Assembly: GCA_961205875.1 (NCBI GenBank)
Contig: OY540812.1
Span: 24,747,098-24,811,097 of the forward strand
Source of the DNA: Sialis fuliginosa
Lineage: Eukaryota > Arthropoda > Insecta > Megaloptera > Sialidae
Direction: 5' to 3'
Length of the DNA stretch: 64,000 nt
Part shown: piece by piece, positions 1 to 64,000 of the stretch
Position numbering within the stretch: position 1 is the stretch's first letter
Layout: each line of letters starts with the position of its first letter
Position numbers and translations under genes: made by a program
Notes under the pieces: generated by a model
What the model was told of the DNA's origin: nothing
What the model saw: the letters and a program-made list of their open reading frames with translations, nothing else
Database searches by the model: none

Positions 1-267
1 CTCCTGAGCACAGGTTGTTAAACGGACCATTAGGGTATATACAAGCATTGTGACCTGGGATTATTATTAAATTTTTGAGAAGTTATGAGGAAAACAATGT
101 CACTTTATTTTATACTTTATTATAGAAATATAAATGTTATGAAAACATACAATACAACTAAAAAGGTTATCGCCAGAATTCAGCAGATGCAGAATGATCC
201 AAAAGTCTAGATTCAACCAGATATAGCTGGATCTAATTATACCTGATCCCTAACGGAAATGTTTTGA

Positions 268-359
268 CCTTTTGAACCCTAAGCTCCTGGACTTACTGGC
301 ACTGTATTCTTGATCTCTTGAGCAACAGGCCAGTAAACCGGCCAATAGGGTTCAAAGGG
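268..359. mobile_element. short piggyBac-like MITE, decayed left target site
   Basis: About 92 bp with inverted ends: CCTTTTGAACCCTA on the left and TAGGGTTCAAAGGG on the right. The right end abuts TTAA (360-363). The left end abuts TTGA (264-267), readable as a mutated TTAA. The design matches the better preserved TTAA-flanked elements at 4198, 10450 and 16919. There is no coding capacity. Confidence 0.45.
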
Positions 360-629
360 TTAAAAACTGTAAAGTTTTACACCATAGATTTATGAAAATG
401 AGCTAAAATTGGATGCAGCCTCATTATTATTTTATAGAAAAATTAAAACTTATAATTTGGTGGTCCTACAATGTGGGGTTTAGGCATGCACCTATTAGAT
501 AATCCGCCACTGATTGTAACAGTCGTAAATTTATGTATTGTTTCTTTATTCGAAAATTCTGATGAAGAATAAAATAATTAGTTAAATATTCAACAACAGT
601 ATTCATTAAATAATATATTAAATTTACAG

Positions 630-1195
630 GGAGCAACGCAAGTGTAAACCATCTAGTAAGCAACGAACTACCATTAGCTATGATTAGACCAATCAATTCT
701 GAAATGAATCAAAAATACAATCAACGTGCTAATAAACCTAACAATACCCCAGTGTATTCAAACGTACAAAACGTCTCAACCGACAAACGGTTGTCGCAAA
801 ATAACAATGAAAACGGAACACAATCTCATTCGATAAAAACAAATTTCGAGAATGAGCTATTAACAGTACAAAGAAACAGCAAGGATACGAGCATAGCGAA
901 AAAGAATTACGCAGGGAACGAACATCTAATTGGAGGCGATCTGGATCTGGATCCGGTGGTTATACGAGAGGCGCATATTATACCGAATATAAACGAGGTT
1001 AAAAAGAATGACAATATTAAAAGAGATGCTGATTTGACAGTGCACGAAAAAGAAAACCACTTGTTGAGTGCTAGCCGGTTAAAGTTATTGCAGGATACGA
1101 CAATGATCGAGTCTGCATTGGACTTGGACTCTCTAGATGATTCTAGTATAGGCAATAATAGTCAAGCCGGTTTGTTGAAAGCGGGCATCGTGTAG
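630..1195 (+). CDS. terminal coding exon of an unidentified gene entering from the left
   Basis: An acceptor (AATTTACAG, ending at 629) opens a frame that runs without interruption to TAG at 1193-1195, about 188 residues with the first codon split. It reads through the in-frame Met at 680, which is therefore probably internal and not a start. The segment is hydrophilic and Asn-rich (NNNENG and similar), with acidic patches such as GGDLDLDPVV and LDLDSLDDSS near the C-terminus. It ends LLKAGIV. I see no transmembrane segment, zinc site or known domain, so it looks like a disordered C-terminal tail. A poly(A) signal follows about 95 bp downstream, which supports a last exon. The family is not recognised; the upstream exons lie outside the window. 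Confidence 0.6.
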
Positions 1196-1290
1196 CTTTC
1201 TCTTTGTTATAGAAGTTTTTAAAATCTTCTTTACATTTTTTTAAAGATATACACGTATTGTTATGCACTTTAAAGTTGCTACTAAAACCA

Positions 1291-1300
1291 AATAAATAAA
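1291..1300 (+). terminator. poly(A) signal AATAAATAAA
   Basis: Overlapping AATAAA hexamers about 95 bp after the stop at 1195, followed by a T-rich stretch. This is the likely 3' end signal of the gene whose last exon is 630-1195. Confidence 0.45.
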
Positions 1301-2307
1301 TGTTTCGTGTTAATCTTATTAGTTACATTTAGAGTTGTGTCTACTTGGTGCTTTTTTCTCTATCATTCTATAACTCTATTCTACTTGATCCTATGATAGA
1401 TATGGATGAATAAGTAATTCTTTAATGTTTGATTGCATATATATTTTATGAATGCTTACAAAAAAGCACTGTCTAGTTTATTTAACATCATAAAGGACAT
1501 TACTCAAATTTCATTTTTACACTGCCCATGCTTTGGTACTGCCTTCTTAATATGAAACGTTAATTAGTGTAATTTGGTTTTACATTAATATACATCGTAT
1601 TTATTGTCTGTATTTTTTGGTCGTCTTCAATTAATAAATTTACTGAAATACAAAAATAATTATTTATTATTTGGTTTCTTCAATTGTATTATTTATCAAC
1701 TGGTTTTATATACTACATTCTTTTGATTAAAATCAAAATCAATAAAAAACGTTTAAACGTTTGTGTATATTTTATGTAAACAGAATCTGTTATAGAAGCA
1801 ACTTTAACTAATATAATTTTAGGATTGTTAAATTTACAAATTATTTCTAAGAAATCAATATTCTAAATAAAGATGTTTTATAATTACAAAACTGTTAAAC
1901 ATAGACGGACTGGCTTGATGAGACAGTAGGAAAAATGCAATAGATGTGGTGTATGTAAATATACATATATTATTATCTAAATCAATGTTGACTCTTCTAA
2001 ACTGTGATGTGTAAATATTATAATGAAAAAACTTGCAACATTACAAAAATTAAAAACATTATCCACGTTTCATACTCTACTACAGAATGTGGCAAAAGTC
2101 CTTTTAATGCAGTGTTTACACTGAAAAAATAAAACAGAAACATCGTGTCTTTTTGTCAAAAGTGCAATAAACCCTATGCATTTTTAAATACAATGTGTTT
2201 TCAAACACCGTGTTGCTGTTTTGTTTTCTTTGGTCTAAACACAGCATAAGATTTACTATTGATATCTATTACGAAATGTAATAAATAAAACATTTTAGTT
2301 GGAATTA
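1301..2307. other. AT-rich intergenic DNA
   Basis: No supportable gene, RNA gene or bounded repeat was seen in this stretch. Confidence 0.5.
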
Positions 2308-2639
2308 AGAGCTGTCACAAGTACTCAGTGAAAATATTTGAAGTACAAAGTGAAAGTACTTGAAGTTTCAAATAATGTTTGCTATTTTCAAAAATCCTTT
2401 TTAAGTAAGTACTTCAGGTACTTTAGTTGTTAAAATCAAGTATTATGAAAAAACACTTGAAGTATTAAGTACTTCAATATATTTTTAAATTTGAAGTATT
2501 TTTAAGTACTTCAAGTACTTGACTAATTAAATTCAAGTATTACGTACAAAAAGTGCTTGAAGTATCATGAAATTTATATTATTTTTGGATGTACTTGAAG
2601 TACTTTTTCAAGTATTTTACTTGAAGTATTGACAGTTCT
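2308..2639. repeat. MITE-like element built of AAGTACTTGAAGTA-type repeats
   Basis: The ends are inverted: AGAGCTGTCA on the left and TGACAGTTCT on the right. The interior consists almost entirely of variants of ACTTGAAGTACT and its complement, so any part can fold on any other part. No target duplication is clear. Probably a non-autonomous DNA element whose interior expanded; the superfamily is not determined. Confidence 0.55.
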
Positions 2640-2859
2640 GGTAGGAGGATGCTATTCATGGAGTTTTTCATAACCTTAGTGTTTCATGTGATATCAAGGT
2701 ACTTTTGCTTGAATATTTGCTTTTGAATTTTGTTGCTTGTTGACGTACACTTCTTTCTTTAATAAATCCTATCAAGAAGTTTGATGCGCTAAAATCTGGT
2801 AATGAACTCAAATAGTCAATGGGTAATGACAGGGAAATGTATCAGATTTTTTTAATGCC

Positions 2860-3236
2860 AAAGCTATTAAAAGAAGGCACCAATGACACCTGGTTCCAAC
2901 AGAATGGTGCAACAGCTCACAAGTGAGAAAACAAAACGATTGATATAAAAAAAGCCACCTTATTGATCAGATTTGAACGCATCAGACTTTCCTGTGGGGC
3001 ATCCAAAAGAAAGAAGTGTACGTGAAGAAGCCACAAGATTTACAGTATTCGAGCAGAATATATTATCACAGAAAACGCTAATTGTAAGAAAGGTAATGGA
3101 AAACTCCCATAAAAAGAATGGCTTGCATTTACCTGATCAAATTTTTTGTACTCTTAGTTCCAACTTTATTTATTTTTTTGATTACAAGTTATATCAAAAG
3201 TATGTTTTACTGGGACTTTTGCCGCACCCTGTCTAC
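2860..3236 (+). pseudogene. decayed mariner-like transposase, C-terminal part, with right inverted end
   Basis: One frame reads WFQQNGATAHK (from 2891), the block around the second catalytic Asp of mariner-like transposases (usually WFQQDGA), here with Asn for Asp and then a stop. After a frame change, 2973 onward reads ASDFPVGHPKERSVREE and later VMENSHKKNGLHLPDQIF, matching the SPDLxxxDFxLWGxLK and final GGRHL-type blocks of the family. About 50 bp after this, GGGACTTTTGCCGCACCCTG looks like the element's right inverted terminus. The copy is broken by stops and at least one frameshift, and its 5' part is missing. Confidence 0.7.
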
Positions 3237-4149
3237 TAGAACAAATAATGTCTAGTAATAGATTCTGCAGTTTCTTCAGTAAAAAATTGGAATGATTTAA
3301 ATTCTCTTCTATGATTTGGAACTTAATTCATTGAATACTGAAATTATAATTGTTTGGGATGAATTTTGACCAAGGTAGCTTTTGAGTCATCATCTTGGCA
3401 GTCCGCTGCTGTTAACAATTAGAAACACAGCTGAAAATGAAATAATTTCAATTTGAGATTAAAACAGTATTTTCATTATTGGAAATATAATAAACGTTAA
3501 TAACTATTACTTAGAATTCAGTATCGAATTCAAATTTCTTGTATTTTGATAAAGTCCTGTTAAACTTGGATTTCTATTGAAATATAATACAATAATATTT
3601 ATAGTATTTTAATATGAGTGATATAGATTCGTAAGAGTATTTTAAGATAAATAAATATTAACACATTCAATGCAGATACATATAGTATTGCTTTTGGTGG
3701 CATTTAATAAATTGGTAGACTTGTATTTTTGCTATAGTGTGTGGCTAAAAAATTTTACGCAATAATATATGTAAAAAATGTGATTAAATTAAAGTTTTTA
3801 ATTTTTATACAAATTTACTATTCATTTAACTAGGTTTTTGTAATTCTATTATATTTTATTGATCACTTTTGAAGCAGATCTAAATATATATTAATAATAA
3901 TTATAGATTAATTAATATGGAGTGAAGAATTTTCATTAAATTATCATGCTTTAATATTCAACTAATATTAAAATTTTTTATAGTTTCCACTATGTTTTAA
4001 TAATTTAGAGCAAATCTTTCATGCTATACTCCTCTTTTTTGTTCAATATACAAACTTGTAGGTATTTGGGATGGGTTTTATGTCAATAATAATTTTGAAA
4101 TATAAATATAATAGCGTGTTACAAAAAATGTATAGTACATTTTAATAGA
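3237..4149. other. AT-rich intergenic DNA
   Basis: Nothing supportable was seen in this stretch. Confidence 0.5.
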
Positions 4150-4496
4150 CAGTGTCCAACCAAAGGTTCTATTTCGGTTTCGGCCTAAAAATATTAACCC
4201 TTTGCACAGTATGGGGGTTCATGGTAGGATGTGGGGGCCCTGTTGCGAGTCATGAAATGATTATTTTGTGTTGCCGCATTGGCAGCATCTGAGTTGTGAC
4301 ATGATTATTTAGTGTTACTGATACTGCGACATCTGAATGCAAAGGGTAAATAATGTTCATAATTTGTAAGTAGTTTTAAGTTTATTTTTAAGCTTTTGAA
4401 GTTGTTAGTTTCTGTTTTGATCGAAACTGAGATGAAAAACTAAATTCAGTTTCAGTCTTGGTTACGGCTCAAAGAATCTGCTTCAGTCGGACGCTA
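4150..4496. mobile_element. MITE of a TAGTGTCC family, copy 1, split by a piggyBac-like MITE
   Basis: The inverted ends are CAGTGTCC (4150) and the complement of TAGCGTCC (ending 4496). Just inside are GTTTCGGCC and GTTTCAGTC-type tracts that recur in the copy at 15658-15919. The element at 4198-4346 has inserted into it. No clear target duplication. Probably hAT-like by its end sequence. Confidence 0.5.
4198..4346. mobile_element. piggyBac-like MITE nested in the 4150-4496 element
   Basis: The ends are CCCTTTGCA and TGCAAAGGG. The left flank is TTAA (4194-4197); the right flank is TAAA (4347-4350), a one-base decay of TTAA. Length 149 bp, no coding capacity. Confidence 0.65.
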
Positions 4497-5118
4497 CTAA
4501 AATGTATAAATGAATGAAACTATATAGCAATATGAATACAAAAATAATTATCTGAATAAAAAATAACAATAAGAAAGGCACAAAAAAGAACACTTGATTT
4601 TTGTATGAAGATAGGTTTAATTCAATGGAATCTGTGGACTCGTCTAGTCTCGGCTGAATTGATGAAACAGCCACTTCCAACATCTGATAATCTTAAGCGT
4701 AACTTTGTATTGATACTTGTCAGTGTAATATTAAAAAAAAAATCTTAGTTAAAATTAAATCATGGCCACCATCATGTCCCTCGCATCATCTGTCACGCCC
4801 ACCTTAGTTTGAGCACCCTTGAATTGGTGTGTTATGACCACATTAATGCGTATCTAAAAAAAATTAAATAATTATAATAATGAAATGATAACATAAAATT
4901 GAATTAAAGAAATACAAATAATGCCCTTTTAATGTTTGCTAGAAGGAAAAAATTGAGAAACACTGATTTACAGGCATCTCTTATTGTGTCAAATGGAATA
5001 AATTGTTATAAGTGACTAATAATTTTGTTTGATATAATGCTGTGCGTTCTGAAGAAAAAATAAACAGATTTAATTTTAGTTACCTACTGTTGTCTGGTAT
5101 TATAAAGAATTTGCTTGA

Positions 5119-7387
5119 GAGTAACACTGAGTACGTTTACACAGCGCTTTTATTCCGGTTTAACTATAACCGATGTAATAAAACTGTTTCAAGTGGTGGT
5201 GTTTACACATACGAGAATAAGTGACGTCAGCTGGAATTATAATTCCGATTTGAAATACGCTATAAGTTAGATGGTGTACTAACAATAAATCTCAAAAATA
5301 TTTTGCCTCTTTTATGTCCCACAAATCACGTTTCTTTTGTTTTCCATCTCTTCGTCTCAAGTGTTTTAACCATATTTTAACTGACAACGCATTTTCAAAT
5401 GCTAATGCGAAGTGCATTACGATGAAATCCATATACTCTGGAGGGTCATACCATATGAAATGGTCCAAAATTAAATTAAATGGTTGCTTGGCCATTCTAA
5501 AAAAAATGGATTTTTTGTGTGTAATTACCCTAACATGTTGGTAGTTCGAAACGACCATTATTTTAATTTTATTGTTTTTTGTTTTCGCGTGACGGCCATA
5601 TTTGTTATACAGGTCGCAGCATTTTTTGTACTTTAAAGGGTTCGCGGAAACTAAAATATCTCAGCTTCTATCAAACCTTTCAACACGGGACTAAAAGCAA
5701 ATTGTTTAGAATAAAACGGGCTACAAGATTACTTCTAGACATTTTCACCTAAATGTTATCCTAAAGGGTGAAATTTCAGCCTTAATTCTTAGTTCTATTT
5801 TTGAAAAAATCCTATATTCAAGGGGATGTTTTTGCAAGAAGGGGAAAAGTTAACAAGTCAAATTATTTTTTACAAATATGTGGGTACTAGTTGTATTCAC
5901 ACACCAAAGTTCAACTCTGAGACCTGCCCCCCTTTATTTTAAAAAATTCTCAAAATTTGAAAATTCGAGAAAATGGCACTTTTCAAAGCTAAATAACTCT
6001 GGTGGGGGACCAGATAAAATTCTGAAATTTTAGCCCATAATAGTACTATATAATGGTATTATGTACCAAAAATTTTGAGATTGAGATTTGACTACAAGCA
6101 GTGGTATTGCAACCACAATATTCAATAGGAGTTCATATGTTAATACAGAGTGTCAACATTAATATAATATCTATTACTATCTTTTCTCTTCTTGGAAATA
6201 GAAGAATGCTTGAATGAAGAAAAAAATTGTATTTTTTCTGAATGTTTTTAAAATCTCATTTTTTATTTTCTGTCACTTCCGGTTGAAACGGAAATGATGT
6301 CAACTTTTGTTTTTCAAAGGTTACACCCTATATATATTTTATTTTTAGATAGAAAATTAGGTCAGCTTTAAAAATTTATAACACATATAACAACTTAAAG
6401 TAACTCATAACAAAGATATAACATGTTTTAATTATTATTGAAACAAAATCACAACATGTATACGCTCATTGAAACATGCATTTTTGTGGTTGCAATACCA
6501 CTGCTTGTAGTCAAATCTCAATCTCAAAATTTTTGGTACATAATACCATTATATTTATATTATGGGCTAAAATTTCAGAATTTTATCTGGTCCCCCACCA
6601 GAGTTATTTAGCTTTGAAAAGTGCCATTTTCTCGAATTTTCAAATTTTGAGAATTTTTTAAAATAAAGGGGGGCAAGTCTCAGAGTTGAACTTTGGTGTG
6701 TGAATACAACTAGTACCCACATATTTGTAAAAAATAATTTGACTTGTTAACTTTTCCCCTTCTTGCAAAAACATCCCCTTGAAAATGGGATTTTTTCAAA
6801 AATAAAACTAAGAATTAAGGCTGAAATTTCGCCCTTTAGTATAACATTTAGGTGAAAATGTCTAGAAGTAATCTTGTAGCCCGTTTTATTCTGAACAATT
6901 TGCTTTTAGTCCCGTGTTGAAAGGTTTGATAGAAGCTGAGATATTTTAGTTTCCGCGAACCCTTTAAAGTACAAAAAATACTGCGACCTGTATAACAAAT
7001 ATGGCCGTCACGCGAAAACAAAAAACAATAAAATTAAAATAATGGTCGTTTCGAACTACCAACATGTTAGGGTAATTACACACAAAAAATCAATTTTTTT
7101 TAGAATGATCGAGCAACCAGTGCTGGACCAGTTCATATGGATTGACCCTGTAGATATTTATATTTTGTGAGGTTGGCTAAATAGGTATAACTATGTCCAT
7201 GCAGTTTACACGCATTTTTATTCATGCTCTATTCCGGTTTACTTATGCTATTCCCGTAGACCAAGAGGCATAACTAAACCCGATTAGTTATGTCGGGTGT
7301 AAAGTGTCGTTTACACGGACTTTTACACCTGGTTTTATTACATCGGTTATAGTTAAACCGGAATAAAAGCGCTGTGTAAATGTACTC
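5119..7387. mobile_element. large foldback DNA element
   Basis: The outer inverted ends (about 5119-5185 and 7328-7387) share more than 50 bp, including GCGCTTTTATTCCGGTTTAA. Inside is a second, longer palindrome. Its arms lie at about 5480-6118 and 6480-7128, are over 600 bp each and highly similar, and include the CGCGTGACGGCCATATTTG tract and its complement. The loop is about 360 bp. Short frames inside the arms occur in both orientations and are by-products of the palindrome. TA occurs at both outer borders, but the target duplication is not certain. Confidence 0.75.
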
Positions 7388-7661
7388 ACTATCTGCTAGG
7401 TATCAAAATCTGCTAGGTAATAAAAATAGGTATTAAATATTAATTGACAGTTGTAATGAATATTATGGTTCATATGAATGACCTTGACACATGAGTGTTA
7501 AGTTGAAATCAGCAATTTAAAAGCGTTGGTGACAAGTGTACCTCATAAATTTCATAGCATTTACATTATTGTACATTTATTATCACTGCTCTAGAATCCC
7601 CAGCAAATTCATTACAATTTGGTACCTTAAAGATAGCGTTAGCTTAGCTTTTGCTCTAGAG

Positions 7662-7853
7662 CAGTGGTTCTTAAACTAGAGTCCACTGAACTTTTGCCAG
7701 GGGTCTGTTAAACATGTTTGGCATAAATTAAAGTACTTTTACATTTCTATTTACCAGTGATTAATTGGTATCTAATCTTTGTTTTTCTATCCGGAGCAGG
7801 AGGGTTCTCTAAAAAATAATTGTTCAAAGACCATACAAATTTAAGAACTGCTG
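7662..7853. mobile_element. hAT-like MITE, perfect 8-bp target duplication
   Basis: The left end is CAGTGGTTCTTAAACT and the right end is the complement of CAGCAGTTCTTAAATT. It is flanked by CTCTAGAG on both sides (7654-7661 and 7854-7861), which fits the hAT target preference nTnnnnAn. The interior shares GGCATAAATTAAAGTACTTT with the longer relative at 46471-46971, in inverted orientation. Confidence 0.85.
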
Positions 7854-7880
7854 CTCTAGAGCTAATTCTTTACTTGAAAT

Positions 7881-9018
7881 TAATGTAGGTAAATATAGCT
7901 AGTATTATTAAATTATTATTGTTATTACTATAAAAAATTGACAACCCAGTGCCTAGTGGAAACTATACATTTTAAAGTAAAACTAATTTATTCTTAATAT
8001 TTATATTATTTTTTCATTGTTGCTAATTATGTGTAGTGAATAGTGATCATTATCATTGTTAGACAAATGTCAATTAATAAGTTGTATATTTTGATTATTG
8101 ATTGATTGATATTATATTTTGGTTATTGAAATTTAACAAATAAAAAAATCATATTTATAATTTATTTAGGTGAATATAAATTATTTGTTAAATTTCTTAA
8201 TTTTATCAAAGGTACAAAAAGTACTGATCTTATATGCCAATTATATAGTGCTCAAAGTAGACGCTACTTGATCACATACATAACGTGCAAAACTAAAGTT
8301 ATATAAAATTCTTGCCATAATTTGGCTTAAACAAAATAATTAAGTTGGACCAAATATATCAAAATAATATGAAGAAATTACTCTTTAAAAATGTTTTTTT
8401 TGTAGGATAGGGTCATTAACACTTAAATGACGTGACATTAGTATCATTATATGCATGGCAGCTAGTGTTATTAAGGTATTAATTGTGTGTTATAAAAGTA
8501 AATTACAATTAAATAAATAAAAATGGTAAACTACAGAAATCCTGGTAAATCACATTCAACACAAGTAGGATGATTGTCAGTAAACAATTACAATAATAGA
8601 TGTTTTAATAAGATATATAATGGAAGGAAGGTATTAAAATTATAAAAAGAATCTTAGCACACTTCGAGCACTAGAATAAATATATAACACTGATAATAAT
8701 TTTGGGTCTACAGCAATTAATTACCATATATTAGAGACCGCAGTCTTTAGTCAATATATAGTTAAATATATAGCCAAAAGAATTTATATAATAATAAATA
8801 TAAATGAATTATGCAAAACTGGTTGAAAATATTCAAAATTTTTGACATATTATGTATTACACTGATTGTGAAATTAATATTACTATTTTTCATGATACAT
8901 ACAGATATTAGAATTAGAAGCATATTGATGAAAGAAAAAGTTTAGTTATTTGTAACGATTGTTATTTTAAATAAAAATCATAATCTAAATTTCTAATTGT
9001 GAACATATTAAAGAATAA
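7881..9018. other. AT-rich intergenic DNA
   Basis: No gene or bounded repeat was seen in this stretch. Confidence 0.45.
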
Positions 9019-9026
9019 TAATTTTT

Positions 9027-9993
9027 GGCGAAACTTTAGTATCCGACGTATACACAGATTTCATATTTTTGTTTGTTGGCAATACATTATTTGGGTGTGC
9101 GCGCGTATATGATTTATGTTAGTGATTGAACGGTGTTCAAACGGTGGAATATGTGCGACCGCTAAAAGATTATAGTATAATAAAATAATATAATTATATT
9201 ATATTAATAAACATATTATGTTTATCAACATATAACTGATTATTTTTTTTAGTATATTTAGTAATTTCATGTTCACACGTGACACACCTAAAAATATATT
9301 TTTTTAAATTGGAATCTGTAGGATCGCACCAAGGCGACATAAGTATTAACTATTTAACTTATTTGTTAAATTATTAATTTTAATTTCTTAATAATAGCCG
9401 AAGGCGGTCTCGATTCTCGGTTCTTCGGGCATTACTTAGATAGTCTTAAAATACTGTGTGTATAACTGAGACTCTCTGAATCGAAAAATTCGTCTGTCTG
9501 TTTATAAATTACACAGCCACATACAAAAAAATGCGATACCAAAAAAAACGACATACAAAAGCGAACATAGTCGAAATCCAAATTTTTGTTCAAATAAAAA
9601 AATAGCTGGTAAGCAGAAAATTTTAAAAATTTGTATTTCGACTAGGTAACTTTTTTTAGTATCGCACACTGTTTTTTGTGTAGCCAAAATTATAATATTG
9701 TATAAAAGATACAAATATACACATATTTTAGATGTGTCACGTGTGAACATGAAATTACTAAAAAAATTTTTTTTAATAATCAGTTATATGTTGGTAAACA
9801 TAATATATTTATTAATATAATATAATTATAATATTATTTTATTATACTATAATCTTTTAGCGATCGCATATATTCCACCGTTTGAACACCGTGCAATCAC
9901 TAACATAAATCATATGCGCGTACACCCAAATAATGTATTGCCAACAAACAAAAATATCAAATCTGTGTGTACGTCGGATACTAAAGTTTCACC
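9027..9993. mobile_element. foldback element, GG termini, 8-bp target duplication
   Basis: The arms at about 9027-9295 and 9720-9993 are near-perfect inverted copies. They include GAAACTTTAGTATCC and TTCACACGTGACACA and their complements. The central part is about 425 bp. TAATTTTT occurs exactly at both borders (9019-9026 and 9994-10001). Termini starting GGYGAAAC with an 8-bp duplication fit Merlin-type elements better than hAT, because the target does not match nTnnnnAn. That assignment is an inference. No transposase is encoded. Confidence 0.75.
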
Positions 9994-10449
9994 TAATTTT
10001 TAATAATATATTTGTAAGTTACAGAGATGAGATGATTTATTTGATTTTCTTGGTTACTAAATATTTTCAATGAACTTATTGACTGTTACGTTATAGATCT
10101 TTTACAAGGTGCATTATTCAATATCAATTTTTTTTATTATAGGGATTTTTAATGACTGTTTTTAATTATAATGTTCTTGTATAATACACAATCAAATGAA
10201 TATTTAATTTAAAATATTTGTGAATTATTAATATAGGTTGTAGATTAACACCAACGTTTTTTAATTGGTACATTTTCAGACAATTCCATAGTGAATATTT
10301 TTTCAAATATTTTTTATAATCAACGAAAGGTGCAATGAACATTAAATTATGTGTTTAAGAATTAGAGAGTGTCCATTAATTACATAAGGATGATTTTTTA
10401 AATTTTCATCCTCTTCCCCTTTATGTAAAATTTCTAAATTTTTACTTAA

Positions 10450-10740
10450 CCCTTTCACGGGCATTGTCAAAATAGTTACCACAGCACTTTTTAAAATGTA
10501 GCGCCAAATCATTTTGTTAGGTTGGTATTCCTTTACTCTTAACGCCTTAGGCCATCTCAAAAACCCTCTTGAACAAATTTGGTTTCATTTATTCGAATAA
10601 CGGAAACAAAATATGACACTTTTGTACCGGCTTGTAAAATATGCAGTTAATTTGAAGGTATTTTTTTGCAATCGAGCATTGGCAACCATATTGTCACAAA
10701 ATAGTATTGTACTATGTAGTTAGTACTGTCTGCAAAAGGG
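10450..10740. mobile_element. piggyBac-like MITE with perfect TTAA flanks
   Basis: 291 bp between TTAA (10446-10449) and TTAA (10741-10744). The ends are CCCTTTCACGGGCA and TGTCTGCAAAAGGG. CCCTTT...AAAGGG termini and TTAA targets are typical of piggyBac. No coding capacity. Confidence 0.8.
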
Positions 10741-10744
10741 TTAA

Positions 10745-12248
10745 AAAGGAAATGTATAAAGAAACACTTCCCCTATGTAAAGATTTATAAGATTTTACAG
10801 ACTCTCGACACCTCAAAAGCCTTACATAATTATTGGATGTTCTCTACATTATTTTTGTTATATAACATAATATTTATTTTTGACGTCCACTTTTAATATA
10901 AAAAGATCTGTGTATATATAAATATTCATTTTAGAATAATTATTAATATTTGTCATAGGATAAGTGTTATTGTAAATATAATAGTTGTTTAGTATTACGA
11001 GACGATAAATTTAAATTTTGTATTGTATTATAAAATATTTATATTAGCATTATTTTCTTCATTTTTAATCATTCCTTTTCAGTTTAAATTTCATTTTAAT
11101 TATAAATATGAAGTAAAATATTGCTTAAGTAGTTATATAGCGAGTGATGTATATATAATAATGAGCAATCTATGTAAATATAGTTTATATTTTACTTAGT
11201 ATATCTTGTTATTTTTTAAATCCGCCTAATAATGTACAAATACTACAAATATTGTGAATGAAGCATACTTTGATGAAACCTGCACCAACGTGTTCCTTGA
11301 AATCATAGAAGTGCTGTAGGGTACATATCACGCCATCACTCAAAACAGCTGAGCAGTGAATAAATTAGCTGTGCAAGTTGAAAAATGAAAACAAATTTTT
11401 ATTGACCTCAAAAGGGAACTGTCCTAGTGGAGAGATTGCTTTAAAACAATGGTGCATGCAGCCCTTAATATGGCCCAATGTTGACAGTTGATTTTTTAAA
11501 TAAAATAGAATTTAAAAAAATTATAAAACACAATTCTAATACAATGCAAATTTTAGAAGTGTAAAATATAAATAGTTTCTCCAGTTTTATTAAAAAATAC
11601 TATATTTTTTAATTTCTGTAATTTTAAATTTTGTCGGAGCATTTTATAATGCCTAAAATTATTTTATTTTTTTGCTAATTTTTGTAAATTCATTAAATAA
11701 ATGAAATTTTCCTTTTTTTAATTGCAAAAAATGTTTTTAAGAGAGCATTATTTTTTGGGGGAGTGGGAGTAGGGCTGCGGCTTGCAAACTCTCATAGACT
11801 GAATTTGGTGGCCCGTATTCACTGTTCATATATTAGTTTGCTTTAGAATGATGCAAGAAATATTCAGATTCTTGTTGATTATGATTAATATACCTACAGT
11901 GTACTTTTTAGAGTTGTGTCATTTTGTCACTCTTGTCGCCCAAATATTTCAAAAAATTTTATATGTGACTATTTAATTTTTTGATGTGTCGTTTTTGTAC
12001 TGCGATTGATGAGGGGCTCAGTTCTGTTCTTTACCTCAATGAGCTCCGAACAGATTTTCCACAGATTTTCTGAGACATAGTTATTTGTTGAAACTAAATG
12101 AAAAGTAGGCCTTGGTTTGTCAATTGTTGTGATAATTTTTTTTTCATTACTATTGTCATCATTTAGGAGTCTCAATACTCATTAGTGATGTGCCATGTCG
12201 TTGTGCCAGTGCACAGCACAGAATAATATGTACATCACAGAATAATAA

Positions 12249-12249
<1 letters not shown>
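10745..12249. other. AT-rich DNA upstream of parkin
   Basis: No gene or bounded repeat was seen. A short GC-richer patch near 11755-11775 has no recognisable content. Confidence 0.4.

Positions 12250-12288
<39 letters not shown>
12250..12288. repeat. (TA)n microsatellite
   Basis: An uninterrupted TA dinucleotide run of about 38 bp, roughly 220 bp upstream of the parkin start codon. Confidence 0.95.
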
Positions 12289-12291
<3 letters not shown>

Positions 12292-12512
12292 GTACATATT
12301 GTTATTGTTGTTATTGAACCGAATATTGCCATTGTTGACTTTTAGCGAAGATTAAAACCATTTTCTGAATGTACAGAATATACAAAACAGATGTCAGGAG
12401 TGACAATTACGTTTTAAGGTATTTATAAAATGTCATTTGGTATAAATATTTACTTATTTTCTTTTAGTTTTATTTTCTCCAGCTAAATGACACTTGTAAG
12501 AGTGAATTTTAG

Positions 12513-15478
12513 ATGTCTATTCTTATCAATTTTTTTAAATCTATTATTCACAGTATGTTGAGTTTATTATGGTTCGGTAAAAAACAATTTTCAAATTCCT
12601 TGAGTATCTATATTAAAAGTAATACTGGAAATACTATAAGTGTCGATTTAGACCCAAAATGGGATATAAAAAATTTGAAAGAAATAGTAGCTCCACAATT
12701 AGGACTGCAGCCGGAAGAAGTAAAAATTATTTTTGCTGGAAAAGAACTTTGTGATGATATAACTATCGAGGTTAGATTGTTTGCTTTTTTACATTATTAT
12801 TATTGTGCTTTGAAGTAATATGAACAATAAATATAAATTATAGCAATGTGACTTGGGTCAGCAAAGTATTCTACATGCCGTTAAAATGAAATCAAGTCCT
12901 AGAAAAAATCGTTTAAGTACATTTAGTGAATCATCTGAAGAAGGTAGTCCTTCTGGTTCGAAGCCACTTTGTGAAACACTTTTAGATCTTCAGTTAAGTC
13001 CTGAAGAAAGAAACATTGTACGAACAGAAGCAGGTGATAATTAAATAAATATTGTTTTCTACAGTTTTTAAGTAATTATAATTGTTTTAGATCAAAAAAG
13101 AAGTCGTGCACATTTTTACGTTTATTGCGCACAGTGCAAAAGCATGAGACCTGGTAAACTGAGAGTACGGTGTAAGATCTGTAAAAGTGGTGCTTTTACA
13201 GTAGATTCAGATCCTCAATGTTGGGATGATGTTTTACAACCCAATAGAATTACGGGGATTTGTGAAAACGAACATGGAGGCCACGAACAAGTATGCAATA
13301 AACTACATATGGTTTTCATATTATAACATTCTATTTTAATTTTAGATTGAAAATGATGCATCTGATGAAAATATATTGTATGCAGAATTTTATTTTAAAT
13401 GTACAGGACATGCAACTCAAGGAGAGAAAGATCAGGCTGTACCTCTTCATTTAATTAAGCCCAATTTGCACAATATACCTTGTATAGCTTGTACAGATAC
13501 CAAGTATGTCAATTATATATTTGGTTTTATTAAAATTTTACATTTTACCCTAACGGAAATATTTCAATGCTAAATAATGAATATCTACGAAATTTTTTAT
13601 TTCTTGTTCTTGGAATTGGATTTTATCACCCATAGTCTACCCTCCACCTCTGTACTATCTTATTTAATCTCATTATTGTTTACCACCTTCTCTTGAATTT
13701 TTGTTGATCAATCATAGTAATATTCACCATGCCCGTGCCTGCACTCTTGATACAGAAGTGTTTGTAATCTGCGTAATAACCACACAATAATAAAAACTCC
13801 TGTCAAAGTACACATGTTTCATTTTTATATATTTTCTGCACATATACATGTGCATATGTACTTGTAGACACTCTATGTGTGTGAGGGGAAAAACTTAGTG
13901 GGAATAAAATCTAAATGGACAGTATAGAGGTTAGATTTTACTGTACAATTATACTGTATAACAATAAATACTGATATAAATATTAAAATACTATAACTTT
14001 TGTTGAATTTTTAGTGATCCTGTTTTTGTGTTTCCGTGTGAGCAAGGGCACGTAACATGTTTAGATTGCTTCAGACAATATTGTGGGTCACGATTGAGAG
14101 ATCGACAGTTTTGGCCGCATGATACTTACGGGTATACATTGAACTGTCCAGCCGGATGTCCGAATTCTTATATAGAAGAGATTCACCACTTCAGACTGCT
14201 CACAGAAGTGCAAGTATGTAGGATAAAATTGAAAACTATTAACTAGCAGCAAACTTCACTTTTTTCAATTATTTAATTTTGATTACGGTAGTGAAGTACT
14301 TTTCAGAAAACAAAAAAAGTATTTAATTATTGATATGGGGGGGATCAAAAGCGTTGCTACCGTTAGGTTTTTTTTTTTTTACTAATTTGTTATTTTAAAA
14401 TATGTTAATTGAAATCAGTTTCGGCTATTGTAATTATTTTTTCGTATATTAAGCCAATACATTTTTTTTAGACCTTACATTAAAAAAAATAACTTACGTA
14501 AGTATAGGAGGAGGGAATCTTATACTTACGGACCCTTACAAGGGGGGGGGGGGGTAGGAGAGTTGAAAATTTCAAAAATCATCTTTACATAATTAATGGA
14601 CTGTATAAATAATCAATTTGTGTTGTAGAATGTAGTTTTGATTTAATATCAATAATTAAATTGCTTATGAAAGATAAGGAAATGTTTGAATTGCATTTAA
14701 TAAAATTAATAATTTTTTGATACATTTTATTAATTGAAGATATGTGGATATATTTTTTAGTATTCACAGTATCAGAGATTTGCAGCTGAGGAGTATGTTT
14801 TACGACAAGGTGGTGTACTCTGTCCGCAGCCTGGATGTGGAATGGGAATACTGATTGATGAAAACTGTGATAGAGTCACTTGTAGTAGTTGTAATGTTTG
14901 TATTATATCAATGTTTAAAATATGAAAACACAATATTGTTTTTTTTTATGTAAATGTATAATTTATATTTTATAGTATTCGTGGTCTAGAAATCAACTAC
15001 AAAACGATTTAAATAATGGTATAAATACAGGAGGTTTGTGGACTGGTGTAGAGCCTATAAATGCACAAAGGGGTCGATGGATAGGTCAAAATGTAGGGCC
15101 TATTGATTTAACCTTAGTTACTACAAAACCATGTCCGAAGTGTGGCGTCGCGACTGAACGTGAAGGTATTTAATTAATATTTTAATGAATATAATAATTA
15201 TTGAGTCAACGGATAAAATTATAGAACTTTGACTTGAGTAAGAAGTCAAGATGTAAGATAAGTTGTATTTGAACCAACATTGCAATATGTACAATTTAAC
15301 ACTTTTTAATAATATTACGTATTAAGGTTATCAATAATAAAAATTGATATATTATAACTTTTTTTTAGGGGGCTGCATGCACATGATTTGTGCAAGAGGT
15401 TCTTGTAAGTTTCAGTGGTGTTGGATATGTCATACGGGATGGACTCGAGACTGTATGGGTTCACACTGGTTCGGTTAG
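12513..15478 (+). CDS. park: parkin, RBR-type E3 ubiquitin-protein ligase (8 exons, 479 aa)
   Basis: Exons: 12513-12770, 12844-13033, 13091-13290, 13346-13503, 14015-14213, 14761-14895, 14976-15165, 15369-15478. All junctions are GT-AG and in phase, totalling 1440 nt. Parkin is the cytosolic ligase that PINK1 activates on damaged mitochondria. Domains in order: Ubl (about 29-100; DLGQQS holds S94, the PINK1 site, as in Drosophila), RING0 (about 160-260), RING1 (about 262-325, ligands complete), IBR (about 355-400), REP Trp (GRWIG), and RING2 with GGCMHM (catalytic C446, H448). It ends DCMGSHWFG. Odd points: the second IBR zinc site has lost all four ligands (FCxxC is WSRNQ, and no later His or Cys); the triad Glu before WCW is Gln459; a RING0 Cys seems replaced by His in CENEHGGH. 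The first Met was chosen; Met15 (12555) would give a Drosophila-like start. Expected length for insect parkin is about 480. Confidence 0.96.
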
Positions 15479-15657
15479 TTGTGCAAGAATAGAAATGAAA
15501 TATTTTAATATGTGTAGTATATAATATTTTAATATGTGTGTAAATAATTATTTTGTAATGTTTTACACTTATAAAAATATATTTCTTTGTTGATTTAATT
15601 ATGTTTATTTTTATTATTATTGTTAATTATGTTAGTTCAGACACTACATAAGTTATG

Positions 15658-15919
15658 TAGTGTCCGAATAAAATTTCAGTTTTGGCCGAAACTGCGTTCA
15701 TCATGATTTATAATTTGTATGTAGTTGTTTTAATTTTATTTTTTAGCTATCATTGAATTTTTTAAACGGACTTTGATTGTCCTATACCTATACTACTTTT
15801 TTTTAATCAACAATAAGCAAAATTTAAGTTTTGTCTCAAACACCTTAAAAAAAGATTTGGTTTCAACTGAGACTGAGATGAAAACAAAAATTTGGTTCAG
15901 TCGGTTTCAGTCGAATACT
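15658..15919. mobile_element. MITE of the TAGTGTCC family, copy 2
   Basis: The left end is TAGTGTCCGAATAAAATTTC and the right end CAGTCGAATACTA. The interior shares GGCCGAAACTG and GACTGAGATGAAAA with the 4150-4496 copy. Directly upstream, ACACTACATAAGTTATGTAG forms a short hairpin with the element end, perhaps the stub of a second copy. No clear target duplication. Confidence 0.5.
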
Positions 15920-16914
15920 ATTTGAAATTTTTTTTTATTCTTTCATTCTGTAAAACAATCGTAACTGAATGGCATTTTTTTCAAGTTTAAAGGTATGGAA
16001 TCAGTATTTTATGTAATTTATAATATATATATTAAAAATTTTATATGCAAGAGTATTCAAATTTGCCTATTAGCTTATAACTTTTTGAAGTATTTGTACT
16101 AGAGCCAATCAGAAAAAATAGTTTCGACACATGAAAGTTTGAATTGCAATTGAGAGAATGTGGTATTTCTAATGAAGTCTCTCTTTGGGCACGAAGTACT
16201 ATTAGTTGAACATAGTCTGCCCCTATGAGTACTTTTCCTGCGAACTTGGTTTAGGGTAGCTGAGATTTACTGAAAAATATGCTTTGAAGATGTGAGACAA
16301 TAATTAACAATGGCGGTGATTGGACTACTTGTTAATGTAAAAGCGTCATAGTACTCGTGTGAATACGTATGTATGTTACTCTAAATCGTATGTACTCTTG
16401 AATATTTCACATTTTTTTAAATTCTTGAATGTTAATTATTATCATGTAAGTAAGTAGTTATAAAGTTTTTAGAGAATTATAACAACACATTAATGTTCTA
16501 AATTGTTTATTTTAGATATTTTTGATTTGGATAGGTATCAATAATTTGTACACATAATATGGTGTTTTCATAAATATGAATTTTCCTAAAATTTCATAAT
16601 CTACACTTTTACTATATTATATATTATTCACAATCACAATGATATATTTAGTATTATATCTATTTTGTAAATTTTGGCATCAATACATTTTTATGTAATA
16701 ACTAAAAAACATACTTCGTATTTCATTAACTCAAAATATCTTAATTATAAAATAGTTTATGTAGCTAGTATGCACTACATTAAGTATTGAGTACCAAACC
16801 TACAAATTTAATAAATATTTATGTATATATTTTATTAATATTAATGGACCATTGTATAATGTAATGCGATAGTGAAAAAATAAAACTGTATGTCGATTTG
16901 CTAATATTAAAATA
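15920..16914. other. AT-rich intergenic DNA
   Basis: Nothing supportable was seen in this stretch. Confidence 0.45.
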
Positions 16915-16918
16915 TTAA

Positions 16919-17053
16919 CCCTTATACTATGGTATCAATGAAATTATCAATAAACGATCCCTGCATCACAGCATATCATAAAATCACTTAATGACAGCCG
17001 TGTTTATAAAATTTACGTTTAGTCGTCTATTGACGACAACCGTAGTTAAAGGG
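16919..17053. mobile_element. piggyBac-like MITE with perfect TTAA flanks
   Basis: 135 bp between TTAA at 16915-16918 and TTAA at 17054-17057. The ends are CCCTTATACTA and TAGTTAAAGGG. Confidence 0.75.
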
Positions 17054-17499
17054 TTAATAAAAAATAACTGTGGCAATTAGGATATTATAACAGTTTATAC
17101 AGTGGTGGATTACACAAACACTTGTCTGGGACCTCAAAATAAATGGAAGGGAAACTAGTTTTTAATGTTTTGTTAATTAATACAAATAAATTATACTGGA
17201 TTAATTTCACTGCGTTCAGTGTTTAACACTTATGTTCTTTTACTCAGCATGCATATCATACATTTGAAAAGATACATGCAGATGTGACCCTGTAATGACA
17301 AAACTGGTACATCTCATCTCAGTTAATATAGTTTTTAAAAAGTTTATGATTTAAAATTTTGAGATATAGAGCTTTAATATTTTATTTGTAGCAGGGGGCC
17401 TAAAAATGTCTTAACTTACCACTGATTACAAATGCCAAATAAGATAAAACAAATGTTTAAGTCACTCAAGATAGTTGATATCGTAAACTACCTTTATAA

Positions 17500-18020
17500 T
17501 AGGAGTCCCAACCACTAGTTTTAATGAATATAATTTAAAATTCATATGTATATAAGGGGAGGCTAAAAAGTTCTCAGCCTCAGGTATTTTTCATTATAAA
17601 TGCTTGTGGTATGAGTCACTAGCTGTGCAACTCTTTGCGAGTATATAATGGAAACGATATTCGTCACCACATCTGAACTTACAAAAACCCGGAAAATGCC
17701 AATAGAAGTTTTTGAACATGTTGTTTATGAAGAATCTGGGCTGTCTTATTCCACAGTAAAAAAATAGTGCCGAGGAAAGGAAACCACCCTAGTCCGCGTT
17801 GGACTGCAAACTGTCCACCTCCTGTTTGACAGAGCCTTTAATGATTTTATAAAAAATTTTAAGATCATAGCTTTGTAAATTGTGATATTACTGAATATAT
17901 CTTTATGTTGAGTAAGATCGTAATTTACAAGGATACGTAATTATGTGGGTGTTATGAAAAAAAATGTATATTAAAAAAAATTTAATATAAGTTAAATATA
18001 ACTAAAGTTGGATACCCCTG
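17500..18020. mobile_element. hAT-like element carrying a mariner fragment
   Basis: The left end is TAGGAGTCCCAACCACTAGTT and the right end the complement of CAGGGGTATCCAACTTTAGTT. The flanks are CTTTATAA (17492-17499) and CTCTATAA (18021-18028). They match at 7 of 8 positions and fit nTnnnnAn. A mariner remnant lies inside. Confidence 0.75.
17557..17830 (+). pseudogene. mariner-like transposase fragment (N-terminal, broken)
   Basis: GGCTAAAAAGTTCTCAGCCT at 17571 looks like a mariner left terminus. Downstream, a frame reads EESGLSYSTVKK, then stop, then CRGKETT. This is the helix-turn-helix block of mariner transposases (usually LSYSTVKKWxAEFKRG). The Trp is now a stop, and the catalytic region is absent. 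Confidence 0.65.
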
Positions 18021-20184
18021 CTCTATAAAACTTTGTTTTTCATCAACTTACGAGTATCTATTTCTTCACTCTCGAATGTCAATATATTTTAACATACAAA
18101 AAATAATTACTAGAATAGTACATTGTATTTTGATTTTTATAAAATAGTCGACTGTTGGTCCAAATTTGTGAGTAACAAATAAAAATCAGTAATTGGAAGC
18201 ATAACTTATTAAAGACCTTGTACATATTACAAATACATGCATTTTGTAATTTCAGAAATCGCATTAATAATTTTATTCATATTTTATATAGATTTAGAAT
18301 TTCATATAGTGAAATAATTTTTTTTTAAAAAATTAAAAATATTTTGATGATTTCTAGATTTTTTAAAGTTGTGTCTGTGTTACATTTTTCGGTTATATAC
18401 AGCCTGTCCCAAAAGTTTGTAAACCGTCAAATATTCCAAGGTTTGAGTTTCTGGTAAAAAAAATTAATACAAAAGTTTCACCAAATTAATCACGATTAGT
18501 TAATCACTATTATTACATCAATTCCAAAAAATTGAAATTTATAAAATGTATTGAATGATAATTATTTGACCTTGGTATGAACTCATCAAGATCAACTTTT
18601 TTTTTAACAAACTTTTGTATAAAATATTTTTTCATCTAACCAATTTTTTTCGATACTAAAGAAAATAACGAGTTTTTCAAGAATTTTTTACTCAGAAACC
18701 ATCAACTTAAGAGAAAAAGTATAAAGAACAAAAAATATTTATGTTCTAATAATATCTACTCCAAATTTTATTACATCAAAATAAAGATTTTTAGTTCTTT
18801 GTATGCACATTTTCTCTTAAGGCTTCCAAGTAAAAAAAAAGCCTTTCCAAGGTCAAATGAACTTTGAAATTTGTATGAAACCAATCCCAATGAGATATTT
18901 GACCAATTCTAGACATTTGAGGCACACTATATTACATTGAATGTTTCATTGCACATAAAAGTAGACACTTTTTAATTATTAGAATTATTATACTTGTTTT
19001 CAAATCAGTGAGTTATATTTTAATAGTTTTAGACAGTACTTCACACATGTATGTTGACATTACTTTTAAATGTTTTCAATTGTTTAAAATATGAAAATCA
19101 ATAAATATTCACAAACCAACGGAAGCGCTTACCCAATGTTACATAACTTACAACATTTGATTTGGCAATTATCATCTTAAAACTATGAATTCTTCAAATA
19201 AGGAAAATGTTTTTTTAAATATTTAAGAAATAAACAATATAGTCATATCTCTCTTGTTGAATCTTTATAACAGTGTCAATAAACTTCCGATAATGAAGTT
19301 AATTAACTATTGTTAAATATGATACGACTAACTATTTCTTATTATTTAAATATATTTTTCAGTTTGAAGAATTCGTAAATAAAATCCTAATAAAATATAT
19401 TATATAATAATAAATAAATCAATAAAAAATGCTAACGAATTGTAACATTTTAGAAATAAATATATTGGAATATAAGGCACCTTATCAACAATTTAAAATG
19501 ACATATATTAATCAACAATTAACATAATATATTTTTGAATATTAGTATATATCAATATTTTTACCATTTTTTAAATACTGATTACACTTAATTCAAAAAG
19601 CTGTTTTTAATAAATATTCTAGTGTAAGTGAAATATGTAATAATAATAATAATATTTTATATTAGTTTTATATCTAAATTGGAAGATTGCATTCCAAAAT
19701 ACATTCATTATAAATATTTTAAAATGAGATCAAAAACGAGCAATGAAATTTATTGTAGTTTTATAAAATTTTATAACCACAATAATTTCATTGATAAAAA
19801 TGGCAATAAAATTATATCGATTAATACACAAAATATCTTATAGTAAGAATTATTAAATTATAAAATTGATAATGTAAACATGATCAAATTAAATTATTCA
19901 GAAGTGGGACATTTCAAACTGGGCTGAAATTTTTTTAAGCATTCTATCAATTCAAGATTGCTGCCAACACTAATTTCAAGATGGGGGAAAACCATTTTTA
20001 TGGATTATATATGCAAAAAATGATAATTAATTGGTTAAATTAGTAACATTAATGTGTTGAAATTGCAACATGCGCGCGTGCATCGAATACTTGTTAAAGG
20101 GGAACAAAACTCAAACACTCAAACATATGCTATCATAAATTATTTATGTGGGATTATTATTTGTTTAATTTATTAATTTATATT
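18021..20184. other. AT-rich intergenic DNA
   Basis: CAGCCTGTCCCAAAAGTTTG at about 18402 resembles a transposon terminus, but I could not find its partner. Otherwise nothing was seen. Confidence 0.4.
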
Positions 20185-20290
20185 AACTGTTCTTGGTTAG
20201 GGCAATCTCCCGAGGCGAAGCTGGGGTTAATATACAGGAATTCAATTTCCGACGCAACAAAAAATTTTAAATAATATCTTATTAAATTTT
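20185..20290. repeat. dispersed repeat, copy 1 (GGCGAAGCTGGGG motif)
   Basis: TTGGTTAGGGCAATCTCC, GAGGCGAAGCTGGGGTTA and CAATTTCCGACGCAA recur in the same order and orientation at about 57725-57820. The element type and ends are not determined. Confidence 0.5.
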
Positions 20291-22145
20291 ATTAACGTAA
20301 ATCCAAGTTAACTCTCTGCGGGTCTATTTAACAAGATTATTTGAAAACAGCTTGTTGCGGCAGATATTGACTCTCTGTTTTAGCCAATATTAACTCCAGT
20401 TTCGTCCACGGAAATTGGGCCTACTGAATAGTCTTTCCGTAATTTGTAGTTAGTGGTTTTGCAACCTTCTTGAGTTGATAGAATGCTTAGTCCATTTTAG
20501 GTGGAATCCCATTTCTGAACACTTACCCAAATTAATTGCTTTTGGATAATTTAGGAAAATTATTTTCAAATGTTTTTTACATGTATACAAATTCATAATA
20601 TAAATATTTTCAGTTAATAAACATAAGTTCTGTAATTTACATATTATATTTATTTTTATATAATTTGACATTTAAACATGTATTATTAAAGACAACATTA
20701 TGTATATTCAAAGAGTATGGTTCCATTTGTGATATTAATTTTTTGTACTTTTTCATTTACAGATAACTGTACAAGTATTGGCCACTATTATTATAGAAAT
20801 ATTAAATATTACACAGAAATTATATTTTCATTGAAAATATTTATGTTACTATATATAGTTAGAATATATATTCAGTAATGTTTATTTTTTTTATGTAAAA
20901 CTTAATACTCCATAAATTTAAGCCACTAGAATATAAGTACTCAATATTATACATTTTATGATATTTTTCCTTTTATGTAAACATAAATTTTATTTAATCC
21001 TAATTATTTACTACTAAAAAAATAAAATAATAAAAAACTGCTTTGAGCTATAATTTCCTAAATGAAAAATGTGAAATTGAATAACAATAAATAAAAATTG
21101 GTCCCAAATTATTTCATCTAAAAATTAAATGAAAACAGGAAGATATGTTGCTGAATTTTTTCTAAATGTTGATATTTTCTAAATGGAGACAATTTTCTAA
21201 TATCTTGTATCCAAAGGCACAATTTAGTTCTTTTTTTAAATATAATTTTGCTACTTATAAATTCTAAATTTGTATTATCTACTGTTTTCATTTTTTTAAT
21301 AAGGTTGATTTGAAATCAAAATTAAATCGACTCTTTCGACAATACAAAGATAAAATAGTACAATTAATTTTGTAAGAATTAATTAATGGATAAATTATAA
21401 TATTAGTTAAAACAAATCAGAAGTGATGATAAAGATGAAGAAAAATATTTATTATTTACATAAAAAATATTTGTATAATGAGAAATCAGAAAATTTTAAA
21501 TAAAATACTATTTTATGTATCCATTTAAACATATTATGTACATTTTTTATCTATAATTTAAACCTAGCTTCGTGTTTAGAGATAAAATTCAAAGGCAACT
21601 ACTTTAAACATACTGTTCTTCACATATATATTTTTTTTGTATTGTTTTCAAAATTTTAAATGAATTAGTATAAATATATTGAAATATAAAAAGTTGACAA
21701 TCCAATATTCAGAATGGACTCTAATGAATCTGATGTATTCCCTTTTTGCCTTCAACCACGGCCATGTTTAAATTTTCCTATATAAAAAAATGAAATATAT
21801 TTTGATTAACATATAACATTCATTTACTCTAAGTCTGAGATCTTTGTTCTCTAACAAATATTGTTTAAAACACTTTTGTTAAAGTCACAAATATAAATTG
21901 ATCTATCTATAAGTTTAACTCATACTGAAGTTCTTTCCTGTTTATTTTTTACAAAATATCTCGCATCATAAATTATATTTTTGTCAAATATTACATTTTC
22001 TTAATTTATATATGTGTATCGAAATAAGTAGAAATCAATCATAAATATATTGATTAGAGACAAAAAAATATAATATCATTTATCATAAAACATATGTTAG
22101 TCTCATAAATACAAATTGATCTACTTACAAACGAGTTTAAAAAGA
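20291..22145. other. AT-rich DNA downstream of the large minus-strand gene
   Basis: Very AT-rich, with many possible poly(A) hexamers on the minus strand (for example near 21940). No gene was seen. Confidence 0.4.
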
Positions 22146-22550
22146 TCAAATACATTCTGTATAAACGGGGTTTAAGTTCTGCTCATACTGAAATTTATCT
22201 TCCGCAGAGAACAAATCTAAATTAAGAAAGTGAAGATCTGTATGCGACTCATCTGTATTAGCAGATACCGAATCACACTCGGTCGTAATCTCAGGTGTCG
22301 CTATTAGTCTACCTCTTTCTGTGCCGCCAAATGCTTGCTTGAAACCAGGTAGGGGATGTACTTCAGCAGGCGGAGGTCCAGGCATAGGAGGTGGGGCGGG
22401 GAGAGGAGGTGGCGGCTCTGGTGGTGTAATTCCTTGCCGTTTCCAGCTGCGCCGAGGACATGAAGTTGATGGAGACTTGCGACCCTGTCTCGAACCTGGT
22501 TTCGGACCTCTGCGAGCTGGTTCTGCTGTTTTGGGAGATATTCTTGTATC
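22146..22550 (-). CDS. exon 7 (last coding exon) of the large minus-strand gene
   Basis: 134 codons plus TGA at 22148-22146. The acceptor is AAATACAG|GAT. It holds the AT-hook-like basic cluster, the polyproline run, the GFKQAFGGTERGR segment and an acidic C-terminus. GC content is well above its surroundings, as expected for coding DNA here. Confidence 0.8.
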   Translation of the reverse strand, partial: DTRISPKTAEPARRGPKPGSRQGRKSPSTSCPRRSWKRQGITPPEPPPPLPAPPPMPGPPPAEVHPLPGFKQAFGGTERGRLIATPEITTECDSVSANTDESHTDLHFLNLDLFSAEDKFQYEQNLNPVYTECI

Positions 22551-25500
22551 CTGTATTTAAGAATTTAATTAAATTTTGATTATAAGAAGTGTTCTCTTCT
22601 CTTTCGTGTTGTATAAATGAGTCAAAAGAAATTTTATATGAATCCACAGATTTTAATAGAGAAATAATTTTCTAATAAGAGGGGAACCTGATTTACAAAA
22701 GCCAAATTTTTTTGCATTAATTGAGGAGTTGCGGAACAAAGCCGGATAAATGCACTTTGAACCGAAATGATTTTTTTTTCAATTCGGCATTTTTAACCAT
22801 CACTGACCAAAGATCACAGATCAAATATTGCTAAAACTTCTTTAAAAATAGCTTTAAAAACGTGTCGCGGAACAAAAGCTAACAAATCCACTATAAATAC
22901 AGAAAAAGTTTTAATTTGCAAAAATGGATTTATCCAGTTTTTTTCCGCAGCTCATTTGATAGTAGTACCTATTAGTGTTACTACGATGTGCAGCGAATTA
23001 CAAGATTTAAATAAATTATATTATTTTTCCATAAAAAAATTATTTTGAACTATTCAAATGTATAATAAATATACATTAAAGTTTAAAAAAAAATTGGCTT
23101 TATTTATTTGTTAAAAAAATCCCTATTTTTAATTTCTGTAGACCAAGTTCCCTCTTAAATAAAAAATGGTTTTGGCCAAATCAACTACATATAACGTAGC
23201 AACCAATCGGTTTTCTAACAGCAGCTAAAAAATCAGCTGTATTAAGTTTTTCTCTGATCTATTTATAAATTCTCTGATTTGGCCATTTTCAAGTGTCCTA
23301 ATAAAAAAATAAATTTCTGTACAAACCTGTAATGATTTAGTTGATGCTGTCAATTTGTTATTATACTGTTGGTTAATTTCTGGCCTAATTTCTACAGCAC
23401 TCTTTGGTGTTCTTGGTCTACTATATGGAGACATTCTACAACTATCTTCTCCGTGTTGTTTTGGAGAGCTCTTCTGATGATATTGCGTTGCCATCTGGTG
23501 GCAAGAAGGTAAAACAGGTGTCGTGCAAGGTGTGTTTTCATAAACTTTCATTTCTTTGTTATTTATTGGAGACGATTTGTAAGGTAATAAACCTTTTGAA
23601 TTTCGACCAGTGAAATGATCTATATGCTCATCTGGAGAACTATTTTCTGTTGATTTTGGAAGAACAGATGGAGATTCAGACATAACTGAATTATTTAAAG
23701 CTCTTGGCGTTAAAATGTTTAATGTTGGAGTTGGTTTTCTATAGTGGTATCCCTAAAATTATGTAAGATATTAGGTTTACATTATAATAATCTAGATTTC
23801 TGAGTATAAGTCAATTATATTTCTATTATTTTGTTAAATTAAAACATTTTAAGAACACCAACAAAGAAGAAGAAGAAGATAAGCCATTTGCTATGTAGCT
23901 TATACTCAGAACACAAATATATATTTCAATTAAATATGAAATCAATATTTTAATTAAAATAAAAAAACTTGGAAATAAAGTACTTACCAAAATATTGAAT
24001 AAAAAAAAAATAACAAAGAACTAAAAAGACAAAAAATGAAAATTATAATACAAAGCTAAAAAATATGATAGCAAAAATAAAATAAAGTTGATAAAAATAA
24101 TGTTTATTTTTATAAATCAAAATACAGTAAGCTTAAATAATAATAACTTTTAATGTTTTATTTTACTGATATTCTTACAATTAATGTAGGAGAGTAATGT
24201 TTTTATAAATTACTGATTAGTGCGCTTCATTAAAAGTAATTTAAATTTTACTTAACAATGACAAATAGGTCAAAAATACTACAAATAGTAACACAAATTT
24301 TACAAATTTCAAGTTTTTTGTACAGTCATGGAAAAAAGTAAAGGAGCAGTAAATTCTTTTGGTAAAATTGCACATTTTCAAAGTTGTGTTCATAGGTAAT
24401 ATATGATCGTTTACAGAGGGTGAAAATTGAAAGAAAATTTATCTACTATCTAATTTTTTTAATGTTATTGAATATTTTTTTTAACTCAAAAATTGATTTT
24501 TTTGTAATTTTGAAAGTTTAACATGATGTCTGATTTTTTTCCAAATTTGTTATAATGTTATAAAAAGTACGAAAAAATTCTAAAAAAATCAGACCTCTCC
24601 ATGTAAAACTTTCAAAATCACAAAAAAGTTTCAATTTTGTTAATTTTTTAATTCAATGCCTAACATAAGAATATCTGTGAATTCGAAAAATAGATAAAAA
24701 ACCTTTACCCTCTATAATTCCAAAAACAATCATATTTGACCGACCATGATCTTAGCATCTTATTGGTGGAATTTCGTAAAAAAAATATTGTCATCTAAAT
24801 TGGTCACATAGTCATAGAAATTGGTCAATTTCTAAGACTATGTGACCAATTATGACCAATTACTGACTTATTAGATGACCTATTTTTTTTACAAAATTCC
24901 ACCAATGAGGTGTTAAGGTCAAAAAATGAGCAATTAAAAAAAAAATATTGTACCATTAATTTTTTCCATAAGTGTATTTTGATCAGAATCTATTGATAGG
25001 AAATGTTGATTACAACTACAGTGTACTCTCGATTATCCTAGAGTAACTCCAGCAAGAGTCTGGACAGTGCAGATCAATTTTTTGTTAAGTTTAATAGCCA
25101 AGTCTCGCTCACAGCCATATTTTCTGATATTATCAGTCAATATCATTAAATATATTTTATATTATTACATTACATAAAATTTAAATGGTAATTTTTTTTA
25201 TACTTGCTATGCCGATTGGCTAAAAATGGCAACACTGTCGAGACTCTTACTGGAGTGACTATAGATTATCCGAGCTAATACTGGGAAAGACATACATATG
25301 TATATTTATAATGCAGATTAACATTTTTTTATTTATTAAAAAAATCTGTGCTTCTTGTTTGCAAAACCCGAACATTCACATCGTTTGTTTCGTATGTCAA
25401 AACAGATACGTATTCTCATTAAAAAATAATTAATTAAAAAAAAAAAATAGTAATTCATTTTATGTACAGATAATCTGCAAACTGAATAATCTGCATCCGG

Positions 25501-28500
25501 ATAATCGAGAGTACACTGTATTTAATATTATTATTTATAATTTATTAAATAATTTTTAGTTGGATAGTATAAATGACAACATGATAAAAGTAGCATTTAG
25601 AAAAGCGTAACACAATAAAATAAAAATAATTACAATAGATAAAAAATATTAAAAAAAAGATACTTTTGAAATAATAATAGTTAATGTGGTAGTAAAATAT
25701 ACGGATTTCTAATCCAATATATACACATATGCTTTGTATGACTAAAATCTATGTAGGTAATATAAATCAATGTATATAATAATATGTATTTGTTTGTATG
25801 TCAGGCTGGCGGAATTTTTCAATACTTAGCTTTCACCGGTTGGATTTTTTTACTATAATGTATATTGAATCTGTCCAAAGTTAATAATTTAATTTTTTAA
25901 TCATGAATTAATAAGAAACTTCATAAAATTTAAATAAAATTTTTGAAAAATAAAAAAATCTACATAATTAAAGGTGCAAATATTAGGCTGAGGCTAAGTA
26001 ATTCGGAGAAGAAGACATTCAGACTAACTATTTTTTTCAAGTAATGGTTTGTTAGAGTATCACTAAGAAATTTTGAAGTTTTTCTTCAATAAAGTTAACG
26101 TGGGGAAGGGACAAATATCAGTTTTTACCGATTTCTTGACTTTCTTTACTACAAAAATAGGTTCTATACATAATTTTTGTTAGATTTGTATTTAACCAGT
26201 AATGACCGTCTTAATTTATTAAAATTGAGAGTATATCAATTACTCGGTGAACTATGAATCTGAAAAAAAAATGTATAGAACCTTTTTTGTAGAGAATTTA
26301 ATTGTCTTTAATTTAGTGTAGAGCTATTTTTGTCGTACATTTGAAAGAAAGTCAAGAAATTGACAAAAGATGACTTGTCCCTTTCCCAATCAATGCCGAT
26401 TTGGTTGGAAAGAAACTTCAGGATTTCTTATTGACACTATAAAGAAGACACCATGAAAAACAATATCCAATCAAAATTGATTTTGAATTTTTAAAAATTT
26501 TCTGGTTTTGCTCTTTTGTGTTCCATTTTAATCGTCTCAAGGTAATATTTCAAAAACAAAGCAAGATAGAAAAAAATGATTCAGACAAAATTTTTTGGCG
26601 GTTTTAATTTTCCAAGCCATTGGTAAGTTTTATAACATCGACGTAAACATTTTTTGTCATTTGCACTTTTTCTCTAAAGCTGTTTCTGAGTAAAAAATTC
26701 TCAAAAGTTCAAAAATCCCTAAATCTTGGAAAATTCCAACCAAATATATTTCTTTTTTTACAGAGAATACGATTCTTCAATAAAGAATAGAAGCTCCTAT
26801 TTAAAAATTAACTTTGTCATAAAATGTACTTGTGTATGCATTTAAAAAATTCATATACCCCCTATACTGAATGTTATCCAAAGTAATTACAATAGATTAT
26901 ATTTAAATAAAAAATAGAAATAAATAATAAAAAATGTAGAAGATGATTTCGTTACATAAAAACAAAATCACTTACATTATATGTCTCATTTATAAACTCC
27001 CCGCTATTCACTGGTTCTGAATTTCCTTGATTCATTTGGTCATAACTGTAATCTATAAACATTTAACTTTAAAATATACTCTGTTACATACGAGGGTGAG
27101 TTAGTAATTATCCACAATGCAGTTATAAACTTTATTTCAATAAAAAATTGGTCAAGACATACACGGGTGTATGCCTTAAGGTCTTAAGGGTTCCGAAGGT
27201 ATGTACTACGTGGACAGTTTGGAGCTTTTTAAAGGTGCCATTTTTGAGTTAGAAAAAAAAAAAAATAAGATCAAATTCTAATAATTGAGATCTATATTTT
27301 GACACACCACAAGACTAGATATGAAAATAAAATAAAAATTAACTCTATGACACCACTCGCTATTTCTCTACAATTTGAAATGATAATGTATTTGTAATTG
27401 GTAGTGTTACCAAAACCCTGTTACCATTTTTTCAGATTTTTTGAGCCAGTAGTTACAGAATTAGAGGGCTAGAGGGGCAAAACTAATTACTGCTTGGAGC
27501 TCCTTGCATGTGCCATTTTTAAGTTAGAAAAACGGGTAAAATTTTGCTGATTGAGATCTACATTTTGACACCTCACACGCTTTGGTACAAATTTTTTTTT
27601 GCCTAGCTTTAGCGCCCGCTGAAAATTCTTTTTTTTAACAGTACATAACTTTACATGTTCATTAAAATTTTTAAGTTTCTGGCCTATATAGTTTACGAGG
27701 TATTTTGCTGTGATTGGAAAGGGTAGACGACAATGTGAGATTAATAGGGTTTATTTGGAACTCCAAAAATAAAAATTTATAACAATATTTTTTAACATAG
27801 TCCCTTTGTTTTTCAAAACACATCTTGCATCATTTCACAAGCTTCCTTATGTTCTCAGAAAAAAACATTTTTGGTTGAACAGCAAGCCATACATGCACTG
27901 CTATATTTAATTCTTGGTGCAAGGTGAATCGATGGCCCCTTAATATCTCGATTTGGTCCCTTCAGACTGTATGGCCCACTCAAGAGATATTAAGGGACCG
28001 TCAATTCCCCTTGGACTAAACACTGAAGAAAATGGTGCATGCATGACTCGCTGCTTAGCCAAAAAATATTTTTTCTAAGAGCATAAAGAAGCTTGTGTGA
28101 TAGAAGATTTTCGTTGAATAATGATGTTATTATAAATTTTCTATTTTTATTTAAATAAAGTTTATAGTTGCAATGTGAATAATTATTGTACGTAACAGTT
28201 ATAATTATTTTCATTTATGAAATGATCTTACGGATCATGTTGATATCAAGAAATATAAAATATGTTTTATATTTCTTGATTTAATTTAATATTGTTAATT
28301 GTACTCACCTGTAAATGGTCTATTTGGAAATTGTGTTATATTGTTCTGAAAAATAAAATAAAATTTGTGCGCTTAAAATTAGTTAATATAATCATAGATT
28401 TTGGCCACAGAGGGGACAGATTTTTATTTCACCAGAAAGGAGAAGAATAAAATGCATATTATATAGATGAGTTATTAATTTGGGTTTTTTAAATTGAGGT

Positions 28501-31500
28501 AATGAAAAGCGAGCTTTGAGTATACAAGTATATCATAAAAAATTGTTAGGAATAATTTGCATTTATATTTTAAAAGTTCAATATTTTACATGCATATTCA
28601 AGGGAGCTAAAAAACTTAATTTTTAACCTTATCATTTTAATATATTAATGACATTTAAATAATCACCTGTTGCACTGGATTCCATGTGTTAGGTTCAGAA
28701 ATCTCCATGCTACCAAAATAGGAATTCATTGGTGCAGTATAGTGGCTATGAGATTGGCTTGGACCTGGGACAGGAGTGTTGACATTCCCATAATTATTAA
28801 ATGGCATGAACGGGTAATCCTGGAATAAATAACATAAATTATTCATATTATTTGGTATATGAAATACATCCAAATTATGAATGGAGGTTTCGTTCATTTA
28901 GTTCTACTGAAAAGTCCATGAGAGCATATGTATATCTAACTTTAATATACAACTCACTGCAGACGTTTTTACGCTGTCCCGTTGATCTATATATCCATGT
29001 TCCTTTGAATTTCAGATATGCTATAGGTGTATATAATCGTGCTATCATTCTAAAGAGCTGAACAGTGAAAAAATTGTGCAAGCAACAAAAAATTAGAGCA
29101 CGGATCGGTTAATCTGTACTTTGGTCTAAATTATAATTATATACCTAATATAAACAGTAATACTTTCTAATAAATAATCAGTCATTTTTATAGACGATAT
29201 GAACTCACGTTATTTTTGCATTGGCTTTAAAACAATAGATTAGTAACTATACCAAGTTTCAAAAATAAAACGTTATGATTTTTTATTTTATATTTGTGGG
29301 TATTTTTTGTTTTCTTTTAATATTTTCATTAATGAGAAACTATTTTTGTTTTAAGAATTGGATCTACATAAAAAAATAAGAAACATTTGTTTGAAAAAAA
29401 AGGATAAATATAGTATATTTATTAGGGTGCTTTTTTTTTTGCGACTATTTTTTTTTTTCACTCCCACCTCAAAATTTTCTTGGAAATACCTCAAAAAAAA
29501 TTCCCTGAAAATTTGAGCCCTTAATTTTAATATTAAGTACTCGCTTTCAGCGTTTAAAGATTTCCCATTGAAAATACACGTAAACTTGAACTTTTTTTTT
29601 TTTACTTTTTATAGCTCAGAGGCATTTTATCCTATTTGAACGTTTGAAAAACCAAATTACGCAGAATTAAATGCTCTATAAAAGTATTTATTGCAACGAA
29701 ACTGTAACTTACAAGGGTGAGACAGTACAGGTGATTAAAGTCAAATTTTTCATGAATTTCTTGTTTTTTCATTGTTATTTCGTAAATGGCTGAAAATACA
29801 GAAAAAGTTTAAATAAAAAAGTTGTAGCAAATTCAATTTTCTTCAAAAAAGATCCTGAGCATTAAATCTCTATTATTGATATTTTTCAAGATAATAAGCT
29901 TTTTGTTTTTTATGATTTACGATTTTCATGAATTCGCGACTCTAATTATTAAAAACAATTTTTTTTAAAGTTATTATCTACTTTTTCAAAGTCAAGAAGA
30001 AAAGAAGAGGTAAATAACCTCAAATAGATGTTCTTTATGTTCATGAAAATCGTAAATCATAAAAAACAAAAAGCTTATTATCTTGAAAAATATCAATAAT
30101 AGAGATTTGATGGTTAGGATCTTTTTTGAAGAAAATTGAATTTGCTACAACTTTTTTATTTAAACTTTTTCTGTATTTTCAGCCATTTACGAAATAACAA
30201 TGAAAAAACAAGAAATTCATGAAAAATTTGACTTTAATCACCTGTACTGTCTCACCCTTGTAAGTTACAGTTTCGTTGCAATAAATACTTTTATAGAGCA
30301 TTTAATTCTGCGTAATTTGGTTTTTCAAACGTTCAAATAGGATAAAATGCCTCTGAGCTATAAAAAGTAAAAAAAAAAAAGTTCAAGTTTACGTGTATTT
30401 TCAATGGGAAATCTTTAAACGCTGAAAGCGAGTAGGTACTTAATATTAATATTAAGGGCTCAAATTTTCAGGGATTTTTTTTTGAGGTATTTCCAAGAAA
30501 ATTTTGAGGTGGGAGTGAAAAAAAAAATAGTCGCAAAAAAAAGCACCCTAATATTTATGTATAGTTAAACTTTCAACTTCAGCAAAATCTTCAGACTGAT
30601 TTTGGCTAAAGATGCAATTTTAGACGAAGCCGAATGTTCGGTTAGACACTAGTCATATAACATAGTAATAAACATTCTTTGTAGCGCCAGTAAAATAATT
30701 TTAAGGGGAAATTATTTTCGCGAAACAGTTAAATGATATTTACTTTATAATTGGATTAAAAACCTTTAGCAAAATTAAGAACCAATTTAAACAGAAAATA
30801 CTATTAGCAGCAAAGTTACAAACCAGTTTAAACATATAAACTTTAAATACTATCGAAAAGGTGGCAGCACAATGTATTTTATATTTTTATTACATTCTAA
30901 TTTTGAAAAAGTGCAGTGAGTGCTGATAATTTTCTTGTCATCTCAGAGCTAGGGCTTCAAACCGTTATTTTTTTCGTTTCGGTTTTCATTCTGGTCCGAG
31001 TAAAAAAATATATATCGGTTTGGTTCCAGTTTTCGTTCCGAAAATAATATAAACGTTTTTTCCGGTTTTCGGTTCAGCTCCGAGTGATTAATTATAATTT
31101 TTTTTTATTTGTATTAAAAATTTATTTTTAACGCGCATATTTTAACATGTACCGAACCGAAAAAAACGATTTTTTTTCGGTTCGGTTCCGGTTTTCGTTC
31201 TGGCAAAAAATAAAGGTTTTTCCGGTTTTTGGTTCAGTTTCGGTTCGAAGCCCTGATCTCAGCATCATTAAAAAAAATTTCCGATTTTTCTCACTTTCAG
31301 AGATATGGGGAGACAACGTAATTTTACGATTTCTTTGAAAATTTGTTAAACGAAGATTTTAATAATAACAAAACGTTTACATGCTTAAATTTCTTGAATT
31401 GTCAGCTTTCATTTGACACCTTATTTGCCGGGATTGAAAACAAATCTTAAAAAGCGCAAAAAAAAACTTAATTTAATCCCAAGCAAATTCATAACGATTT

Positions 31501-34500
31501 GACACCTCGCAGATAGCGTTAGCTGAGTTTTTGTTCTAGAGCAATTTTTTTATTTAATACCCGATATAAAAATGTCAGAATTTTAGAAAAAAAAATACGT
31601 CAATGTATAGACCATGGGTTCCCAAACTTTTTCGTTTCACGATGCTCTTTGAATTAAGGTTTTCCCAGGGCGGGGTGGGGAGTAAATTTATCGACGTTGC
31701 GCTTTTGCGATTTCAAAATCCTTGTCAGATACTGCAACATTCATAAGGAAATCAATCAAATCAAGTTTCTCTGAAATAAATCAACAGCAACAGGAAGAAA
31801 CATTTTATAACCTTAACTTCAGTTAACCGGCACACCATGCCGGATACCGCAACTTCCACAGTGGCGTAACACGGAAACGTACCTAGCGTTTCGCACTGTA
31901 AAGGGAAATGCAAACACTCGCGCGCGTATACGTGTGTGTGTGTGTGTTTAGTATTGAGCGTGGCCGATAGACGGCGTTACGTAACAGAGCGGCGTCGGAC
32001 GGACGCTGAGCGCGGTAACCATGGCAACGACGCGCCGCTCTCACCGAGTGTACCAGTCGATCCACACGGCGCGCGTGAATGTGTGCGTGCGTGTGCAGGA
32101 GCGTTTTTAAACTTTTCAGTCCTTCCAGAAATATTTAAAAAAAGAGACGAGGAGAAATAGTAGCAATTGTGCCACAACTAATAACGCATAGGTATGTGTT
32201 ATTAGTTGTGGCACAAAAAAAAAGTGACACATAGGTATGTGTAGTGCCACTTTTTTTATATAGAACATATTATGTAATATTAATGATTGATTAGGTTAGG
32301 TGAATTATCTCTTTATGCTACTGTATTTAAGGGTTGAGGAATGAATGGTTAAAACTTGTTTTATTATAAATAGAACTATTGATGTTTTTAGTTAATTATT
32401 AATTTTACAAAATCGTAAATATTTCAGCTCCTATGCGAGATAGGGGGTAGATTTTTCCCCTAGAATCCTCCGTAGGAATTTTCTCGCTGGATTGGAAGAC
32501 ACAATTACAATTTTTCATTTGTAACAGGAGGCGAAATATTGAATGTCGGTTATATGTATCTACAAAATCTATGAAAATTAGCTGAAATTCATTTTATTAT
32601 AATTATTATATTATTAATTTATTGTTCTATAATTATTAGTTCCTTTCAAAGTGTTACATAAAATCCTTGCATTCGTGTTCACGAAGTTTCTCCTGCTTGT
32701 GAAAGCATGACCCCTACATCCTATCACGGGCCCCCATATTGGAAGTTGTTAGAGGGCTCCGTAAAAAAAAATTTCCAGTAAGTTTTTTTCTGAATGACAT
32801 TTTTTTAGGGTTTTCAATTACAAATTTTTATTTTAATCACTGAATTTTTTTTTGCCAGCCAGTGTCCTGCGGGGAAGACGTAGTCCAATGTCAGAAATGA
32901 CCAGGGATCGATAGATTGTACCTATCAAAAATTGTATTTGTTTGTCTCAAAAATAAAAAAAATTAACAACATGAGTTCCAGATATAGTAGCTGTAGTATA
33001 ATAATACTGCAGTTTTGGTAATGTGGTTATTAGCAGTGGCGCGTTACACAATAGGCATTTTAGGCAACTAACTGCCTAAATTGTATGTATGACCTTCTTT
33101 TTGCTTTTCAAATATTTTGTTGAAGTTTTTTTTCGAATCTTCAAATAATGCTCACAATTGCTTGTATAGCAAAAAAGGTCTTCAGACATTGTGAAATGAA
33201 ATTTTTTGAATGTTGATATAAATATAAAAAAAAATATTCGAAAAAAAATGGGGGCTCCGAATATTCATTTTGCCTGACGTTCGCGATATTCATAATGGGT
33301 AATTGATTATTAGATTGAAGATTCATTTTAAGTATTATTTCCTATTATAACATTTTTCGTATTTTTTTTACCTTTTATTATATTCGCCAGATTGGATTTG
33401 TCAAGCCCTGAATATGATTTCATAGGCATGATTAATGACGCTGTTATAATTGTTGAGGCAATAGTATGATATGCGTATCATACAATTAGAAAGTAACGGA
33501 ATAAGATTTTTTGTATCCCCTAAATATGCATTTCTGATCAGTTAATATACATTTTACTAAAGGTATTGCATGAGTTACTTGATTTGGAATGAAAACTGCC
33601 ATAAACTGCTGTTTTCGTACTTATACATAGGCGACGAGAAAATTTGTAAAGCGGGAAATACATACTTTTGGTAGTTAGTATTTGTCGCATGTCTAATATT
33701 TTTATAACAAATATTTAATTGTTTTAAATTTGACCACAGAGATAGAATATTACTGGAGTGATAATTCCTTAGATTAAGAAAGTCTATGGATACATAACAA
33801 CCAATGCTACTCCGTATATGAAAGTGTTACTTTAAGACGGCCATCTTTTCTTAAATGTGACATTCGTCATTTTCATGCATATTATCCCAGAATTTAGCAT
33901 GTATGAGAGATGATAGTTCCAAATATAAAAAAATTATTATTCATTAATTTTATAATTCAAACAATTGATATTTATTACTTATTTTAAAATCTGAATGATA
34001 CGCCAATATTAAAAACGTGTCCTGCGAAATAACAAGTTTCCAAGGTATGTAAAGACAAGATAGTTTCGTAGCTCTTTGGCCAATCAGCGTTTACGCGGGA
34101 ATTATGTCACCATGGGGATATATTCAAATGTTATAAATGAATAATAATTAGTACAGTAAAAATAATTCCTTTATTAACGAAAATTGGTATATATAGTTTA
34201 TACCTACACTTTAAGAAACCGATGAGTATAGCGACCAAGGAGTGCAGGGGGTGAAAGGGGCAAATTAACGAAAAACTTCAAAATGGCAACTGCTCTCAAT
34301 GGTTTCTTAAAGTGTATAAAGGAATTATTGTGTTCGAAAAATCTATTTTTACTGTACTAATTATACATTTTTAAAATTTAAATATATCCCCATGGTGACA
34401 TAATTCCCGCGCAAATGCTGATTGGTCAAGGAGCTACTGAAACTACCTTGTCTTTACATACCTTGGAAAGCTCTAACTCTTTGTCTAACGTGTTCTAATT

Positions 34501-37500
34501 GGTTAACGACGTGAACTGATAGGCCATAACTCCCTGTACTAAAAACATTGGATTCGCACGATAGGTTGGTAACCATGGAAACGACCAAAACATATTTAGG
34601 TTAGAGAATACTATAGTACTGCAACTCAAACCGTAATAGTCGCTTAAAACGCGAGTAAGCGGTAAGATCGAGATAACTCTTTCTGTCCCATAATAATCGA
34701 AAGTACATTAGTTGACAATACTTTGGACAAAAATTACCTGAAATTATTGCGTCGAAATACAGCAAAATAGGGCATAAATGTACGCGACTCTCACGCGACG
34801 TTTTAAATGCTTTTTCCACTGATCTATTAATGAAATTCTAAATATTTTGTAATATACTCACTCATTAGGCAAAAATTTATTATCAAATACAAATCCCCTA
34901 ACCATAAAAATTGTAAGAGTGTCTTTAAGACTCTGATGATGATAGCATTGCTATTGAAACACGTGTAAGTCTAAACTCTTACAATTTTTATGGTTAGGGG
35001 ATTTGTATTTGATAAGTCATAACCATAGTTTTTGTCTGTTGTTTGTTAAAAATTTATTATCTCGATCTTTCCGGTTAAGTCGAAAATATATGGTCTATTA
35101 GAAGCAATGTGGTACACCGGAATCTATCTTTATCAACCCGCCCTCGCTTATTAGAGTTATCTAGGACCTAGGAGTTATCACTCTAGTGAGATTCTATCTC
35201 TATGGTTTTGACCAACTAAGAAATACTGTCTTAGGAAGTTGACGATTTTGGCTCATAATATTGGTTTATGGTTCTCAATGTATACGAGTATCTCGTTACA
35301 ATTCTTAAAAATGTTATGTGTAAATGAAATATTTTTATTTTGTTTTATCTATAGTACCTACGCACTTTGTTATTAAATTATATTATTTTATTTTATAAAT
35401 AATTTTTTTTTTTAAATATAAGGTCTTTTGCTATTTCGTAGAAGTAATAATGATGGTGCATACAAGTCTTGAGGCTTCCGCGATGATCTTGATATGGATC
35501 TTGGCTTCTGGGTGTAAGCCGCGTCGGTTTGGTCGTGTTATCGGCCGACGTTTCGTCACACATTGCATTTTTAAAAGAGCCCTGAAGATGTCCACTGCAA
35601 TGTGTGACGAAACGTTGGCCGGTAACACGACGAAACCGACGCGGCATACACACAGAAGCCAAGATCCAATGATGGTGCATATGTTCAAATGAAAAACGGC
35701 AATTTCATACGCACCAAACTAATAAAAATTAACATTTAGATCTCGGTACCTGGAAGCAATTTATAAATTAACTGATTCCTCATACATATACGCTTCTACG
35801 TAATTATTAGGTCATTCCATTAAGTAATCAAATCAAAGTTGAATCTAATTTGTGTTTTCCCCTCATTTTCTACATTTTTTTTCTTCCCTATAGTGAATTT
35901 TTTTAAATATATTTTTTGTAAAATTCCTTTGGCTAGGATAATTGTAGTCATTTAAAATTATTTGTAAACTTGGAAACAAGTGCTAACCCAGTGAGATTAT
36001 TTTTGGAAAATATGAATATTATTATTTTCGAATAAAAATTTTCTAGTTTCTGCAACACTTCTCCAGGGCCGTAACTAGAGGCTATGGAACCCCGAGGCAA
36101 CAAGTGACCCCCCCCCAGTATATACAAAATATAAAAATTGAAGACTTTTTTTTCGTTACCAATTTGAATTTAACACTGATTTCTAATTTTAATTTTGATG
36201 TCCTTTTTCCCCTCAACGCCCCTACATTTGGGGGCCCCGGGGCATTCTCAGAGATTTGTGATTGCAATAGTGGACTAGGGCTGCAGACGAGACAAGACGA
36301 TATTCAGGTAAGTCTAGTTTCGTCTTAGATTTTGAAATTTCATCCCGGTCTCGGATTTTGTAAGTGACAGACTCGTTTCGATCTCATCTCGTACACGTAC
36401 CTGAGTCAAATCTCGGTATTTAAAAATTAATATCAAATAGACTTATAAATAAAGTTGATATCGTCACGGTCTCATCACGTCCAAATTAAGTCAACCTTGT
36501 CTCGAGATGGACAAAAGTTTCGTTTCGGCGTGGAGCTCTAATGAATATACTGATTGCAAGCTGTTGATTATTGATTAAAATCTTTGGCGTCACTGTTAGT
36601 GACTTATATACAACAATTAGAGTACATTCCGTTAGTTAGGAATACTTTTCCATTCATTATTATTTTGTTCTTTATTTTTTTAAACTACGCTTCTAAAAAA
36701 TTGTTTTGCTACAGATGATACATCTTAACACCCTTATTAATTTAATAAACCTAGTTGGTACACCGGTACACCTACATATATTGCATTCGTAAAAAAAGCA
36801 TTGTTACATAATTATAAAAAATACGGCATAAAATAAGAAAATAATTTCAGATATAGATTCGCCCTTTATTTAAACCGACCCTGTAGGTGTGTGTATGTGT
36901 ATGTGTTTGCTAGTGCATGTGTGAATATGTGTGTGGGTGAGTGAGCTAGATCATGTACAACCTTCTCCGGTAAAAACTCGGCGGATGTTCTACGCTGCCG
37001 CTTTTTTCTTTTCCTCGAAAATCTATTTCAGAGGTGGAAATATTCTTTCCACTTCGACCGGATACAAAGTACCTAGGTATATACATATATAGATAAGTAC
37101 ACACTTTTTTGACAAGGTTTAAATGTTCTAGTTTTTATTTGGAGTAAACAATATGCGTATTATATATGCCAATGTTTTTACTTATAGCCAGACCTGGATT
37201 TATAAATTTGCCGCCCCTAGGCAGTTGAGAAAATTAACCCCCCCCCCCTTCACTATTTTTACGCATTTTAAACTTCCTATTTTCGGTTCTCAGAATCGAT
37301 TAATTGCATATTGACCATACAAGTTTTCGCTACGATATAGAAAATCATGTAAACTGTTATACAAGAATCATTGTTTATTTGCGATGTCGTTTTTTAGAAA
37401 TCTGTATGTATAAAGAAAAACACTTAATTAACAATAAATTAACAATGCCGTTAATAATCGTTCACCAATGTTTATTAATAATGACAGAGGAGGTTATGTG

Positions 37501-40500
37501 TATCACAATATACAGTAGGAGAAAATAAGATGATTTTCGATACAGAAACTTATCGAATATTCGATATTAGGCCAATATCGAGATTTGTTTAATCGATTCG
37601 GGCATTTTCCACTTATAATGTTGGTACGCGTGCCAACGAAATAGTCGGGAAATTCAATTCCCACGAATATAACAAGTTTTCAAAGTTTCCGCCAAAATTT
37701 GCCCCCCTTCAATTCTTGCCGCCCTAGGCAACTGCCTACTCTGCCTGCATGGTAAATCCGGGCCTGCTTATAGCATACAATTTAGCTAGACAGATATTAA
37801 TTTATGTTATTTACCATTATTATTTCAAAGAAAGGCAGTTAGATAAAATAAACATACATAACGCTACTCTTCCCAAGGGCTGAGCAGTAACATTAAACTC
37901 CTACGGGTATTCACTAATTTTTAAATACACGCGGGTGAAGTCGCTATAGTCATAAATAAAGTCAGAATGAACTATTTATTTAAATTTTAAAAATATCTTT
38001 TGCATGGTTTATTTGTAATATGCTGTCTGTATACAAAATAGAAAGGAATATTGTAAAGCAATCCATACTGTTAACTCTCTCAGTTTCCTACTGACTTAGG
38101 GTTGCCAGAATATCTCTTTTAAAGAGAACATGTTCTCTTTTTGGGCTTTGATCTTTATTTTTATTTTATATTGAAATGTCCTCTTTTTTAATGTAGCATA
38201 TTTTGACTTAATCCTGGTTTTTATATTAGTATTTGTAAATACATAAACCCCATAAAAAGATGTCCACAATTTCAATTTGAGAAGTGCAATATTTCAAGAT
38301 AAAAATCACATACTTAAAAACCTCAAAAATACCTAAAAACGACATTTAGTTGTTATTTTTTTATTTTCTTTCTGAAGAAAGAGTTCCGATTATCTCATAT
38401 AAGTGTATTAGTTTTCATCATATTTCATGTATCATAGAATTAAAAAAAATTCAAATATACCTGCGTTAGATTTTAGGGGCTATTTTATATGCTACCGCCG
38501 CGGCGACCAAAGGCGGACTTTGGTTTAGGCAACTGCCTAGGGCCCGTAATTTCTGGAATCACGGATTTTGAAAAGTGGAAGCCAAAAAAGGTCTTCAGAT
38601 ATTATTGTAGACAATTAAAATTTGTTAAAAAAATTATTTTGGATTTTGGTTTTTTAACGAGGTCTACAATGGAAACCTTGCCTAGGGCCCAATTTTTCCT
38701 TAGTCCGTTCTTACCGGCAACAATGAATACATATTTAACTATTTTTAGTTTAAACTTATGTAAAACACAACTATAACAAAAGTTACTATATCTCTTTTTT
38801 AAATGGAATAGTTCTCTTTTTACATCTTGAGTTTCTGGCAACCCTACCTACTGTGTGTTTTTCGACTAATCAGAAGATGTCTGCGACGCCACACAGTGGC
38901 CCCGTTTAAATAATTATCTAGCTGGACAAAAGGTCATAATTATAGAAATTAAATTGGCTACAGAAATATATCTATTCAACAGCTAGATAAGTATGGATAT
39001 CAGACATGATTTTTTTGTATTTTACAAGTAGGTTATTTCGAACAATGGAGCAAGTAAAACAAATTTTGCGAATGACGCGTTTTTTGTGTTGGTCGGAAAA
39101 CTTTTTTGTGCTAACTAACAGTAACTAACTGTACTCAAGTACCGTCAAACTTTGAAAGGTTGTGGTTTATCGTTACATCATTTAAGTAGAATGCATTTAA
39201 TAGTTTTTCATTAATGTACTGGATTTTCAACTACATACCTATATTTATAGATTAATCAAGAACTATTAACTATCATATAGTTACGTCTCTCTACTATCGG
39301 CGTAGTAACTGGGGGGTTTCGGGGACGACCCCCCCCCCCCCCGAAATATTCTGTGTTTAAAAAAAAATATTTTTTGAGAAAAAATCAGTTCAAAATACCT
39401 TTAAAAAAAATTAACTCATATGTATTTCACCCCCACGAATTTTTTTTTACTACACCACTGCTCTCTACTATCTATTAGTTCTAGATTGGTCTGCGTTTTT
39501 CTGCACATTTTGCTTCCTCGAAATATCGAAGATACAAGCAGCTTTGTGATCGTTTTAGAATGAGATAAAAAATTGTTCTTCGATTACAAAATATTAAACT
39601 GCTTTTTCCGTTTCAGGTTAAGACAAGCACTTTTCGTTCCGTGTCTGTATGTCTGTCCCCTGAATCCTTCTCACGCGCATAACTCATGAATCGATATTTA
39701 TGAAATTTGGTTGGATAGTTGGGTCTGGCTTGAAGACGGTCCCATTTCAAAATCATCAAAATCGTGTGTAAGGGGGAGGAGTGACATCCCAAAATATTTA
39801 TTTTTTCAAGATATCTCAAGAACGGCACTTGTTACGTGAAATTTGTATAGAATCTTTTTTGTAGAGCATTCAATTTTAATATAGGTTAGGTGTAAAATAT
39901 TCTCTTACAAAGATTTATCGCAATTTGCCTTAAAATATGTTTTGTTTTTTTTTTAAATTGATATTTACTTTGACATATTAAATGTCGTTTTGACGTTATA
40001 AATGTCATTTTGATGTTTACCTAAATTTAGATTTAGACTGAAATTGTCAAAAAATTAAAAATGAACTAATATTTTTTAGTAAAATTGTATGAAAATTAAA
40101 TGGTCAGACAATTTATCTGAACACTATCGGTTTTTATTTAAATTGTTCAATAATACCTTTGGTGAATTAAGTACGAGGAAGCACTGTGTATTTATTTGGC
40201 AGATGTTTTTTAAATATGTCTTACCGATGCAAATTAGTATATGATGATGAATTTGTTTTGGTACTCAATAACCATAGATTTTGTTTATTAAATATCCATC
40301 AGCTTTAACTAAGGCCATTTATTCATTTAAATACATTTTTTCAGTCAGAATTCAATTTGGGATCACTGTGCGCCGGTGCAACAAATTCTATTATAAGTGA
40401 CGGTTGTATAAAGAAGCGTGGGAGGGGTTTTTCAAGAAGTGGGGATTTTACAGTATGGAAGGTACCGTGCCCAAATCGGTTTACATTATGATACGTCTAT

Positions 40501-43500
40501 TATAACCACAGGGATAATATAACATAGAGTTGAGGCAGCCGAAAAAGCGAATCTTCGGTAGAAAGAGAAAGAAAGAATGGTGACCTATTCCATCTTTGTT
40601 AAACACATGTTCAGAATGAAGTACGTATGCTTTCACGCCGACGTATTTTCTTCTTACTCTTACTTGGGAACAATAATAGGGTTTCTTTCTCTTATTATTT
40701 AAGCATCGCTTCCACTTACATGAAGGGCTAAGGTACATTTTTTCTATGTTGTATTATATCTATGACTATAATACAGTTTCGTTATCTACAAACAGATTTT
40801 GATTCAGGTTTAGGGCGAGAGTAATTATTTTTATAATATTGGGCATCATTCTAATAAATCTATTTCAAAAGTCAAACCGGGCGAGAAGTGATTAATTAAG
40901 AAGACATTAGTTATTATTATTATCACGCATTATACCGAATCTCTAGATATTTAAAACAAAAATTATTAATATTATAGTATCGGTATAAAGTAGCTTTATT
41001 AACCTTGGAAGGTATCATATTTCTACACGCAATAATTGGTCCACACTTCTTCTTAACAACTCCAATGTACAAAGTGCGCGCAGAAAAATACTTTCATTAT
41101 TAAAAATAAAATAAAAATATTTTCCGATTAGATAAATTTTTTTATCTATCTATTAGATTTTTACTCCAAAAAATTAAAGCTGAAGCATATTTCCAACTTA
41201 TGACTGAATGTTATTTTGAAATTAAAAATTAAAAAACTATTTATTGAAGATACAAAAACTTTTACTAACATATCTACTTTCAAAAAATTATATTAAATCA
41301 ATAATGTTTTATAAGTTGATAAGCATATATCTACATATATACATAATTCTATAATTTATTATTATTATGTTTTATTTTGTCAAAATTTGTGGACTGATAC
41401 GAACAATCAATATAATTAATAACTATAAATAAAATGCGGGATAAAAAGTCAAAATAATAAGTGTAAGTTTAGACAATTTTGATTTATGAACCATTCAATT
41501 AATAATTAAATATAAAAAAAATCTTCTACGGACTAGTTCTATCACTGGTCAAGTGCGACAGTGTGTGGGGTCGATGGGGGCGGGGTACGGGGACGGGCGG
41601 GGTTTATCGAGATACCGGGGTTCGATAGAGCCACGGTGTAAACCTGTTACGCAACAGACCGATCGAAACGAAGCTACAAAAATGTACCCGCGCTACGTTA
41701 CACTTATCTGTCTGTGAAGCTTTAGCTGCGGCTTTCCGCTCAACACGATACCGGACACATTCCAATAATGTTGTGATCAAATAAATACAAACTACCTTCT
41801 ATACTGAAATTCTCCATCGTGCATTTTGTACCCTAAATATTGGAAGTAATTTATAAATATATTCTTTATTACAAAAACATAGATTTTCTCTAGTTTTATA
41901 AAGAAAAAGAAGTATGTGTAGAAACTAGAATTATTTTTTATTCAACATAAAACAGCTGTCAATCAGTGTTGGCTTCGGGGAGAAAGGGGGGGGGGCACCG
42001 CCCTGGACGTTAGGCCAAAAAAGTGGTGGACGGCCACATGAACAAAAACTTGGCTAAAAAAAAAATTACAAGCAATCTAATAATTTTTCTTAGGAAAAAA
42101 TCGGAAATTGCATTGCCATTTAGTCTAATCCGGACGTAATTGTAAAATTTATACTTAGTATTTAAATATTTTTTTTTATAAATAAATTAATAATGATCGT
42201 AGTGGGAGGGGATCTCACACATGGCGCGAGAGTTAATTTTGATCGATACCAGGCGTTAGTACCTACCTAATATATTTGTTATGTTTAGAAACAACAAAAT
42301 TAAAAAAAGGGTTTGACAGTTAAAATATAGTTATAAATTAAAGTATTTTATAACGATATTTTTTTAGAAGCAAAAAATTTTTCCACATTTTATCGATTTT
42401 CAAATTTTCGTACTTTTGCAAAGTACTCCACAACAAAAAAAAAAGACAAAACATTATCTACTATTCACCTACAAATAATACAGATAGTCAGTAAATGGTG
42501 CGCAGTAAATACCTCAATAAGTCGAAGCTGTACTGTATTTGTAAATTAGCTGTTATACCGATGTAATACATAACTGATTTGATAGTGTTAGTTCATCAAG
42601 GATATGCGTGAAATGTTATTGTTTCCCTTTTAGTTAACAAAATTGTATTAATATTGACAAAATAGCTATCACTTCATGAAGTAATTTGATAATATGAATT
42701 AACACGTGATGTCAATCTATTTTGATTGTTATCTTGTATTAATAATACTACTTTGATGGTTTACATTAGAGAAATTAATCAAATATGGCATGATTAAGAT
42801 ATTTTTTTGATATATAAAAAAAAAATGCATACTTATTTATTTATTTCTAATGGTAAGTAAATTATATAAAAAAATTCGAAGGCTCATTTGTGACATATCC
42901 AAAAATGCCTATATATTTATTGAATATGGTAGAAACAAAATTTGGCAACCCTTACTAGCTTTTTTTGTCTTCGTTCTGAAAAATCTATTTAATTTTTAAT
43001 TTAAAGTTCGGTTAAGAGACAAAGAATCATGGAAACTTCGATATTTACAGAAATATTCTCCGAATCGCGTTAGAATTTTTCGGAACAGTTTTCACTTTGG
43101 TCACCCAAAACACCCACATGTTTACATTGATTTCTTGCGCGACATTTGGCAGCCCTGCATGCGTCCCCGAACGTCGTCGTAGTTCGGCGGACTTTGCCGT
43201 ACACAACTATCCGACGTCTATTGGCGTCTGCCTCGACCGGCGTCGTCATGGCAACGCGGCCGGACGCGCCGGCTTCGATCTCATGTAAGAGAGTGCAGTT
43301 AGCGCACGCGACGCCGCAGCTTCTGTTGTTAGCGCTCTTGCCTCCAGCACGGAAGTGTACTTGTTCCGATCTTTATAATGTCACCACAAGTACAATTCGA
43401 GATTAGCTATAATGTCATAGTTTTCGAATATGAGACTCGCTTTTCGATTATATTCAATACCAATTATATGTCAAAAAAATAAAAGGATTTTTTCTATAAA

Positions 43501-46500
43501 AAATAGTCAAAATTCAAATCATAACATATTTTTTTTTTAATTAGATACAAAATGATCGTTCAGAAAGCATTTTGAAACTTGTAATCTCTATTTTTAATAA
43601 AAAAAAAATTAAATTCAAGAAACCTGAATTTTTCTTCAAAACTTTAACAAGTTCTTATTCGTTGTAAAAAAAACAACGTAGAATGGTTTACTTGGTTGCA
43701 TTAAGAAGCTTGAAATTTCAAATTCAAAATACTTTTTGAATTATTGTTCTACGATTTTTTTTCGCAAAATTCAAGTTCAAAATTTTATAGTATGGTTTAA
43801 TAAGGCAGCACACGAGATGAGACGAAATTCAGGTAAGTTTTATCTCGGTTTTTGGAACTTAAATCTCGTCTCGTCAAAACTTTAGAAGGTCTCATCCATG
43901 ACCCTTATATTCTATCACGAATTCCCAGACTGAAATTTTTGACAGGTCTCCAAAGAAATTTATTTTGTTAAGTTTGAATGACCTTTTTAGGTCTTTTAAT
44001 TCAATATAAATACCAATCAATTACTTTTTTTTTATTGTTCACCGCGCAGGGCTGTAACTACCACCGGGGCCCCCCGCAGCGTAAAAATTGGAGGAAGTAA
44101 GTAAATAGGAAAAATTGGGTAAATTAAGAGTAAAAAAAAAGGTTTTCAGTTATTGCTTAATTTTCAATTAAATGACCTTTTTTTTTAATAATAAGGAGTA
44201 GACTAACTACAGTTTATTAACTATATGATCAAAAAAAAAAAATTAGAATTATAATTTTTTTTTAATTTTGCATATTTTGGGGGTCCCTCAGCCACCTCTT
44301 GACCCGGGGCTTCCGAGCTTCTAGTTACGGCCCTGTCACCGCGCCCAGATCTCTTTAACCACGGGCCTCAGAACTAGAGTACTGTCATGTGACAGTCTCG
44401 TCTCATTAATATTGAAGCCATCGTGTCTCGTTCTCATCTCGGATACAAAGACTCTCAACGAGACTTATAAATAAAGTTAAATCAAAATTTCATACGTCTC
44501 GTTTCATTGAAATAATGACATTATCGTTTCAATATTGTTTCGAGACCGAGAAAAGCCTTGCAGTCGTTTTTGCGAAAAAAAATCAAAAGCATTTTGAACC
44601 AAAAATTTTTCAAAATAAAACTAAGTAGACCCTCAAAATCTAAAACAAACTTTTTATTTTCATTTATCCAAACGAAAGCATTACAAAACACTGACCTGAT
44701 GTTGCGAACCAGCAAAAGACTGGGAAGGCCCTTGACTGGGCCTGGTCGGCATCGGCTGGTATGGCGTCACTGATTGGGACATATTGGGTGTACTCTGGTG
44801 ATGGTAGGATGGCGACGGTGCCAAGAACTGCTGTTGTTGAGAAGTCTGCGTCGCTGGAAGACGATTCTGATTCTTCGCGGCATCTCGGTATGCTTTGCGA
44901 GCTCGGGCTTCTTTGGGGTTGTAGATATAATCTGGAAATGTTATGTTGCAATCAACGACTCGACTATAATACACCAGTGATAATGAAAAATAATAATCTG
45001 TTAATGCAGGGCCGCTTTTCACCTAGCTAATTATAGTATGTATTAAATAAATATAAAATAAATTACTTTTATAAAGTATAAATTAAGGTATTCACAGTGG
45101 AAAAAATGTTTAAAACAAAATAAGTTTAGTTGTTTTGTTATTTTTGTGTGGTCTTCAATAATATTTAAAGGTCAACATAATTTTTTTAAACAGAAACCTA
45201 TAGTTTTTGTTTAGTAATCTTATTTTACGTGAAAAAACACGATTCTTTCATTGAAAACTTTTTTGAACAACCTAAACTTTCCAAGATATCTAACAAAATA
45301 ATTCGAGATTTTGAACTTGCAAAAATTTTTTACTTAGAAACCATAAACTTTACAGAATGAGTTCATTTTTTGTAATTACAGTAGGCGCTCGGTAATCCGG
45401 CACCCATATTTTTGTGTATATGTATATAATTTTTATGTATTTATCTATCTTGATTGTTATGTTAAAATTATAAATTACTTCTTTAATTCTTCTTCTACAG
45501 CTAAACAAATAATAATTTTTTTTTCTTAAGTTGGATCTACTACAAAATAGGAACCTAACATATAGTTTGAAATAATTAAACCTTAGTTTTGCTATAATTG
45601 AATCAATAAAAAATATAAAATGAATGAGATTTAAACAAACTAACATACATTATTATAAAATTTAAAATTATCAAAAACATTTTTGGTAGAATGTATTAGA
45701 AACTTTTACATATTAATTGATTAATATAGTTAATTAAATTTTAGTAAATCTGCGTAAAAACTTTCTCTTTTCACTTTCGCTAAATCATACGCAAAATAAG
45801 AAAGTGAAAGCGAATGCGAGAAATAATATTCGTTACAAGACTTACAAGCTTACCAAGTTATAACCCTAAAAAATATAATAAAAAAATATCTGATTTTGAT
45901 TAATAACATTAAAACAAAAACGGTAGCTAAATATAGTTTACCAGTTCTACACTAAAGGGGCCTATAAAACTATTGTGGTCTAGGGCCTGTTAAGTTGTAT
46001 AAGACGGCATTATCTTAATGACGTTTAATCAATGCGATTGATAACTATTGTATTCTGTTGTCTACGAATTGGAACAATAGTTTTATTTAGAGAAAATCCA
46101 TAGACTGTATAACACAACTGTACCTCGTAAAAAATTGATTTTACTTGCAAACATATGTTTAATTCTAGGCATAAGACATAACAGAGAGTTAAACTGTAAA
46201 CGAAAGTAATCCCTTTATTTATGCGGTTAATTGGTTCCATGAAAACAATGTGTAAATGGAGCAATAGACATTTTCATCCGCGTAAAAGTGAATCCGCGAA
46301 AATGGAGAGATAACTGTATTCTGTTTATAAATGTGTCAGTTGTTGACAAATTGTACATTTTTGTCGATTTGCTAATTTAAGTACTAGAATAGGTACTTGA
46401 TTAGCGAAGTATTATAGTTTTCAGAAAACGAAAGATCTTTCAATATATTATATCTTAAAATCGATCTAGACAAGCGGTTCTTAAACTTATGTAGTCTAGG

Positions 46501-49088
46501 GACCCCCTTTTGAACAATTATTTCAGGGACCCCCTCCCTGCATGGTTTATTTTAAGAAAATTTTACAAACTTATTTTTTTGCTCCATACTTACAATTTTT
46601 GCATTTCAACTGCAATGATCTTTGTTTTTTCATTTTTTTGTTTTTAGAACTGCAATGACTTTTTTTGTTCTAAATTTCTTACATTTCTTGATTTTACAAC
46701 TGCAATGACCTTTTTTCCACGCATTTTATTATTTTATTTATTTTTTATACATTTTTCAATTTTTGGTACTACACAAATTAGCTTTTACAACTGCAGAAAT
46801 AAGCTACAACTACACTAAAATAATCCCTGCCTCCCTGACAGAAAAACAAAGAAGGTCGTTCGATAGTTATTAATCATTGGTAAATGGAAATGTAAAAGTA
46901 CTTTAATTTATGCCAAAAATGTTTCACGGACCCCCGGCAAAAGTTCCACAGACCCTAGTTTAAGAATCGCTAATCTAGAACCTAGGTGTCCAACCTTTTG
47001 AACCTTTTGGGCTGCATAGCATAAATCCAATTTATCAAAGGCCGCACAAGGGCTCCTTTTTTTCAATAAAAAAATTCAACAATTTATTGGCTTTCCTAAT
47101 GTTTAAATTTTAAAGTTGAATATATCCGTGTAAAATGGTTCGATTTGAAAAAGTAAAAATGCATTTTAAAGAGTATGTTTTGTAAATGTGATAGGCTAAA
47201 GTCACTTCAGCTAGCAAGCACTTTCAAATGGGGTATAATTATGTACTAGTATCTATGGATTAGCTATGGAATTTAGAGCAGTGACACTTTAACTAATTGT
47301 AACACAGTTGGCATCTTTCACCGTACAAAATAATTTTCATAATATCACCACTGTTTTAATACCGTTGGTGTTTACCTACAACGCGTGCGTCTTCAACAAA
47401 CTCCAAAAGAATTGTCATATAAGTTTGATATCTCAGTTGAAAGTGCTTGCTAGCTAGCAAATTTGCTAACTTCTTTATAATACCGGACATAAGAGTCTTG
47501 CCATTTTTAGTCAAATCGGCATTTTAATAAGATCAGATTCTTTTAAAATTGAACATAAAGTAATAATATACATATGTATAATTAATGATATTGACTGATA
47601 ATATCAGAAAATACGGCTGTGAGCGAGACTTTGCTACTACAATCAATCAAAAATTGATCCGCGCTGTCCAGACTCTTACTGGAGTGACTCTATGTTGGGC
47701 CACCTACAATGTATTTTAGGGTATGTGCTGTTTTGTTTAGTTTTACTATTTAATTACTTAACTTTTCATTCTGAAAGATATTAATTTTAGCTACATTTTG
47801 CTTTTTTCATTTATTTTCTGATTCACCAAAATTACTCCGGCTATGTTCATTTGAATTTTTTCTTTTGATTTTCACTAAAACTGTGATACCTTTGCAAATT
47901 TTTGTCGCAATTTTTTTTCTTCAAAATACTAATTTCAAGGTATTGAAATTGTCTACAAAATGGTTATTATAAAATTTCTATTTCTATATAAACACACTTC
48001 ACGTCATGTTTAAAAAAAAAACGTTTGTTTTCTTTTTTTTACAAAAAAAAGTTAAAAAAATGAAAAGATGTTAAGGAACGAATTGTACCATAATAAAGTA
48101 GAATACAAGTTACAAGCATATGAAAACAGGCTATTTTTGGGTATCCTATTAATTAAACGTGACCTAATTCAATCATTATATAATCGAAAATAATTTTAGG
48201 GTCTTAGAGATTCGAACAGTGAAAGTTCAATCAAAATCGGTTCAGTAGTTTTCGTGTCAAGTCGGAACAAACAGAAAAGTAGATAATTTAAAAAAAAAAC
48301 TATCTGATTTTTATTGTACAGAAAATAAAGATAGAGCTTATAGATTTATATATGTATTAGTATTAAATTATTGCGCGTCTTAGGTACAACTGAAGGCGAC
48401 ATATGCTAATAATTTAATTACTCTTAAGGTGAACCGAAATGAAATGGTGATCAATAAGTATGGACACCATCGCCTAAGATCGAAGGTAATTGAAAATATT
48501 TTTGTTTTATACCTTTTTTATTAAAAATGTATTTTATATTATAATAAAATACTTTGAAAGGGGGGCATCAAATCATAGTTACCCAGACGTGCAGACTTTA
48601 TTACATCACTGTATTTTTTATAAATATTTTTATTATAAGTCGTATAACTACCATATGCAATATTATAAGAAGTATTGATCAATTACAAATAAATTAAATA
48701 ATAATAGCTACAAATAAATTATTGCATTACGTAACAAATAGAACATAAACAACAAAACGTTGTTACATAATCTAGTCATTTGTCGAAATGTTTAATTTGC
48801 ATCAAATTCATGTCGAGAGTATGTAGTACCTGTTGCTCCGCCATTGGCCCATTGGGGGATGGGTGCGTACGCAGCCGCCGGATACAGAGGCTCGTTCGCG
48901 CCAAAATACCCGCCAACTACGTCACTTCCGTACAGGGGCGGTGGGGGAAGACCCAGCATTGACGCCCCGCTTCCACCGTACCCCGTCGGCGGGGTTTGGT
49001 ACAGCGCATACCCGCTGTCATGATAATGCGCGCGATTGTAGTTATATATCGACTGCAGTTGGTACTCCATGTAATTGCAACAATCCAT
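22146..49088 (-). CDS. unidentified 530-aa low-complexity protein, 7 exons over 27 kb
   Basis: Exons in transcript order: 49088-48830, 44931-44696, 28819-28667, 28345-28309, 27052-26976, 23752-23327, 22550-22146. All junctions are GT-AG, phases agree throughout, and the total is 1593 nt. Features: a Tyr/Gly/Pro-rich N-terminus (1-86); a basic segment DYIYNPKEARARKAYRD (87-103); Gln/Ser/Pro-rich stretches (110-165); a Ser/Thr-Pro-rich region (255-396) with several SPxx and TPxx sites; a basic AT-hook-like RRGPKPGSRQGRK (about 406-418); a proline run PPEPPPPLPAPPPMPGPPP; then PLPGFKQAFGGTERGR and an acidic tail ending TECI. There is no signal peptide, membrane segment or catalytic domain. A nuclear or scaffold role is only an inference from composition. 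Other first exons may exist in the 44.9-48.8 kb intron or upstream. I do not recognise the family. Confidence 0.75.
22678..23155. mobile_element. MITE with AGAGGGGAACCTG termini in the last intron of the large gene
   Basis: The left end is AGAGGGGAACCTGATTTACA and the right end the complement of AGAGGGAACTTGGTCTACA. The length is 478 bp, with an inner inverted pair around GGAACAAAGCCGGATAAA and GGATTTATCCAGTTTTTTTC. No coding capacity; the target duplication is unclear. Confidence 0.6.
23327..23752 (-). CDS. exon 6 of the large minus-strand gene
   Basis: 142 codons, phase 0 to 0. The acceptor is AATTTTAG|GGA and the donor TTACAG|GTTTGT. Ser/Pro/Asn-rich, with repeated SP and TP sites (SPSVLP, PYKSSP, RMSPYSRPRTPKS) that suggest proline-directed phosphorylation. 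Confidence 0.8.
24323..24974. mobile_element. Tc1-like MITE, TA target, central hairpin
   Basis: The left end is CAGTCATGGAAAAAAGTAAA and the right end the complement of CACTTATGGAAAAAATTAAT. Both are flanked by TA. A hairpin at about 24757-24910 includes ATTGGTGGAATTTCGTAAA and its near complement. Confidence 0.75.
25019..25518. mobile_element. pogo/Tigger-like MITE with a second element inside
   Basis: The ends are CAGTGTACTCTCGATTATCC and its complement, flanked by TA (25017-25018 and 25519-25520). Inside, about 25042-25260 is a second inverted-ended repeat (ACTCCAGCAAGAGTC and GACTCTTACTGGAGT) that is also present at about 47488-47690. Confidence 0.8.
26976..27052 (-). CDS. exon 5 of the large minus-strand gene
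   Basis: 77 nt encoding DYSYDQMNQGNSEPVNSGEF and a few more residues. The acceptor is TTTATAG|AT and the donor AAT|GTAAGT. Confidence 0.7.
27089..27640. repeat. dispersed repeat cluster with a mariner-type end
   Basis: TACGAGGGTGAGTTAGTAAT at 27089 resembles a mariner terminus. Two related segments follow (about 27195-27320 and 27405-27610), sharing TTGGAGCTYCTT, GTGCCATTTTTRAGTTAGAA and TTGAGATCTAYATTTTGACA. A third copy lies at about 63465-63620. Confidence 0.5.
27780..28150. pseudogene. inverted pair of mariner-like transposase C-terminal fragments
   Basis: The left arm read on the minus strand gives HQELNIAVHVWLAVQPKMFF followed by SENIRKLVKCDARC. This matches the C-terminal mariner block (WLAxQPKxFFxxGIRKLVxRWxKC). 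The right arm (about 27980-28150) is an inverted, more degraded copy of the same segment. The two arms meet around GAGATATTAAGGG. Confidence 0.65.
28309..28345 (-). CDS. exon 4 (micro-exon) of the large minus-strand gene
   Basis: Only 37 nt, encoding NNITQFPNRPFT plus one base. The acceptor is TTTTTCAG|AAC and the donor ACAG|GTGAGT. Its phase bridges exons 3 and 5 exactly. Confidence 0.65.
28667..28819 (-). CDS. exon 3 of the large minus-strand gene
   Basis: 51 codons, phase 0 at both ends. The acceptor is TATTCCAG|GAT and the donor CAACAG|GTGAT. Asn/Pro/Ser-rich (NVNTPVPGPSQSHSH). Confidence 0.75.
29423..30550. mobile_element. 1.13-kb hAT-like foldback, 508-bp arms, perfect 8-bp target duplication
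   Basis: The arms 29423-29930 and 30042-30550 are almost perfect inverted copies around a 111-bp loop. The termini are TAGGGTGC and GCACCCTA. ATATTTAT flanks both sides (29415-29422 and 30551-30558) and fits the hAT preference nTnnnnAn. It lies in the intron between exons 2 and 3 of the large minus-strand gene, so the primary transcript would contain a hairpin of about 500 bp. No transposase is encoded. Confidence 0.85.
30950..31255. mobile_element. hAT-like MITE with AGGGCTTC termini
   Basis: The left end is TAGGGCTTCAAACCG and the right end the complement of CAGGGCTTCGAACCG. The interior is built of CGGTTTTCGGTTC-type pyrimidine repeats. ATCTCAG occurs near both borders, separated from the left end by a few bases. 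Confidence 0.6.
31905..32110. promoter_or_regulatory. CpG-rich patch with RFX X-box, possible internal promoter
   Basis: A GC- and CpG-dense island in AT-rich intron DNA, preceded by a CGCGCG/(GT)n run. It contains GTAACCATGGCAAC (32015-32028), a full match to the X-box consensus GTNRCC-N(0-3)-RGYAAC. It may be an alternative promoter or enhancer of the large minus-strand gene. Function is inferred only from composition and motif. Confidence 0.4.
32167..32257. repeat. two adjacent hairpins with the same loop motif
   Basis: Hairpin 1: 32167-32185 pairs perfectly with 32198-32216 (19 bp). Hairpin 2: about 32216-32230 pairs with 32241-32257, with one mismatch and a small bulge. Both loops carry ATAGGTATGT. 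Hairpin 2 ends in a T run. Confidence 0.7.
33034..33305. mobile_element. hAT-like element, left end of the CAGTGGCGCGTTA family
   Basis: CAGTGGCGCGTTACACAATA matches the left end of the element at 59045. The right boundary is uncertain: GTTATTAG before the left end resembles ATTATTAG at 33307, but the inner right terminus has diverged. Confidence 0.4.
34036..34470. mobile_element. foldback element of about 435 bp
   Basis: The two halves (about 34036-34240 and 34275-34470) are inverted copies. They share TTTCCAAGGTATGTAAAGAC, GCGGGAATTATGTCACCATG and CACTTTAAGAAACC with complements. The loop is about 40 bp and G-rich. The ends do not show a clear target duplication. Confidence 0.65.
34884..35047 (+). 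mobile_element. Penelope-like solo unit: inverted repeats around a hammerhead-like core, 13-bp flanking repeats
   Basis: AAAAATTTATTAT flanks the unit exactly (34871-34883 and 35048-35060). Inside are 40-bp perfect inverted repeats (34881-34920 and 34975-35014, the first overlapping the flank by 3 bp), the ribozyme-like core, and a 33-bp 3' tail. Hammerhead motifs in terminal repeats, a short tail and variable-length target duplications are known of Penelope-like retroelements. No reverse transcriptase is present, so this would be a solo or highly truncated copy. Confidence 0.65.
34928..34972 (+). ncRNA. hammerhead-ribozyme-like motif (type I topology)
   Basis: The core CTGATGA is at 34933-34939 and GAAA at 34956-34959. 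Stem II pairs ATAGC with GCTAT around an ATT loop, plus a G-T pair; one extra T (34940) lies between the core and stem II. Stem III is the short palindrome ACACGTGT (34959-34966), too small for a good single hairpin, so a dimer is likely. The cleavage triplet GTA ends at 34967. Stem I pairs AGACT (34928-34932) with AGTCT (34968-34972) and is then extended, after a small internal loop, by the 40-bp inverted repeat. Activity is not proven; the extra T may weaken it. Confidence 0.65.
35463..35667. mobile_element. hairpin retroelement-like unit with 14-bp flanking repeats
   Basis: AATGATGGTGCATA occurs at 35449-35462 and 35668-35681. The unit has a 33-bp leader (35463-35495), then 72-bp inverted arms (35496-35567 and 35596-35667) around a 28-bp loop. 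It is much more GC-rich than its surroundings. It contains CTGAAGATG then CGAAACG, echoing the hammerhead core of the neighbouring unit, but matching stems I and III are absent. The layout mirrors the 34884 unit. Confidence 0.6.
36064..36250. mobile_element. hAT-like element fragment (CAGGGCCGTAACTA family)
   Basis: The left end, CAGGGCCGTAACTAGAGG, matches the bounded copy at 44047. The right part ends near GGGGGCCCCGGGG, without the family terminus, so it is truncated or diverged. Confidence 0.5.
36276..36540. mobile_element. hAT-like MITE (TAGGGCTGCA family), copy 1
   Basis: The left end is TAGGGCTGCAGACGAGAC and the decayed right end the complement of TAGAGCTCCA. The interior has many GTCTCGTCTC-type repeats and CTTATAAATAAAGTTGATAT, shared with the copies at 43801 and 62920. 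Confidence 0.6.
37199..37766. mobile_element. hAT-like element, perfect 8-bp target duplication
   Basis: The ends are CAGACCTGGATTTA and the complement of CAGGCCCGGATTTA. CTTATAGC occurs on both sides (37191-37198 and 37767-37774). Subterminal GCCGCCCCTAGGCAG and its complement lie just inside. Confidence 0.85.
38097..38846. mobile_element. hAT-like element with TAGGGTTGCCAGA ends
   Basis: The left end is TAGGGTTGCCAGAATATCTC and the right end is complementary (TTTCTGGCAACCCTA). CCTACTG occurs at both borders, with two extra bases on the left. A nested segment (about 38500-38720) has GCCTAGGGCCC at both of its sides. Confidence 0.65.
39295..39460. mobile_element. hAT-like MITE, perfect 8-bp target duplication
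   Basis: 166 bp. The right end is the complement of CAGTGGTGTAGTAA; the left end is the mutated TATCGGCGTAGTAA. CTCTCTAC flanks both sides (39287-39294 and 39461-39468) and fits nTnnnnAn. A run of C lies inside. Confidence 0.8.
39501..40190. repeat. dispersed inverted-ended repeat, copy 1
   Basis: The ends share GCTTCCTCG and CGAGGAAGC. The inside has TCGTTTTAGAATGAGA, CCCTGAATCC, a GGGACCGTCTTC-type complement and AAATGTCATTTTGA tracts. The same blocks occur in inverted orientation at about 61320-62095. The class is not determined. Confidence 0.6.
41560..41760. promoter_or_regulatory. GC-rich patch in intron DNA, function unknown
   Basis: GC content is sharply above its surroundings, with GGGGGCGGGG and GGGACGGGCGGGG boxes that resemble Sp/KLF sites. 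No splice-compatible exon is supported. It could be an internal promoter or enhancer. Confidence 0.25.
43140..43370. promoter_or_regulatory. CpG-rich patch with near-match X-box
   Basis: A CpG-dense stretch about 1.4 kb downstream of exon 2 on the minus-strand transcript. It contains GTCGTCATGGCAAC (43242-43255), one mismatch from the X-box consensus, in the same CATGGCAACG context as the 32.0-kb patch. Open frames here look accidental. Confidence 0.35.
43801..44560. mobile_element. TAGGGCTGCA-family MITE, copy 2, interrupted
   Basis: The left part, from TAAGGCAGCACACGAGATGA, and the right part, with TCTCGTTCTCATCTCGG and CTTATAAATAAAGTT, belong to the family seen at 36276 and 62920. About 500 bp of foreign repeat, including the hAT MITE 44047-44335, splits them. 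Confidence 0.5.
44047..44335. mobile_element. hAT-like MITE, perfect 8-bp target duplication, nested
   Basis: The ends are CAGGGCTGTAACTACCACC and the complement of CAGGGCCGTAACTAGAAG. TCACCGCG occurs exactly at both borders (44039-44046 and 44336-44343). It sits inside the older copy 43801-44560. Confidence 0.85.
44696..44931 (-). CDS. exon 2 of the large minus-strand gene
   Basis: The acceptor is TTTCCAG|ATTAT and the donor CATCAG|GTCAG. It encodes a basic stretch (NPKEARARKAYRDAAKNQ) followed by a Gln/Ser/Pro-rich low-complexity region. Confidence 0.75.
46471..46971. mobile_element. hAT-like MITE, longer relative of 7662-7853
   Basis: The left end is CAAGCGGTTCTTAAACT and the right end the complement of TAGCGATTCTTAAACT. 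The flanks are GATCTAGA and AATCTAGA (7 of 8). The interior contains ACTGCAATGAC-type tandem segments and AAGTACTTTAATTTATGCC, shared with the shorter copy. Confidence 0.7.
46980..47708. repeat. composite repeat: hAT-like ends with a second repeat inside
   Basis: The left side has TAGGTGTCCAACCTTTTG and GGGCTGCAT; the right side ends TGTTGGGCCACCTACA. This is the pattern of hAT MITEs with GTCCAACCTTT ends. Inside, 47488-47690 is an inverted relative of the segment at 25042-25260. Confidence 0.4.
48830..49088 (-). CDS. exon 1 of the large minus-strand gene (start codon exon)
   Basis: It starts MDCCNYMEYQ, with context TCAAAAATGG, and encodes residues 1-86 plus one base. The donor is ACAG|GTACTA. 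It is GC-richer than its surroundings, rich in Tyr, Gly and Pro, and contains LPPPPLYG. Joining it to the 44931 exon restores an Asp codon in phase. Confidence 0.7.
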
Positions 49089-50619
49089 TTTTGAATCTGG
49101 CGCGGTTTTTTTAAATTAAGTTAGAGTGATTGTTGCCAAATAAAGTGTGACTATATTTACAAAAGCAGTTGGTACTCCATAGAAATATAACAATTAATTC
49201 TTAAATGGCGACTTCTTCGTTAAATCAACGATTTTTGCAAAATATTATAAAGTCTTTTTGGCATGTATATGTATGTATATAATTACATTATTATATACAT
49301 TTTTCATTATCCACTTCATGTTTAAATTCTATTTTAGTATTTATAAATAGATTTAAATGATGAATAATTGTTTACAAAATTGGTCCTCCATTATTTGTAT
49401 ATGTGTGCCACTAATATAATCATTTATTTATATTTATCATATGTATGATACTCCTTGACTATAGTTTAACAACTTGAATATGTAACTATTAATTTAAAAA
49501 ATATGTTTCGTTTTTAATGTACGCAGATAACGAAATATTGATTACTTCAGCTCTATATAATATATTATGTATATATACTGTATATGGTCGCTTAGTAATT
49601 GATAAAATCTTCGATGGAATCTAAAAATGCATTCTAGAAGGCACATACATATGATTAAAATAATTTTATTTCCATACAATGCACGAGTTTTTAACTACAT
49701 TTCGAATAAGTTGGCGATCATGACGCACGTGGAGTTCTAGCACAGCTGCATTCAATTTCTTGATGTTGGCAATACGAATATCAAGCATTGAATATTTAAA
49801 ATGTAACGGTTTACAGGGATGTCAAAATTATTTGTTTATATAAGGATTATTATGTAAATAAACATTCAGCATGCAAAATTCACAAAATGTCATTTGTTTT
49901 TAACAATTATTTTATACAGTAATTGTTTAGATCACGTTAATTAGTAAATTATTCTAACACCGATTATTATTTTAAATATATTTAAACAATTTTTGTACTT
50001 GATGTATTATTTACAATTATTGTAATGTTTATGATTTTATAAATGATTTTGGAAGAAACAGTCTGGCAATATCGCCTGGCTTCATGTTCTGCTAATCGCA
50101 TTGGCACTTTGTTTTCACCGGGAAATCGATTTTACATAAAAAAATGTGTTAATTAGATGTGTTTCGCATTTTGTAACAAATCTAAAACAGATTTGTTTAC
50201 AATGTTTTAATACTGTGATTTTTTATGGATTTAATGTCGACTTTAAATAAATCAGATTTTATTTTATTATTGAACCAAAAAACTTTAAAGAACTATGTAT
50301 CACTCACTGAAATTTAAATTTTAATCTCTTAGAAGTAATTACTATAAAAATTCACTTGTATAATTTGTTTTCATATACACTTATATTTATACTTTCAACA
50401 ATACAATATTTAGAATAAATTTATAATAATAGAATACTTCATAACAATTGCCTGAAAATGTGTTCATTGTATTTACATCGATTTAATATAAAACACGACT
50501 GACATATGGGAATCAAAGTACTCTATGATATTTATTACAAAAATCTGTTTGATTATGTTACCAGTTCGCGTACTGTTTATCAACTGGCATCCAACAATGA
50601 GTAAGGACGACATTTACCG
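49089..50619. other. AT-rich DNA upstream of the large minus-strand gene
   Basis: The presumed 5' flank or 5' UTR of the large gene. No clear TATA or initiator could be placed with confidence, and no gene was seen. Confidence 0.4.
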
Positions 50620-50860
50620 TGTGACTGGTATATGTGTGTGTGTGCGCGTGCGATTGTGTATGTGTGTAAGAGAGAGATGCGCAGCTAGCGCCGCGCGCGC
50701 TTTCGTATTGACTGACTATTGACAACACAGTGCGCGCCCAGTGAAGGCGCGAACCACTTCACGGCGCAGGGCTGCCACTAGTGTGACGCGAAAAATCTAT
50801 ACAACATATTCGCGGCGTTTTTGGCGCATTGCCGCGTGTCGGGTGTATTTTGTAGAGACT
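50620..50860. promoter_or_regulatory. CpG-rich patch with (GT)n lead-in
   Basis: A (GT)n run followed by GAGAGAGATGCGCAGC and CGCCGCGCGCGC. It is the same arrangement as the patches at 31905 and 56590, and lies 1.5 kb upstream of the large gene's first coding exon. A candidate promoter or 5' non-coding exon; no coding support. Confidence 0.35.
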
Positions 50861-50983
50861 GTATACGACAACAATCGGTTGGAACAATTGAAAGTAGTTA
50901 TTGGATACCAAAACTACTGTAATTAAATATCGGCGGTTCATGAGCCTGTAAACGAGATGAAGAAGCAAATTGACTGACTAATG

Positions 50984-51226
50984 CCCGGTATTATAAAGAA
51001 TTTGCTTGAATGCAAATGCAAATTAGCTTCCAGCTAACGCTATCTGCTGGCAGCACTTATTTTAAGTAGCTGATTGTACTTATCGCGCTTGCGTCAAAGT
51101 TATCATATGTACGATTTTATTCACAACATGTGTGAGTGTGTTGTCATTTATATTTAATACCTAGCAGATAGAGTTAGCTGGAAGCTAATTTGTTTGTGCA
51201 CTCAAGCATTTTTTAAAAATACCGTC
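50984..51226. mobile_element. GGTATT-family MITE, copy 2
   Basis: CCCGGTATTATAAAGAATTT at the left and a complementary right end, with GCTTCCAGCTAACGCTATCT and its complement as inner inverted repeats. Confidence 0.65.
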
Positions 51227-52434
51227 ATAATAGCATTAATTAATGCAGAAGAAAGAGATGCGTTTTGAATTCCGATAGGCTAGTTTCTAATTATAAAAGG
51301 TCTTTGAACTTTAAATACAAAATGGTATATTAGTTTCGTCTCTGATCTGTACCTATCTTATTATTAACTTATTAATATATTTAAACACTGAAAAAATAAA
51401 CGTTTTGTTGCATATTGCATTGGACATCTTCGTGATTATGAAAAAAACGGCGTGACTTGTTTTTAAAAGTCAATATAAAGTCTTTTCCAAATGGATTGGC
51501 AGAGCAGTTTTCTAAATGCACGAATGAAGCAGGAGATGAAAGTAAAACATAATTCTGAAAAAATATTTAAATCAACATTTATATAATTTTTACATCGTCA
51601 CAGAGAGCATATAACACTAGAACGGCCCTGACTAATTCAATTATATTCAAATATAAAATAAAGTTGCACGAATGACCTTTGCGCAACTTTTAAAGAAATA
51701 AATGTGCAATCGTACACATATTAAGAGAACAGTTTGAAAGTTTTAACACATGCAGTATATCTCGTAGTATGATATACTTGCGCTGGTATTTTCCTATTTT
51801 CGAAATATTGATTTTTTAAATTAAATGAGCACCCCGACGCTCTGGCGTTATATCTATTTGACGACGGCTGCCGATCGATAAGAAAATTGTAGGGTTTCAG
51901 GAAAATAGCAAATCATCACAAGTGACATATTTTGACACTAAAATTATGACTTTCTTTATATCCATACAAAATTCTTTATAACATGTTTAGATTTATTTTC
52001 AAATGAATTAAAATCAGTATATTTATATATACAATAATTATGTTTTTTTTTATATTGCACGTATTTGTTACCAATATTAAAGTTAACAACAATATTGTCT
52101 AAAAGTTATTTGTATTTCAAGTTGCTCGTGCAGTATAGAATCACAAATATAAAACTTACGTTTATTTGTGTAATTGGAACAAAATATATTTATCTATATT
52201 GTATCTTCTAACTTCTTGCAGACTATAAATGTTGTGGAACAGTTTTTAAAGAAATTATTTGAGGTAACGAAAGCAACAATTGAATTTCATGTGTCACGAA
52301 TAGGCAAATATAATTTGTTTGATGATGCCAACAAGTTTTTACATAAATTATATTTAGCAATAAAATTTAACTGTTAAAGAATATATAAAGAAAAAAATAT
52401 TTTGGGTTTTTAAAGTCTATAAGTATGTCATTTT
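51227..52434. other. intergenic DNA without recognised features
   Basis: Nothing supportable was seen. A 67-codon frame near 52174-52377 has no family signature. Confidence 0.4.
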
Positions 52435-52699
52435 TAGGGTTCCGATCTAGACTATCGAGCCGGTCTCGCTCATATCAAATCTTATGATATTTACATTAAC
52501 GGGCCGGTTTCGGGTCGGTCTCGGTACAATCCATACCAGGTTCGATCACACTCCAGTAAAATATTTGCACTATGCTGTATCGAAGCGAGATTGGACCGAG
52601 ACCTGACCGATACTTATAGTGTGAATGATTTCATTGATTTTTGTTTATTTACAAATGATTGGAGCGAGACCGGTTCGATAGTCTGGATCGACCCTTAAT
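52435..52699. mobile_element. inverted-ended MITE (GACTATCGAGCCGGTCTCGC)
   Basis: The left end is TAGGGTTCCGATCTAGACTA and the right end the complement of TAAGGGTCGATCCAGACTA. The subterminal GAGCCGGTCTCGCTC tract also pairs. The flanks GTCATTTT and CTCACTTT are only a 6-of-8 match. Probably hAT-like. Confidence 0.6.
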
Positions 52700-52769
52700 C
52701 TCACTTTTTTAGGCAATAATTATTTTAATATAAATAATTATTTTAATAGTTTTTAAAGATGTGTGTTTA

Positions 52770-53140
52770 TTATGACAATACGAAAACTAGTGAACCGATT
52801 TTGATGTAACTTTCACTGTTCGAAAGCCTAGGAGCCTACATATATAATAATTGAATTAAGGCAGGCCTATCTTAAGAAAAAAATAAAATTGTTATTTCAT
52901 AATAAAAATACTAATATGACACGAATTAGATGGAACATTCACTGTTCGAAAGCTTAAGAGCTTAGAATTAGTTTAGACTATATGTATAGTAATTAAATTA
53001 TAATAGACCCGTATTAAGGAAAATTTACAATTTAAAAATACCAACTTGACATGATTTGATAGGACTTTTACTATTCGAAAGCCTAAAACCATAAAATTAA
53101 TTTAGAGCAGACACGTAATAAAGAAAATTTCCAATTGATA
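52770..53140. repeat. three tandem units of about 120 bp
   Basis: Each unit has TTCACTGTTCGAAAGC or a variant (TTTACTATTCGAAAGC), then an AGAATTAGTTTAGA-type tract, then AATTAAGGCAGGCC or AATAGACCCGTATTAAGG, then AAGAAAA. Related single units occur inverted at about 48180-48280 and 63220-63400. Confidence 0.6.
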
Positions 53141-53869
53141 TTTTATTAAATAAAGAATGAAAATAAAAAATAAAAACGATTTAACTTCGAAGAAGAGAAA
53201 CTGCAAGTAAAATCCATAAATAAAATACTCCTCAAATGTATGTATAAATATTAAATTATTTATAAAATCAAAATCTGAATGAACTACGATAAATCATATT
53301 CATAAATCGTTCATAGCATGTTCAATGATGCGGCTGATGAAGTTTCAAATTAAACATAATTTGAATCTGTCATGGTCAACGTACATTAAAATTTAACTTA
53401 CAAATTGATATCTATAAAAATTAATTAAAGATTGTAAAAAAAATATATAATAAATAACATAAGTCATCTACTTTGATTAAAGGGCTAAAGCAGTGGTGAC
53501 ATAAGCTGAACGTGCCCAATCTAAAGGTACACCGATAACGCCCATTTGCAGCATGCTGATTACAACATCCACCATTTAAATAATAGTGTTTTATATCATA
53601 AACGTTAGTAGTAAATTTTGGCCTTTACCGACAACGCGTTCTAATTCCCATTATTTAAGGTTAATTAAAATCAACTAATTCTTCAACATCTCATATTTCG
53701 GTATTTGTCAAATAATAGTAACATCATAACTCGAACGTATCAGTTCAAAACTAAAAAAAATAGAAATAAATACTGATATGATACAATTGTCATGACACAG
53801 GAAGTGTCTCCGGAGTACTTGTTTTCGCCAATCCCAATTTCCGGTATATATATACATGACCGTAACATT
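53141..53869. other. intergenic DNA without recognised features
   Basis: Nothing supportable was seen in this stretch. Confidence 0.4.
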
Positions 53870-54015
53870 GAACCGCGTACGGTACTGTTGATTCCGCGAT
53901 AGTCTTGCGCGCGAAGTTAGGCGTGGCGGAGGCGGGGAGGCCGCACTACAATGAGGGATGACGGTGGGCGCGAGACGGGCGCAGTGTGTGCCACAGTGGC
54001 GGCTCTGACTTCGCA
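53870..54015. promoter_or_regulatory. CpG-rich patch with G-rich boxes
   Basis: Dense CpG with GGCGTGGCGGAGGCGGGGA. The final GTGGCGGCTCTGACTTCGCA is repeated directly at 54261-54280, and between the copies a unit containing ATGCTATACAAATAATTT is tandemly doubled. A possible promoter; no linked coding exon was found. Confidence 0.3.
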
Positions 54016-54280
54016 ACTATGAGCTGTAGATTGTATATATATGTTTAAAAAATATACATTTACAATAGAGGTGTACCGAAATTCCGGCCGGAACTCACGA
54101 TGTAGAATTAAAGTGAATATTTTAATGTCACTACTATTATATTATTATTATTTTTATATTATATTATTATTGACACTAGAAATGTAATTACTTTCGATCG
54201 AAAAGAACGTATGCTATACAAATAATTTAACGAAATTAATGCTATACAAATAATTTTATTGTGGCGGCTCTGACTTCGCA

Positions 54281-56589
54281 ACTGTAAACTGTATTCAGGT
54301 GAGGCCATGCGAATTGCTATCATAGATCGAACACATTCGGATTTTGTCGTGTCTTCGGAAAGGGCAATTCTCTGCGCTACGGAATATGTCGAACGTGTCT
54401 GATCTAAGCATAAACCATCACTTGACTCACATGAATATAGCTCGCGCACCGCCACTGCCCAGTAATGACAAATTTTTAATTAAATGGACTGAATTAGAAA
54501 TATGTGTTGACTGTTGATATTTGATTACTACCATTTTTAAATATTAATATATATACATTTAACTGTCTTACAGCGTGATTTGATGACAATCGGCCAATAG
54601 GTATTAAAATGGTGGACAATTAAACTAATTATTAGTATAATTTATTTATTAATTATTATATTATCATAGAAACTGCTTTCAAAGACGATTATTTCTTTTA
54701 TATCTTTTGTGCCGTAGTACTTATCATTTTGTAATCATTAGCAAGTGTCCATAACTGCGTGCTCATTACTGGTTTTACTTTATCCATTACTGGAGAAAAA
54801 ACATAAACAAAATAAAAGGCTGTAATTTAAAAAACGAACGATATTTGCGGACTTTGGTAATTAAATTGATTAAATAAAGAGTTACTTGTTTTATTAGTAA
54901 CATGAGTTCATGAGAATTACAAAAAAACAAGCCCATTAATCCAAAAAAACGAAAACTTGCTCTTATAGCGGTCATAACCTTTACTTTATATAGATATGTT
55001 TGTCAGATTAAAAAAATATATTTATAAGTAAAAAAATTTTTTCTTTTAATTTTTACCGGTTTTGTTTGTTTCTAAAAAATATTTTATCACCAGATAGCGG
55101 CGGATTTTCTTCAAACAAAAAAAACATTCGAATGTAGGGCTAAAGTTTCATCTCATCAAAATTAAAGAAGAATTTATTTAATGAGTCATAAATATTCCAG
55201 GAGCGGAAATGACAGTAACTACCAATTTTGACACGCGCGGTTGATTTTAGTACTATTTCGATAATTTTCATTCGATTACGTTAAAATCTGAACACCATAA
55301 AGAAGATAGATGTAGCTACAAATTTAGTAAATTGCATTAAAATTGGATAAAAATTGTTTGTGTGACAGCACTTTGAATTTTGAAAATTGCGGAATTTAGG
55401 TTAAAAAACTTGTTTTTTTTGTGTATAAAACATGATTTTCGAAAGGAATAACTTTACGAATGTGAATAATTACGGTTTTTTAATTCAATTAGGACCCATA
55501 GTTACATTACGAATGATCTTTGGTTGAAGTATTTGATTAAAAAATATATATATACGAATTTGAATGTTTGCATATCGAAAAATCGTTTTTTTTTTGCAAT
55601 ATCTCGAAAACAAGAGCCGATTGAGCAAAATTATGGTCAATTCTGGATTCAGCGTACCCAAATTATCTACCTTGCAGTAAAATGGCTGTCGGCCAGTGTA
55701 ATGATATATGTATAAATAATACCCAATGCCTGGTATTATCATGACATTGAATGTAATTTGCTTGCCTACAAAGGGGTATCACACCTATATGGCAGTTTTA
55801 TTAATTTTTCACTATGATCACTATGATTTTGTGGATATTAACCCGGGTAACACCAGGTCCAATGCGCTAGTCGACAATAAAAATAAATAAAAACTACAAT
55901 TTATTGAATGAAAATGATAAATAAAAAATGATTTCGCTAGTAAAAATGAGATTCCTCCTTCAAAATTTTATTTTAAATATATATCACATAGTGTAGGCGT
56001 CAAGAAACATTCCGTTTCAAAAACCGTTAGAATTCATAAGAGTTGATGATTTACATTCAGAAAGATGTAAAGAATGAAATTCTGAAGGTTGCCAGAAAAA
56101 AATTTCATAACTTTTTGTATTACCTACATTAGAACGGAGTCATTCTATTTATAATCAAATTTATAAAAAAGTTGATGTTGCACCATTTTTAATTTTGATG
56201 AAAGTTTAGTCAGTTGTTATTATACGTATTAGTTAACAGAAACTTTAAATACAAAAAATTTGATGATCATAGGTTGGAGGTGGTGACCGTTTTACTCTCA
56301 GAAGATATGAAGATTTCGTCGATTTTCAAAATGTTTTGAACACGCGTTCTAATTAAGCAATTATAATGGGCTTGATGTCATTTGAAAGTATATAAAGGGT
56401 CTAATTTCAAATGATCTAGCTCAATTCTGAGTTTCAATTATTTAATGTGATATTTTAAATTTAAATAGTGAAATAATTTTTTTTGTCTGGAATTTTGTTA
56501 GTACAAATTAAATTATTATTCATTTGAAGAAAAAACTAAAAAAAATTAATTCAGGGTGTGTGCAGTACATGAATCACTGCTCGAGAATA
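54281..56589. other. AT-rich intergenic DNA
   Basis: No gene, RNA gene or bounded element could be supported. Confidence 0.4.
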
Positions 56590-56760
56590 CGCCACTGCTG
56601 TCCCTGTACGTATGTGAGTGAATGTGTGTGTGTAGAGAGAGTACCGCCGCGCGCCGCCGTGCGGACATTGACTGAGAGACGCGGAAAGCTCTCGTCGCGC
56701 GGCGCGCTTAGCGTCGCCAATCGATACACACCCGCGCGCACTGCCGTGTGAATGTATGTG
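56590..56760. promoter_or_regulatory. CpG-rich patch with (GT)n and AGAGAGAG
   Basis: GTGTGTGTGTAGAGAGAG leads into GCCGCGCGCCGCCGTGCG and CGTCGCGCGGCGCGC. It repeats the layout of the 50620 and 31905 patches. A 75-codon frame here is most likely a by-product of CpG richness. Confidence 0.35.
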
Positions 56761-56987
56761 TTTACAGGGCCGGCTGGTCAGCCAGCCAGCCTATGTCTGT
56801 CTGCGGATGTGACACTAGACACGGAAACACCGGCGATATACTTCTATTTAAATTTCAACCTATTAAAGATACCTTATTTAATTTTAGATGCAGCAAACAC
56901 CAAAAGTTTTAAATGGTAGATTATTGCATTTATTGCAATATTAATAATATTTAAAATTAAATTTATATAGGCATAGACACCCACTAG

Positions 56988-57208
56988 GGGGGGGGGGGGT
57001 GTCTACATTCTAGTTTCTATTAAAAATATATTTTTTTTGCTTTAATATGTTTTTTTTTACGATTATTGTTTAATTTTCGTTTTCATTTCATGAGTCACAA
57101 TAATATATTATAAACCTATAACTTTTTAAGATGAAAATAAACATCTTAAAGTAGAGATTTCAAGCTTTAATTTCCTTTTTGAAAAATATTTACCCCCCCC
57201 CCCCCCCA
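56988..57208. repeat. segment bounded by poly-G and poly-C runs
   Basis: About 13 G at 56988-57000 and about 16 C at 57193-57208 face each other across roughly 190 bp, so they form inverted ends. This may be a decayed element, or an assembly-sensitive homopolymer pair. Confidence 0.4.
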
Positions 57209-57724
57209 CTCTGTTAACAAATCTCACTTTCATGGATAAAATGAAAATTTAGTGACTTTGCAGTTTAATAAATAATTTTCCACTAAACTTATCATAGTTA
57301 TTTATTTACATGTATTCCAGGGATTATTTTAACTGCATTTACCTTTTTTTTGCTCTACACTTTCTATATTTCTCTTTTACAAATTTTAGTTACCACCCTT
57401 TTTTTACTCTACACTTACACTTTTTATATTTTTCTTTCTATTTACAATTTTTCAACTGCATAAATTAGCTTTTACAACTGCAGTTTTCATTTTTGGAACT
57501 GCAGAAACAAGCAACAACTACACTCTAAAATAACCCCTGGTATAGTTTATATCGTTGAAGCAAGCAATTAAATATCTTCCCTGTCCAACTACTATTTTTT
57601 TACACAAGAAACATTTCAAACAGTTTCATAAATTTCAATACGACAATCTGAAGTCTGATTGACGTATTGTCTAGTTACACATATACTACACCCTGTCGGC
57701 ACTAATTTGATTAGTGAATTAATT

Positions 57725-57820
57725 ATCTTTGGTCAGGGCTATCTCCGCGGGCCTAATCTCCTGTGGCGAAGCTGGGGGTTATTTTAGTTTAACTCAATCT
57801 CCGACACAATTACATTTCAT
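57725..57820. repeat. dispersed repeat, copy 2 (GGCGAAGCTGGGG motif)
   Basis: TTTGGTCAGGGCTATCTCC, GTGGCGAAGCTGGGGGTTA and CAATCTCCGACACAA, collinear with 20185-20290. Confidence 0.5.
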
Positions 57821-59036
57821 TGACTAGTAAGTGTATACATTTACTAAATTTTCGATTTGATTGTAACATATACAGTACCTATATATACACATAATAAAGG
57901 TTAATGATAATGAAATAATATATCGTCGTTGTCTTGCAAAATCTGCTATGTTACAGAAGTATAAATTTTCAGGATCAGGAGACGAGAAAAATTGAACTAT
58001 ATTACTTGATAGATTTTACTTACAATTTGCAGGTTTTGCAATTAAACTGTCAGTACCAAATATTATTATGCATTAAAAATTTCACTTGATTATTGAATTA
58101 AATAAAAATACTAGCATACCGCTACGGGAGTTAATATTTCACCCCGGTACGAATGGAGGGTTGTTATTAGTTTCATTAGATCCGGCGGGAAAAATATCAC
58201 GGGAGTGGGGGTTTTAGGGGGAAAAACTGTCATATATATGTTATACTATATCTATGTAAATAATTATATTATGTTATCTATGTACAAAAGAAGATCATTT
58301 TTATTTTATGTTAGAATAAACATTCGTTCTGTGGCCGTCTAATTAAACACTTGTTTCATTTCTCTTCTAACACAACGTAACCCCCTATCTCGCATAAGAG
58401 CCGAAATATTCAAGATGTTTTCCGACTTGATTTACTATATCGTCACTGCTTATTCATTATGTTACCTAATATAACAAAATATATCCTATAACCTGGCCAG
58501 AGAACATATCTATGAATTAAAAAAACACGTAAATCGGATCGAGTTATAAGCGCACAAACTGACAGACAGACATAGCCACTTTGAGCTTTATATACATATA
58601 TAGAAGACAAAAACAGTTTAGCAATAAAATATACATCAAAAATGTAACAAATTATTCTATGATCAACAAACTCCTTGACCCGACCCTGACAGTCGTTGTC
58701 CCTGTTTGGTTTCCCGTCACCTAGTTTTCGCGAAGTTCTGGATATCAATATTGCGTGGGAGACAGCCACCGATAACGCATCGGGCTCGCACCTCCAGTTG
58801 TTGGTTTTTATATGCCCCACAGCGGGATTCTTATACTTCTATTGGCTGTCGTCAACTGCTTTATATTAAGCGATATTCAATAATCTACGGGTCTATTACG
58901 TATATAGTAATAATACATATTAATGCGGTATTGCTATTACGTATTTATATTTAAATAGCAAATAGATATCACTCACAATCTGTCATGATTGTTTATTAAA
59001 TAATAAACAAAATTTTAGTTGTAAAATATTTGCTTG
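57821..59036. other. intergenic DNA without recognised genes
   Basis: A 125-codon minus-strand frame (58820-58443) has no recognisable domain, and its composition looks like translated repeat DNA. It is not annotated as a gene. Confidence 0.4.
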
Positions 59037-59054
59037 GATTTTATCAGTGACGCG

Positions 59055-59583
59055 CAGTGACGCCGGAACCAATTTTTTCTAGGGGTAGGCAGTACGAACC
59101 TATTAAGCTGACCTAACTTTACTTAGCGTTCTTAAAATTCAAAATTGACTTCAATTTTCTTTGGCTTGATTATATCGTATTATTTGTTAAAAAAATAAAT
59201 AGAAATACAGTGGAACCTCTTTAGCACGTTTTTAAAGGAACGTACTAATGAAATATTTTAACATTGCGTCTTATATAAGAATCCCGGAACCTAGAAAAAA
59301 CGTACCAAAGCAAAACGTACGAACAAGGTTTCACTCTACTCACTTTTTATTTTATTTTGTCTCTGACTAGACTCATGGTTACATTTTATTATTTGTTTGT
59401 GAGTTTTATCATTAGTTTACAAAAATTAAAGAATTTTTAAAAGTAAAAAAATTACAGAAAACATATTTTTATAATTTCACGTCGTTTCAAACTCGCCATA
59501 AAAAGTCAGGAGGCAAAAAGTAATCATTGCCTCCCCACTGAAAATTTTGGGGAGACAACTGTCCCCCGGCCTTTGCACCACTG
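59055..59583. mobile_element. hAT-like element inserted in the end of the 59045 element
   Basis: The ends are CAGTGACGCCGGAACC and the complement of CAGTGGTGCAAAGGCC. The flanks are GTGACGCG (59047-59054) and GTGGCGCG (59584-59591), a 7-of-8 duplication of the host element's own terminus. Confidence 0.75.
59208..59336. mobile_element. pogo-like MITE, innermost of the nest
   Basis: The left end is CAGTGGAACCTCTTTAGCAC and the right end the complement of GAGTGAAACCTTGTTCGTAC. TA occurs on both sides (59206-59207 and 59337-59338). 129 bp. Confidence 0.7.
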
Positions 59584-60268
59584 GTGGCGCGTTATGATAA
59601 CGAGGGCCTTAGGCAGAATAAATATTCGAGGCACCCATTATTTGTCGAATGAAAATAAATTAAAAATTATAATAACATATAAAAAATTTTCAAACATACA
59701 TACAATGTTTTACTATTTCCTCAGTTCGAGCCCCCTTTTTACCTTGAGGCCCTGGGCACTGGATTTTATACATATATATAAACAAAAATCCACTAATCAA
59801 AAGTTTTTTTTTTGTTTACATTTGTAACATTCATATATTGTAAAAGAAAATTTTTCTAAAATCTATTTTTTTAAGAGAACTAATTAGTAAAATATATTTT
59901 GTAAAAAAATATACGTAGGTATATATGTTTAGGTATTTATGTAAAAATATCGAGTAATAGAAGGTTTACTGTATGAACTAATCTGTACAGACATGAATCA
60001 ATAGAGATTAAATTTAAATGAAATCATTTATTACCTATAATTTTGTGGGGTTTCTAGAAAATGTACATATGTCAAAAATCACGTGAGTGACAAACTTACG
60101 TACAATTTGGTAATTCAAATGAGATTTGATTTCGCGCTAGTTGTAACGGATAATTTTCTTGAAAACACGCACGCGTTGTACATTACACAAAGTTTTTGAG
60201 CGGCAAAAAATAATTTGCTGTTTATAAACTATGTACCTATGTTGTGAGGGAGGGGAAAGGTAATGCTC

Positions 60269-60500
60269 ACAAGGGAACCTTTACAAGTGGTATCAAGCTT
60301 AAATTTTGTATATAGTTGGAGGGGGTCAAGGTAAGTAAGAAAACTATAATCTTAGCTGCGGTAAAACAGTTTAAGAGGGTGAAATACTCCTATGAAAATG
60401 TGCAAAAATAACCATATATTTCAAAGAACTCTGAAACCACTGATGATTTAAAAAAATCTATAACAGTCGAAATTCGAAAAAGTGTAAAAGGTTCCCTTGT
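60269..60500. mobile_element. MITE with ACAAGGGAACCTTTACA ends
   Basis: The left end is ACAAGGGAACCTTTACA and the right end the complement of ACAAGGGAACCTTTTACA. 232 bp. The target duplication is not clear. Confidence 0.65.
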
Positions 60501-60572
60501 CAGTATGACAAAGTGTGATAAGGGATGTGGGGGAGGTCGATAATAAGTCACGTATCATTATGTCCCACTAAT

Positions 60573-60898
60573 GCTCGGTATTTTGAAGAATTTGCTTGAG
60601 TGCAAAATCAAATTAGCTTCCAGCTAACGCTTTCTGCTAGGTGTCAAATTGTTATGAAATTGCTCTATATTTTAAAGCAGTGGTAATAAATGTGTAATAA
60701 TGTAAATGCTATGCATTTTATGAGATACATTTGGCAGCACTTATTTTAAGTCGCTGATTTCTACTTATCACGCATGCGTCAAGGTTATCATATGTATAAT
60801 TTCATTCGCTACATACATCTATGAGTGTGTTGTTATTTATAGCGTTATTCGGGAGCTAATTTGCTTTTGCACTCAAACAAATTCTTTATATACTGGGC
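60573..60898. mobile_element. GGTATT-family MITE, copy 3
   Basis: The left end is GCTCGGTATTTTGAAGAATT and the right end the complement of GCCCAGTATATAAAGAATTT. The inner GCTTCCAGCTAACGCT and the GGCAGCACTTATTTTAAG tract match copy 2. Confidence 0.65.
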
Positions 60899-61319
60899 GT
60901 TAAACGCATATAAAAATACCATTGTTATATTATGGAGGGGGTTCACAAGAATGTGATAAGGAGGATATACATAATTTTTAGTGAAACTTGAGTGCAACCC
61001 TGATTATAAGCAGTTTTTTGTCAGTGCATAGTAATATGGTTCAAATGATTTTTTTACTCATAAACACAATGTTATAGTTTGAATTCTATTCTAGTTTAGA
61101 ACAAGGACAAAACTTATATATCTATTAGACATAAAAAAATCCGATGTAATCACTTTACAACCAATTTTTCTTTTAATCTTGTTCAACATTAAGTGAAAAA
61201 CAATGGCAAATACAGACATCGACAGAGCTGTATTTATGAACAGACGCTAGTTGTGGACTTTGCGAGGATAAAGGACATCTCCCTTTATTTACCAATATAA
61301 TTTGTCAATATTATTTTTG

Positions 61320-62095
61320 ATCTCAGGAAAATAATTTTATTATTTATTTGTATATTTTTAATTTTTTGACAATTTCAATCTAAATCAAAAATTTTTTCTG
61401 CTATGCAAACGTCAAAATGACATTTAAAACATCAACATTTTATGTCGAAGTAAATAGCTATTTAAAAAAACAAAAGACGATTTTTTAAAGCAAATTGAGA
61501 TAAATTGTATGGGAATATTTTATAACAAACGTTGTGGTGACGAGTATTTTTATTCTGTGGTGGTGACCCATATTATAGGAAATTGAATGTTCTACAAAAA
61601 ATATTTTATAAAATTTTCACAAATAAGAGAAAATAAATATTTAGGAGTGCCACCCCTCCGCATGACACACGATTTTGATGGTTTTTAAATGGGACCGTCC
61701 TCAAACCAAACCTAACCAACCAAGTTTCATTAATATCGGTTAAGTAGTTTATAAGTTATGCGTTAGAAAAGGATCCAGAGGACAGATAGACACATACACA
61801 TACACACACACAGACAGACAGACAGCCACGGAAGGAAAAATGTTTGTTGAAATCGGAGAACAATTTTTTTCTCATTTTAAAACGATCACAAAACTTCTCG
61901 TATTTCGATATGGCGAGGAAGATTGAAATTGTCAAAAAATTAAAAATATACGAAAAAATAATCAGATGCGTATTAAAAAAATTTCTAGTTAATATTTTAA
62001 AATAAAATTGTATAAAAATTAAATGATTAACCAGTTCATCTTAATACTAATAATTTGGTGGAATTTCTGAATTTAGCACGAGGAAGCACAGTGCA
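61320..62095. repeat. dispersed inverted-ended repeat, copy 2 (inverted relative to 39501)
   Basis: It contains the complements of the 39501-40190 blocks in reverse order: CACACGATTTTGATG, GGGACCGTCCTC, a CAGACAGACAGACAG run, CTCATTTTAAAACGATCACA, and GCGAGGAAG with GCACGAGGAAGCAC. Confidence 0.6.
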
Positions 62096-62919
62096 TTTAC
62101 TTGTCAGGTATATATAGTACATACATAATGAAAATTTGTATATAATAAGCGTATTTTTTGCAATAATTATCAAAAAAATGTGTGCCTCACTTATAAAAGA
62201 GAAGACCTCAAAATAATTTTCTAACTCGTGTCTCGGAATGTATAAGTGCGGCCCTGGACCAAGTTAAAGAACTGGCTGAAACATAAAATACACAGCCTGT
62301 CCAACAAATCGTCAACAACAAGTTCTAATAGCAACACATGTTAAATTAAATGGAGTATAAATGGTTCCCTAATAATTTACAGATGTTTCATTTAACTCGT
62401 ACTTTTGTTTCAGTTGTTTCATTACTTGCAAAAACTATTTAGAACAAGATAAGCGTCGATTTTTTTTGTTACCATAATAGTAGCACGATTATTCTACTTA
62501 CATACGTCAATAAGCATAGATTATTTATTTTATTTATGAACCATCTCAAACATTGTATAACAGAAGTTCCAATTTGAGTTCTTAGTCAGCGTTTTACATT
62601 ATTGAATCCGGGAAAAAATTTAAGATCTAAAATGATCAAATCAGATCTTGATAGATCTGCATTTTGAGACAAAATCATATTTTTTCATTGGTTTTTGATC
62701 TGTGGAGACCTGCAAAGATATACAGCGATCTCTGAAGATTGTGATAGAGATTGAAACGTTGAAAATTCATGAATTTTTATCGTTGTAGATCTATGCAGGA
62801 CTCCACACATCAAAACCCAGTAAGAAATATGATTTTGTCTCAAAATTCAGATCTATCAAGATCTGATTTGATCATTTTAGATCTAAATTTTTTTTCTGTT
62901 AGTGAAAGTTCCTGTTTAT

Positions 62920-63150
62920 TAGGGCTGCATACGAAACGAGACGAAAGTCAGGTAAGCTCGTCTCGGTTTTTGAATCTAAAGTCTCGTCCCAGTATCTGAT
63001 TGTCTCGTCTCGTGACAATGAAGCCATCTCATCTCGTAAAAAATTAAGCCAGTCTCGTCTCGTAGAGCTGACCAGGACCGAGATGAAACTTATAAATAAA
63101 GTTGATATCGTTTCAGTCTCGTCTCAATTTCATCTCTACGTGCAGCCCTA
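62920..63150. mobile_element. hAT-like MITE (TAGGGCTGCA family), best copy
   Basis: The ends are TAGGGCTGCATACGAAACGA and TGCAGCCCTA. The flanks are CTGTTTAT (62912-62919) and CTGTATAT (63151-63158), 7 of 8, fitting nTnnnnAn. The interior is a series of GTCTCGTCTCG-type repeats. 231 bp. Confidence 0.8.
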
Positions 63151-63464
63151 CTGTATATAATACATAGTACAAAGGTCATTTTTTTTTATACAATATCAAT
63201 AGTAAATTTTCCTGAATACGGGCCTGTCCTAAATTAATTATCAAGTAGCCTAAACTAATCACAAAGTCTTAAGCTTCTGAACAATGAAACTCTCGACAAA
63301 TTCGTTTCAATAGTTTTCGTGGCGTGGCAAGTCGGTATTATGATTATAAAATACAAATTGTAAATTTTCCTTAATATGAGCCTTCCTTAATTCAATGACC
63401 ATATAGTCCCCTCCCCTATTTCTCCAAAATTAAAATGTTAATATTAACTTTAATATTTTTCGTT

Positions 63465-63620
63465 GGTAGTATCACCAAAGCCCTGTTACCAATTTTTTTT
63501 TCAGATTTTTTGAACCGAGTTAGAAGTGGTGGGGGTAAAATTAATTACTGCTTGGAGTCCCTTGAAGGCGTCATTTTTGAGTTAAAAAGAAATAAAAATA
63601 GAGTCAAATGATTTGTTGAA
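63465..63620. repeat. dispersed repeat related to 27405-27610
   Basis: It shares GGTAGTATCACCAAAGCCCT, TTACTGCTTGGAGTCCCTTG and CATTTTTGAGTTAAAAAG with the copies in the 27.2-27.6 kb cluster. The ends are not determined. Confidence 0.5.
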
Positions 63621-64000
63621 TTCAGTCAAGTGACTTAGGATCTGCGAAGAAATATATGAACTTACATACTTACTTACATACATACATACATACTAGGATG
63701 TTTTTTTTATTTTTATTTTTCATGGGCTATGTTTTAGCTTTGGATCAAAAATTTACTGTGCTAAAATTTCAGACTTGTAGTTCAAAACTGTGAACAGCGC
63801 AAACCGAGTGTTTTTCCCATTTACTTTTTTTCTTATGCGTGAATAGCTCGTCGAAAAATTTATTTATTTTTATTTCTTACAGCAGCATATTATAGAGAAT
63901 TAAATTTCCTACAAAAAAGATATGAAGTGCTTAAATCATAGATTCAGTATTTTTAAAGATATGCTTTTAAACATTATTATAAAAAGTGAAATTCAATTTT

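Follow-up and report, generated by a model that had tools for sequence, protein, structure and literature searches.

Our analysis indicates, with a probability of roughly 85%, that the 164-bp hammerhead-bearing unit in the Sialis fuliginosa window (the whole 64,000-nucleotide stretch of DNA analyzed) is a twin-primed stub of the mRNA of a Penelope-like element (PLE), in which about the first 130 bases of that RNA were copied by the PLE enzyme. The unit is probably a promoterless, dead-on-arrival insertion. The original prediction had taken it for a solo element mobilized without an enzyme of its own; it is indeed enzyme-less and mobile, with target duplications and many copies, but it does not look independent and reproduces the 5'UTR of a resident PLE. 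The long inverted repeat had been explained as a huge extension of hammerhead stem I. That explanation fails: no inverted arm stands beside the 5'UTR copies of the resident PLE (L081), among copies of the unit the arm ranges from none to about 97 nt, and the long “stem I” is a by-product of insertion and not part of the design of the ribozyme.

The unit is bordered by a 14-nt direct repeat, AAAAATTTATTATC, at 34871-34884 and 35048-35061, which we read as the left and right target-site duplications; the inverted repeat begins within the left copy and shares its last 5 nt, which leaves 9-14 nt to the target. The two inverted arms (34880-34920 and 34975-35015) are 41 nt long, 100% complementary, and separated by 54 nt, and beyond the right arm lies a one-sided tail of 32 nt (35016-35047, plus strand), which in the PLE is followed by ATAAGC-ATG. 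All of these elements had been recognized earlier, with lengths of 40 bp for the arms, 13 bp for the target repeats, and 33 bp for the tail, each of which is here revised by one nucleotide. Positions 34918-35047 (plus strand), read as the sense cDNA, correspond to +1 to +130 of the resident PLE 5'UTR, while the left arm (34880-34920, minus strand) is the reverse complement of 5'UTR positions 98 to 58; the left arm and the start of the sense cDNA have 3 nt in common (34918-34920). For the left arm, the best reading is a second cDNA, begun at an internal site (site 2) and fused to the sense cDNA. A hairpin formed by UUAUGGUUA and UAACCAUAG with a 7-bp inner stem is predicted at 34988-35028 (plus strand), and the putative site 2, near 35014, falls 2-4 nt 3' of its apical loop; the tail, which contains the 3' half of the hairpin, would be the stretch from site 2 to a further start site (site 1). 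The hairpin gave z scores of -4.0 for 46 nt and -2.1 for 65 nt, and the z score of -10.9 for the fold of the whole unit is caused mainly by the inverted repeat. A 21-nt inverted repeat (90%) at 34656-34676 and 35057-35077 brackets the insertion, its right arm starting inside the target duplication.

The sequence of the unit was traced to a PLE present in the same genome. At L018, a 535-aa frame (P0001) ends some 100 nt ahead of a sense-strand copy of the unit; its translation matched RVT_1 above the cut-off (E = 1.9e-13) and GIY-YIG at E = 5e-4, with 20.7 bits against a Pfam cut-off of 22.6. At L081, on contig C9, an open 783-aa frame that is 99% identical to P0001 runs from an ATG at 3232 to 5580 on the reverse complement, and the 130 nt of the unit, 100% identical, occur on both sides of it, at 3096-3225 before the ATG and at 5683-5812 after the stop. 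The terminal repeat of this element runs 2 nt past the unit sequence (through TTTGTTAT) and stops 4 nt before the ATG; the sense 3' end of the unit lies 4-6 nt short of the ATG. At both UTR copies a TATA box, TATATAAATA, starts 33 nt before AGTGTC, and this spacing, together with the many copies that begin at AGTGTC, marks that motif as the probable transcription start of the PLE. Because of the identity at L081 and the TATA spacing, the sense strand of the unit is described here as the PLE 5'UTR from the probable transcription start to near the ATG. As would be expected of a PLE derivative, it combines identity to the pLTR and 5'UTR, a parent with RT and GIY-YIG domains, and a one-sided tail accompanied by an inverted partial copy and a target duplication. 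A search of the genome with the PLE protein gave at least 82 matches, with 81 of 1004 candidates scored; a genome search with PF01541 gave two matches above the cut-off, both elsewhere, and a PDB sequence search gave no match. Three tandem PLE frames about 3.6 kb apart and about 30% identical to P0001 were also seen at C1:22117686-22126480.

The predicted ribozyme (34928-34976, plus strand) has the layout of a type I hammerhead, with its parts in the correct order and at the positions first proposed. Stem I (AGACT/AGTCT) occupies 34928-34932 and 34968-34972, the CTGATGA core 34933-34939, stem II ((G)ATAGC/GCTAT(T)) 34941-34946 and 34950-34955, the GAAA core 34956-34959, and the palindromic stem III (ACAC/GTGT) 34959-34966, with the predicted cut at 34967/34968. 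The CUGAUGA...GAAA core, three ordered stems, and an NUH cut triplet are thus all present, plus an extra U (T at 34940) after CUGAUGA. A 28-nt core pattern occurred once against 0.02 expected and was found in 2 of 100 shuffles. The Rfam search that had been proposed as a check reported nothing in the window at the gathering cut-off and no hammerhead at E ≤ 10; RF00163 had no match in the genome, but the control sequence was likewise detected nowhere, which makes that search uninformative.

Firmer support came from a sister family of PLEs (53-56% protein identity), whose members L102-L104, identical across 50 nt, have a hammerhead following their frames. When a covariance model was derived solely from these sister sequences, it located the ribozyme at 34928-34976 with 23.8 bits (E = 2.1e-4), the next best hit in the window having E = 1.9, so that the covariance check succeeded with this model and, with the identity of the sequence to a resident PLE 5'UTR, the proposed Penelope-type hammerhead held up. 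Between the unit and the sister family, 6 of 13 stem pairs show a compensatory change and 94.9% of cells are paired, in an alignment of only three distinct rows for which 2 of 500 shuffles scored as high and slid alignments gave 0-1 such pairs. The outermost pair of stem I is lost in the sister family, and the cut triplet is GUA in the unit and GUC in the sister. Descent and covariation thus support the hammerhead, although the minimum-energy fold of the complete 5'UTR lacks it, a 5' hairpin competing with stem I, and the sister fold behaves likewise. Three remoter PLEs (30-34% identical; L105-L107) had no CTGATGA within about 370 nt past the match, and L106 had only CTGACGA.

The extra U, which had been flagged as unusual, is present but is no defect of the window copy, since the PLE has it too and the sister family has a G in its place. 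The plus-strand hammerhead of CChMVd likewise carries a single additional nucleotide between A9 and stem II; unlike the U of the unit and the G of the sister PLE, the extra nucleotide of this viroid ribozyme is an A, and in the available text of that study A10 to U raised trans-cleavage 3- to 4-fold while A10 to G was strongly detrimental (PMC3705267).

The genome search covered 392 Mb in 20 contigs, and the paucity of open frames and high A+T content are of a eukaryotic appearance. The unit as DNA gave at least 92 matches, with 40 of 1225 candidates scored, and had no match in a plasmid collection. The search that had been suggested for other copies with the same tail was productive: the 41-nt hairpin-tail junction occurred 463 times at ≤ 3 mismatches and never in a reversed-pattern control. 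From these we took 56 copies, namely all consecutive zero-mismatch junctions from the start of C1 to C3:30212456 (loci L048-L077, L082-L101, L005, L013, L014, L015, L035, and L043). The sense 3' end lay at 130-132 in 55 of the 56, a sample in which, selected as it was by an exact hairpin-tail junction, sense arms without a tail are uncounted. Direct repeats of at least 11 nt flanked 32 copies, compared with 3 of 1624 mismatched flank pairs, and were not found in the other 24; repeats of at least 9 nt (37 copies) were 85.5% A+T.

Joints were parsed in two ways, with gaps allowed and gap-free; a quasi-palindrome at the 5' end caused some joints to be misassigned in the gapped parse, and L064 is misplaced in the gap-free parse, since inspection by eye puts its start at +1, with a duplication of 14 nt. 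An inverted left arm was present in 40 of 56 copies in each parse, although the two sets of 40 are not identical. In the gap-free parse the outer end of the arm fell at 96-99 in 27 of these, at 91-94 in six, and at 100-106 in three, and never past 106; it was aberrant (15-44) in four (L013, L063, L065, and L095), the arms of L013 and L063 being very short. The gapped parse placed it at 96-99 in 29 of 40. The inner end was variable, lying at 1-8 in 21 of 40 arms (gap-free). The sense cDNA started at +1 to +5 in 29 of 56 copies by the gap-free parse or 36 by the gapped one. Seven of the 27 gap-free joints had 0 nt in common and the others 1-6, and filler of 2-23 nt occurred at the joints of 13 of 40 arms. 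A match to the PLE promoter lay upstream of six copies, in one case merely a short piece, and of none of the remaining 50. Promoter-bearing copies are not rare in the genome as a whole, as the promoter-start junction was found 166 times at ≤ 2 mismatches and not at all in the control, a count that includes tail-less copies and takes inverted pairs double. At L056 (C1:15336456 region) both inverted arms run past the transcription start into the promoter, as if copied from an RNA started upstream, and at L075 (C2:2336140 region) the sense copy is preceded, 54 nt upstream, by an inverted copy that extends to +1.

These regularities fit a model in which the PLE would be transcribed from its TATA promoter into an RNA that starts with AGTGTC and carries the hammerhead at +11 to +55 and the hairpin at +71 to +111. 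The RT/GIY-YIG enzyme of the PLE would cut AT-rich DNA with a stagger of about 11-16 bp. On one strand, a cDNA would begin at site 1 (+130 to +132, directly before the AUG) and usually reach the 5' end of the RNA; on the other, a cDNA would begin at site 2 (about +97, by the hairpin loop and some 34 nt upstream) and extend to a variable point. The two cDNAs would then fuse with few or no common bases, at times with filler, leaving in a single event an inverted left arm, a sense 5'UTR bearing the ribozyme, a one-sided tail, and a target duplication. The template in this model would be the PLE mRNA and not a short RNA.

The stubs resemble what a reaction described in vitro for a lizard PLE would leave in a chromosome. 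According to the available text of that report, the lizard enzyme cuts and extends both target strands at AT-rich targets and initiates at two neighboring internal positions within a stem loop, the genomic tail being the sequence between them (PMC11167929). We see about an even chance that in the Sialis element each target strand has a single start site, site 1 (which yields the tail) on one and site 2 (in the hairpin loop) on the other, rather than site 1 being used twice, and that most templates bypass the ribozyme, a minority of cDNAs terminating at the cut. The evidence for one site per strand is that an inverted piece of the tail was found upstream in 0 of the 56 sampled copies. If this reading is true, an asymmetry of the enzyme complex would explain the “optional tail” and the inverted pLTR together; it must also explain why the start site of the lizard element is reported, in the same partial account, to be alike on both strands (PMC11167929).

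The 40-nt ribozyme string is intact in 29 of 56 sampled copies. Sense cDNAs start at or before +50 in 46 of 56 copies (gap-free parse), which implies that the template RNA is usually uncut, as for the lizard PLE, where ribozyme mutants are described as without effect on insertion (PMC11167929). On the same count, cutting by the ribozyme was rejected as the source of the 5' end in most copies. Four of the 56 sense cDNAs (L070, L083, L085, and L097) begin at the cut site, 51-53; among 27 internal ends of sense cDNAs they account for four (binomial P = 0.034, relative to a uniform distribution over 65 positions), some of the 27 being misparsed (L063, L064, and L067). Only one arm, that of L089, has its inner end there, at 53. 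An excess of cDNA 5' ends at the cut site of the ribozyme is suggestive at most, and the copies are too few for cut RNA to be claimed as a template.

The unit might instead be an independent non-autonomous retrozyme, whose small hammerhead RNA would arise from tandem copies, be cut and circularized, and be inserted in trans by the PLE enzyme. A size near the ~170-400 nt given for animal retrozymes in the available part of PMC7229834, the hammerhead, the many copies, and the lack of a protein would all suit such an element, as would the four sense cDNAs that start at 51-53 and a four-copy, 176-bp array in the sister family. We nevertheless consider it unlikely. Head-to-tail junctions of the unit (≤ 3 mismatches, whole genome) gave one match compared with six in the control, and with no such arrays found the unit is not a retrozyme by that test; its sequence is that of the PLE 5'UTR, 29-36 of 56 copies start at the probable PLE transcription start, and a promoter match is absent from 50 of 56. 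The sister array includes host flank and resembles a local duplication.

A solo pLTR could also arise, in the manner of solo LTRs, if the direct terminal repeats of a full PLE recombined, and solo pLTRs are on record for rotifer PLEs (PMC3846280, in part). This origin is very improbable here, as most sampled copies extend no further than the probable transcription start, 50 of 56 being without the promoter portion of the pLTR, and a variable inverted arm with short duplications right at the ends is not what recombination would be expected to produce. The perfect terminal inverted repeat and the direct repeats of the window unit would, taken alone, suggest a foldback DNA transposon or MITE in which a hammerhead-like sequence occurs by chance; a tail on one side only and outside the repeat, target duplications that mostly measure 11-16 bp, arms varying in length down to none, and identity to the PLE 5'UTR make this scarcely credible. 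A twin-primed stub of the PLE mRNA therefore remains the preferred reading.

The ribozyme of the sister family had 1,223 genome matches at ≤ 3 mismatches and none in the control, with 11 head-to-head pairs, 15-273 nt between them, among the 100 places listed. The sister model applied to 45 loci found three more sister copies, located in sequence flanking L010, L013, and L015; those at L010 and L013 start at AGTCTGG, 31 nt past the start of the sister TATA stretch, and the one at L015 is too diverged for its start to be placed. Seen by eye, L010 mirrors the window unit in that its tail sits on the inverted arm and the sense arm has none. The sister 5'UTR has a predicted hairpin of similar layout but weaker (z = -1.5 to -1.8), with, by eye, a change from A-U to G-C in its outer stem. 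The array mentioned above, at L108 (C1:39236130-39236990, positions 30-736), consists of four head-to-tail 176-bp copies, 99% alike, each made of a sister hammerhead stub and host flank. The flank suggests that a stub was duplicated locally; the array would be retrozyme-like if transcribed.

In several respects the Sialis element resembles the Penelope/Poseidon-type PLEs Anolis PAc (PMC11167929) and Adineta Pen2a (PMC3846280), as these are presented in the available portions of the two papers: a frame with RT and GIY-YIG, a promoter at the pLTR, an inverted partial copy upstream, an optional one-sided tail of 30-40 bp, short target duplications, and AT-rich targets. It shares with PAc a hammerhead at the pLTR and reverse transcription that begins within the RNA near the start codon (PMC11167929). 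In contrast to PAc, where the start reportedly lies about 111-118 nt into the frame, the tail and both putative sites are here in the 5'UTR, site 1 being 4-6 nt before the ATG; and unlike what those portions describe for PAc and Pen2a, most sampled copies (50 of 56) are stubs of about 130 nt without coding sequence or promoter. With animal non-LTR retrozymes, as far as they are described in the text available (PMC7229834), the unit has in common that it is small, non-coding, AT-rich, present in many copies, and provided with a hammerhead, and that mobilization by PLEs is thought likely; it differs in that arrays of the unit were not found, its 5' end prefers the PLE transcription start, and its stem III is minimal. 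A review, likewise available in part, considers PLEs and Terminons likely helpers of animal retrozymes, with no conserved motif that reveals which element is responsible (PMC7761336). Here a hammerhead mini-element is linked to its enzyme.

In the open-access literature on PLE hammerheads, tails, inverted and solo pLTRs, and retrozymes, with subscription papers mostly outside its scope and its sources seen in part, we found no description of a high-copy set of twin-primed PLE stubs confined to the 5'UTR. PLE insertions that bear a tail and an inverted arm are already known. What appears to be new, on weak evidence of absence, is the stub form together with the regularity of one site per strand. 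Many minimal insertions, with ends at a probable transcription start and at two preferred sites, would amount to a readout of the PLE mechanism from one genome, and the stub set addresses questions about the mode of PLE insertion, the one-sided tail, the inverted terminal copies, and the role of the ribozyme.

Elsewhere in the window, further foldback pairs, whose arms are 87-100% complementary and as long as 570 nt, lie at 5481-7119, 9024-9996, 29449-30527, 34068-34437, 35495-35668, and 62613-62894 and are probably MITE-like or other palindromic insertions. A ubiquitin-like domain (Pfam ubiquitin, 4.1e-11) is encoded by a 101-aa frame at 12513-12818 on the plus strand, which is presumably similar to the N terminus of parkin.
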